Positions 1 through 44,523 of a DNA stretch of 44,523 nt are shown here, in pieces. Every line of letters starts with the position of its first letter. Position 1 is the stretch's first letter. The DNA comes from Muribaculaceae bacterium (GTDB lineage: Bacteria > Bacteroidota > Bacteroidia > Bacteroidales > G3-4614), in NCBI GenBank assembly GCA_017546805.1, contig JAFYRT010000017.1, forward strand, positions 1 to 44,523. The letters run 5' to 3'. Both the position numbers and the translations under genes were made by a program. Below the pieces are notes generated by a model, which was not told where the DNA came from, searched no databases, and saw only the letters and a program-made list of their open reading frames with translations.

Positions 1-1210
1 CAGCATTTGGCATACCATCACCATTCTTACCGTAGTTCTCTCCCTCTTCATAGAAGCAGAAGTTGTTATTCCAGTCAATGAAAACAGCTTGTTGTGTCCA
101 GTTCAATTGAGTTGTAGCACTTGCTCCAGCAATTGTCATTGCAGTTGTCCAAGCTTTGAAGTTTACTGTAAACTCAGTTGTTCCCTCAAGAATAATGATA
201 GGATTCTCTGTTTTGTCAACATAAGCTCCTTGTGTTGTAGCAGAACCTGTAACATCAGGGTCAACTTTAGGCAATTCAGTCTCAGTTGTAGCAGAGAATA
301 CTGTTGTTACTGTCTCTCCTGCTGTTGCAACTACCTCTTTCAAATAACGGTTTGCTTGATTCATTCCGTTAGTGTAAAGGTAAGACATCTCAGGATAAGC
401 AGTAAGTGCCGCAAAGTTTGCAACATATGTTTTATCTCCCTCTGATGCATCAGTGTAAGACAAATCTGTACCAACAACCTCTCCATTAAGAGTCCAATTT
501 ACAAACTCATAACCTGGAGTTGCTGTAGCGGCAAGAGTAATATTACCCATAGCTGTTCCTGCTCCTGTTACTGTTCCTGCTCCCTCTGGAGCTACAGTTA
601 CATCAATTGTTCTTTCAGGAATTGCTGCCTCAACGTTCAAAGTCAAATCCATAATTACTCCTCCATCATTTGCGATAGATGAAGCACCACAAGGATCAAT
701 ATTATCCCAATCTACTTTGAAACGCAAACGATAAGTTCCTGAAGCCAAATCAGTAGGAAGAGTCCAAGATGGCATATTGTTTGCTGTTACTCCACAGTTG
801 TTTGAAACACTTTCACCTTTACTGTTTTGACCATTGTAATAATTGTAACTTACCAAATCTGCTTGTGTAAAATCTCCACTATTGTCATAGTCAATGTAAA
901 CATAAGCGTGCATCCAAGAACCGGTCCACGTAAGAGTAGAAAAATGCAAGGTTGCTCCAGGAGCAGTAGTTAATTGAGATGCTGTTTTGTCACAATAAAC
1001 AGGATACTTTGGTGAGTAACTTGATCCGTTATTGGGCTGAATATTTGTCAATGCCACTTGTTGAGCTCCATCTGTAAGAGTTATGGCATCTAAGTGTCTA
1101 TCACTTCGAGAGTGATTTACTGACACAGTACAATAATCAGCAAAAGCATTTTGTGATGGGATTAAAGCCATCATGGCTAATAATAATCCCCAAAAGTAAC
1201 TTTTCTTCAT
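1..1210 (-). CDS. Secreted GEVED-domain protein, 5' part only
   Basis: An open frame of about 403 codons starts at ATG 1210 and runs off the left edge, so the C-terminus is missing. Residues 1-24 form a signal peptide (hydrophobic core, cleavage near NAFA-D) without a lipobox. Residues about 95-193 resemble a GEVED domain (YIDYDNSGDF, then YRLRFKVDWDN). Residues about 200-267 resemble a divergent InlB B-type repeat (GYEFVNWTLNGE). A second GEVED-like unit (FIDWNN) begins at the window edge. Such proteins in Bacteroidota are usually large cell-surface or secreted proteins, often with a type IX sorting tail, which cannot be checked here. The substrate is unknown. A good promoter lies about 130 bases upstream, giving a long leader. 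Confidence 0.8.
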   Translation of the reverse strand, partial: MKKSYFWGLLLAMMALIPSQNAFADYCTVSVNHSRSDRHLDAITLTDGAQQVALTNIQPNNGSSYSPKYPVYCDKTASQLTTAPGATLHFSTLTWTGSWMHAYVYIDYDNSGDFTQADLVSYNYYNGQNSKGESVSNNCGVTANNMPSWTLPTDLASGTYRLRFKVDWDNIDPCGASSIANDGGVIMDLTLNVEAAIPERTIDVTVAPEGAGTVTGAGTAMGNITLAATATPGYEFVNWTLNGEVVGTDLSYTDASEGDKTYVANFAALTAYPEMSYLYTNGMNQANRYLKEVVATAGETVTTVFSATTETELPKVDPDVTGSATTQGAYVDKTENPIIILEGTTEFTVNFKAWTTAMTIAGASATTQLNWTQQAVFIDWNNNFCFYEEGENYGKNGDGMPNA

Positions 1211-1337
1211 AATAGTTTGAAATTAGTTAATAATTATTTAAGTTTTTTGTTTTACATATTCCCTATATATTGCTATGTATCAAGACTATATACTAACAAT
1301 AGCATATACACCGATACAACAATACATGATAAGTGAA

Positions 1338-1371
1338 CAAATATACAAACTATTTTTTATTTATTAACAAA
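1338..1371 (-). promoter_or_regulatory. Promoter of the GEVED-protein gene
   Basis: Read on the minus strand, TTTG (1371-1368) is followed after 22 bases by TATATTTG (1345-1338). This matches the Bacteroidota -33/-7 consensus. Transcription would start near 1331, leaving a 5' leader of about 120 bases. Confidence 0.6.
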
Positions 1372-1406
1372 TTAATTTTAATATTTTTTTGATTTTCCTA
1401 AGATTT

Positions 1407-1432
1407 AACTTTTTGAACATCAGTTATAATAA
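1407..1432. repeat. Direct repeat, left copy, flanking the ATPase gene
   Basis: A 26-base sequence beginning aactttttgaacatcag recurs at 2994-3019 in the same orientation with 24 of 26 bases identical (two T/C differences). The pair encloses only the ATPase gene and its upstream repeats. Confidence 0.75.
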
Positions 1433-1463
1433 TAGTCTGTCTTTTTTCTGGCAAAAAAAAAGA

Positions 1464-2822
1464 TTAATCTAAAAACTGTTCAACTACATTCGATTCATTT
1501 TGAAAGAACATTACATAATAGATTGGCATATATGTAATTCCTTTTTCGGTATAAACTTGTTGTTCATTGGATAGTACATAAGCTTTTTTTATATTATACT
1601 CTTTATTAGACAAAAATTTATCCAATGCACTATGAACAGTATAGTCCTTTCCTGATTTAACTTCTATTGGAATATTCGATAGATTATCCACATCGTCAAT
1701 CAGATAATCAACTTCGCCATTTTTCTTATTATCATAATAGTACAAATGATATCCATGCGCTTTTAGTTCTTGAGCAACTACTGTTTCATATACCGAGCCA
1801 AGATTTATACTTTTAATATCAGACATAACCGCACTGATATTATTACGATAGAATATTCCGGACAAAATTCCAACATCATTCAAATAAAGTTTCAATAAAT
1901 TCTTCCCTCTGTTTTCAATTAATGGATATTTAGGTGCACTTATTGCCTTTACCTCCAATGCTATCCCCGCAGAAATAAGATAATCAAACTCATCTAAATA
2001 ATCATCTGTCCTTTTCCATGCCTTATTCTCAATATCTTTGATTACTACTCTTTTTTTCTTGTTTTCAAGATTAGAAGGGAGAGAATCAAATATACGACGT
2101 ATTTTTAGTTTCTTATTATGTTCTGCTTCATATTTAGAGGCATCTATCCCATATAAATTATATGCCTCATTTTGAATAGACCTAAATTCAAGGACATTTC
2201 GGTTCTCTACAAATGTCGAAACAGCCTTTGGAAGACCTCCTACCAATAGATATTTCTTGAAAAGATCCATCATCTTGTTATGAATTGCATCTGGCAACGA
2301 TTCTTGTTTATTAAAACTCTCACGAATTATATCTATCGTAACTTCTCCTACGCCATTAGCATACAGAAATTCCTCAAAATCCATTGGATACATATGTTGA
2401 ACATCAAGGCTTCCCATTGGCACAGACTGGGTGTTTTTTAATGTTACTCCAAGCAACGATCCACTGGCTACATATCTAAATCTTTTCTCTTTCATGAGAA
2501 ATTTTACCAAAGTTAAAAGATGATCATAGGCTTGTATTTCATCTATAAAGACAAGTGTTGTATCGCAATCTTTCATCTTTTCACCAGCAACAATACTAAG
2601 AGCCATGTAAAAGTCCTTTGTTGTTTTTGCTTCAGCAAAAAGTCTATCCCCCAACTTATCCTCTTCCATATTGATTTCAATATAGTTAGAGAACATTTTT
2701 TTACCAACCCAACGAATAATATAAGACTTCCCTATCTGTCGAGCTCCATCTATCAACAGCATCCTATCTGAATTAGACGAGAAATACTCTTCAATACGTT
2801 TTGTAATTTTCCTATATAGCAT
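1464..2822 (-). CDS. AAA ATPase with C-terminal DUF4143 domain
   Basis: 452 residues, a usual length for the AAA_14/DUF4143 family. Walker A is GARQIGKS (26-33), Walker B is TLVFIDE (89-95), and a sensor-like YVASGSLLG follows at 117-125. The C-terminal DUF4143 part contains GEVDYLI (369-375) and IEVKSGK (386-392), arranged as in a PD-(D/E)xK nuclease fold. These ATPases are common, patchily distributed accessory genes in Bacteroidota, and their cellular role is not established. The gene stands alone between secreted-protein and amino-acid genes, looks richer in AT than its neighbours, and sits between direct repeats, which suggests insertion as a unit. A T-rich stretch after the stop is not a convincing terminator. 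Confidence 0.9.
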   Translation of the reverse strand: MLYRKITKRIEEYFSSNSDRMLLIDGARQIGKSYIIRWVGKKMFSNYIEINMEEDKLGDRLFAEAKTTKDFYMALSIVAGEKMKDCDTTLVFIDEIQAYDHLLTLVKFLMKEKRFRYVASGSLLGVTLKNTQSVPMGSLDVQHMYPMDFEEFLYANGVGEVTIDIIRESFNKQESLPDAIHNKMMDLFKKYLLVGGLPKAVSTFVENRNVLEFRSIQNEAYNLYGIDASKYEAEHNKKLKIRRIFDSLPSNLENKKKRVVIKDIENKAWKRTDDYLDEFDYLISAGIALEVKAISAPKYPLIENRGKNLLKLYLNDVGILSGIFYRNNISAVMSDIKSINLGSVYETVVAQELKAHGYHLYYYDNKKNGEVDYLIDDVDNLSNIPIEVKSGKDYTVHSALDKFLSNKEYNIKKAYVLSNEQQVYTEKGITYMPIYYVMFFQNESNVVEQFLD

Positions 2823-2844
2823 AATATCAACTATTTTTACGATG

Positions 2845-2852
2845 CAAATATA
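2845..2852 (-). promoter_or_regulatory. Candidate -7 box of the ATPase gene
   Basis: TATATTTG on the minus strand, 23 bases upstream of the start codon, fits the TAnnTTTG consensus. No TTG is present 19-23 bases further upstream. The first of three direct repeats (core 2871-2885) occupies that position instead, which may mean the promoter depends on, or is blocked by, a factor bound there. Confidence 0.4.
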
Positions 2853-2867
2853 ACACTTTTTTGAAAG

Positions 2868-2958
2868 AAAGGTGCGTTTTCCTATAAATTTTTACCCTCA
2901 AAAAGGTGCGTTTTCCTATAAATTTTACCCCAAAAAAGGTGCGTTTTCCTATTTTTAG
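2868..2958. repeat. Three direct repeats upstream of the ATPase gene
   Basis: The core ggtgcgttttcctat occurs at 2871-2885, 2905-2919 and 2938-2952, with periods of 34 and 33 bases. Copies 1 and 2 also share the following taaattttaccc-type sequence. The units are contiguous and lie immediately upstream of the ATPase -7 box. This looks like an operator array or a short satellite. There are no unique spacers, so it is not a CRISPR. Confidence 0.85.
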
Positions 2959-2993
2959 AATATAAATACACCTAAAAAGATTGTCAAATATTC

Positions 2994-3019
2994 AACTTTT
3001 TGAACATCAGCTACAATAA
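2994..3019. repeat. Direct repeat, right copy, flanking the ATPase gene
   Basis: Second copy of the 26-base repeat at 1407-1432, offset by 1587 bases in the same orientation. It ends 19 bases before the proC -33 element, so the proC promoter itself lies outside the enclosed segment. Confidence 0.75.
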
Positions 3020-3038
3020 ACAAGGACATAAAATATTT

Positions 3039-3068
3039 TTGCTATTCTGATAATAACATATATCTTTG
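3039..3068 (+). promoter_or_regulatory. Promoter of proC
   Basis: TTG (3039-3041, within a T tract) and TATCTTTG (3061-3068) are separated by 19 bases, a near-ideal Bacteroidota promoter. Transcription would begin near 3075, about 40 bases before the proC ATG. Confidence 0.7.
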
Positions 3069-3114
3069 CGAAGTAGATTATAGCCATAATGGCAAACAAT
3101 AAAAACAAAGAATT

Positions 3115-3885
3115 ATGAAAATAGCAATTATAGGTGCAGGCAATATTGGTGGAGCAATAGCTTCGGGATTAATGCAATCTGAAATAGGAAGAAACTTTTC
3201 GGTTGTAATTTCCGATCCCGATACAGCAAAAACCTCTCAACTTGCCGAGCAATATCAAAATATCAGTGCCGAAGCAGACAACCAAAAGGCTGTTTCGGGT
3301 GCAGACATCGTTATATTGGCTGTTAAGCCTTGGTTGGTGGAGAAAGTTTTAGGTACTATTTCCCTTCAACCGTCTCAAATTTTGGCTTCGGTTGCAGCAG
3401 GTATAACTTTTGAACAACTTAAATCGTTCTGCAATGCAGAGGTTGCCATGTTCCGCATTATTCCAAATACCGCTATCAGTTTAAGAGAGAGTATGAACAT
3501 CATCTCTTCTTGCAATGCAACAAAAGAGCAAGAGGCTGTAATTATGGACATTTTCAATCAATTAGGCTTTTCGATGTTGGTTGCCGAGGCTCAAATGGCT
3601 GCAGGTACAGCTCTTTCATCTTGCGGTATTGCATATGTACTTAAATATATTCAGGCAGGCATGCAGGCAGGCGTTGAGATGGGCATTTATCCCCACGATG
3701 CCATGATGATGGTTGCTCAATCGGTAAAAGGTGCTGCCGAACTTATTCTTAAAGGCAACACTCACCCTGCTACCGAAATTGACAAGGTTACCACTCCCGG
3801 TGGCATTACCATTAAAGGAATCAACACTCTCGAGAGTGAAGGTTTCCCCGCTGCTATTATTAAAGCCATGAAGAGTAGCAAGTAG
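3115..3885 (+). CDS. proC: Pyrroline-5-carboxylate reductase
   Basis: 256 residues, a normal length. It catalyses the last step of proline synthesis, NAD(P)H-dependent reduction of 1-pyrroline-5-carboxylate, in the cytoplasm. The N-terminal Rossmann fold shows GAGNIGG from residue 7. AVKPW follows in the usual place, and the family C-terminal signature TPGG (227-230) is present with GINTLESEG after it. It is transcribed toward argD, with a shared hairpin terminator between them, so it is not part of the arginine operon here. My recollection is that in Bacteroides proC usually follows argD in the same direction, which would make this arrangement a local inversion. Confidence 0.95.
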   Translation: MKIAIIGAGNIGGAIASGLMQSEIGRNFSVVISDPDTAKTSQLAEQYQNISAEADNQKAVSGADIVILAVKPWLVEKVLGTISLQPSQILASVAAGITFEQLKSFCNAEVAMFRIIPNTAISLRESMNIISSCNATKEQEAVIMDIFNQLGFSMLVAEAQMAAGTALSSCGIAYVLKYIQAGMQAGVEMGIYPHDAMMMVAQSVKGAAELILKGNTHPATEIDKVTTPGGITIKGINTLESEGFPAAIIKAMKSSK

Positions 3886-3896
3886 CATAGCTACTA

Positions 3897-4020
3897 ATAA
3901 GGAATGAGGAATTAGATATTAGGAATGAAACACAGAAAAGGAAGTGCGTCGTGCACTTCCTTTTCTATTACTTTTCTATTATTAGTATTTCATTTCTAAT
4001 TCCTCATTCCTAATTCCTAA
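3897..4020. repeat. Inverted AGGAATKAG-type intergenic repeat around the terminator
   Basis: ggaatgaggaattag at 3901-3915 is exactly complementary to 3996-4010, and further degenerate seven-base units (attagga, aggaatg) extend both arms. The right arm reaches into the argD stop codon. Related arrays occur at 5165-5252 and 9608-9672. Confidence 0.7.
3936..3964. terminator. Bidirectional terminator between proC and argD
   Basis: A perfect 12-bp stem aaaaggaagtgc / gcacttcctttt with a five-base loop. A and T runs on both sides allow it to end transcription from both convergent genes. Confidence 0.85.
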
Positions 4021-5147
4021 TTTACATTAAGAACTTTCTTAAATCTTGCCAAGAATTCGTCTGCCAATTCTTTTGTTAAGCAAAGTGGTGGCAATAGGCG
4101 AATTACGTTTGTTCCTGACACTCCTGTAAACACATGCTCTTCGAACAATAGTTTTGTACGAATCTCTTTTACAGGCTCAGCAAATTCCAATCCTATCATA
4201 AGTCCACGTCCGCGCACCTCTTTGATTTGTGGCAGTTTTTGCAACTCCTCCATTAAGTATGCTCCTACTGAAGCAGAGTTTTCAACAAGCTTCTCCTCTT
4301 TTATGATATCCAACACTGCAATTGCAGCTGCACAACCAAGATGATTTCCACCGAATGTTGTTCCCAACATTCCGTATGTTGCTGTAAATTTAGGGCTAAT
4401 CAAAACTGCGCCAAATGGGTATCCGTTTGCAATTCCTTTTGCCGATGTAATGATGTCAGGTTTAATACCTGTGTATTGGTGCGCAAAGAATTTGCCACTG
4501 CGTCCGTAACCCGATTGTATCTCATCAAGTATCAAAACTGTGTTGTATTTCTCTGTTAGCTCACGTAGTTGAACCATAAAGTCATCGGCTGGAACTTTTA
4601 TTCCGCCAATTCCTTGTATTCCCTCAATTATTACAGCACAAACATCACCTTTTTGCAACTCTTTCTCTACTGTTGCAATATCGCCAAGTTCGCAATAAAC
4701 CACATCGATATTATCATTTATTGGCGCTACTATTTTGGGGTTATCAGTTACCTTTACAGCTGCCGATGTGCGTCCGTGGAACGATTTTTTAAATGATATT
4801 ACTCGCTTGTTACCTGTATGGAACGATGCTAATTTCAAAGCATTTTCGTTTGCCTCGGCTCCCGAGTTTACCAAGAATAGCGAGTACTCCTCACATCCCG
4901 AGACTTCGCCCAACTTCTCTGCCAACTCAACTTGTAGTTTGTTTTGAATTGAGTTTGAGTAGAACACCAACTTCTCTGCTTGGTTCTTTATTGCATCAAC
5001 ATAGTGTGGATGTGAGTGTCCTACGGATATTACTGCGTGACCTCCATAAAGATCGATATATTCTGTTCCGTTTTGGTCGTATACTTTACATCCTTTTCCC
5101 TCTTTTATCTCAATATCAAATAAGGGATATACATCAAATAGTTTCAT
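4017..5147 (-). CDS. argD: Acetylornithine-type aminotransferase
   Basis: 376 residues of a class III PLP aminotransferase. The expected role is transamination of N-acylglutamate semialdehyde to N-acylornithine in arginine synthesis. Visible motifs are NSGAEANENA (94-103), the cofactor-binding ILDEIQSGYGRSG with D208, and the PLP lysine K237 in TSAKG. In Bacteroides the pathway uses succinylated intermediates, so the acyl group may be succinyl rather than acetyl; the sequence does not settle this. It is the last gene of the minus-strand arg cluster, 110 bases after argC, a gap filled by repeats. Its stop codon lies within another repeat copy. Confidence 0.92.
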   Translation of the reverse strand: MKLFDVYPLFDIEIKEGKGCKVYDQNGTEYIDLYGGHAVISVGHSHPHYVDAIKNQAEKLVFYSNSIQNKLQVELAEKLGEVSGCEEYSLFLVNSGAEANENALKLASFHTGNKRVISFKKSFHGRTSAAVKVTDNPKIVAPINDNIDVVYCELGDIATVEKELQKGDVCAVIIEGIQGIGGIKVPADDFMVQLRELTEKYNTVLILDEIQSGYGRSGKFFAHQYTGIKPDIITSAKGIANGYPFGAVLISPKFTATYGMLGTTFGGNHLGCAAAIAVLDIIKEEKLVENSASVGAYLMEELQKLPQIKEVRGRGLMIGLEFAEPVKEIRTKLLFEEHVFTGVSGTNVIRLLPPLCLTKELADEFLARFKKVLNVN

Positions 5148-5164
5148 CTCTATTTATTTAATTA

Positions 5165-5252
5165 CGAATGAGGAATGAGGAATTAGGAATGAATAGTTAT
5201 AAATTCAATTCCTAATTAATAATCCCTAATTTCTAATTTCTAATTCCTAATT
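5165..5252. repeat. AGGAATKAG-type repeat between argC and argD
   Basis: gaatgaggaatgaggaattagg (about 5165-5187) is followed by its inverse, units of ctaattt and cctaatt (about 5203-5252). The region would fold into a long AT-rich hairpin in the argC-argD message. There is no T tract typical of a terminator, so it may affect stability or processing rather than stop transcription. Confidence 0.65.
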
Positions 5253-5257
5253 AAAAT

Positions 5258-6226
5258 TTAAAACGCCGATGGCTTAAGCATCAATCCTACAGTCTCTTTT
5301 AATCCAAACAAAAGGTTCATATTGTGAACAGCAGTACCTGATGCTCCTTTCAATAGGTTATCTATTGCAGAAGTAATCAATACTTTATTGCCTTTTTTCT
5401 CAATATGTATCAAACATTTATTTGTATTTACCACCTGTTTTAAATCGATTGGTTTAGTAGTTACGTGAGTAAACGAGTGGTCGTCATAATAGTCGTTGTA
5501 TATCTTATACAACTCCTCCTCCGATACTGTACAGTCGGTATATAGCGTTACAAATATTCCACGTGCAAAGCATCCGCGAACAGGGATAAAATACAATTCG
5601 TCTGTTGCTGTTGATTGCAATGAGTGGAGTGTTTCGCCTATCTCAGCCAAGTGTTGGTGAGTAAAGGGTTTGTATATCGATATATTATCGTTACGGTAAC
5701 TAAAGTGCGATGTTGCAGTTGGCTTTTGTCCTGCACCTGTACTTCCGGTTATTGCGTTGATGTGTACAGGGTTGTTTAACAATAGATTTTTTGCCAATGG
5801 CAACAATGCCAATTGTATTGCTGTTGCAAAGCATCCCGGATTTGCAACATGTTTGCAACGGATTAGTTTTTTGCGATTTACCTCGGGCAAACCGTATACG
5901 AAATCGTGCGATGGATCTGCCAAACGATAGTCCATTGAGAGGTCGATTATCTTCAACTCCTCGGGCAATGTGTGCGACTCCATAAATTTCTTTGTATCAC
6001 CGTGTGCTGTACAGAAGAACAATACATCGATTGTCTCAAATGGAAGTTGATCTGTAAATTTCAAATCGGTTTCGCCATACAATCCTGTGTGTACGTCGGT
6101 TATGGGGTTGCCCGCATTACTGTTACTGTTGACAAATACTATCTCTACGTCGGGGTGGTTTATAAGCAGACGAAGCAATTCGCCTGCTGTATATCCTGCT
6201 CCTCCAACAATTCCTGCTTTTATCAT
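5258..6226 (-). CDS. argC: N-acetyl-gamma-glutamyl-phosphate reductase
   Basis: 322 residues, matching the short form of the family. It reduces N-acylglutamyl phosphate to the semialdehyde with NADPH in arginine synthesis. The nucleotide-binding GGAGYTAGELLRLL lies at residues 8-21, and the catalytic cysteine is C132 in NPGCFAT. It starts 22 bases after the argG stop, so it is almost certainly cotranscribed with argG. The next gene, argD, is separated by a repeat-filled gap. Confidence 0.95.
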   Translation of the reverse strand: MIKAGIVGGAGYTAGELLRLLINHPDVEIVFVNSNSNAGNPITDVHTGLYGETDLKFTDQLPFETIDVLFFCTAHGDTKKFMESHTLPEELKIIDLSMDYRLADPSHDFVYGLPEVNRKKLIRCKHVANPGCFATAIQLALLPLAKNLLLNNPVHINAITGSTGAGQKPTATSHFSYRNDNISIYKPFTHQHLAEIGETLHSLQSTATDELYFIPVRGCFARGIFVTLYTDCTVSEEELYKIYNDYYDDHSFTHVTTKPIDLKQVVNTNKCLIHIEKKGNKVLITSAIDNLLKGASGTAVHNMNLLFGLKETVGLMLKPSAF

Positions 6227-6248
6227 ATCTTTTGTTTAGAAATTGTGT

Positions 6249-7457
6249 TTACTCGTTTTTACCGTTTTTGGTTTGTACTGCATGGTAAATCTTCATTTGA
6301 TTTCCAAGAATTTTTGTAAATCCTTTTACATCGTCTGCATTCCATGCTTTGTTTACCTCTCCATACTCACCAAAGTCTGATTTCATTAGGTCGAAGTTGC
6401 TCTCTACTCCTACCAATACATAGTGATAAGGTTTCAAGTCAACAAATACGCGTCCTGTTACGTTGCGTTGCGAGCTTTGTAGGAATGCCTCCATGTCGCG
6501 CATCACAGGCTCAAGATATTGTGCCTCGTGTAGGAACATTCCATACCATGTTCCAATTTGGTCTTTCCAATATTGTTGCCATTTTGTTAGAGTGTGTTTC
6601 TCCAACATTTTGTGCGCTGCTATCAATATGATAGGAGCTGCAGCCTCAAATCCTACACGTCCTTTGATACCGATGATTGTATCTCCGATGTGCATATCGC
6701 GACCAATTGCATAACGCGATGCTATTGCCTCAATTGCTTGAATTGCCTCTACTTTATTTGTATATGCTTTTCCGTTTACTGCAGAAATCTCTCCGTCAAC
6801 AAAATCAAGAACCAATTGCTCCTCACCCTCGGCAACCATTTGCGATGGGTATGCCTCTTCGGGTAGAGTCAATTCGCTTTTCAATGTCTCTTTTCCACCA
6901 ATACTTGTTCCCCAAAGTCCTTTATTGATTGAGTACTCCATTTTTTTGAAGTCATCCTCAATTCCGTGTTTGCGAAGGTAATCAATCTCATACTCACGAG
7001 TAAGAGTCATATCGCGTGTTGGAGTAAGGATTTTGATTTCGGGAGCAAGAATTTGGAATGTAAGGTCGAAACGTACTTGGTCGTTTCCTGCACCTGTACT
7101 TCCGTGTGCTACATACGATGCACCTACGCTTTTTGCATAGTTGATGATTGCAATTGCTTGGAAGATACGCTCAGAGCTTACCGAAATAGGATATGTTCCG
7201 TTACGCAACACGTTTCCGAAAATCATATATTTGATGCTCTTTTCGTAGTACTCCTCGGTAATATCAAGAGATGCGTGTTGAACAGAACCTAATTTATATG
7301 CTTTCTCTTCAATTTTCACCAACTCCTCTGCACTGAATCCTCCTGTATTGGCTATAGCTGTATACAACTCATAACCACACTCCTCTGTTAAATATTTTGC
7401 GCAAAACGAAGTATCCAATCCTCCGCTAAATGCTAAAACTACTTTCTCTTTTTCCAT
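6249..7457 (-). CDS. argG: Argininosuccinate synthase
   Basis: 402 residues. It condenses citrulline and aspartate with ATP to give argininosuccinate. The N-terminal ATP pyrophosphatase loop is SGGLDTS (11-17), and AHGSTGAGNDQVRF near residue 120 is the usual synthetase signature. The C-terminal half is divergent but full length. It sits 14 bases downstream of the acetyltransferase gene and 22 bases upstream of argC, a tight operon arrangement. Confidence 0.95.
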   Translation of the reverse strand: MEKEKVVLAFSGGLDTSFCAKYLTEECGYELYTAIANTGGFSAEELVKIEEKAYKLGSVQHASLDITEEYYEKSIKYMIFGNVLRNGTYPISVSSERIFQAIAIINYAKSVGASYVAHGSTGAGNDQVRFDLTFQILAPEIKILTPTRDMTLTREYEIDYLRKHGIEDDFKKMEYSINKGLWGTSIGGKETLKSELTLPEEAYPSQMVAEGEEQLVLDFVDGEISAVNGKAYTNKVEAIQAIEAIASRYAIGRDMHIGDTIIGIKGRVGFEAAAPIILIAAHKMLEKHTLTKWQQYWKDQIGTWYGMFLHEAQYLEPVMRDMEAFLQSSQRNVTGRVFVDLKPYHYVLVGVESNFDLMKSDFGEYGEVNKAWNADDVKGFTKILGNQMKIYHAVQTKNGKNE

Positions 7458-7471
7458 GATATATTCTGTTT

Positions 7472-8041
7472 TTATTTTTTTATTTCATCGTTTTTATGCT
7501 CTTCGGGGTCGTATAACATTCCTGTACACAAGCACATACGACGGTTTGTACGTTGCAATATGTCGTAGTTTACGCATGTGCTGCATCCTTTCCAGAATGC
7601 TTCGTCATCGGTTAGTTCCGAGAATGGAACAGGGCGATATCCCAACTCCGAGTTTATTTTCATTACTGCCAAACCTGTTGTCAATCCAAACAATTTAGCA
7701 TCGGGGAAACGCTCACGCGATACTTGGAACGATTTTGTTTTGATTCGTTTTGCCAATCCATGACCACGATATTTTTCTACAACTATCAGTCCCGAGTTTG
7801 CCACAAATTTTTTGTTACTCCAACTTTCGATATAACAGAATCCTGCAAACTCATCGCCATCCATAGCAATGATAACCTTTCCTTCCAACATCTTTTGCTT
7901 TACATATTCAGTTGAACGACGTGCAATTCCTGTTCCTCTGACTTTTGCAGCAGCTTCAATTGTATCGAGGATTGTCTCAGCAAGCGGTACGTGACGCTCG
8001 TCTGCGACCATTATCTGAATGTTATCTTTCTTCTCCTCCAT
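7472..8041 (-). CDS. GNAT acetyltransferase of the arginine operon
   Basis: 189 residues with a GNAT core: GLIVVEKYRGHGLAKR (84-99) is the acetyl-CoA loop, and the fold ends with INSELGYRPV (129-138). Its place between argR and argG suggests it acylates glutamate at the first committed step, as argA does elsewhere. That is inference from position. The C-terminus carries four cysteines, C153, C156, C170 and C172, in a CxxC...CxC pattern that could bind a metal. It is 14 bases from both neighbours, consistent with translation from one message. Confidence 0.85.
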   Translation of the reverse strand: MEEKKDNIQIMVADERHVPLAETILDTIEAAAKVRGTGIARRSTEYVKQKMLEGKVIIAMDGDEFAGFCYIESWSNKKFVANSGLIVVEKYRGHGLAKRIKTKSFQVSRERFPDAKLFGLTTGLAVMKINSELGYRPVPFSELTDDEAFWKGCSTCVNYDILQRTNRRMCLCTGMLYDPEEHKNDEIKK

Positions 8042-8055
8042 TTTTATCTTTTTTA

Positions 8056-8532
8056 CTATTTATCTATAATGGGTATTATGTCTCTCAAAATATCTATCAA
8101 CTCTTTTTTGCGAACGCCTCCTCTTAATATTACAAGAATTGTATCGTCACCCGCAATTGTTCCCATGATTTGATCAGCCTCTTTAGCATCAATATCAAGA
8201 GCTATTCCTCCGGCATAACCGGGACGTGTTTTTATTACACAGAACTGTCCTGAAAAATCGATTGAAACAAACCAATTCGAAGCAGGGACAGATGACGAAT
8301 GTGATGTATTAAGAGTTTTTGCAACATTCTGCCCGGGTAATATGTACGAATACCCGCCGCATCCATCGCCAACCTTTGCTATACGCATACGTTTGAGGTC
8401 GCGCGACAGAGTTGCTTGAGTTAAATCGTATCCCTCTTCCAATAAAATATCAAGGAGTTGTCCTTGAGATTCTATCTTTATAGAAGAGATTATCTCTTTA
8501 ATTTTTTGTATTCTCTCTGTTTTATTCTTCAT
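8056..8532 (-). CDS. argR: Arginine repressor
   Basis: 158 residues. The N-terminal winged helix includes TQATLSRDLKRM (38-49), typical of ArgR DNA recognition. The C-terminal oligomerisation and arginine-binding domain includes GTIAGDDT (124-131). It is the first gene of the operon and lies downstream of a promoter at 8639-8671 and a palindrome resembling ARG boxes at 8711-8745, so autoregulation by arginine is likely. Length and domain order are those of the family. Confidence 0.95.
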   Translation of the reverse strand: MKNKTERIQKIKEIISSIKIESQGQLLDILLEEGYDLTQATLSRDLKRMRIAKVGDGCGGYSYILPGQNVAKTLNTSHSSSVPASNWFVSIDFSGQFCVIKTRPGYAGGIALDIDAKEADQIMGTIAGDDTILVILRGGVRKKELIDILRDIIPIIDK

Positions 8533-8638
8533 TATTCGTTTACAATGTATATTTTTACAAGCCTATAAGTATTTTATAATCAGCATTATACGACCAAGGC
8601 ATAAGATTACAACACACTTTTACTGTAAAATTCAGCGA

Positions 8639-8671
8639 CAAAGATAAATATTATATTGGATATATATGCAA
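8639..8671 (-). promoter_or_regulatory. Promoter of the arg operon
   Basis: Minus-strand TTG (8671-8669) and TATCTTTG (8646-8639) with a 22-base spacer. The -33 element lies inside TTGCATATATAT, which shares the half-site TTGCATA with the upstream palindrome, so a repressor could overlap the promoter. The leader to argR is about 100 bases. Confidence 0.65.
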
Positions 8672-8710
8672 GAAAATAGGAAATATTTTTCTATAAATAT
8701 TGAAAAATTA

Positions 8711-8745
8711 TTGCATAAAGTAAATTTATGCGTATTTTTATGCAA
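8711..8745. promoter_or_regulatory. Candidate ArgR operator
   Basis: GCATAAA-N5-TTTATGC (8713-8731) is a perfect 19-base palindrome, and a further TTTATGCAA at 8737-8745 mirrors TTGCATAAA at 8711-8719. ARG boxes in other bacteria are similar AT-rich palindromes of about 18 bases, often in pairs. Assignment to ArgR rests on position, not on a matched motif model. Confidence 0.45.
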
Positions 8746-8791
8746 CCAAGCGATTACAGATGCCAGATGGCAGATATCAAGATAATATTAC

Positions 8792-8816
8792 AAAAAAAGT
8801 GGAGCAGACTCCACTT
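8792..8816 (-). terminator. Terminator after surE
   Basis: Stem aagtggag / ctccactt (8797-8804 with 8809-8816), loop of four, followed on the minus strand by seven T. It closes the aroC-surE operon. The rest of the gap between surE and argR holds only the arg promoter and operator described separately. Confidence 0.9.
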
Positions 8817-8845
8817 CATATTATATATACATATAAGCATTAACT

Positions 8846-9601
8846 CTATAGAATATTCTCCACATAAGAGATTACAGATGTTGCTGTTCTATCGCAAGAG
8901 GTTGGCACTATTGTTATATAACCTTGTGTTAGAAGGTCTTCATCGGTTGTGCTATCTTTGGGCGAGGTATTTACAAAGTGCCCTGTAAGAGAATACGAAA
9001 CCTGATTATTGGAATCTACTATTTTATTATACTCCTCAGTCCAATAGCCCATTGCCTGTTTACACACCTTTATTCCTTTTATCTCAACACCCACAGGTAC
9101 ATTTACATTTAAACATACCGATGCCGGCAAACCATTCTTAAGAACAGCTTTGCATACCTTATTCACAACTTCGGCACATGGCGTAAAGTCGGCAGAGGGA
9201 GAGTGATCGCACAATGAGAAACCAACAGAAGGGATTCCCAATATTGCACCTTCATATGCCGCACCCATCGTTCCTGAATACATTGTGCTTACACCGCTGT
9301 TCGAACCATGATTTATTCCCGACAATATCATATCGGGACGACGTTCCAACACATCGTTTATTGCAAGCTTTATGCAATCGACAGGAGTTCCCGTGGTTTT
9401 GTAATATATTACATTACCCTCCTCTTTCACCTTGAACAATTGCAATGGTTTTGTTACGGTTATGGCACACGACTGCCCCGAACGCGGAGAATCGGGAGCT
9501 ACTACTACCACATCTCCTAACGGAGCTACCTGCTTTGCCAAAAACTCAATTCCTTTTGCCTCTATCCCGTCGTCGTTTGTTATAAGTATTAATGGTTTCA
9601 T
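8846..9601 (-). CDS. surE: 5'/3'-nucleotidase SurE
   Basis: 251 residues, normal for the family. It is a metal-dependent phosphatase acting on nucleoside 5'- and 3'-monophosphates. The metal ligands are in place: D10 and D11 in TNDDG, S41 in SPRSGQS, and N97 in SGINHGSNSG. It is the last gene of a long minus-strand run and is followed by a clear terminator. A repeat-containing 85-base gap separates it from the lipoprotein gene upstream. Confidence 0.95.
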   Translation of the reverse strand: MKPLILITNDDGIEAKGIEFLAKQVAPLGDVVVVAPDSPRSGQSCAITVTKPLQLFKVKEEGNVIYYKTTGTPVDCIKLAINDVLERRPDMILSGINHGSNSGVSTMYSGTMGAAYEGAILGIPSVGFSLCDHSPSADFTPCAEVVNKVCKAVLKNGLPASVCLNVNVPVGVEIKGIKVCKQAMGYWTEEYNKIVDSNNQVSYSLTGHFVNTSPKDSTTDEDLLTQGYITIVPTSCDRTATSVISYVENIL

Positions 9602-9607
9602 CTTTTA

Positions 9608-9672
9608 TTAATTAGGAATTAGAAATTAGGGATTAGTAATGAATATTATATTTATTTCCTAATTTCTAATTA
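9608..9672. repeat. AGGAATTAG-type repeat upstream of surE
   Basis: attaattaggaattag units (9608-9640) and the inverse tcctaatttctaatta (about 9656-9672) form a long AT-rich inverted repeat. It is of the same family as 3897-4020 and 5165-5252. A related aatttctaattct also falls within the last codons of the lipoprotein gene. Confidence 0.6.
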
Positions 9673-9686
9673 TGCAAAGCAATAAA

Positions 9687-11123
9687 CTAATTTTCAATTT
9701 CTAATTCTACTACTTGATAAGCTCCCACATCGGGGTTTACACCCATAGGACGCTCAACCCCATACATATCGGTACGAAGTTCGGGGGTAAGGTACGATTC
9801 GCTACCCATTCGATATGCGCTCGATTCGGTGGTTGAGATTCTGTAATCGTAATAATATACATCTCCTCCAACACAATTAAACATTGGTTCTGCACCCCAT
9901 ATAGAGTTTATGAAGTTTGCATCATCGCTTCCCGAAACCGTAAACATGCAGTTTCGGAACAAAATATTTGTATAATCGACTATGTCGGATGGAGAGATTA
10001 TCCTTGATGAACCCACCACTATGGTATTATCGAATATTGCATTTGGGGGCGTAGGCAACGATGTATCGTCAAATCTATTAAAGACCAACATTGGTTCTCT
10101 AATCACCTCGAACAACGAGAAGTAATTTGCCAACGTGCATTGAATAACATTAACCACTCCTCCGTCGCACATTATCAAGGCTCCTGCTCCATTTGATATT
10201 TCGCTGTTTGTTATCGTAACCTTGCTCTGATTTATGGTTAGCAAGTTGCCTTTTGAGTTATGAAGTATAGAGTTGTGTATCTTTATCTTCTCCTGCGACA
10301 TATCAGAGGAGTCTAACACCATGCCATTTACCGTTCCGCGCATAATGGTGTGTACAAATTGGTTATTGTAGCTATCTTTCGACACATACATACCATCCCA
10401 TTGACCGGGCAAACGGTCGTATGGCAAATACGAAAACATATTGTCCATTCTATCTCCTCGCAATACCACAGGCTCGGTTTGTGTTCCCTCACTCAAAAGT
10501 CTGCCTCGCAATACAATCTTTGCCTTATCGTGCATATATAATTGCGTACCCGGCAAAAGAGTAAGTGTTGCACCACTCTCAACAACCAAAGAGTCGTATA
10601 TTATATATGGCTTCTCCGATGTATATTCGGTGTCGGCAGTCACAATCTCTCCTCTCAAACGCAATGCATCTTGTCCGTAAGCCTCCAATTTTACATCCTG
10701 ACGCACTCCGTTTGTCAAAAAGACGATTGAGTCTTTTATCAAAAATGGCAAGTTGCTATTTGTCTTTTTGGGGGTTATCTCCACAAAAACAAATATACTG
10801 TCTTTTGCAGGCACCTCAATATTATAGACATCGGGACCTTTTGTTCCGTCAACATTTATGAAGAATCCTGATTTTTCGGCATCTGCCAATATTATGGAGG
10901 TTATCAGCAACGACTTTTCGTGATTGTTATAGACTTTAAATGTTTTGGTTGCTGTGCCTTGCTCGGTAAATATAGTATCGAATTTTACACTATCGGTAGA
11001 GAACGACAATACATGCTCTGACGATGTTGAAAATTCATCATCAAAACAACTTGTTACCATGCCCGACATCACAAGCAGAAGCAACACATAGAGTATATGC
11101 AATCTCTTTCTCACTATATTCAT
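9687..11123 (-). CDS. Beta-helix lipoprotein
   Basis: 478 residues. The signal peptide ends in a lipobox, VTSC with the cysteine near residue 26, so the protein is probably anchored in the outer membrane. Residues about 38-155 look like an immunoglobulin-like anchor domain. Residues about 160-370 contain right-handed beta-helix patterns (GRLLSEGTQTEPVVLRGD; HNSILHNSKGNLLTI; ITNSEISNGAGALI). The ligand is unknown. It lies between lpxB and surE in the same direction, 53 bases after lpxB, but its sequence gives no direct link to lipid A. Confidence 0.8.
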   Translation of the reverse strand: MNIVRKRLHILYVLLLLVMSGMVTSCFDDEFSTSSEHVLSFSTDSVKFDTIFTEQGTATKTFKVYNNHEKSLLITSIILADAEKSGFFINVDGTKGPDVYNIEVPAKDSIFVFVEITPKKTNSNLPFLIKDSIVFLTNGVRQDVKLEAYGQDALRLRGEIVTADTEYTSEKPYIIYDSLVVESGATLTLLPGTQLYMHDKAKIVLRGRLLSEGTQTEPVVLRGDRMDNMFSYLPYDRLPGQWDGMYVSKDSYNNQFVHTIMRGTVNGMVLDSSDMSQEKIKIHNSILHNSKGNLLTINQSKVTITNSEISNGAGALIMCDGGVVNVIQCTLANYFSLFEVIREPMLVFNRFDDTSLPTPPNAIFDNTIVVGSSRIISPSDIVDYTNILFRNCMFTVSGSDDANFINSIWGAEPMFNCVGGDVYYYDYRISTTESSAYRMGSESYLTPELRTDMYGVERPMGVNPDVGAYQVVELEIEN

Positions 11124-11176
11124 AACGCAACAATCTCTCTAAAATTGTGAGAGAGTAGTTTTCTATCAACTAAAAG

Positions 11177-12307
11177 CTAACGATCAACAACTCTTTTCAC
11201 AATAACCTTTGCTGCATGGCGAGGTGCTCCCACTGCACCCAAGCGGTTTCGCATAAGCTTATAACCCTCAAATATTTTCTCTCTGTGTGAGGGTTGCAAT
11301 ATTTTTGATAACTCCATACGGGTGTTTTCGGGTGTAAAATAACAGGCTAACAACTCTTTCACAACCTCTTTCCCTGCTATAAGATTCACCAACGACACAA
11401 ATTTTACATTCAGTATCTTTTCAAAAAGTTTATATGAGAACTTACCGCCTGCCACATAGTAACATACAACTTGAGGAACTCCCATCAGAGCTGTTTCGAG
11501 CGTTGCCGTACCCGAGGTTACCAATGCCGCTGTAGCCTGTTGCATAAGACGATATGTTTTTCCATAGACCACCTTTACAGGTTTATCCCCAATTATATCC
11601 TCATAAAGTTTTGGAGATATAGAAGGTGCTCCAGCAACTACAAACTGATATTCATCCATCTCCTCAACCGCTTCAATCATTCGGGGCAGAGAGTCCTTTA
11701 TCTCCCCTACTCGGCTCCCTGCAATCAGTGCAATTATTGGCTTTGAATTCAGGTTATTTGCAACTGAGAATTGAGAAAATGTTTCGTCAGCATCCTCTCG
11801 TTTTGCCAACTCATCAACCGTGGGATTGCCTACATAATCGACCTTATAGCCAAGGCCACTGAAATAATCCACTTCAAACGGAAGAATCGAGTACATATAG
11901 TCGACATACTTCTTTATCTCTTTTATTCGATACTCTTTCCATGCCCATATTTTGGGGGCAATATAATAGTGGGTAGGTATTCCCAATTTTGTTTTTACAT
12001 ATTTTGCAATCTTGAGATTGAATCCGGGATAATCAACCAATATAACTGCATCGGGCGAGTACTCCTTTATATCCCTCTTACAATCTCTCATGTTTCGCAA
12101 TACGGTACGCAAGTTCTTTATAACGGCAATAAATCCCATGAATGCCATTTGGCGATAGTGCTTTACAAGTGTTCCACCCTGAGCAGCCATTAAATCGCCT
12201 CCGAAGAAACGGAACTCCGCTTCGGAATCATTCTTTTTAATCTCGCTCATCAGATGCGATGCATGCAAATCACCCGATGCCTCTCCTGCTACCAAATAAT
12301 ACTTCAT
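11177..12307 (-). CDS. lpxB: Lipid-A-disaccharide synthase
   Basis: 376 residues, GT19 family. It joins UDP-2,3-diacylglucosamine and lipid X to form the lipid A disaccharide at the inner membrane. Motifs are GEASGD (8-13) and the conserved PKIWAWKEYR (118-127). The start codon lies five bases after the stop of the upstream ABC ATPase gene, so the two are probably translated from one message although functionally unrelated. Confidence 0.96.
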   Translation of the reverse strand: MKYYLVAGEASGDLHASHLMSEIKKNDSEAEFRFFGGDLMAAQGGTLVKHYRQMAFMGFIAVIKNLRTVLRNMRDCKRDIKEYSPDAVILVDYPGFNLKIAKYVKTKLGIPTHYYIAPKIWAWKEYRIKEIKKYVDYMYSILPFEVDYFSGLGYKVDYVGNPTVDELAKREDADETFSQFSVANNLNSKPIIALIAGSRVGEIKDSLPRMIEAVEEMDEYQFVVAGAPSISPKLYEDIIGDKPVKVVYGKTYRLMQQATAALVTSGTATLETALMGVPQVVCYYVAGGKFSYKLFEKILNVKFVSLVNLIAGKEVVKELLACYFTPENTRMELSKILQPSHREKIFEGYKLMRNRLGAVGAPRHAAKVIVKRVVDR

Positions 12308-12312
12308 ATCAT

Positions 12313-13101
12313 CTATTTTATTTTAGGAATGAATCTTCCCGTATTTTTATCAAACATTATGCCTCTCTCTTCAAATAATCCATCAATGTCGCCACTCTCC
12401 ACAGCATCCACCGCGGTTTTGAATTTAAACGCTCCGTTTTTTATTAGTAGTAATTTGTCTGCCACCGAAAGAGACTGTTCAACGTCGTGAGTTGAGAGAA
12501 GTATCGTTTTATTCTCCTCTTGTGTTAATCGTTTTAAAAGATATAGTATCTCAATTCTGCTCGGGAGGTCTAAAAATGCGGTGGGTTCGTCTAAAATTAT
12601 CAATGGCGTTTGCTGAGCAAGTGCCTTAGCTATCATAATTTTTTGTCTCTCTCCATCAGATAGTTGCGATAAATATTTTTTCGATTTATCCGTCATCCCT
12701 ACAAGCGATAATGACGATTGAACCACCTCTCTATCTTCTTTCGTTATTTTACCAAAGAATCCCGTATACGGATAGCGACCTAAAGCCACGACCTCTTCCA
12801 CCAAAAGACCTCCTGCCATCGTTTTATCGGTAAAGACTGCCGCCACCCTTTGAGCCAACTCTCTCGGAGATACCTCAAATATATTTTCTCCGCAAATCTT
12901 AATCTCTCCTGACAGCGGACATTGCACTGATGAAAGTGTTCGCAAAAGAGTTGATTTTCCTGCGCCGTTGCATCCAAGCATCAAGGCAAACTCTCCCTGA
13001 TTAAGTGCAAAGTTTATCCCCTCCACAACTCTTGTTGTTGAGATATCTTTGCCATAACCCACCGAGAGGTTGGAGGCTTCCAATACAGGCATCTTCTCCA
13101 T
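12313..13101 (-). CDS. ABC importer ATPase, BtuD/FecE-like
   Basis: 262 residues. Walker A is GCNGAGKST (43-51), the signature is LSDGERQ (147-153), and Walker B is PLIILDEP (166-173). This is the ATPase of an importer for metal chelates (B12, haem or ferric siderophore). Its start overlaps the permease stop by one base (TAATG), a sign of translational coupling. The presence of a B12 locus at 28626-34362 favours cobalamin as substrate, but nothing in this protein proves it. Confidence 0.9.
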   Translation of the reverse strand: MEKMPVLEASNLSVGYGKDISTTRVVEGINFALNQGEFALMLGCNGAGKSTLLRTLSSVQCPLSGEIKICGENIFEVSPRELAQRVAAVFTDKTMAGGLLVEEVVALGRYPYTGFFGKITKEDREVVQSSLSLVGMTDKSKKYLSQLSDGERQKIMIAKALAQQTPLIILDEPTAFLDLPSRIEILYLLKRLTQEENKTILLSTHDVEQSLSVADKLLLIKNGAFKFKTAVDAVESGDIDGLFEERGIMFDKNTGRFIPKIK

Positions 13102-14111
13102 TAGTTAAAATACTCTATTTTTGAACGGTTTATTATTACATATATTATCACCGGTGCACCAAATACAGGAGTTATTGCATTAAGCGGAAGTACTCCACTT
13201 TGCCATGGCATTGAGCAGACGAGTGTACACAAAAGTGCTGTTGCCGAACCTGCAAGAAGTGTTGCCGGCAAAAGGGTGTGATGATTTGACGATTTGGTCA
13301 TCAACCTCGCCACATGAGGAACCGCCAATCCCAAGAAAGATATAGGTCCACAATATGATGTTACTATTGCCGTAAGCAATCCTGTACATAAAAGCAACAT
13401 TACCCTTGCTTGTCGTATGTTAACTCCTAAATTTGAAGCATATCTATCGCCTAACAGTAATGCATTAAGAGGTTTTATAAGCAATACCGAAAGGAGGATT
13501 CCAATAAAAGAGATTGCAACGAACAAGGGCATATCGGAAAGCGAGACACTCGAAAAATCTCCCATTCCCCATATCGTGTATGAAAAGACGTTCTTCTCCG
13601 ATGCAAAAAAGTTTAAAAGGGTTATTGCCGAATTTGTTACATATCCTACCATTATTCCAACAATAAGCAGCATTACATTACTGCGAACCATGATTGAAAA
13701 CAGGATTATTACACCAAGTGTCAATATCGCACCAATAAAAGCTCCAAATACATTGGCCATTGAACCCGATATGCTACCCATAATTCCTCCTGTTGCCAAC
13801 ATAACCACTGCCACCCCCAAAGATGCGCCCGATGTTATTCCCAAAATGGAGGGTCCTGCCAAGGGATTCGAAAAGGCTGTCTGCAACATTAATCCTGCCA
13901 CTGCTAAACTCGCCCCCGCAAAAAGAGCTGTTACTGCTTGAGGTAATCGCGATTGCAATACTATACTCTCGGCAATCTTATTATCCACTTCAAAACCCAA
14001 TAGCACATTCAAAGCATCAACAAACGAAATGCTCACCGAACCCCAAAAGAGGTTGGCGACAAAGAGCATCAACGTCAATGCATACAACAGTAATATTGGT
14101 TTCTTACTCAT
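13101..14111 (-). CDS. FecCD/BtuC-family ABC permease
   Basis: 336 residues, mostly hydrophobic, matching the FecCD family. Typical motifs are LPQAVTALFAGASLAVAGL near the N-terminus, NPLAGPSILGI following it, and GPISFLGLAVPHVARL in the C-terminal third. It forms the inner-membrane channel for the adjacent ATPase and binding protein. It overlaps the binding-protein gene by eight bases and the ATPase gene by one, so all three are coupled. Confidence 0.92.
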   Translation of the reverse strand: MSKKPILLLYALTLMLFVANLFWGSVSISFVDALNVLLGFEVDNKIAESIVLQSRLPQAVTALFAGASLAVAGLMLQTAFSNPLAGPSILGITSGASLGVAVVMLATGGIMGSISGSMANVFGAFIGAILTLGVIILFSIMVRSNVMLLIVGIMVGYVTNSAITLLNFFASEKNVFSYTIWGMGDFSSVSLSDMPLFVAISFIGILLSVLLIKPLNALLLGDRYASNLGVNIRQARVMLLLCTGLLTAIVTSYCGPISFLGLAVPHVARLMTKSSNHHTLLPATLLAGSATALLCTLVCSMPWQSGVLPLNAITPVFGAPVIIYVIINRSKIEYFN

Positions 14112-15219
14112 CTTTTAGTTTTTTGAAATATCTGGTCGTATCTGAAGCGGTGAAAATCTCGGGGTGAGCAATAAGCATTAAATCACGTAACACATATTGC
14201 GGATAAAGAGGCATCTCCTCGTAAAACGGTACTTTAAGTGCATTCACACCCCATACATTTCCTGATTTGTATGAGCCAAAGTTTTCATATGGAGGATACT
14301 CCGACTTTAACGATTCCAACGTTTTATCTCGCTCATCTGCATACTTAATTATCCACAAATCGGCATCTGCGCTACAAGCAAATACATCTTCAAACGACAA
14401 AGATATTGAGCCCTTATCCTTGTTATCACTCCAAAGATAATCTATACCTGCATCACGATAAAGTTGCGCCATATAACTCTCTCCTCCGGGTTGATACCAT
14501 ACTCCTCCTGTTTTAAGTTCGCAAAACAGAGTTGGCCTATGTTTTACATCTCTTACCCTCTCTACTAAAGCATTATATTGAGTTACGGTTTCGTTAAACA
14601 AAGAATCTGCAACAGACTCACAATCAAAAAGCATTGATAGGAATTTTATCCACTCGGTGCGAGCAAGTGGCACACTCTCCATATAATCCGCCATCTCGAT
14701 AACGGGGATTCCCAAACGCGAAACCTTATCCTCCCCTTTATCTTTGTAAGAAGATACTATTATTACTTCCGGCGCTATTGAGATTATCTTTTCTACATCA
14801 GGAAGAAATGAACTTCCCAAATCTGCAACCTCACCCTCTTCAACTCGCCTCTTTAAATCCAAATCGGCATTATAATGTACATCACAAATTCCGGTTATAG
14901 CCTCCGCCTTGCCTAACTCTTTAATCATTCCGCAATGTAAAGAAGCATAAACTGCAGCACTCGCAATAGGTGTTCTCACAATAACACCTTCGGGCATTTC
15001 ATCGCATAAATCAGCACTTTTGGGAAGCAATATATAACGTTGTAAAATTTTAAGGGTATCCCAAGGGTTACGCACCTCAACCACTGTGTATTCATCGAAC
15101 TTTTCAATGGCAAAACCTTGTGCGTAATCGTTTGATGCAGGTATTGTCATATCGCTCTCTTTTTTTGAACAAGCAACAAACAACATCAAAAACAATATGT
15201 ATACAACCTGTCTAAACAT
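14104..15219 (-). CDS. ABC substrate-binding lipoprotein, BtuF-like
   Basis: 371 residues with a signal peptide and lipobox FVAC (cysteine 17). The body has the two-lobed periplasmic binding fold of the BtuF/FhuD type: an N-terminal lobe with RTPIASAAVYASLHCGMI, then IAPEVIIVSS, then a second lobe with TLFCELKTGGVWYQPGG. It delivers substrate to the downstream permease. It starts immediately after the radical SAM stop codon with no gap. Cobalamin is the likely substrate because of the BtuB-type locus elsewhere in the window; iron chelates cannot be excluded. Confidence 0.87.
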   Translation of the reverse strand: MFRQVVYILFLMLFVACSKKESDMTIPASNDYAQGFAIEKFDEYTVVEVRNPWDTLKILQRYILLPKSADLCDEMPEGVIVRTPIASAAVYASLHCGMIKELGKAEAITGICDVHYNADLDLKRRVEEGEVADLGSSFLPDVEKIISIAPEVIIVSSYKDKGEDKVSRLGIPVIEMADYMESVPLARTEWIKFLSMLFDCESVADSLFNETVTQYNALVERVRDVKHRPTLFCELKTGGVWYQPGGESYMAQLYRDAGIDYLWSDNKDKGSISLSFEDVFACSADADLWIIKYADERDKTLESLKSEYPPYENFGSYKSGNVWGVNALKVPFYEEMPLYPQYVLRDLMLIAHPEIFTASDTTRYFKKLKDE

Positions 15220-16149
15220 CTACTCTTTATATAACGAACCTTGATGAACTCCTCGTTGCTGCATACTCTTTATTAATTTTGCGGTGAATTCGTAATTTTT
15301 CACACCCCAACGTGGAGCAATTAAAAATTCAGGAGGACATTGCGAAACAAATCTATCCAAAGCAATATCCGGACGTAAACGTTCGATAAAATCGGACACC
15401 AACAATATATACTCATCTATATCATAAAGATGTACTATTTCGGGATTTGCCTCATACTCCTTTGCCAAATGTGTAGCTCTTATTATTTGCAGCTGATGAA
15501 GTTTTAATGATTTAATTGGAAGTTTTGATACCTCTTTAGCCGATTGCATCATCGACTCTCTGCCTTCTGTCGGCAATCCCAATATAAGATGCAATCCGCA
15601 ATCAATGCCATACTTATGAGTACGCTCTACGGTTGCAATAGTATCTTGCCATGTATGACAACGATTCACTCTCTCCAATACAACATTATTGCAACTCTCT
15701 GCCCCATACTCTATGAATATGAATTTATCTTTTGAGGCTTGTTGCAGGAATTCCAATATCTCATCGGGCATACAGTCGGGACGAGTTGCTATAATCAACC
15801 CCTCTACCATTGGTTGCGACAAAGCCTCACGATATCGTGCTATTGCCACCTCTGCTTCGGCATAACTATTTGTGTATGATTGAAAATACGCCAAATATCT
15901 CATTTGAGGATATTTCCTCGCAAAAAAACCTTTCCCCTCCTCAAGCTGATTTGCTATAGAACTGTTTTGATCGCAATATCCCGGAGTAAACGAAGCATTG
16001 TTACAATATATACAACCTCCGCGACCCTTGCTTCCATCCCTGTTAGGACATGTAAAGCCCGCGTTGACCGATATTTTTTGAACCTTAAAATCGGGAAACT
16101 TCGCCTTTAAATATTCGCTAAAATCGTAAAATGGGATATCTGTTGCCAT
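15220..16149 (-). CDS. Radical SAM protein, YhcC-like (TIGR01212)
   Basis: 309 residues. Cysteines C34, C46 and C49 form the atypical iron-sulfur motif of the TIGR01212/YhcC group (CPNRDGSKGRGGCIYC), with the long first spacer. IATRPDCMPDEIL and HLILGLPTEGRESM are further family motifs. Its reaction is not established. It sits 21 bases after aroC and abuts the binding-protein gene. I see no functional link to either beyond cotranscription. Confidence 0.88.
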   Translation of the reverse strand: MATDIPFYDFSEYLKAKFPDFKVQKISVNAGFTCPNRDGSKGRGGCIYCNNASFTPGYCDQNSSIANQLEEGKGFFARKYPQMRYLAYFQSYTNSYAEAEVAIARYREALSQPMVEGLIIATRPDCMPDEILEFLQQASKDKFIFIEYGAESCNNVVLERVNRCHTWQDTIATVERTHKYGIDCGLHLILGLPTEGRESMMQSAKEVSKLPIKSLKLHQLQIIRATHLAKEYEANPEIVHLYDIDEYILLVSDFIERLRPDIALDRFVSQCPPEFLIAPRWGVKNYEFTAKLIKSMQQRGVHQGSLYKE

Positions 16150-16170
16150 TATATGGATTTCTTATTATTA

Positions 16171-17244
16171 CTACAATCTTACTGTCTTAGATATGAGATA
16201 ACTATCCAAAAGAACCATTGCTGTCATTGCTTCAACCACAGGAACTGCACGAGGCAAAACACATGGATCGTGACGCCCCTCAGCCGTTACAGAGGTTTTA
16301 TTACCCTCCACATCTATTGTATCAATTGGTTGCAACAATGTTGCCACAGGCTTGAATGCCACTCTGAAATATATATCCTCTCCATTTGATATTCCTCCCT
16401 GAATACCTCCTGAGTTATTTGTAAGTGTTGAGACCTTCCCATTATCGCAAACAAAGACATCTTTCATTTGTGATCCTCTGTTTGCTACACCGTCAAACCC
16501 CATTCCATATTCAAAGCCTTTTACTGCATTGATTCCCAACATTGCGTTACCTAACTTAGCATGAAGTTTATCAAACACAGGTTCTCCCCAACCAACAGGC
16601 ACTCCGCTTGCAACACAAGTAATTACTCCGCCTATTGTATCTCCTTCTCTTTTCACTTCGGTAATCAGGTCGCTCATGCGTTCTGCCGCTTCAACATCAG
16701 GACAACGCACGGCATTTGTCTCAATAAGAGAGAAATCATATTTTTTATAATCTCTATCCAGTGCTATTTCACCGACTTGCGATGTGTAGGCAGTAATCTT
16801 CACTCCCAACTCTCGAAGAGCCAATTTTGCAAAGGCTCCTGCCACTACTCTCGCAATGGTTTCACGAGCGGAAGAACGTCCCCCTCCACGATGATCCCTC
16901 ACTCCATAGTGTTGAGAATATGTATAATCGGCATGCGACGGACGATATATGTTGCGCAAGTTTTCATAATCCTTGCTCTTCATATTTGTATTATAGACAA
17001 CAAATCCGATAGATGTTCCTGTCGTAACTCCCTCAAAAACTCCTGAAAGGATTTCAACCTTATCACTCTCTTTACGCTGTGTTACGATAGATGATTGACC
17101 GGGCTTACGACGATCCAGCTCACTTTGTATAAATTCCATATCAACAGCAATGCCTGCAGGCATTCCATCGATTACCCCTCCTATAGCCACTCCGTGTGAT
17201 TCTCCAAACGAAGTGAGTGTAAATAAAGTTCCGAACTTATTCAT
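16171..17244 (-). CDS. aroC: Chorismate synthase
   Basis: 357 residues, full length. It converts 5-enolpyruvylshikimate-3-phosphate to chorismate using reduced FMN, the last common step of aromatic synthesis. Signatures are [16 protein letters not shown] near the N-terminus, RPSHADYTY and [14 protein letters not shown] in the middle, and [14 protein letters not shown] near the C-terminus. It is the first gene of the minus-strand run that ends at surE. The upstream gap is shared with the divergent DJ-1 gene. A TATCTTCG (17276-17269) could be its -7 box but lacks a good -33. Confidence 0.97.
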
Positions 17245-17263
17245 CTAAATTATCATTATATAA

Positions 17264-17297
17264 TTGTGCGAAGATAATAAAAATTTATCTATCTTTG
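17264..17297 (+). promoter_or_regulatory. Promoter of the DJ-1/RNase H/GT genes
   Basis: TTG (17264-17266) and TATCTTTG (17290-17297) with a 23-base spacer, at the long end of the accepted range. Transcription would start near 17304, about 25 bases before the ATG at 17329. Confidence 0.55.
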
Positions 17298-17328
17298 GAT
17301 TTAGAAATAACGAGAAATATTTTTGACT

Positions 17329-17877
17329 ATGAAAAAGAGCTTTGTTTTTATGGCAGATGGTTTTGAAGAGATTGAAGCCCTTGCTGTTGTTGATATGTTA
17401 AGACGTGCTGCTATGCCCGTAAGTATGGTCTCTATTTCGGACGAATTCGATGTTCAAGGAGCCCATGGAGTTACAATAGTGGCAGACGAAATAATCACCG
17501 AAGCAGATTTCTCTGATGCAGAGTGGTTGATTCTCCCGGGAGGAATGCCCGGAAGTGCTAATCTTGCAGCATGTGCACCTCTTGTAAATCTATTAAAAGC
17601 CCACAACGAAGATGGCGGTAAAATTGCAGCTATATGCGCAGCACCAATGGTATTGGGAGAAAATGGCATTTTGGAAGGTAAAAACGCGACATGCTATCCT
17701 GGCTTTGAAGACCACTTGAAGGGAGCAAACTACACTGCTTCTCAAGTTGAGCGCGACGGAAATATCGTAACAGGAAACGGCCCTGCTCAAGCAATCATGT
17801 TTGCTGCAGCCATTATTGAAAAGAGTCTTGGAGAGGCTACAGCTCAACGTATCCTTGAAGGGATGATGCGTAAATAG
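17329..17877 (+). CDS. DJ-1/PfpI family protein
   Basis: 182 residues counted from ATG 17329. The frame can be extended to a TTG at 17323, but the ATG gives the usual MKKSFVFMADGFEEIEA start. The nucleophile elbow AAICAAP carries the conserved cysteine (C103) and the partner glutamate is E14 in DGFEEIE. This is the DJ-1/YajL/ThiJ group, linked to protein or small-molecule deglycation and redox protection; the actual substrate is unknown. It is followed 18 bases later by the RNase H gene. Confidence 0.9.
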   Translation: MKKSFVFMADGFEEIEALAVVDMLRRAAMPVSMVSISDEFDVQGAHGVTIVADEIITEADFSDAEWLILPGGMPGSANLAACAPLVNLLKAHNEDGGKIAAICAAPMVLGENGILEGKNATCYPGFEDHLKGANYTASQVERDGNIVTGNGPAQAIMFAAAIIEKSLGEATAQRILEGMMRK

Positions 17878-17895
17878 AAGATAACAATTTCACGA

Positions 17896-18516
17896 ATGGC
17901 AGGAAAGAACAAATTTTACGTTGTGTGGCAAGGTCTGAATCCTGGGATATACTCATCTTGGGAGGAGTGTCTATTGCAAGTAAAAGGCGTACAAGGAGCC
18001 AAATACAAAGGATTTGAGACAAAAACCGAAGCAGAAAGTGCCTTTGCCGAAGGTGCACCTGTTTACACTCCAAAGCCCAAAACAGCACAACCCACAAGTG
18101 CATTACCTGCTGATATAAAAAGTGCCATTGCCGTTGATGCTTCATGTCTGGGAAATCCCGGAAAAATGGAGTATCAAGGGGTATGGGCAGCAGACGGAGG
18201 AGTAATATTCCGCGTAGGTCCGTTTGAAGATGGAACAAATAACATTGGAGAGTTTTTAGCCATTGTTCACGCCCTTGCATGGATGGAGAAGAACGGGGTA
18301 AATTACACAATATACTCCGATAGTCGCAACGCCATGCTATGGGTTGCAAGCAAGAAGTGTAAAACGAAGCTGGATAAAACAGGCAGAAACGACGAAATTT
18401 TCAATTTGATAGAGCGTGCCGAGCGTTGGCTTAACACCCACTCTTTCAGAGCAAAAATTGTTAAGTGGGAGACTAAACTTTGGGGTGAAATCCCTGCTGA
18501 TTTTGGAAGGAAATAG
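17896..18516 (+). CDS. Ribonuclease HI with viroplasmin-type N-domain
   Basis: 206 residues. Residues 5-50 (FYVVWQGLNPGIYSSWEEC and following) form the viroplasmin/RHBD domain that binds RNA-DNA hybrids. A linker rich in proline and threonine follows. The RNase H catalytic domain contains D81 (AVDASCLGNPG), E119 (NNIGEFLAI), D142 (IYSDSRNA) and D202 (PADFG), the four acidic positions of the active site. It degrades RNA in RNA-DNA hybrids in the cytoplasm. It lies six bases upstream of a glycosyltransferase gene. Confidence 0.9.
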   Translation: MAGKNKFYVVWQGLNPGIYSSWEECLLQVKGVQGAKYKGFETKTEAESAFAEGAPVYTPKPKTAQPTSALPADIKSAIAVDASCLGNPGKMEYQGVWAADGGVIFRVGPFEDGTNNIGEFLAIVHALAWMEKNGVNYTIYSDSRNAMLWVASKKCKTKLDKTGRNDEIFNLIERAERWLNTHSFRAKIVKWETKLWGEIPADFGRK

Positions 18517-18522
18517 AGGTAA

Positions 18523-19644
18523 ATGATAATAGGATTTGATGGAAAAAGAGCTGTTGCCAATTTTACAGGATTGGGAAACTACAGCAGGTTTATTATTGGA
18601 GCTTTAAACAAAAAGTTCCGAAACGAAACATATAAAATCTTTGCACCCAAGCCCAAAAACAACCGAGAATTTTCAGAACTATTGGGCGACAATACCTCAG
18701 ACCTATACCCCAAAAACAAAATAGCAAAACTACTCCCATCCGTATGGCGTTCTAAAGGCATTCTAAAAGACTTAAAAAAGGAGAAAATTGAGATATTCCA
18801 CGGACTTAGTGGGGAACTTCCTTTCGGGATATCAAAAACAGGAATTAAAAGTGTTGTAACCATTCACGACCTTATTTTCAGACACTATCCCCAATACTAC
18901 AAAACGATTGACAGAACCATATACGATTATAAATTCCGCAGAGCCTGCAAAGAGGCAGACAAAATAATTGCCGTAAGCGACTGTACAAAACGCGACATTA
19001 TCTCTTATTACAACATTCCCGAAGACAAAATCGTAACCGTTTATCAAGGCTGTCACCCCAATTTCAACGCCACACCAAACGAGGCTCTTATCGAGGAGGT
19101 TCGCAAAACATACAACCTACCCAAACGCTATATTGCATGCGTAGGAACAATAGAGGAGAGGAAAAACCTGTTATTGGTAGCAAAAGCTATGACATATCTC
19201 CCTGAAGATATATATTTAATTGCAGTAGGACGAAAGACCCCATATGCAAAAGAGGTTGAAGATTTTTGCACACAAAACGGTTTAACAGAAAGGGTAAGAA
19301 TTATAGAGGGTGTCCCATTTAAGTTTTTACCATCAATTTATCACGCAGCCGAGCTATTTACATACACATCTCGTTTCGAAGGTTTTGGAATTCCAATAGT
19401 CGAGGCCATAAGCGCCGGACTGACAGGAGTTGCAGCAACAGGCTCATGCCTTGAAGAGGCGGGAGGCGATGGAGTTGTATATGTCAACCCCGATTCTATT
19501 GAGGAGTGTGCCGAAGCACTTAACAAATTACTCACAGACAACACCTACAAGCAAAACCTCATTACAAAGGGCAAAGAGCATATCAAAAAATTCTCGCCCG
19601 ACACAATTGCCGAGGAGGTAATGAAAGTATACAAAGAGATTTAG
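18523..19644 (+). CDS. GT4 glycosyltransferase
   Basis: 373 residues with two Rossmann domains. The N-terminal part begins IGFDGKRAVANFTGLGNYSR, and the C-terminal part has the retaining E-x7-E motif in RFEGFGIPIVEAISAG and GTIEERKNL at the domain interface. It probably transfers a hexose or mannose-like sugar in surface-glycan assembly; donor and acceptor are unknown. It overlaps the last four bases of the convergent glycosyltransferase gene, so the two transcripts have complementary ends. It is not a close relative of the five tandem copies downstream. Confidence 0.9.
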   Translation: MIIGFDGKRAVANFTGLGNYSRFIIGALNKKFRNETYKIFAPKPKNNREFSELLGDNTSDLYPKNKIAKLLPSVWRSKGILKDLKKEKIEIFHGLSGELPFGISKTGIKSVVTIHDLIFRHYPQYYKTIDRTIYDYKFRRACKEADKIIAVSDCTKRDIISYYNIPEDKIVTVYQGCHPNFNATPNEALIEEVRKTYNLPKRYIACVGTIEERKNLLLVAKAMTYLPEDIYLIAVGRKTPYAKEVEDFCTQNGLTERVRIIEGVPFKFLPSIYHAAELFTYTSRFEGFGIPIVEAISAGLTGVAATGSCLEEAGGDGVVYVNPDSIEECAEALNKLLTDNTYKQNLITKGKEHIKKFSPDTIAEEVMKVYKEI

Positions 19645-20717
19645 GATTTCCTATTTTTAGAGAGCAGTCTTAAATAGAGTTGCATATAAGCATCAGCACA
19701 AGCATCCCACGAAAATTTTGACGCCCATGTCTTCACATCAGGGACAGAACCTATGCTTTGCCAATGGGCAATACCCTTTTCAAATGATTCTGCCATAGCC
19801 TTTGGCTCCAATTCAGCCCAATAATATGCCAACTCTCCGCCAACCTCAGGCAGAGATGTTAAAGTTGATAGAAAAACAGGCTTTCCAAAATGCATTGCTT
19901 CAATAGGAGGCAAACCAAAACCCTCACACAACGAAGGAAACAAAAAGGCTTTACATTTTTTGTACAGAGTTGCTTTAACACTATCAGATACGTGTTGCAT
20001 GGCAACAACATTCTTCAAATCAAGTTCTTTTATGACTCCTCGTAAATACTCCCCATAAGCAGATGACCAATTACCAACTATAACCAACCTTTCAGAAGGG
20101 AGATACTGCATCATTCTAATAAGTAGTTCGGGATTCTTCTTTGGCTGAAGGCTCGACAGATGCAATAAGAATCCATCATCAAAAGGCAAAACTTCATCGC
20201 ACTTGTAGTTTTGTGAAGTATCAGCCACTCCATTATAAATAACGTTTGAAGGAACATTGTTTTCAGGATAAACTCGCATCACATCTTGCTCCACAAATTT
20301 CGAGATATATACGATTTCATCGTAAAAATTAATTCTTCTGCCTATCTTCTTTTTATACTTAAGCAATTTTGCACCTTGCTTCTCATACATAAAATTCACA
20401 TCGTGCAGGGTAAGCAAACTCCTCTTTGCCCCAAGCATAAAACGGACAAATGCAAACTGATGCACTGCATGAAACAGAGAACATCCTATATAGAGATAGC
20501 GATAGAAATATCGGTTTAATTTATTTACTGCAATATAGTCTACTCCATCACCAAAGCAACCTTTCAGTTCTTTAGGAACAAGGAACTGCAATCTCACATC
20601 CTCTTTAGAAAAAGTCTCAGCTCTCTTTGCCAAAGACTCTCCTAAACGAAAAGAGTACTCACCTACTCCTACATTTCTGTTTTTTGCCGAATATATATCT
20701 ATAACAACCTTTTTCAT
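19641..20717 (-). CDS. GT4 glycosyltransferase, distinct from the tandem array
   Basis: 358 residues from the preferred start at 20717. A longer frame from 20747 exists, but ATG 20717 overlaps the upstream stop as ATGA and gives a normal N-terminus (MKKVVIDIYSAKNRNVGVGEY-type). The C-terminal domain has LCEGFGLPPIEAMHFGKPV with the E-x7-E pair, and LSSLQPKKNPELLIRM. It is probably the last gene of the exporter-glycosyltransferase operon. The acceptor is unknown. Confidence 0.88.
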   Translation of the reverse strand: MKKVVIDIYSAKNRNVGVGEYSFRLGESLAKRAETFSKEDVRLQFLVPKELKGCFGDGVDYIAVNKLNRYFYRYLYIGCSLFHAVHQFAFVRFMLGAKRSLLTLHDVNFMYEKQGAKLLKYKKKIGRRINFYDEIVYISKFVEQDVMRVYPENNVPSNVIYNGVADTSQNYKCDEVLPFDDGFLLHLSSLQPKKNPELLIRMMQYLPSERLVIVGNWSSAYGEYLRGVIKELDLKNVVAMQHVSDSVKATLYKKCKAFLFPSLCEGFGLPPIEAMHFGKPVFLSTLTSLPEVGGELAYYWAELEPKAMAESFEKGIAHWQSIGSVPDVKTWASKFSWDACADAYMQLYLRLLSKNRKS

Positions 20718-21883
20718 TGCAATAAATTGTTTATCATATCTATCCACTGTTTTGCTGTTCTCTCCTCAGAGAAGGTTGAAACATGCCTAAAACCGTTCTC
20801 GGCTATTTTATTTCGCAATTCATCATCACTCATTAATCGAGATAATGCATCAGCATAAGCCTCTATGTCAAATGGTTTTATCAATACCCCATTCTCCCAC
20901 GACGGAGATAAAATCTCTCTTACTCCCGCACTACAATCAAATGCTATTGCCACACAACCGTTTGCTTGAGACTCAATCAAAGACATTGGCCATCCCTCAG
21001 TTGTAGACGTAAGACAGACAATGGAGGCACTATTATAATAGATTTCAGGAGTAGTTGAAAAACCTTTAAAATATACACGTTTTAAACCCAATTCAACTGA
21101 AAGACTCTTAAGAGCACCGATCTCCTGACCATCACCAACAATATTCAAAATCCAATCTTCATGTCTATCTTCCAAGAGACTCCATGCCAACAAAAGTCTG
21201 TCTACTCTTTTGTCGGCATATGAAAGACGACCTACAAAACAAACCTCTTTTTTCTTGTGGGTATTACAAACGGTAGTTTTGGGATATGCTGCATTTGTCA
21301 GTGTAACAAACTTTGAAGACGAACTATCAATCCCCAATTTTTCTGCGAACTCGTGTGCATAACTATCGCACAGAACACCAAAAGCATCAACACTATTGTA
21401 TGTGCTTAAATAGCTGTTTTTTAAATTTTTGTCAAATAGCCCCAATTTAAATTTCAGAGAGCGAAGCATATACCATTCAAACCATTTCATAAATGATTTT
21501 GAGGCAGAGTGTTTTCCGTTCTCTTGTTTGAATACCGATTCCCAAAATGGAGCATTATGACTTACAAAAACCACTTTTGCTTTTGAACGAAATCTTATGT
21601 CATTTAAATATGATATTCTGAAACCCTGCGTAACAAAAACATCAACCTTTCTGCTCTCAATTTCAGAAATCAACATCGGTAGATTCCTTGAATCCCCAAC
21701 TTTATATTGCAGAGTTACATATTCAACCTCCTCTATCGGAGAAGATAGTTTATCCAAATGAAACTCAGGCGAAAAAATCACAAACCTATATCCATACTTT
21801 TTGAGAGATTGCATAACATTTACCGTTACAACCTCACCACCACCAAATGGAAATTTTTCATGAATAAAGGCAATTATGGACAT
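20714..21883 (-). CDS. GT4 glycosyltransferase, array copy 5
   Basis: 389 residues, the most downstream and most divergent of five tandem paralogues. Its N-terminus FIHEKFPFGGGEVVTVN corresponds to the FIHQDFPGGG start of its neighbours, and VDAFGVLCDSYAHEFAEKLG to their VDIFGVLC segment. It keeps the E-x7-E element (TEGWPMSLIE) and the nearly invariant FDCSAGVREILSPSWENGVL. It starts two bases before the upstream stop region ends (gap of one base) and overlaps the next gene by ATGA, so translation is coupled. Sugar and acceptor are unknown. Confidence 0.9.
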   Translation of the reverse strand: MSIIAFIHEKFPFGGGEVVTVNVMQSLKKYGYRFVIFSPEFHLDKLSSPIEEVEYVTLQYKVGDSRNLPMLISEIESRKVDVFVTQGFRISYLNDIRFRSKAKVVFVSHNAPFWESVFKQENGKHSASKSFMKWFEWYMLRSLKFKLGLFDKNLKNSYLSTYNSVDAFGVLCDSYAHEFAEKLGIDSSSSKFVTLTNAAYPKTTVCNTHKKKEVCFVGRLSYADKRVDRLLLAWSLLEDRHEDWILNIVGDGQEIGALKSLSVELGLKRVYFKGFSTTPEIYYNSASIVCLTSTTEGWPMSLIESQANGCVAIAFDCSAGVREILSPSWENGVLIKPFDIEAYADALSRLMSDDELRNKIAENGFRHVSTFSEERTAKQWIDMINNLLQ

Positions 21884-21884
21884 A

Positions 21885-23054
21885 CTATTTCGATAACTCT
21901 ATAAATACATTATTCCATTGATTCAAAGTATTTTCCAACGAGAATCTTCTAACAGAGTTTCTCGCGCTCTTTGCAATATTGATTCGCATCTCATCGTCAC
22001 TCATCAACTTTGTTAACGACTTTGCATACTCATCTATATCGTATGGTGTCACCAACACTCCATTCTCCCACGATGGAGACAATATCTCTCTTACTCCTGC
22101 ACTACAATCGAATGCAATTGTTGCACAACCATTAGTTTGAGCCTCCATCAAAACCATCCCCCACCCTTCGTAGGTAGATGTAAGACATACAATAGCTGCT
22201 CTATCGTAATGCGGCTGCGGATTATTTGAAAAACCTAAAAAGTTAACTCTCTTCAAGCCCATACCCTTTACCTGTGCCTTCAAATTTTGAGACTCCTCTC
22301 CCTCTCCAAGTATATTCAAACTCCAATCGGGATGTTTATCCTCAACCAAGCTCCAGGCCTTTAACAGACGTTCAACCCTCTTGAATTCATAGTTTAAACG
22401 CCCAATGTAATATACCTCTTTTTGCTTATCCTCAACAATATTATCCTTTGAAACTATGGAGTTGGTTAAAACCCTGAATTTTGAGGTCTTCTCATCAACT
22501 CCTATGGCTTGTGATATTTCAAGGGCATAATCTTTACAAAGCACTCCGAAGACATCAACCTTATCATAGCACTCGCGATAAGCCCTTACAATTTTCTTTT
22601 TCTTTATTCCCAAAACATACTTGTAAGAGCGGAGCAGATACCACTCCAAACGTTTAAAGAACGATCTTTTTACATCTCTCTTTATAATCTCTTTTCTTAT
22701 CAAGTACTCCCAGAATGGTTGACTATGCAACATAAATATCAGTTTACAGTCGGTTTGTTGCTTAATCTCATCTGCATACAACGACACCTCATACACATCT
22801 CCAGGGAAAACAAACATACCAATATTATTCTCTTTAATTGCATTTACGAGGGTTGGCAAATTGGCACTATCCTTTTGATGCGATAATCTTATGATATTTA
22901 TATTTGTTGCGTGAGGAGGTATTTTATTCTCTCTTAAATTATATACAAAAACAAACACCTTTATCCCTTTAGACTCTAACATTCTTGCGATGTCGAATGT
23001 TACAATTTCGGCACCACCTCCGGGAAAATCCTGATGAATAAACGCTATATTCAT
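21885..23054 (-). CDS. GT4 glycosyltransferase, array copy 4
   Basis: 389 residues starting MNIAFIHQDFPGGGAEIVTF. It contains HSQPFWEYL, a basic segment with RLEWYLLRSYKY, VDVFGVLC, IGRLNYEFKRVERLLKAW, and YEGWGMVLMEAQTNGC with the E-x7-E pair, followed by the FDCSAGVREIL block. The protein ends RRFSLENTLNQW, as in the other copies. It lies one base upstream of copy 5 and 21 bases after copy 3. It probably adds one sugar to a lipid-linked or lipid A-core glycan at the cytoplasmic face. Confidence 0.92.
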   Translation of the reverse strand: MNIAFIHQDFPGGGAEIVTFDIARMLESKGIKVFVFVYNLRENKIPPHATNINIIRLSHQKDSANLPTLVNAIKENNIGMFVFPGDVYEVSLYADEIKQQTDCKLIFMLHSQPFWEYLIRKEIIKRDVKRSFFKRLEWYLLRSYKYVLGIKKKKIVRAYRECYDKVDVFGVLCKDYALEISQAIGVDEKTSKFRVLTNSIVSKDNIVEDKQKEVYYIGRLNYEFKRVERLLKAWSLVEDKHPDWSLNILGEGEESQNLKAQVKGMGLKRVNFLGFSNNPQPHYDRAAIVCLTSTYEGWGMVLMEAQTNGCATIAFDCSAGVREILSPSWENGVLVTPYDIDEYAKSLTKLMSDDEMRINIAKSARNSVRRFSLENTLNQWNNVFIELSK

Positions 23055-23075
23055 TTTATGTATAAATATTATTTT

Positions 23076-24257
23076 TTATTTTGATAACTCTTTTAATATG
23101 CCTCTCCATTGCGAAAGAGAGTTTTCCGGAGAAAATCTCTGCACAGCTTCTCTCCCGTTCTCAGCCACTCTATTTCGCAATTCATCATTGCTCATCAATT
23201 TTGACAGTGCTTTAGCATAAACTTTTATACGATTTGGACTTACTAACACACCGTTTGTCCACGAAGGAGAGAGAATTTCCCTTACGCCTGCACTACAATC
23301 AAATGCCATTGCAACACACCCATTTGTCTGCGCCTCCATTAAAACCATACCCCAACCTTCATAATCTGAAGTCATACAAACAATTGAAGCCCTATTGTAA
23401 TAAGATTGAACATCAGAAACAAAACCCAGGAAGTGAACTCTTTTTAAATTCAAACTCTTAGCCAATTGCTTGAGATTTTCCTCCTCCGCACCTGTACCTA
23501 AAATATTCAATATCCAATCGGGATGCTTATCCTCAACCAAGCTCCACACTTTTAAGATATTCTCCGGACGCTTATCCCAATATGAGAGTCTTCCTATAAA
23601 ACAGACCTCTTTCTGCTTTGGTACAACGTAAGCATTATTCGGTTCAACACTATTATTCAAAACCCTGAATTTTGAACCTTCATATCTAATACCAATCGCT
23701 TTCGCTATTTCACGGCCATACTCTTCACATAAAACACCGAATATATCTACTTTATCATAGCACTCCTTATATATTTTTTTATAAATGGCTTTTCTTATTC
23801 CAAACGTATATTTATGTGAACGAAACAGATTCCATTCAAGAGTCTTTAAAAATGAACCTTTAGTTCTTCTTTTCTTTATCTCTCTATCTTCAATATATTC
23901 CCAAAAAGGCTCGAAATGAGACATATAAATAATCTTACAATCCGTCTCCTCTCTTATTGCATCAGCCAAACAGACAACATCATTACAACCGCCTGGGAAT
24001 ACAAAAAATTCAATCCCTTTTTCCTTAATATTTTTTACAATGGTGGGAATATTCCTACTATCGTAAAAGACATAAGAGAGCTTTACAGGTTCAATATTTG
24101 TTAAAGTTGAATGTAATTTATCATTATGAAAATTGGGTGCAAAGACAAAAACTTTCAACTCTCCCAATAACTTGGCAATGTTCATGGTAACCATTTCAGT
24201 ACCACCGCCAGGAAAGTCTTGATGAAGGAATGCTATATTTTTTCTTTGCTGTTCCAC
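23076..24257 (-). CDS. GT4 glycosyltransferase, array copy 3
   Basis: 393 residues. After a short polar N-terminus it reads IAFLHQDFPGGGTEMVTMN. It shares HFEPFWEY, VDIFGVLCEEYGREIAKAIG, IGRLSYWDKRPENILKVW and YEGWGMVLMEAQTNGC with copies 1, 2 and 4. In the invariant block it reads SPSWTNGVLV, with T where the others have E. The IGRLSYWDKRPE variant is shared with copy 1 but not with copies 2 or 4, suggesting mosaic evolution. Gap to the next gene is 21 bases. Confidence 0.92.
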   Translation of the reverse strand: MEQQRKNIAFLHQDFPGGGTEMVTMNIAKLLGELKVFVFAPNFHNDKLHSTLTNIEPVKLSYVFYDSRNIPTIVKNIKEKGIEFFVFPGGCNDVVCLADAIREETDCKIIYMSHFEPFWEYIEDREIKKRRTKGSFLKTLEWNLFRSHKYTFGIRKAIYKKIYKECYDKVDIFGVLCEEYGREIAKAIGIRYEGSKFRVLNNSVEPNNAYVVPKQKEVCFIGRLSYWDKRPENILKVWSLVEDKHPDWILNILGTGAEEENLKQLAKSLNLKRVHFLGFVSDVQSYYNRASIVCMTSDYEGWGMVLMEAQTNGCVAMAFDCSAGVREILSPSWTNGVLVSPNRIKVYAKALSKLMSNDELRNRVAENGREAVQRFSPENSLSQWRGILKELSK

Positions 24258-24279
24258 AATGATATAAATTATTATCGCG

Positions 24280-25461
24280 TTATGACAACTCCTCCATCAT
24301 CCCTTGCCACTGTTTGAAAGTGTTTTCAGGAGAAAATCTTATAAGAGCCTCTCTTCCGTTTTCTGCAATTCTATCTCGCAAATCTTTATCCCCCATCAAT
24401 TTTGATAGTGCCTCAGCATAAGCCTTTATATCAAAAGGTTTTACCAATACACCATTCTCCCATGATGGAGACAATATCTCTCTCACCCCGGCACTGCAAT
24501 CAAAAGCAATCGTAGCACAACCATTAGTTTGTGCCTCTAATTGCACCATAGGCCAACCCTCAAATGTAGAAGTTAAGCATACTATTGAGGCTCTATCATA
24601 ATGTGATTGCGGATTTGCAACGAAGCCCAAGAAGTTAACCCTTTTCAATCCCAATTTTTTCGCCAAGGCTTTAAGATTATGCTCCTCTTCCCCATCGCCC
24701 AATATATTTAAGCTCCAATCGGGATGTCTCTCCTCAATCAAATGCCACACTTTTAATAATCTGTCAACACGTTTAGCAGTGTAGTTCAATCGGCCTATAA
24801 AATATACCTCTTTCTGTTTTTGCTTCACATAGGTATCTTTCACATCTATATGATTGGTAAGAACCCTAAATTTTGAACCTTCATACTCTACCCCTATTGC
24901 TTTTGCTATCTCACGTCCATAATTTTCGCAAAGCACACCAAAGATATCCGCCTTATCGTAACACTCTTTGTATATTTTACATACACGAGCCTTTTTAACG
25001 CCAAATGTAAACTTATGGGAGCGTATCAAATACCAATGTATTCGTTTAAGGATGCTCTTTTTTGTTTTAGCAATAACAGCCTCTTTCATCGATATATACT
25101 CCCAGAATGGTTTACTATGGGACATATATATACATTTGCAACTGGTTTTTTCTCTGATTATATCGGCAAATGGGATAATATCATACACCCCGCCGGGGAA
25201 TATTAAAATTCCTATATCATAACGGTTTATAGAATCAATGAATGTAGGGAGATTTCTTTGGTCGTCAAACTTATAAGATAACTTGATAGGAGTTATATTC
25301 TTTACATTTGACGAAATTTTATCAGTATGCATATTAAATGCGAAAACATAAGCTTTCGTCCCTGAATTTTCCAACAATTTAGCAACATTAATAGAAACCA
25401 TTTCGGTTCCTCCTCCAGGGAAATCCTGATGAATAAAAGCTATGTTCATCTTTTTTTGCAT
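24280..25461 (-). CDS. GT4 glycosyltransferase, array copy 2
   Basis: 393 residues from ATG 25461. A second ATG at 25449 (MNIAFIHQDFPGGG) matches the start of copy 4 and may be the real start. It contains HSKPFWEY, ADIFGVLCENYGREIAKAIG, IGRLNYTAKRVDRLLKVW, FEGWPMVQLEAQTNGC (E-x7-E) and the FDCSAGVREIL block. In the mid-region it resembles copy 3 (VEYEGSKFRVL), and in the LNYxxKRVxRLL segment it resembles copy 4. The donor sugar is unknown. Confidence 0.92.
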   Translation of the reverse strand: MQKKMNIAFIHQDFPGGGTEMVSINVAKLLENSGTKAYVFAFNMHTDKISSNVKNITPIKLSYKFDDQRNLPTFIDSINRYDIGILIFPGGVYDIIPFADIIREKTSCKCIYMSHSKPFWEYISMKEAVIAKTKKSILKRIHWYLIRSHKFTFGVKKARVCKIYKECYDKADIFGVLCENYGREIAKAIGVEYEGSKFRVLTNHIDVKDTYVKQKQKEVYFIGRLNYTAKRVDRLLKVWHLIEERHPDWSLNILGDGEEEHNLKALAKKLGLKRVNFLGFVANPQSHYDRASIVCLTSTFEGWPMVQLEAQTNGCATIAFDCSAGVREILSPSWENGVLVKPFDIKAYAEALSKLMGDKDLRDRIAENGREALIRFSPENTFKQWQGMMEELS

Positions 25462-25475
25462 AATGCTTATAATCT

Positions 25476-26660
25476 TTATTTCAACTTTTCAAACATATTC
25501 TCCCACTGTTTCAAAGTATTTTCAGGAGAAAATCTTTTTACCGAATTCAATCCATTTTCAGCAATCCTATCTCTCAACTCATCATCGCTCATCAATTTCG
25601 ACATTGACTCAGCAAATTCCTTTTCATTGAACGGAGAGACCAATACACCATTCTCCCACGAAGGAGAGAGAATCTCTCTTACTCCAGCACTGCAATCAAA
25701 TGCAATTACTGCACATCTGTTGGCTTGCGCCTCCATTAGCACCATTCCCCAACCTTCGTAATTTGAGGTTAAGCACACTATTGATGCCCTATCATAATAT
25801 GGCTGTGGATTTGCAACAAAACCTAAAAAATTAATTCTCTGCAGATTCAACTCTTTTTTCAGGTTCTCCAACATCTCTCTTTCGGGACCTGTACCCAATA
25901 TATTTAAAGTCCAATCGGGGTGTTTGGCTTCAAGCTTATGCCATATTCTTAAGATATGTTCAGGACGTTTATCCCAATAAGAGAGCCTTCCAATAAAACA
26001 TATCTCCTTTTGCTTAGAAGACACGTATTCATCGTTCGGTTCAATATGATTATTCAGAACCATGAATTTTGAATTTTCATACTCAACTCCAATCTCTTTT
26101 GCAATATCCTTTGCATACTCCTGACAAAGAACTCCAAAGATATCGACCTTATCGTAACACTCCTTATATATTTTTACAAAGCGTCTCTTTCTTGAGCCAA
26201 ATGCATACTTATATGAGCGTAAGAATACCCACTCCAACCTTTTCAAGAACGAAGATTTGGCACTTCTTTTCTTATTCTCTTTTTGCTCGAAATAGCCCCA
26301 GAAAGGCAAGCTATGCAACATAAACACAAGCTTGCAATTTGTATGTTTCTTTATCTCGTCAGAATATAAAACAACATCATATACCCCTGTAGGGTATACA
26401 AACAGCGAAATATTCTTCTCCTTTATTGTTTCAATAAACAAAGGCAGGTTTCTTTCGTCAACAGTATATGGCAACTTAATTATCTCAATATTGGAAACAT
26501 CTTTAGGCATCTTCTCCTCTATCAAGTTATAGACGAAGATATATACCTTAACCCCTTTGGGTTCCAACATTTTTGCAAGGTTAAAAGTTACAGTTTCAGC
26601 CCCACCTCCGGGGAACTCATAATGCAAAAATGCAATACTATTTATCTCTGACAAGTTCAT
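25476..26660 (-). CDS. GT4 glycosyltransferase, array copy 1
   Basis: 394 residues, the first of the five tandem copies, ten bases after the exporter stop. It reads IAFLHYEFPGGGAETVTFN, HSLPFWGY, VDIFGVLCQEYAKDIAKEIG, IGRLSYWDKRPEHILRIW and YEGWGMVLMEAQANRC, where NGC of the others is NRC. The FDCSAGVREIL block and the ending KRFSPENTLKQW are conserved. Like the other copies it lacks transmembrane segments and should act at the cytoplasmic face of the inner membrane. Confidence 0.92.
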   Translation of the reverse strand: MNLSEINSIAFLHYEFPGGGAETVTFNLAKMLEPKGVKVYIFVYNLIEEKMPKDVSNIEIIKLPYTVDERNLPLFIETIKEKNISLFVYPTGVYDVVLYSDEIKKHTNCKLVFMLHSLPFWGYFEQKENKKRSAKSSFLKRLEWVFLRSYKYAFGSRKRRFVKIYKECYDKVDIFGVLCQEYAKDIAKEIGVEYENSKFMVLNNHIEPNDEYVSSKQKEICFIGRLSYWDKRPEHILRIWHKLEAKHPDWTLNILGTGPEREMLENLKKELNLQRINFLGFVANPQPYYDRASIVCLTSNYEGWGMVLMEAQANRCAVIAFDCSAGVREILSPSWENGVLVSPFNEKEFAESMSKLMSDDELRDRIAENGLNSVKRFSPENTLKQWENMFEKLK

Positions 26661-26670
26661 AAGTACAATA

Positions 26671-28503
26671 TTATGCTACATTTTGCATGTCAACAAGTTT
26701 CTTGTAATAACCATTAAGAGCTATCAACTCATCGTGTTTACCGCGTTCAACAATCTCTCCCTCGTGCATAACGCATATCAAGTCGGCATTTTTAATAGTT
26801 GAAAGACGGTGAGCAATAACCAAAGTTGTACGGTTACGCATCAAATTCTCCAAAGCCTCTTGAACCAAACGTTCACTCTCTGTATCGAGAGCCGAAGTAG
26901 CCTCATCAAGGATAAGAATAGGAGGGTTTTTCATAATGGCACGAGCAATACTCAAACGTTGACGTTGACCACCCGACAAGCGACAGCCTCTATCACCAAT
27001 ATATGTATCATAACCATTCTCTGTAGCCATAATAAAGTCATGAGCATTTGCAATTTTTGCAGCCTCAATAACCTGCTCCATTGTAGCATTCTCAACACCA
27101 AAGGTTATATTATTGAAGAAAGTATCGTTAAACAAGATTGCCTCTTGGTTTACATTACCCATCAAAGCTCTAAGGCTGAAAGGAGTAACCTCTCTCACGT
27201 CAACTCCATCAACAAGAATATTTCCTTTATTTACATCATAGAAGCGAGGGACCAAATCTGCCATTGTAGTTTTACCAGAGCCCGATTGTCCAACAAGAGC
27301 AACTGTCTGACCCTTCTTAATTGTTAAGTTAACACCTTTGATTACGTAATCCTCGCTATATTTAAACCAAACATCACGATACTCAATCTCTTTTTCCATT
27401 TGATGCAATGGTTTTGGATTTTCGGGTGCTTTAATAGGATTCTCTGCACTCAAAATCTTATCAACACGCTCCATTGAAGCCAAACCTTGTTGAATAGCAT
27501 AGAATCCTTTTGTTAAATCTTTTGCAGGATTTATTATACTGTAGAATATAATCAAATAGTAGATGAATTGAGGAGCTGTAATCATACCGCGTCCTTCAAG
27601 AATCAAAGTTCCTCCAAACCACAACACGATTGCAATGGTAAGAGTACCCAAAAACTCACTCATAGGGTGAGCCAATGATTGACGACGTGCAATTCTATTG
27701 CTATACTTAAACAACAAATTGTTTGTTTTGTGGAAGCGATTTTTAATCTTTTCCTCAGCATTAAACGCCTTTATTATTCGCAAACCACCCAAAGTCTCAT
27801 CAATTTCAGATAAAAGGACTCCAGATTGTTGTTGAGCCTCAAGAGAGGCACGTTTCAGAGTTTTTGAGACCTTACCCATTATGTATCCCGAAACAGGCAA
27901 CAATACCAAAACAAAAATTGTAAGTTGCCAACTAATAATGAACATTGTCACCAAATAGACAATAATCATAATGGGGTTCTTTGAAATCATCTCCAACGAT
28001 GCCATGATAGAGTTCTCAACTCCTCCCACGTCACCTGTCATACGAGCCATGATATCTCCCTTTTTCTCTGCAGTAAAGAACCCTATTGGCAAGGAGGTTA
28101 CCTTATCGTATAGGAAATTTCTGATATCTCTCACCACTCCCGAACGCAAAGGAATAATAAAGTATGAACTTAGGTATGCGCTCATGGTTTTAAGGAATGT
28201 CATAACCACCAAAACCGCACCCATCAAGAACAAAACCCACGATGCTCCATGAACAGCTATTTGCTCGTTAATGATAAAGTAAAAATTATTTACCAACACA
28301 TCTTGTGCGCTCGCGCTACCCCACTCCATCCACTCGTATGAAGTTTCGTTTATCTTAAACAAAATTTCAAGAATAGGAATAATGGTTGCAAACGAGAATA
28401 GAGTAAGTACCGTTGAAAGAATATTAAATACTAAATTTAAAATGAAATACTTCTTATATGGAGGCACAAATCTAACAAGAAGTTTTAATAATTCCTTAAA
28501 CAT
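26671..28503 (-). CDS. MsbA-like ABC exporter (fused permease-ATPase)
   Basis: 610 residues, a half-transporter: an N-terminal membrane domain of about 330 residues, then an ATPase domain with Walker A GQSGSGKT (about 395), signature LSGGQRQR (509-516) and Walker B ILILDE (529-534). It could be the lipid A-core flippase MsbA or a lipid-linked oligosaccharide flippase like PglK. The six downstream glycosyltransferase genes fit either. It is the first gene of that operon. Upstream, a TAATTTTG (28584-28577) may be its -7 box, without a good -33. Confidence 0.9.
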   Translation of the reverse strand: MFKELLKLLVRFVPPYKKYFILNLVFNILSTVLTLFSFATIIPILEILFKINETSYEWMEWGSASAQDVLVNNFYFIINEQIAVHGASWVLFLMGAVLVVMTFLKTMSAYLSSYFIIPLRSGVVRDIRNFLYDKVTSLPIGFFTAEKKGDIMARMTGDVGGVENSIMASLEMISKNPIMIIVYLVTMFIISWQLTIFVLVLLPVSGYIMGKVSKTLKRASLEAQQQSGVLLSEIDETLGGLRIIKAFNAEEKIKNRFHKTNNLLFKYSNRIARRQSLAHPMSEFLGTLTIAIVLWFGGTLILEGRGMITAPQFIYYLIIFYSIINPAKDLTKGFYAIQQGLASMERVDKILSAENPIKAPENPKPLHQMEKEIEYRDVWFKYSEDYVIKGVNLTIKKGQTVALVGQSGSGKTTMADLVPRFYDVNKGNILVDGVDVREVTPFSLRALMGNVNQEAILFNDTFFNNITFGVENATMEQVIEAAKIANAHDFIMATENGYDTYIGDRGCRLSGGQRQRLSIARAIMKNPPILILDEATSALDTESERLVQEALENLMRNRTTLVIAHRLSTIKNADLICVMHEGEIVERGKHDELIALNGYYKKLVDMQNVA

Positions 28504-28625
28504 AAATAATATAGAATTTTAATTTAAAAAAGAGAAGTTTAATCCCTTTTTGTCCGTAGATAAATATCATTTTTTGCAAAATTATAAAAATTTTCATAAT
28601 TAAGGAGCATATAAACAACCCTATA

Positions 28626-28656
28626 TTTGTCATATTAAAATTTTTACATACCTTTG
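28626..28656 (+). promoter_or_regulatory. Promoter of the B12 locus
   Basis: TTTG (28626-28629) and TACCTTTG (28649-28656) with a 19-base spacer. The predicted start near 28663 coincides with the beginning of the riboswitch. Confidence 0.75.
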
Positions 28657-28664
28657 CAAGCGCA

Positions 28665-28835
28665 ACGGTTCTCATAAGAAGATTAAAAGGGAATAGGGTG
28701 AAAATCCCTGACAGTCCCGCTGCTGTGAGTTCCACTATCAAGGCTTGGAGTGCCACTTTTATGCGACATAGCATAATGGGAAGGCAATCCTGAATAAAGC
28801 CGGAACGAGTCAGAAGACCTGCCGATGCATATTAC
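28665..28835 (+). ncRNA. Cobalamin riboswitch
   Basis: The aptamer shows the conserved elements in order: aaaagggaatagggtgaaaatc-type P3 region (28685-28706), ccctgacagtcccgctgctgtgag core (about 28707-28730), and the B12 box AGTCAGAAGACCTGCC at 28808-28823. Edges are approximate. It precedes a TonB receptor gene by about 120 bases. Binding of adenosylcobalamin normally lowers expression of such loci. The stretch 28836-28956 is the expression platform; I see no classical terminator in it, so control of translation is more likely. Most of the 28504-28956 gap is accounted for by this element and its promoter. Confidence 0.96.
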
Positions 28836-28956
28836 TAACAGCTTTCGAGGAAAGAGCGTGTGGTGTCAAAAAAAGAGGAATAGCCCTTCATATCTAATGC
28901 CCTTATAGGCAACATCCGCATCAGCTTATCTACTCAAAGCATTTACAACCAAGCGG

Positions 28957-30990
28957 ATGAAATTACAACAACACATAAAATTTACCATAGCTGCAATACT
29001 TGTAAGTATTGTTACGTCGTCTGTTTTCGCAAATGAGATAGGAGACAGAGCTATAGATTCCATTCTTTTACATCTCAATTTGGAGGAGGTAAACATCACT
29101 GCAAACCGATTCCGCGAAATGACACCCGTTCAAAGGCTCTCGGGCAAAGAGTTGGAAAAACTAAACAGCTACTCTGTTGCCGATGCTTTACGCCACTTCA
29201 CAGGCGTACAACTTAAAGATTACGGAGGTGTTGGAGGAATCAAAACCATAGATATTCGCAGTATGGGAGCCAACCACGTCGGAGTCTTCTACGACGGTAT
29301 TCAACTGGGCAATGCCCAAAACGGGCAGATAGACCTATCGATGTATTCACTCGACAATATCGACGAATTGGCTGTTTTCAACGGACAAAAAGGCGAGATA
29401 TTTCAACCTGCAAAAGATTTTGGTTCGGCAGGAATGTTATATATCCGCTCTCGTCGTCCCAAGTTCAAAGAGGGCAAAAACTATCACTTAAAAGCCTCAC
29501 TAAAAGCAGGTTCGTTTGCAACCATAAATCCATCATTCCTATTGGAATCCAAAATAAACGACAGCATATCTGTATCGGTTTCGGCAGAGTATCTAAATTC
29601 AAGCGGAGAGTATGATTTCAGATATCGCAGAGTCACCCCCGATGGAGCAGTTGCATACGACACCACAGCCACACGTCAAAACGGAGATATCAGTTCACTG
29701 AGAGTAGAGGGCGGAGTATATGGAACAATCAACGACGGATATTGGAGAGTAAAACTATATACATATAACTCGGAACGAGGAATACCGGGAGCCATAGTAA
29801 ACAACGTATGGCGACGTGGCGAACGTCTTTGGGACAACAACACCTTTGTTCAAGGCACATTCAGCAAAGATGTCAATCGATATTACAGAACAATGGCAAA
29901 TGCCAAGTATGCCTACTACAACACCCACTATGTAAACAACGATTCAAAACTGATTGCTGTTGACAACAGATATAAGCAAAAGGAGGTATATCTATCAACT
30001 TCACACGCATTCACACCATTTCGTTTTTGGGATATAGCCCTTGCATATGACTACCAATTCAACTCGCTCGATAGCGACATGGCAAACTTTGCCTTTCCCA
30101 AACGCCATACAAACATGTTGGCACTTGCAACATCGTTTCAGATTTGGAGAATGAAGATACAAGGTAGCTGTTTAGGAACATTCATAAAAGACAAAACGAT
30201 AACAGGCGACAACGAAGGCAAGAAAAAAGCCTTCTCACCCTCGTTGCTATTCTCCCTTAAACCGCTCAGAAACGGAGACTTGACACTTAGAGCATTCATT
30301 AAACGCAGCTTCACAATGCCAACATTCAACGACCTATACTATACCGATTTAGGCAATGCTGCGCTTAAACCTGAATATGCAACACAATACGACGGAGGAG
30401 TTACATATTTAAGAACTTGGGAGAAGAAGTTTGTGAGAGCATTCCGCATCCAAGCCGATGGTTACTACAACCGAGTAACAGATAAAATCGTGGCATACCC
30501 CAAAGGGCAACAATTCCGCTGGACAATGTTGAATTTGGGAGAGGTTGAGATTAAAGGATGCGATGTAGCCACAGAGGTAACAGTATCGCCCGCAAACAGA
30601 CTATTCTTTACCGTAAAAGGACAATACACATACCAATATGCAGTTGACATCACCGATGTAAACGACAGCTATTATGGCGACCAAATACCATACGTTCCTC
30701 GTCACAGTTGCTCAGCAATAGTACAAGGGGAGTATGCAGGATGGTGTTTAAACTACACATTCATATATGCAGGCGAGAGATACTCTCAACAGCAAAACAT
30801 AGCAGCCAATCACATGCAACCTTGGTACACGCACGACATATCGCTCACAAAAGAGTTTAAACTCAAACGTGGCAGTGCGCTAAAAGGCACATTTGAAGTA
30901 AACAACTTTTTGAATCAGGCATACGATGTTATTCTAAACTATCCTATGCCGGGAATAAACTACCGATTTACACTATCATTCGAGATTTAA
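28957..30990 (+). CDS. btuB: TonB-dependent cobalamin receptor, BtuB-like
   Basis: 677 residues with a signal peptide ending near SSVFA-N. The plug domain follows (VNITANRFREMTPVQRLSG, then ADALRHFTGVQLKDYGGVGG and IDIRSMGANHVGVFYDGIQL), and the rest is a 22-strand-type barrel ending in an aromatic-rich C-terminal strand (NYRFTLSFEI). There is no N-terminal carboxypeptidase-like extension as in SusC proteins. The cobalamin riboswitch upstream and the BtuG- and BtuH-like genes downstream identify the substrate as a corrinoid. It ends one base before the next gene. Confidence 0.92.
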   Translation: MKLQQHIKFTIAAILVSIVTSSVFANEIGDRAIDSILLHLNLEEVNITANRFREMTPVQRLSGKELEKLNSYSVADALRHFTGVQLKDYGGVGGIKTIDIRSMGANHVGVFYDGIQLGNAQNGQIDLSMYSLDNIDELAVFNGQKGEIFQPAKDFGSAGMLYIRSRRPKFKEGKNYHLKASLKAGSFATINPSFLLESKINDSISVSVSAEYLNSSGEYDFRYRRVTPDGAVAYDTTATRQNGDISSLRVEGGVYGTINDGYWRVKLYTYNSERGIPGAIVNNVWRRGERLWDNNTFVQGTFSKDVNRYYRTMANAKYAYYNTHYVNNDSKLIAVDNRYKQKEVYLSTSHAFTPFRFWDIALAYDYQFNSLDSDMANFAFPKRHTNMLALATSFQIWRMKIQGSCLGTFIKDKTITGDNEGKKKAFSPSLLFSLKPLRNGDLTLRAFIKRSFTMPTFNDLYYTDLGNAALKPEYATQYDGGVTYLRTWEKKFVRAFRIQADGYYNRVTDKIVAYPKGQQFRWTMLNLGEVEIKGCDVATEVTVSPANRLFFTVKGQYTYQYAVDITDVNDSYYGDQIPYVPRHSCSAIVQGEYAGWCLNYTFIYAGERYSQQQNIAANHMQPWYTHDISLTKEFKLKRGSALKGTFEVNNFLNQAYDVILNYPMPGINYRFTLSFEI

Positions 30991-30991
30991 T

Positions 30992-32146
30992 ATGAAACGC
31001 AAATACATAATACCGCTTTTAAGCATAATCACCACCTTGCTCCTCGCTTCGTGTCGCGGAGATGAGGTAATAATTCTCTCTGAAAGTGAAGGCATTAAAG
31101 AGGCAAAAGATGTCAATGCCAATCCTTACGGATTCTATCTGTTGAACGAAGGCAACATGGGAAGCAATAAAGCCTCGCTCGATTTCATGGATTTTACGAC
31201 AGGAGTCTATAGCCGAAACATTTATGCCGAGCGAAACCCAGATGTTGTAAAAGAGTTGGGCGATGTAGGCAACGATGCACAAATACATGACAACAAACTG
31301 TGGATGACAATCAACGCATCGCACAAAGTGGAGATTGTTGATGCAATAACAGCCAAACGAATAAAAGAGATAGAGGTTCCAAACTGTCGATACATAGTAT
31401 TTGATGGCAACTATGCATACATCTCATCATATGTAACAACAATCATAGGCGACATAAACGCACAAGAGGGGGCTGTCTTTAAAATTGACACGAACACCTA
31501 CAAAATAGTAGGCGAAGTAAAAGTTGGAAGACAACCCGAAGAGATGGTCATAAAAAACGGTTTCCTATACGTTGCCAACTCGGGAGGGTACAACTCCGAG
31601 ATGTACGACAACACCGTTTCGGTAATACGACTATCAACCTTCACTCAAATAGAGAAGAGAGAGGTTGCGATAAATCTGCACAGAATGAGACTCGATAAAA
31701 ACGGCAAAATATGGGTACTCTCAAGGGGAAACTACTACACCATGCCGCCACAATTATACCGTCTCGAGACAAACAACAGTGGTTCAATAACAAAAGTTGA
31801 AGCCACAGGATTGTTATGCTCCAATTTTGAGATATGCGACGATAAAATTTACATGTACAATGCCCCATACCAAGGCAATTCTCTATCGGCGAATATAACA
31901 TACTCAGTTGCAGACGTTCACTCGGCAGAGATAATAGAACCTAATTTCATAAAAGACGGAACAGAGAGTTTAATAAAAATACCATACGCAATAAAGGTGA
32001 ACCCCACAACAAAAGAGGTTTTCATCTGCGATGCAAAAAACTATGTATCATCGGGAAGTGTCACATGTTACTCTCCACAAGGCATAAAACGTTGGAGTGT
32101 ATTTACAGGCGATATTCCCTCATCAATAACATTTATATATAAATAA
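30992..32146 (+). CDS. btuG: YncE/DUF5074 beta-propeller lipoprotein, BtuG-like
   Basis: 384 residues with lipobox LLASC. The body is a run of beta-propeller blades, each with a WVxNxG-type pattern (KLWMTINASHKVEIVDAIT; FLYVANSGGYNSEMYDNTVS; KIWVLSRGNYYTMPPQLYRL). In Bacteroides, BtuG is a surface-exposed propeller lipoprotein that binds B12 very tightly and caps BtuB. This gene has the same neighbour, the same riboswitch control and the same architecture. Spacing of one base from btuB and two bases to the next gene shows a single operon. Confidence 0.85.
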   Translation: MKRKYIIPLLSIITTLLLASCRGDEVIILSESEGIKEAKDVNANPYGFYLLNEGNMGSNKASLDFMDFTTGVYSRNIYAERNPDVVKELGDVGNDAQIHDNKLWMTINASHKVEIVDAITAKRIKEIEVPNCRYIVFDGNYAYISSYVTTIIGDINAQEGAVFKIDTNTYKIVGEVKVGRQPEEMVIKNGFLYVANSGGYNSEMYDNTVSVIRLSTFTQIEKREVAINLHRMRLDKNGKIWVLSRGNYYTMPPQLYRLETNNSGSITKVEATGLLCSNFEICDDKIYMYNAPYQGNSLSANITYSVADVHSAEIIEPNFIKDGTESLIKIPYAIKVNPTTKEVFICDAKNYVSSGSVTCYSPQGIKRWSVFTGDIPSSITFIYK

Positions 32147-32148
32147 CT

Positions 32149-33306
32149 ATGAAAGGTTTAAAATTTAACATCTTAATAGCACTATCGATAATGCTATTTA
32201 CAAGCTGTAATAATGGAATTGACAATACATCAATAGGCATCGACAGCAACTATTCGGTATACCGACTACAAAAACTAATACTTGCAACAGGTGCAATAGG
32301 TGACAGTTTTAAGTGGGAGGTTATATCAGAAAACGGAGAGACCACCTTACTATCGGAGGATAGAGAGTGCTTATTTGTTGCAGATAAGAGTGGTAACTAC
32401 TCATTAATTCTAACTATAAAAGACAACGGCGAAGAGGTTGTTGAAACATCGGCGATTACAGTTCTACCCGAAGATATTGAATACAAAGCATCAATGACAA
32501 AGGTTCTGGAATTCAATCCTGCTCCGGGACAGTTCATAAACGACCTGCCCGAATATGAAGAGGGCGACACCAAAGAGATTATCAGACAAAAAACCGAGGA
32601 GTACGTTCTTAACGGAAGTATGATATCACTTGGAGCGTTCGGAGGTTACATAATTGTAGGATTTGACCATACCATTATAAACAAACCCGACAAAAAAGAT
32701 TTCTTCTTGGGCAGCAATGCCTTTTCAGGGAGTTCGGAGTGCGGAATAGTTTGTGTGTCCATTGACAAAAACAACAACGGAATTGCCGATGATGAGTGGT
32801 ACGAACTTGCTGGAAGCGAATATAACAATCCCGAAACAAAAAAGAACTACCAAGTAACATACTATCGTCCCGAAGAGAATAAGACACAAGTTCCGGGCAC
32901 TAACGGAGTAGTTGACAAAGAGTATATAAAATGGACCGACAACATGGGAGGCGAAGGATTCATTGAACAAAACGGTTTCACAAACCACTCGCTCGACTAT
33001 TGGCCAAAATGGAGCAATAGCAACACCATTACACTGACAGGAACACTGCTACCCGAAAACTATATCATAAAGAGCAACGGTCAGTACTACCTAAACAAAT
33101 ACGATTGGGGTTATGCCGACACATACGCAAACCGAGACACAGAGAACAACTCATTCGATATCTCTTGGGCAGTAAACAGCAATGGAGAAGCAGTTAAGCT
33201 GATAGGAATAGACTTCATAAAAGTATATACAGGACTCCTTCAAAACTGCGGACAAATCGGAGAGACATCAACTGAGTTCCTCGGGGCAAAAGACTTGAAT
33301 CTATAA
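32149..33306 (+). CDS. Surface lipoprotein of the B12 locus, PKD-like N-domain
   Basis: 385 residues with lipobox LFTSC (cysteine 20). Residues about 30-105 look like an Ig/PKD-type beta domain (FKWEVISENGETTLLSEDREC, ending ETSAITVLPEDI). The remainder contains GSMISLGAFGGYIIVGFDHTI, NNNGIADDEWYELAGSEY and LIGIDFIKVYTGLLQN. Similar proteins, annotated only as cell-surface proteins, accompany BtuB/BtuG genes in Bacteroides. The DxNNNGxxDDEWYE stretch could bind calcium. It is probably another extracellular part of corrinoid capture, but its role is unknown. Confidence 0.8.
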   Translation: MKGLKFNILIALSIMLFTSCNNGIDNTSIGIDSNYSVYRLQKLILATGAIGDSFKWEVISENGETTLLSEDRECLFVADKSGNYSLILTIKDNGEEVVETSAITVLPEDIEYKASMTKVLEFNPAPGQFINDLPEYEEGDTKEIIRQKTEEYVLNGSMISLGAFGGYIIVGFDHTIINKPDKKDFFLGSNAFSGSSECGIVCVSIDKNNNGIADDEWYELAGSEYNNPETKKNYQVTYYRPEENKTQVPGTNGVVDKEYIKWTDNMGGEGFIEQNGFTNHSLDYWPKWSNSNTITLTGTLLPENYIIKSNGQYYLNKYDWGYADTYANRDTENNSFDISWAVNSNGEAVKLIGIDFIKVYTGLLQNCGQIGETSTEFLGAKDLNL

Positions 33307-33324
33307 CACACTAAATTATATATT

Positions 33325-34362
33325 ATGCAAAGTTTTTACAAAGTTTTGATTTTAGCAATTTTGGCACTCACATTAGGCGTTTCGGCAAACGCAGCAAAAA
33401 AAAGTGTAGTGCTTGATTTAACACAACCATCTTCACCTGCAACATTTGAGTATGACTCAAACGGAGTGTGGACAGAGACATACAACGACGTTGACTACAC
33501 ACACTGGGATTCACAAGTATTCAGTTTCTCTCACCTAATTGGAGGTCCCGGCTCTTCATACGGAGGATTGGCATGGAACGGATTTACAGTGAGTCAAAAT
33601 GCAAGCAGCGAGCAAGAAGACTATCCATTAGACTCACAATGGGGATGTATGGCAGAAGGGGGAATTGCAGCAATAAGCAATGGCAAAGCAATTGTTGACA
33701 GCGAAAGACCATACATTGTGGCAAACTACAGCTCATGGGAGACACAAAACAGTTTGTCTATCACATTTAACGACGGCAACCTATACACTCTAAACGGAAT
33801 GTATCTAACAAACTCGCCATACCCATACTATACAAACATCTATGGAGACGATTTTGCCAATCCACTCACAAACGAGGGCGACTTCTTCAAAGTAATAGCA
33901 TACGGAGTAAAAGCCGACAACTCGGTAGAGACAGCAGAATTTATGCTTGCCGAATTCAAAAACGGCACTCTACAACAAACAACAGAGTGGACATGGTGGG
34001 ATTTATCATCATTGGGAACAATAAAAGAGGTATATTTCACAATGGAATCGTCAGACACAGGGCAATGGGGAATGAACACACCCGCATACTTCTGTATCGA
34101 CCGCATAATGGCAAGCAACCCGGTTCCAAGCGGAATTGAGGAGAGCCAAGCCACTCTCAACACAACAGAGATATACTACGCAGCAAATAACATATATGTT
34201 ACAGCAACAGGTGCAACAGTAGTAAAAGTGTACTCAATAAACGGAGTAGAGGTATTGTCGCAAATGGTTGACGAAGGAACAAGCATAATTTCATCCGCAA
34301 CATTACCAAACGGAATATACATTGTAAAAGCAGGAGAAAAGGCTATAAAATTCTCTAAATAA
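33325..34362 (+). CDS. DUF4465 protein, BtuH-like, with type IX sorting domain
   Basis: 345 residues. Residues 1-23 form a signal peptide (GVSANA-A) without a lipobox. The DUF4465 domain spans about 60-272, with FSFSHLIGGPGSSYGGLAWNG, TLNGMYLTNSPYPYY and AYFCIDRIMAS. To my knowledge the B12-binding BtuH proteins of Bacteroides belong to this family and are lipoproteins. Here residues about 275-345 instead resemble a type IX secretion sorting domain, ending NGIYIVKAGEKAIKFSK. The protein is therefore probably exported by that system and attached to the surface. It closes the B12 operon before a strong hairpin. Confidence 0.85.
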   Translation: MQSFYKVLILAILALTLGVSANAAKKSVVLDLTQPSSPATFEYDSNGVWTETYNDVDYTHWDSQVFSFSHLIGGPGSSYGGLAWNGFTVSQNASSEQEDYPLDSQWGCMAEGGIAAISNGKAIVDSERPYIVANYSSWETQNSLSITFNDGNLYTLNGMYLTNSPYPYYTNIYGDDFANPLTNEGDFFKVIAYGVKADNSVETAEFMLAEFKNGTLQQTTEWTWWDLSSLGTIKEVYFTMESSDTGQWGMNTPAYFCIDRIMASNPVPSGIEESQATLNTTEIYYAANNIYVTATGATVVKVYSINGVEVLSQMVDEGTSIISSATLPNGIYIVKAGEKAIKFSK

Positions 34363-34392
34363 ATAAGATGTTAAAATAGTAGTTCAAAAGAG

Positions 34393-34428
34393 GAGGAGGG
34401 TGTGTCAAGTTATCGACACACCCTCCTC
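34393..34428. terminator. Terminator after the B12 operon and mscS-like gene
   Basis: A perfect 14-bp stem gaggagggtgtgtc / gacacaccctcctc with an eight-base loop. It stands between two convergent genes. T tracts are short on both sides, so the strength comes from the stem; it could serve both directions. Confidence 0.85.
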
Positions 34429-34473
34429 TATTTGTGAAGATTGAATAAAAAATCCATTAATATTTCGGCAAAG

Positions 34474-36318
34474 CTACCCTTTACTTTCGTCCTTATTCTC
34501 TTTATTTCGCAAATACTCCTCGGGCATAAATACTTGATCGGTCTGACGCACACCCATAAAGTGAGGCGACATAATTTCTATACCTGCCTCATTGAATAGG
34601 TCTTGAATTTGCTGATGAAGATTAGAATAGATTAGTGACATTTGCTCGGGATGACGAGTGTATGCGTTAATTTGATATACCACATACCAATCGTCCAACT
34701 TAGTTTGCAACACAAACGGACGTGGTTCTGCCTCGATATACGGTGTTGCAAGTGCAGCCTGTATAAGAATTTGATGCACCTGTTGCCAAGGAACTTCATA
34801 ACCAAAAGTGACGTCGCTATGAATAATGAGTCCGTACTCTTGTGCCGATGAGCTATAATTTGTGGTCATCGAAGACATAACAAATGAGTTGGGTACAGTA
34901 ACAATCTCGTTCTTTGGAGTTTTAACGCGAGTTACAAGCGGAGTTTTCTCAATGATATCGCCCATGGTGTCATTAAGTTTTATGCGGTCTCCCACTCTGA
35001 AAGGACGCATAAATGTGATAACCAATCCTGCCATAAGGTTGGCTATTAGCGTACTCGAACCCAAAGATATGATAAGACCTATGAAAACCGAGATTCCTTG
35101 AAACACTCCTGAGTCTGAGCCGGGGAGGTAATTGTAAATCATGGCTATCATAAAGGTATAGAGCAGAATTCTCACAATGGAGAAGGTTGGCATAGCCCAT
35201 TCAGGAAAGAAATTCTTGAGCTTCAAGTTACCACATTCAATCTCAAGGGCAATATAACGTGCCAAACGAACAAGCGCCCTTGTTGCATACCATATAACAA
35301 GAATGCTGATAAGATTAGGAATATAGTCAATAACGCCAAAGGTAATTTTCTTTATGGGGACAAGAAAATAACTGAGAAGTTGCATCGCAAACCCCTTGGT
35401 GCTTGGGAAAATGCTGAAAATAATTGGCAGAGAAATAAGCAATTGCAATAGTATTACAATATACTTCACAATTCTTTTAAGCACCAACAATAGCGCTACT
35501 TGTTTCTCTGTGTTTAGAATTTCGTATGATTGAATTTTGATTGATTTGAGTTTGGTATCCTTAAGACTTGTAATCCTTTTTCCTATTTTAGCAAATCCCC
35601 AACAGGTAAATTTATAGAGCAAGTATTGCACAAAAAGCACCAACAGGCAATATGCCACGCTCTCCACCATGCGCCAGAAACCATACTCCTTCTTCATATG
35701 GTTAAATTTATCAATCACTATTTGTTTTCGATTAGCCACAAGAGAGTCTCGACTAACCCCTTCCCACATGGCATCGGCATCGGTAACAGAGACAAGCACT
35801 TCTGTATCGTACATTACGTCCGAGAAAATATCTGTGTTTTCGATATAGACACGTGCTGTATCAAGAGTTATTTTCTTTCCAATCTCCTCAATTAATTCGC
35901 CTGCCCTCTGTGCACGTTGAAATGGAGAGAGTCCGCCCTTATTTGTATAGATATAAAAGAGGGTATCTTCATCCACCATGACAGGAGAACCCTTTGTTGT
36001 TCGTCTAAGCGAATCGATATGTTGCAACTGTCTGTGTCGTCTGATGGAATCGCCTGCCAAAACCTTGAGTTTAAATTGTTCAAACTCTATTCTAAGGTTT
36101 GCTTCACTCAGTTTAGCCTCCTCGAGCGACTGTTGCAACTGAGTCACAGACAATGAGTCTTGATCCACAACTCCGTCCTTGACCTGAGAACTATCCGCCA
36201 CAATTGAAGAATCGCTTTTTACATGAAAAATTTCGCGAATAGCATTGCCGATTTGCGCCTTTGCACTTATGGTACTGAGCATCAAAAGGCTTATGATAAA
36301 AAACCTTTGTAATTTCAT
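34474..36318 (-). CDS. MscS-family mechanosensitive channel with extended N-terminus
   Basis: 614 residues, longer than the small MscS. A signal peptide (ISAKA-Q) is followed by a periplasmic region with a coiled-coil-like segment (about 55-90). Several membrane helices follow between about 210 and 430. The MscS pore helix and beta domain are clear: SSTLIANLMAGLVITFMRPF, then VGDRIKLNDTMGDIIE and TVPNSFVMSS. It would open on membrane tension and release solutes in osmotic down-shock. It is 106 bases downstream of the EamA gene on the same strand; cotranscription is possible. Confidence 0.92.
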   Translation of the reverse strand: MKLQRFFIISLLMLSTISAKAQIGNAIREIFHVKSDSSIVADSSQVKDGVVDQDSLSVTQLQQSLEEAKLSEANLRIEFEQFKLKVLAGDSIRRHRQLQHIDSLRRTTKGSPVMVDEDTLFYIYTNKGGLSPFQRAQRAGELIEEIGKKITLDTARVYIENTDIFSDVMYDTEVLVSVTDADAMWEGVSRDSLVANRKQIVIDKFNHMKKEYGFWRMVESVAYCLLVLFVQYLLYKFTCWGFAKIGKRITSLKDTKLKSIKIQSYEILNTEKQVALLLVLKRIVKYIVILLQLLISLPIIFSIFPSTKGFAMQLLSYFLVPIKKITFGVIDYIPNLISILVIWYATRALVRLARYIALEIECGNLKLKNFFPEWAMPTFSIVRILLYTFMIAMIYNYLPGSDSGVFQGISVFIGLIISLGSSTLIANLMAGLVITFMRPFRVGDRIKLNDTMGDIIEKTPLVTRVKTPKNEIVTVPNSFVMSSMTTNYSSSAQEYGLIIHSDVTFGYEVPWQQVHQILIQAALATPYIEAEPRPFVLQTKLDDWYVVYQINAYTRHPEQMSLIYSNLHQQIQDLFNEAGIEIMSPHFMGVRQTDQVFMPEEYLRNKENKDESKG

Positions 36319-36424
36319 CCTACTTTCTCTGTTTTTGATATACCAATAGTTATGGACGCAAAATTATCAAAATTTAATAATCCTCTACATTTTTACCGCT
36401 CTTTTTTTGACAGAAGCACTAATG

Positions 36425-37327
36425 TTATTGACTTCCCAAATACAAGAAATACATACCTAACAGCACAAGAGCCAAGTCGATACTCTTTTTACGGATGTTT
36501 TTCTCTTTAAAAAAGAGCGCGCCACCAATGAATGCCACCACCACTCCACTTCGGCGACTCATTGACACGACAGAAATCATGGAATCGGGGAACGACAAGG
36601 CATAGAAGTAGATAAAATCGGCAGCAACAAGGAATAGCGACACCATAAGAATTGCAGGAGTCCAACGGAACGGAGTGGTGTTTTTGCGATTGGGATACCA
36701 CATAAACATCAGCACCAGCGCCATCAAAGCCATTTGGTAATAAGTGTACCAAACCTGTACGGTCATTCGGTCAAAACCATGCGTCATCAAATATTTATCG
36801 TACAGTCCGCTGGCTGCCCCCGCAATGGTGGCAAGAACAATAAAGAGAATCCACTTGTTGTGTTTAAAGTTAATACCTTCGCTTTTGCCACTCCACGACA
36901 GCATCAAAAACGAAGTTATGGCAAGCGTAACACCAATCCATTGGTAAAGATTAAGTTGCTCGCCAAATATGAACATAGCACCCAAAAGAGTCAACACAGG
37001 CTGACTCGCCTTTATTGGCGAAGCAATGGTTATGGGCAAATGCTTTATTGCAAAGTATGCAAGAATCCACGAGGTAAGCACAATCACAGCCTTCAACATC
37101 ACATAAAGATGTTGTCCCATGGGAACTTGAGGAACATAAAACATAGTCTGTTGCATTGCATCGGGAGCAACTCTCGAAGCAACAATTACAGGCAAAAACA
37201 ACAAACTGCAAAACATGGTGTTTAAGAACAAAACCGGAATAACAGCATTGTTTTTTAAAGCAGTTTTCTTAAAAATATCATACACGCCCAATAGCGAAGC
37301 CGATATAAATGCAAGTATTAGCCACAT
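36425..37327 (-). CDS. EamA/DMT-family transporter
   Basis: 300 residues, almost entirely hydrophobic, in two homologous EamA halves. The first half ends around LPITIASPIKASQPVLTLLGAMFIFGEQLNLYQW, and the second around DSMISVVSMSRRSGVVVAFIGGALFFKEKNIRKK. These placements of a conserved Pro or Ser helix before the (F)xxE element are typical of drug/metabolite transporters. The substrate cannot be told. It is divergent from the DUF3256 gene. Confidence 0.9.
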   Translation of the reverse strand: MWLILAFISASLLGVYDIFKKTALKNNAVIPVLFLNTMFCSLLFLPVIVASRVAPDAMQQTMFYVPQVPMGQHLYVMLKAVIVLTSWILAYFAIKHLPITIASPIKASQPVLTLLGAMFIFGEQLNLYQWIGVTLAITSFLMLSWSGKSEGINFKHNKWILFIVLATIAGAASGLYDKYLMTHGFDRMTVQVWYTYYQMALMALVLMFMWYPNRKNTTPFRWTPAILMVSLFLVAADFIYFYALSFPDSMISVVSMSRRSGVVVAFIGGALFFKEKNIRKKSIDLALVLLGMYFLYLGSQ

Positions 37328-37390
37328 GTGTTTTAAAGATTTAGGAGTGCGAAATTAAATAATTTTTTGTTTTTATTGAGAGTTTTACTG

Positions 37391-37421
37391 TTGCCAACTA
37401 TCTTTTATTTTAATAACTTCG
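37391..37421 (+). promoter_or_regulatory. Promoter of the DUF3256 gene
   Basis: TTG (37391-37393) and TAACTTCG (37414-37421) with a 20-base spacer. The -7 box deviates at one position from TAnnTTTG. Confidence 0.45.
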
Positions 37422-37451
37422 CACATTATTTATCATAAACAGAGTTTTATC

Positions 37452-38114
37452 ATGAGTTACGCAAGGCAATCAGCCCTTACCATTTTAATATTGTTCACCA
37501 CACTATTTGCATATGCCGAGGGTTTTGACAATACTGCGGCAGGCTTTTTTGTTGCCATGCCCGACGAAGAGGCAGAATACCTCAACATGTCGTTAAAGAG
37601 CGAGATGGTTGAACTGTATAAAATTGGCACATCAAGCAAAACACGCAACCTACTTGGAGGCGAGTCGTGGATTTCGCACATGGATACAACACGTATCGAT
37701 GCAGTTCTTGCCGCAGAAAAAAGCCTTATGACCATAAAAACATACGAGCAGAAAAAAGGCAAACAACTATATGCAGTTGTAAAAACCCTCTATACGCCAA
37801 TAGCCGACAGCGAAATTCTGTTTTATAATGATAAAATGGAGAAACTCAACACAGAAAAGCTATTTGCCACCCCAAAGTTCAAAGACTTTTTTGCAAAACC
37901 ATCCGACAAAGAGTTACGCAAGATAATGGATAGAATAACCATGATGTTCATAAAAATAGAAGTTTCGGAAGAGGGAAACCTTTTAGTAACCCTCGACGAC
38001 ATGTGGTTAGACGTCTTAGACAAGAACATCAGCAACAAATTAATGCAACTCAAGAAAAAAACTCCACTATGTTTCAAATGGAGCAAAAAACAATTTAAAT
38101 TGATTGAAAGTTAG
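37452..38114 (+). CDS. DUF3256 family secreted protein
   Basis: 220 residues with a signal peptide (about 1-22, ending FAYA-E). The N-terminal pattern MPDEEAEYLNMSLKSEMVEL followed by TRNLLGGESWI is what I associate with the Bacteroidales family DUF3256. The C-terminal half is lysine-rich and ends in KTPLCFKWSKKQFKL. No enzyme motif is visible and the function is unknown. It has its own promoter, and the next gene, HU, has another, so it is probably a single-gene unit. Confidence 0.8.
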   Translation: MSYARQSALTILILFTTLFAYAEGFDNTAAGFFVAMPDEEAEYLNMSLKSEMVELYKIGTSSKTRNLLGGESWISHMDTTRIDAVLAAEKSLMTIKTYEQKKGKQLYAVVKTLYTPIADSEILFYNDKMEKLNTEKLFATPKFKDFFAKPSDKELRKIMDRITMMFIKIEVSEEGNLLVTLDDMWLDVLDKNISNKLMQLKKKTPLCFKWSKKQFKLIES

Positions 38115-38183
38115 GCTTTAAGCCATTATTTTTGAAATTTTGATGTTTATTTTTCATTAAATGGGCTGTTTTTGACATTTTTT

Positions 38184-38214
38184 TTTGCCGAACGAATAAA
38201 AATGTCTATATTTG
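38184..38214 (+). promoter_or_regulatory. Promoter of the HU gene
   Basis: TTTG (38184-38187) at the end of a T run and TATATTTG (38207-38214) with a 19-base spacer, an excellent match. The leader to HU is about 60 bases. Confidence 0.8.
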
Positions 38215-38282
38215 CAACCCAAAATGGAAAATATTCCAACTTGCAGAAAAAGAAATAGTAAAAAAATAAAAAGTTAAAGAAG

Positions 38283-38555
38283 ATGACTAAAGCAGAGATT
38301 GTATCGGAGATTTCAAAATCTACCGGCATTGAGAAGGCGATTGTATTGACTACTGTTGAGAAGTTTATGGCTTCAGTTAAAGATTCGTTGGAGAATGGAG
38401 AGAACGTATATTTGAGAGGTTTCGGAAGCTTTATCGTTAAAAAGAGAGCTAAAAAAACAGCACGTAACATTTCAAAAAATACAACAATCATTATTCCTGA
38501 GCACAACATTCCCGCATTTAAGCCTGCTCAATCGTTTGTAAATAAAGTAAAATAA
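38283..38555 (+). CDS. HU/IHF-family DNA-binding protein
   Basis: 90 residues, the standard HU length. MTKAEIVSEISKSTGIEK at the N-terminus forms the helical dimer part, and NVYLRGFGSFIVKKRAKKTARN leads into the DNA-binding arm. The arm reads ISKNTTIIIPEHNIPAF, where the usual proline-flanked tip is retained. It compacts and bends DNA. It is followed by the small AURKAIP1/COX24-like gene 23 bases later. Confidence 0.95.
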   Translation: MTKAEIVSEISKSTGIEKAIVLTTVEKFMASVKDSLENGENVYLRGFGSFIVKKRAKKTARNISKNTTIIIPEHNIPAFKPAQSFVNKVK

Positions 38556-38578
38556 AAACACTTTAAATTTATAATAAG

Positions 38579-38668
38579 ATGCCAAGCGGTAAAAAAAGAA
38601 AAGGCCATAAAATGGCTACACACAAACGTAAAAAAAGATTACGTAAGAACAGACACAAGAAGAAATAA
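38579..38668 (+). CDS. AURKAIP1/COX24-like small basic protein
   Basis: 29 residues, more than half lysine or arginine: it begins MPSGKKRKGHKMATHKRKKR and ends with RHKKK. This is the short Bacteroidota protein annotated with the AURKAIP1/COX24 domain, related to mitochondrial ribosomal protein mS38 and to small bacterial ribosomal proteins. It probably binds the small ribosomal subunit. It sits between HU and rng, as I recall for Bacteroides, and a terminator-like hairpin follows at 38759. Confidence 0.88.
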   Translation: MPSGKKRKGHKMATHKRKKRLRKNRHKKK

Positions 38669-38758
38669 TAGTCGCTGAATATTTTTGTCGGCCTTTGGCG
38701 CGTAAAAGTATCAGACAGATTATTAAGTCGCAAGAGCGACAATTTCTGAGATGTGAAC

Positions 38759-38811
38759 AAAAAAAATCAAAGGACTAAAATCAGCAACGATGTTGTTCTT
38801 TGATTTTTTTT
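38759..38811. terminator. Terminator-like hairpin after the small basic protein gene
   Basis: A 14-bp stem aaaaaaaatcaaag (38759-38772) / ctttgatttttttt (38798-38811) with a loop that contains its own small hairpin (caacgatgttg). The eight T at the 3' side make it a plausible terminator for the HU transcript. Confidence 0.75.
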
Positions 38812-38813
38812 AC

Positions 38814-38857
38814 ATATAGGGATTTAGTGGTATCAGAGGATACCATATACCCTATAT
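38814..38857 (+). other. Hairpin in the rng leader
   Basis: tggtatc-agag-gatacca (apical 7 bp) stacked on atataggg / ccctatat (8 bp) with a small asymmetric internal loop. It directly follows the terminator and lies about 105 bases before the rng start. It lacks a T tract, so it is not a terminator. A 5' leader hairpin in an RNase E/G gene suggests autoregulation by cleavage, as known for E. coli rne; this is inference. I see no good TAnnTTTG promoter between it and rng. Confidence 0.5.
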
Positions 38858-38963
38858 CCATTTTGAGAGAGAAAATTGTTATAGTAATATATTCCGGCAC
38901 AGCTTGGGATATATTACTTGAGCAATAAAAATACAATGTATAACTATAAACGATTTTTTAGAC

Positions 38964-40541
38964 GTGGCAACAACAGAATTAGTAGTTGACGTGCAGCAAA
39001 AAGAGGTTTCGATTGCACTAATGGAAGACAAACGTCTTGTAGAGTTGCAAAAGGAGTCGAGCGGAGTATCGTTTTCGGTAGGCGATATATATCTTGCACG
39101 CGTCAAAAAGACAATGCCGGGTTTAAATGCTGCGTTTATAGATGTAGGATACAGTAAGGAAGCATTTCTTCACTATCTTGATTTAGGCGAAAACTATCTA
39201 AACATTAAGAAGTATCTGAAACAGATAACTTCCGATCGCAAAAAACAGCCCGAGTCGATATCGAAGTTTAAGAAGCAACCCGAACTCGAAAAGGATGGAG
39301 CAATAGAAAGCGTACTGAATGTAGGAGACGAAATTTTGGTGCAAATAACCAAAGAACCAATCTCTACAAAAGGGCCACGCTTAACAGCAGAAGTAACCAT
39401 TCCCGGACGATTTTTGGTACTTGTACCCTTTGGCGATAAAGTTTCGCTATCGCAAAAGATAAAATCAAACTCCGAACGTACACGACTAAAGCAACTAATA
39501 CAGAGCATCAAGCCCCAAGGATTTGGAGTAATAGTTCGTACAGTTGCCGAGGGGAAAAAAGTAGCCGAGCTTGACAACGAGCTAAAAACATTGGTAAAGT
39601 GCTGGGACGAGGCTATGCTAAAGGTACAACGAGCAAAAGTACCATCGTTGGTAAATGCCGAAACCTCACGAGCAGTAGCCGTTTTACGCGATTTATACAA
39701 TCCGTCGTTCGAGAACATCTATGTAAACGACAAGGAGGTCTTTGCCGAAATTGAGAACTATGTGAGTTTGATTGCACCCGAAAGAAAAGGCTTTATAAAA
39801 CTCTACACAGGAGAGTTGCCTATCTTCGACAACTTTGCCATAACAAAACAGATAAAATCATCGTTTGGCAAAACAGTAGCAATAAAAAACGGAGCTTACC
39901 TTATTATTGAGCACACCGAAGCCCTTCACGTAATAGACGTAAACAGCGGACCACGCTCAAAGGCCGATGGACAAGAGGAGAACGCCGTTGAAGTGAATTT
40001 GGCAGCAGCCGAAGAGATAGCACGCCAATTGCGATTACGAGATATGGGAGGAATCATAGTAGTCGACTTTATCGACATGGACAATGCCGATAACCGTCAA
40101 TTAATCTATGACCGAATGCGAGAGTTGATGTCGACCGACAGAGCAAAACACAACATATTGCCTCTGACCAAATTCGGATTGATGCAAATAACTCGCCACA
40201 GAGTAAGACCGGTACTCGATATTGCTGTAACAGAGAACTGCCCCGTATGCTACGGAAAAGGCAGAATAAACTCATCAATCCTGTTTGTTGACAGATTGGA
40301 GGAGAAGGTAGCCTATCTTGTAAAAAAGATGAAGGTAAGAAAGTTCTCGCTACATTTGCATCCTTACGTAGCCGCATATCTAAACAGCGGCATATTCTCG
40401 CAGAAGATGAAGTGGAAATTCAAATATTCACTCCTCTTCAAAATCATACCGAACCAATCGCTCGCTCTGCTTGAATACAAAATTTATGATAACAAGCGAA
40501 ACGAAATTGACCTAAAAGACGAGATTGAAGTTAAACTATAA
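38964..40541 (+). CDS. rng: Ribonuclease E/G
   Basis: 525 residues from a GTG start, the only suitable start before the conserved MATTELVVDV-type N-terminus. The S1-like domain (about 38-130) starts GDIYLARVKKTMPGLNAAFIDVG. The catalytic domain has HVIDVNSGPRSKADGQEEN and GGIIVVDFIDMDN, giving the Mg-binding aspartates, and a zinc-link CPVCYGKG near residue 430. It cleaves single-stranded AU-rich RNA in rRNA maturation and mRNA turnover. It lacks the long C-terminal scaffold of E. coli RNase E, so it is RNase G-like in length. A terminator follows. Confidence 0.95.
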   Translation: MATTELVVDVQQKEVSIALMEDKRLVELQKESSGVSFSVGDIYLARVKKTMPGLNAAFIDVGYSKEAFLHYLDLGENYLNIKKYLKQITSDRKKQPESISKFKKQPELEKDGAIESVLNVGDEILVQITKEPISTKGPRLTAEVTIPGRFLVLVPFGDKVSLSQKIKSNSERTRLKQLIQSIKPQGFGVIVRTVAEGKKVAELDNELKTLVKCWDEAMLKVQRAKVPSLVNAETSRAVAVLRDLYNPSFENIYVNDKEVFAEIENYVSLIAPERKGFIKLYTGELPIFDNFAITKQIKSSFGKTVAIKNGAYLIIEHTEALHVIDVNSGPRSKADGQEENAVEVNLAAAEEIARQLRLRDMGGIIVVDFIDMDNADNRQLIYDRMRELMSTDRAKHNILPLTKFGLMQITRHRVRPVLDIAVTENCPVCYGKGRINSSILFVDRLEEKVAYLVKKMKVRKFSLHLHPYVAAYLNSGIFSQKMKWKFKYSLLFKIIPNQSLALLEYKIYDNKRNEIDLKDEIEVKL

Positions 40542-40590
40542 CACAATCTCACAACAAAAAAGCAACGAGCAAGGAAAATAAAAAATTAAC

Positions 40591-40637
40591 AGAGGTTGTC
40601 TTATCTCCAACAAGAGAAAAGGCAACCTCTTTTTTTA
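40591..40637 (+). terminator. Terminator after rng
   Basis: Stem agaggttgtc (40591-40600) / ggcaacctct (40621-40630), ten pairs including one G-T, followed by a run of T to 40636. Confidence 0.88.
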
Positions 40638-40700
40638 CAAGCGAACATGTTTAGAAGCTGTTTTTTTTGAGATAATCATTAAAAATATAAAAAAAATATA

Positions 40701-41001
40701 TAAATTTGCATTACCTAGTCAGCCCACGGGGGTGGGTTGAGGGGATTTTTGATAATAGACGTTTACATTACGTTAATCTTCATCGTTCAAACTTCGCAAC
40801 TTTGAAACCCAACAGAAGATACGGCAATGGCAACGTCCATGTGTGTGTTTATTCATAACTCATATGAATTGGACAAAAATGTTCAACGTGAGTGTTGTAT
40901 AATCATTTGGCGTGGGCTGGCTGCATTGCTTATCTTGTTGGGGGGCAATGCGAAGGCCTGAACGAAAGATGAGCAGAAGTACAACTCCCACGTCTTTTTT
41001 T
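40701..41001 (+). ncRNA. Candidate structured RNA or leader, family not recognised
   Basis: A -7-like TAAATTTG (40701-40708) is followed by several hairpins. tcagcccac/gtgggttga lies at 40719-40740. ATCTTC/GAAGAT (40776-40781 with 40815-40820) encloses TTCAAA/TTTGAA. gtcca/tggac encloses ATTCATA/TATGAAT (40851-40857 with 40863-40869). A closing stem, 40886-40899 with 40980-40993, has 12 of 14 pairs, encloses GCATTGC/GCAATGC, and is followed by seven T (40995-41001). It may be a free-standing RNA of about 285 bases or an attenuator for the lipoprotein genes. It does not show RNase P, tmRNA or SRP RNA signatures. The -33 element is not evident. The remainder, 41002-41099, shows nothing further that I can name. 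Confidence 0.5.
40839..40961 (+). CDS. 40-codon ORF inside the structured RNA region
   Basis: ATG 40839 to TGA 40961. The product starts MCVFIHNSYELDKN and ends WRGLAALLILLGGNAKA, a hydrophobic stretch ending in an AxA-like motif right at the stop, like a signal peptide with nothing behind it. Its second half coincides with the stems at 40886-40993. It could be a leader peptide or a chance reading frame in a conserved RNA. No clear ribosome-binding sequence is seen. The reading frame after the stop continues open for some distance but has no further motif. Confidence 0.3.
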   Translation: MCVFIHNSYELDKNVQRECCIIIWRGLAALLILLGGNAKA

Positions 41002-41099
41002 GCATAACGCCTTCGAAATTGGCATTTTATAAATATACTGTTAGGAGAGTTGACAGTAACGATAAAGAATATTGTTAAACTCAAAACAGAATATTTATA

Positions 41100-41474
41100 A
41101 TGAAAACGACATCTAAAATAGGCTCAATCTCTCGAGCACTATTATTCCCTATTATCATCTTCATAGCATCAACAACTGCTCTGTTCACAACATCATGCTC
41201 AGGAACAGATTTTGAAATATACTGCTCGATATACGGCAGCATAACAGACTACGAAACAGGCGAACGCCTCGAAAATGTAAGTGTCGTACTCTCTCCCACA
41301 AACAAAACTTTCAGAACAGAAAACGGAGGAACCTTCGTATTCGAAGAACTTGAACCCGGAGAATACACCATAACCGTACAAAAAAGCGGATATAAACCAA
41401 ACCGAAAAACAGTTACGGCAATAAGTGGAGAGACCACAAATATTGACATACCAATGACAAAAATACCAGAATAA
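41100..41474 (+). CDS. Small lipoprotein with carboxypeptidase-regulatory-like domain
   Basis: 124 residues. The signal peptide ends in lipobox TTSC near residue 33. Residues about 44-120 form a single CarboxypepD_reg-like beta domain (GSITDYETGERLENVSVVLS, then GTFVFEELEPGEYTITVQKSGY). The domain is clearly related to the N-terminal domain of the next gene's product, down to the closing IP dipeptide. It lies 15 bases upstream of that gene, so the two are probably one operon behind the structured leader. No catalytic residue is expected in this fold. Confidence 0.82.
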   Translation: MKTTSKIGSISRALLFPIIIFIASTTALFTTSCSGTDFEIYCSIYGSITDYETGERLENVSVVLSPTNKTFRTENGGTFVFEELEPGEYTITVQKSGYKPNRKTVTAISGETTNIDIPMTKIPE

Positions 41475-41489
41475 TAAAATATCAAAGCT

Positions 41490-44400
41490 ATGTTAAAGAA
41501 AATAGGATTAATACTCTTTGCAGGCGTAATGCTATTCGCCTGTTCAAAGGACATTGAAGAGGAATTGACAACAGGTGATATAGTAGGTAGCGTATCGGAC
41601 AAAACGTCAGGAGAACCTGTTGGCACCGTAAATGTGGTTTTGCAACCCGGTGGCAAATCAACAGTAACAGGTTCTGACGGTACATTTAGTTATAAAGACC
41701 TTGCCCCCGGGAAATATACAATCGAAATAAACAAGGAGACCTATAAACCCAACAACAAAGAGGTGGAGGTCGTTATTGGCGAGACCACACCCATACACTT
41801 GCTGATTGAGCGTATTCCTGCAATAGTAACCGTAGATAAAGAAAAAATTGACTACGGCAGAGACAAAAGTGTCAATACACTCTCGTTCAGCATAGTCAAC
41901 AGCGGTTACGAAGATTTGGATTGGAGCATAGAGCAAAATTGCGATTGGATAACAGAGATAAAACCCCAAAGCGGAACACTTGCATACGGTAAAACCGAAA
42001 GCATAGTTGTTGTTATTGACCGCAACAAATTAGAGGGAGGCGAAAACACCACAGTGTTGGTGGTAAGATCTTCCAACGGAAGTTCTCAGATAGAGGCAAG
42101 AGCCATAGGAGAATATACCGTACTACCCGCATTGGAGGTTTTCGATGCTGAAAATATCAGAGCTTATAGTGCATTGCTAAGCGGAGAGATAACCTTTGAA
42201 GGAACACCCGAATATACCGAACGCGGTTTTATATATGGTCTAAAACCCATGCCGACAGTTGATGAGTGCGAAGGGAAAGTATCCGTTCCAAAAGACGAAA
42301 ATTTGAAATACAGCTATAACGTCACAAAACTTACCTATGGAGCAAAATACTATGCAAGAGCTTATGCCATAAACACAAAAGGAGTGGGTTACAGTTCGCA
42401 CGACATAAACTTCACCACAGTGGCAATAGCACCGGAGGTAAAAACAAAGACAATAACCGACGTAAACTACGACAAAGGCTCAGCCACATTGCATGGAGAG
42501 ATAATAAGCACAGGAGAACCTGCGTATAGCGAAAGAGGATTTTGCTATGGCACACTGCCCAACCCCACTATTAACGACAATAAGATAGTAAAAGACGGAG
42601 AGGGAACAGGAGCATACAGTAGTTATGTGGTAGGCTTGCCAACCGATATAACATTCTATGTAAGAGCATATGCAAAAAACGAGGCAGGCATCATCTATGG
42701 AGAGTCTGTATCAAAAGCTCCCGGAACAGCCGTGGTTGAAACACAAAAGGTTGAATATGTAAGCGGAGAAGAGGGAGCCATAACATGCTATGCCGCAATA
42801 TTGAATGCAGGCGAACCACCTTACACCGAACGCGGATTTGTATATGGAGCATCACCCAATCCTACAATTAACGACAATATTATAAAATGTGGAGGTTCGG
42901 GAGAAGGCTCTTACAACACAAAAATAACAGGCCTGAACACAGGGAAAAACATATACGTGCGAGCATATGCAAAAAATGTTGCAGGAGTGGCATATGGCGA
43001 ACAAATCACTAAAACTCCCAAATCTCCTGTTATTTCGACCAGTAAAATAGAGTACGGGAATATGCTTGGCTCTGTTACATTCTATGCAACCATAAGTGAA
43101 GTTGGAGAACCTGCCTATACCGAGCGAGGTTTTGTATATTCATACTCTCCAAATCCTACAATAAACGATACTAAAGTAGTAAAAACAGGAACAGGAACGG
43201 GAGCATATACAGTTTCGGTATCTAATTTGAATACCGGGAACACAATATATCTGCGAGCATATGCAAAAAATACCATGGGAGTGGTATATGGCAACGAAAT
43301 ATCAAAAACACCCCAATCGGCAAAAGTTACAACTCAAGCCATCACAAATATAAATCTCGATAAAAGAACGGCAACATTCCATGGAACAGTTGTAAACGAG
43401 GGAACACCTGCCTACACCGAGCGTGGTTTTGTATATGGAACCCTACCCTACCCCACAATAAACGATACAAAAGTAGTAAAAACAGGAACAGGAACGGGAG
43501 CATATAGCGCAAACGTAACAGGCATACCCGACGACGCAACATTCTATGTGAGAGCATATATAATAAATGCGGCAGGAGTTATTTACGGAGAACAAGTTTC
43601 AGCCGCCCCAACATTGCCCATAGTAACAACACAAGACTTTAAATATTCCGAAACCGAAGAGGGAACAGTTACATTCTACGGAACAGTGGTAAATGTAGGT
43701 ACTCCGACATATACCGAAAGAGGATTTGTTTATGGAACATCAACAAACCCAACCATATATGGCGACAAAGTGGTAAGTCAAGGCTCAGGAGTAGGACCGT
43801 TTAATGCCACAGCATCTGACCTGCCAACAGGAGAGACCATATATGTAAGATCATATGCCATAAATTCAGCAGGAGTGGCATATGGCGAAGAGGTGACCAA
43901 GCTACCCGGTATGGCAAGCGTAAAAACAGCAGAGGTTACCAACATGAATTATGGTGCTGGAACAGCAACTTTTAACGGAGAGATAGTATCTCTTGGCTCA
44001 CCTGTATATACTGAGCGTGGATTTGTATATAGCACTTTACCAAATCCAACCGTAAAAGACAACAAAATAGTAAAAACAGGAACAGGAATAGGCTCTTATA
44101 GCGTAAATGCCACAAATTTACCCAAAGATGCAAAAATCTATGTAAAAGCATATGCAATAAATCCTGTGGGCGTTGCCTATGGCGAGGAGGTTTCGGTATC
44201 TCCTACCCAAGCAGTAGTAACAACACAATCTATAACCAATGTTAACTTTAGCGCAGGAACGGCAACATTTACAGGAAGTGTAACAAATGCCGGCAACCCT
44301 GCTTATACTGAACGCGGTTTTGCATACGGTACATCTGAAAATCCAACTATTAATGATAACAAGGTAGTGTGCGAAGGTAGTAGAATAGGTTCATTTACAG

Positions 44401-44523
44401 TAAATGCCACAAACCTACCAAATACATCTGCAATATATGTGCGCGCATATGTAACAACTGCAGTAGGAACAGTGTATGGTGAGCAACAAAGCGTATCTCC
44501 TACCCAAGCAGTAGTAACAACAC
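41490..44523 (+). CDS. Large repeat-containing surface lipoprotein, 3' end missing
   Basis: At least 1011 codons, open at the right edge. It starts MLKKIGLILFAGVMLFACSK with lipobox LFAC. Residues about 28-100 are a CarboxypepD_reg-like domain (GSVSDKTSGEPVGTVNVVLQ). Residues about 105-185 resemble a BACON-type domain (DWSIEQNCDWITEIKPQSGT). From about residue 190 there are eight visible tandem repeats of about 99 residues, each with a TERGFVYG-like element, a NPTINDxK element and a YVRAYAKNxxGVxYG element, resembling fibronectin type III strands. It is probably a long surface stalk; its ligand is unknown. Confidence 0.88.
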   Translation, partial: MLKKIGLILFAGVMLFACSKDIEEELTTGDIVGSVSDKTSGEPVGTVNVVLQPGGKSTVTGSDGTFSYKDLAPGKYTIEINKETYKPNNKEVEVVIGETTPIHLLIERIPAIVTVDKEKIDYGRDKSVNTLSFSIVNSGYEDLDWSIEQNCDWITEIKPQSGTLAYGKTESIVVVIDRNKLEGGENTTVLVVRSSNGSSQIEARAIGEYTVLPALEVFDAENIRAYSALLSGEITFEGTPEYTERGFIYGLKPMPTVDECEGKVSVPKDENLKYSYNVTKLTYGAKYYARAYAINTKGVGYSSHDINFTTVAIAPEVKTKTITDVNYDKGSATLHGEIISTGEPAYSERGFCYGTLPNPTINDNKIVKDGEGTGAYSSYVVGLPTDITFYVRAYAKNEAGIIYGESVSKAPGTAVVETQKVEYVSGEEGAITCYAAILNAGEPPYTERGFVYGASPNPTINDNIIKCGGSGEGSYNTKITGLNTGKNIYVRAYAKNVAGVAYGEQITKTPKSPVISTSKIEYGNMLGSVTFYATISEVGEPAYTERGFVYSYSPNPTINDTKVVKTGTGTGAYTVSVSNLNTGNTIYLRAYAKNTMGVVYGNEISKTPQSAKVTTQAITNINLDKRTATFHGTVVNEGTPAYTERGFVYGTLPYPTINDTKVVKTGTGTGAYSANVTGIPDDATFYVRAYIINAAGVIYGEQVSAAPTLPIVTTQDFKYSETEEGTVTFYGTVVNVGTPTYTERGFVYGTSTNPTIYGDKVVSQGSGVGPFNATASDLPTGETIYVRSYAINSAGVAYGEEVTKLPGMASVKTAEVTNMNYGAGTATFNGEIVSLGSPVYTERGFVYSTLPNPTVKDNKIVKTGTGIGSYSVNATNLPKDAKIYVKAYAINPVGVAYGEEVSVSPTQAVVTTQSITNVNFSAGTATFTGSVTNAGNPAYTERGFAYGTSENPTINDNKVVCEGSRIGSFTVNATNLPNTSAIYVRAYVTTAVGTVYGEQQSVSPTQAVVTT
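42120..44523 (+). repeat. Tandem repeats of about 297 bases within the large lipoprotein gene
   Basis: The (Y/P)(T/S)ERGF element occurs at codons near 240, 346, 445, 543, 642, 742, 840 and 939. The last visible boundary is the most recent: the 31 bases at 44196-44226 recur exactly at 44493-44523, a shift of 297 bases. The array continues past the window. Confidence 0.85.

Follow-up and report, generated by a model that had tools for sequence, protein, structure and literature searches.

A multicopy Bacteroidales leader RNA with two covarying, mutually incompatible folds, probably a transcription attenuator

The DNA analysed here, referred to below as the window, is a stretch of 44,523 nucleotides from a Muribaculaceae bacterium (contig JAFYRT010000017.1), and all features described at the locus are on its + strand. 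The rng-like gene upstream of the locus carries its own intrinsic terminator at about 40591-40637 (AGAGGUUG and CAACCUCU plus a T-run, read from the sequence), and the leader that follows is therefore a separate transcription unit. A -7 promoter box, TAAATTTG, lies at 40701-40708 and belongs to the consensus TAnnTTTG, which is that of the primary sigma factor of Bacteroides and Bacteroidetes (PMC7366714). The leader RNA of about 290 nt spans 40714-41001, its 5' end being placed from the box and its 3' end being the U-run. The closing stem of its last domain pairs GGCGUGGG (40909-40916) with CCCACGUC (40987-40994) and is followed by exactly seven T (40995-41001). The terminator region of stem and U7 (40909-41001) stands 98 nt ahead of the first downstream gene (41100-41474), a lipoprotein-like gene with a CarboxypepD_reg/PEGA-type domain (Pfam E 4e-17) that is presumably the regulated one; no TAnnTTTG box was found in the 98-nt gap between the U-run and this gene. 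The RNA at 40711-41003 has a predicted folding energy of -103.2 kcal/mol, compared with -75.1 +/- 5.0 for dinucleotide shuffles (z = -5.65), and none of 200 shuffles was as stable; the 3' domain folded alone gave z = -2.7. The original prediction, made from the letters of this stretch, had described a -7-like box ahead of a structured RNA whose closing stem runs directly into seven T. Box, stem and T-run are all present at these positions, and the claim of structure is borne out by the folding z of the whole RNA and by homologues with many compensatory changes.

The locus is no singleton: it is one member of a multicopy family that roughly one in five Bacteroidales genomes carries. Searching 60 related genomes at the DNA level retrieved homologues in seven besides the window's own genome, and their alignment was used to build R1, a covariance model covering the 3' domain in 104 positions; a second model (R2) was built from 64 copies. 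The family's distribution rests on these 3' domain models, whose E-values are rough. Of 393 genomes from the order Bacteroidales, R1 was positive in 87 and R2, at E<=1e-4, in 86 (49 of 206 genera); ten candidates were scored per genome, so prevalence and copy number in these large surveys are lower bounds. Across 345 genomes of the phylum, the sole R1-positive genome was the window's own (0 of the 344 others). In a smaller survey that scored up to 132 candidates in each genome, carrier genomes had between 1 and 18 copies and the window's own had 4, and all 94 loci of one scan (94/94) scored as model matches. Carriers include Bacteroides bouchesdurhonensis, B. caecigallinarum, Paraprevotella clara, Prevotella ihumii and Xylanibacter rarus, with plasmid carriers in Phocaeicola dorei, P. 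vulgatus and B. finegoldii. Matches in genomes labelled Firmicutes or Clostridia were also seen at L173 (CASFAX010000077.1) and L197 (JAJPZA010000132.1), contigs that are likely mis-binned Bacteroidales. Further copies sit on Bacteroidaceae plasmids or contigs classed as viral, namely L248 (NZ_CP072250.1 53931-54187), L249 (NZ_OY725942.1 28437-28498), L245 and L247; the leader therefore travels with mobile DNA.

The leader could not be matched by eye to a known RNA family in the original prediction, and this held when catalogues were searched. Rfam 15 returned only chance matches for the leader region at E<=10, far below the gathering score, and in 20 homologous loci no Rfam match overlapped the leader, the tRNA and SRP RNA matches there being neighbours. 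At one of the loci (L020:1924-2107, -), a Bacteroidales small SRP RNA (RF04183) and a tRNA adjoin the leader copy. The positive control for the scan, a cobalamin riboswitch (RF00174) at 28649-28840 (+) of the window, was found with 104.8 bits. 6S RNA (RF00013) was considered and rejected, with no match at E<=10 in the window's own genome and, in the rest of the 9 genomes scanned, only a hit of 14.7 bits, which is at chance level. The Bacteroidales-1, Bacteroides-1/-2 and Bacteroid-trp motifs are structured RNAs restricted to this group (PMC2864571); unlike them, the leader has no Rfam model match at E<=10. Literature on the motif sequence or on Bacteroidales attenuators (open-licence papers, preprints excluded) yielded no matching description. 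We rate the family as an uncatalogued, new class among cis-regulatory leader RNAs.

Helices were evaluated by comparing the RNA duplex energy of strands from the same copy with that of strands from different copies (2000 permutations), using a main set of 103 dereplicated copies and, for replication, 94 copies not used in discovery. The resulting z values ignore phylogeny and are to be read as ranks rather than probabilities, and relatedness alone is an unlikely source of them because kinship also makes mismatched pairs similar. In the 103 copies, the observed values for P5, P14, P7, P6, P4, P3, P1, P0, P11 and P12 each lay beyond all 2000 permutations, and the discovery and replication sets were concordant; two unrelated segment pairs, included as a control, had no excess complementarity. 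The alignment of homologues and covariation check proposed with the original prediction thus returned compensatory changes in the stems, replicated in the 94 independent copies.

One set of these helices forms a long rod, in which P5, P4, P14, P11, P12 and P7 are nested and the 5' half of the leader pairs with the 3' half. P5a (40783-40789) pairs with P5b (40959-40965; z -40.3, and -36.9 in the independent set), and P4a (CUUCGCA, 40792-40798) with P4b (UGCGAAG, 40949-40955; z -15.0), with the compensatory variants UCUCGCA:UGCGAGA and UCUGGUA:UACCAGA. P14a (40808-40814) pairs with P14b (40936-40942; z -39.0). P11a (GCAAYG, 40823-40829) pairs with P11b (CRUUGC, 40923-40929; z -7.1); GCAAC occurs 92 times with CGUUGC and 0 times with CAUUGC, and GCAAU 24 times with CAUUGC and 11 times with CGUUGC. 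P12a (40835-40842), the 5' strand of the putative antiterminator helix, pairs with 40910-40917, so that the rod buries the 5' arm of the terminator (z -7.1, with -4.5 and -8.6 in two copy sets). The variable hairpin P7 (40845-40906; z -19.0) caps the rod. A side observation concerns two copies from a single genome, L043 and L044 (both G047), which keep the shared core and have wholly different P5 and P14 sequences, the strands of each copy being complementary to one another; such differences may prevent cross-pairing between leaders.

The other state consists of the terminator hairpin (P1-P3) and P6. P6a (40776-40781) pairs with P6b (40815-40820; z -16.6). Within the terminator hairpin, the 5' arm P1a (40909-40916) pairs with the 3' arm P1b, which together with U7 occupies 40987-41001 (z -11.4), and P3a (40929-40935) pairs with P3b (40967-40973; z -11.4), with changes on both sides in 6 of 7 P3 pairs. 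Column counts for P1 and P3 are concordant with this, in alignments that were fitted to P1/P3 and thus lean their way. P1 and P12 are mutually exclusive because both need P1a, and since the loops of P6 and P3 hold strands of the lower rod, these hairpins would, judging from the geometry, be hard to keep together with it. P1a has a third competing partner besides P1b and P12a, namely P0a. This 5' strand (P0a/P10a, 40719-40728) pairs either with P0b (40911-40921; z -8.6) or with P10b (40732-40740; z -19/-16), a neighbouring sequence that in the window imitates P1a. The complementarity of P0a takes in P1a together with the bases that follow, and between copies there are compensatory changes such as CAGUUAGCCCA with UGGGCUAACUG and GCGGAAGCC with GGCUUCCGC; P0 does not hold throughout the family, being weak or missing in part of it, and 102 of 157 copies pass E<=-12 with >=5 P1a bases. 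The matched-versus-mismatched duplex tests on the 94 independent copies thus support two predicted folds that are incompatible with each other. The chain of local stems in the original prediction was right as to a structured RNA and missed its main feature, the pairing of the 5' half with the distant 3' half, which excludes the terminator.

Of the remaining elements, the local hairpin P8 (GACGUUUACAUUACGUU, 40758-40774) is conserved family-wide (z -6.3/-7.5), and near-invariant blocks are TCGCAA, GCAAYGG, GGCAATGCGARRGCC and GCGTGGGCT. Three further candidates were rejected. P2 (GCRUUGC with GCAAUGC), first taken as a pseudoknot partner of P3, had no covariation in either set, its 5' strand pairing with GCAAYG in P11 instead; P9 (GCAGACAU with AUGUCUGC) and P13 (P6b with P3a) were unsupported in the duplex test. 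P15 (P6a with P3b) gave a weak signal only.

The pairing data also bear on whether the family acts as RNA at all. A repeat, an inverted repeat or the end of a mobile element, acting as DNA with no RNA function, would fit the multiple copies, the patchy distribution and the copies on plasmids and viral contigs. However, G-U accounts for 16% of the pairs in P5, single steps from G-C to G-U occur often, the copies differ greatly except in pairing, and their position is fixed between promoter and gene, all of which makes such an element very improbable.

Gene calls around the copies, made with a simple ATG-ORF rule, place the leader consistently before a gene. In 146 of the 155 copies with enough flank (94%), the next gene downstream runs in the same direction as the leader, at a median gap of 67 nt from the U-run (quartiles 52 and 94.5), while for upstream genes this is so in only 91 of 144. 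TAnnTTTG occurs at the RNA 5' end in one alignment column in 122 of 157 copies and inside the gap in 6 of 129 cases, and 149 of 157 copies have a T-rich run at the 3' end of the terminator. On this comparison, the family reads most naturally as a 5' leader, with expression of the gene depending on transcription past the terminator. A free-standing ncRNA, the first of the three options listed in the original prediction, is unlikely to explain the family fully, given the co-oriented gene found at this spacing in 94% of copies. In its fuller form, that option would be a family of terminated, trans-acting sRNA genes of about 290 nt that stand before genes by chance. Such sRNAs would have their own promoter box and strong terminator, as seen here, and were termination to dominate, the terminated RNA would build up; Bacteroides is also known to have multicopy sRNA families (FopS, PMC11697453). 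The co-orientation, the narrow gap and the almost constant lack of any other promoter speak against it, since a gene lacking a promoter would stay silent if the terminator ahead of it were complete, and we regard it as improbable. FopS sRNAs themselves are trans-acting, 65-70 nt long, and intergenic, antisense or 3' UTR-derived (PMC11697453). The leader resembles FopS and GibS of Bacteroides in being a multicopy Bacteroidales RNA family with sigma-ABfr promoters (PMC11697453), but it is some 290 nt long and tied to a downstream gene, and it does not belong to FopS, whose short length likewise argues against a free sRNA here.

We consider it probable that the leader is a cis-acting transcription attenuator of a new RNA family. 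Transcription would start just 3' of 40708, and the nascent RNA would fold in either of two incompatible ways. In the rod state, P12a would hold P1a and RNA polymerase would continue into the lipoprotein genes, so that the rod would be the ON state; in the terminator state, P6 and P3 would form, P1a would pair with P1b, and transcription would stop at U7. The 5' end would be a third input, with P0a either taking P1a or being locked in P10. The choice between the states would presumably be regulated, with a ligand, a protein or another trans factor biasing the fold. This proposal draws on covariation for each helix of both states, on the shared strands, on the promoter, the terminator and the place before a gene, and on the energies that ViennaRNA, run without pseudoknots, gives for the two states in the window (-102.0 kcal/mol for the rod, -88.4 for the terminator state). 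The alternative helices P12 and P0 covary, both use the P1a strand, and both exclude the terminator stem; an intrinsic terminator (P1/P3 stem and T-rich run) stands before the gene; and the promoter lies upstream and the co-oriented gene 3', almost always with no promoter between. An attenuating leader for the lipoprotein genes is accordingly the best supported of the three options originally listed. Against the attenuator stand the weakness or absence of P0 in part of the family and the regulated genes, which share no pathway that names an effector. ViennaRNA's strong preference for the rod also counts against it: in 145 of 157 copies P1a is placed in the region of P12. Given this preference, termination would need kinetics, pseudoknots or a factor outside the model. 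MFE folding of truncated transcripts, as a mechanical imitation of co-transcriptional folding, gave no sign of P0 or P1 winning, so the ON/OFF logic is not derivable from energies.

The downstream genes are diverse. LRR_5/BspA proteins account for 11 of 121, and other products include lipoproteins, CarboxypepD_reg/PEGA proteins, protein kinases, FHA proteins, outer-membrane barrels and MBOAT proteins, as well as defence-type genes (SspB, a type II methyltransferase and AbiGi). Of 129 products, 70 look exported when judged by a crude signal/lipobox test. Pfam and PADLOC surveys of the downstream genes found no single theme or metabolic pathway. We would like to note that three copies, L197:3616-3915 (-), L172:4003-4407 (+) and L187:7525-7797 (-), precede one small protein family that begins with a twin-arginine-like SRREFFKxAAK, has a tail rich in Cys and Gly (CNGSCS...) and resembles a modified-peptide precursor.

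The most specific form of the attenuator reading is an orphan riboswitch class, in which the core (P4, P11, P12 and the joining segments) would bind a small molecule or ion that shifts the balance. We hold this as possible, with rather more doubt than belief. Near-invariant blocks in a bistable leader with an integrated terminator suggest it, as do the many copies before diverse genes, a situation also seen with second-messenger riboswitches, and the HMP-PP riboswitch is a precedent for a terminator-embedded aptamer (PMC6478431). The absence of a common downstream pathway weighs against it, and part of the conservation is explained by strands with two or three partners; the high conservation of P1a and P12 can stem from these several partners and is on its own no proof of ligand binding. 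Control of the attenuator by a trans-acting protein (an RNA-binding or NusG-like antitermination factor) or by another RNA, in place of a small molecule, would suit a regulon of unrelated accessory genes, the patchy genome distribution and the conserved promoter-proximal position, though we judge it somewhat unlikely.

Known systems offer partial parallels. Like the HMP-PP/thiS riboswitch, a terminator-embedded aptamer (PMC6478431), and attenuators generally, the leader stands before a gene, has conserved bases in and around an intrinsic terminator, and has an exclusive alternative fold. Unlike the compact, terminator-sized HMP-PP/thiS, it is about 290 nt long with a long-range 5'-3' rod, and unlike both this riboswitch and attenuators generally it has no common downstream pathway and is found in Bacteroidales only. 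The leader also resembles the cobalamin riboswitch (RF00174) in being a long leader RNA with upstream sequence pairing with the regulatory hairpin, but it has no match in the scan that finds the genuine one at 28649-28840. In the cobalamin riboswitch, an upstream loop sequence pairs inside the regulatory hairpin of a long leader.

Bacteroidales are dominant gut bacteria whose post-transcriptional control has been described only sparsely, and the cis-regulatory RNA classes peculiar to them are few. A large multicopy leader with two covariation-supported folds before surface and defence genes would amount to a regulatory layer common to these genes, and the unusually diverse gene set would be a direct handle for finding the signal. 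The family may be a new riboswitch-like class that places unrelated accessory genes at up to about 18 loci per genome under one signal via premature termination, a proposition to which we give a little less than even weight. If so, the accessory genes would comprise surface proteins, signalling kinases, defence and modification genes and plasmid genes, and the leader would form a global regulatory layer of gut Bacteroidales. Human-gut isolates carry the leader (on a plasmid of Phocaeicola dorei CL06T03C03, and in P. vulgatus and Bacteroides finegoldii), so laboratory testing is feasible.

The third option listed originally was a regulatory leader peptide encoded by the embedded ORF, and attenuation through it now appears scarcely credible. 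The ORF (MATSMCVFIHNSYELDKNVQRECCIIIWRGLAALLILLGGNAKA) is present in the window, with 44 codons from ATG 40827 or 40 from ATG 40839, and it overlaps the last domain as had been described, but a functional role for it is unsupported, since it is not conserved. Relatives that are 84% identical (L002 and L003) have internal stops and frameshifts, meeting them within about 20 codons, and the frame is also broken in L051. The first start codon exists because P11a is GCAAUG here, most copies having GCAACG. The signal-peptide-like segment of the ORF is a coding shadow of the conserved P1a/P11b/P3a RNA sequence.
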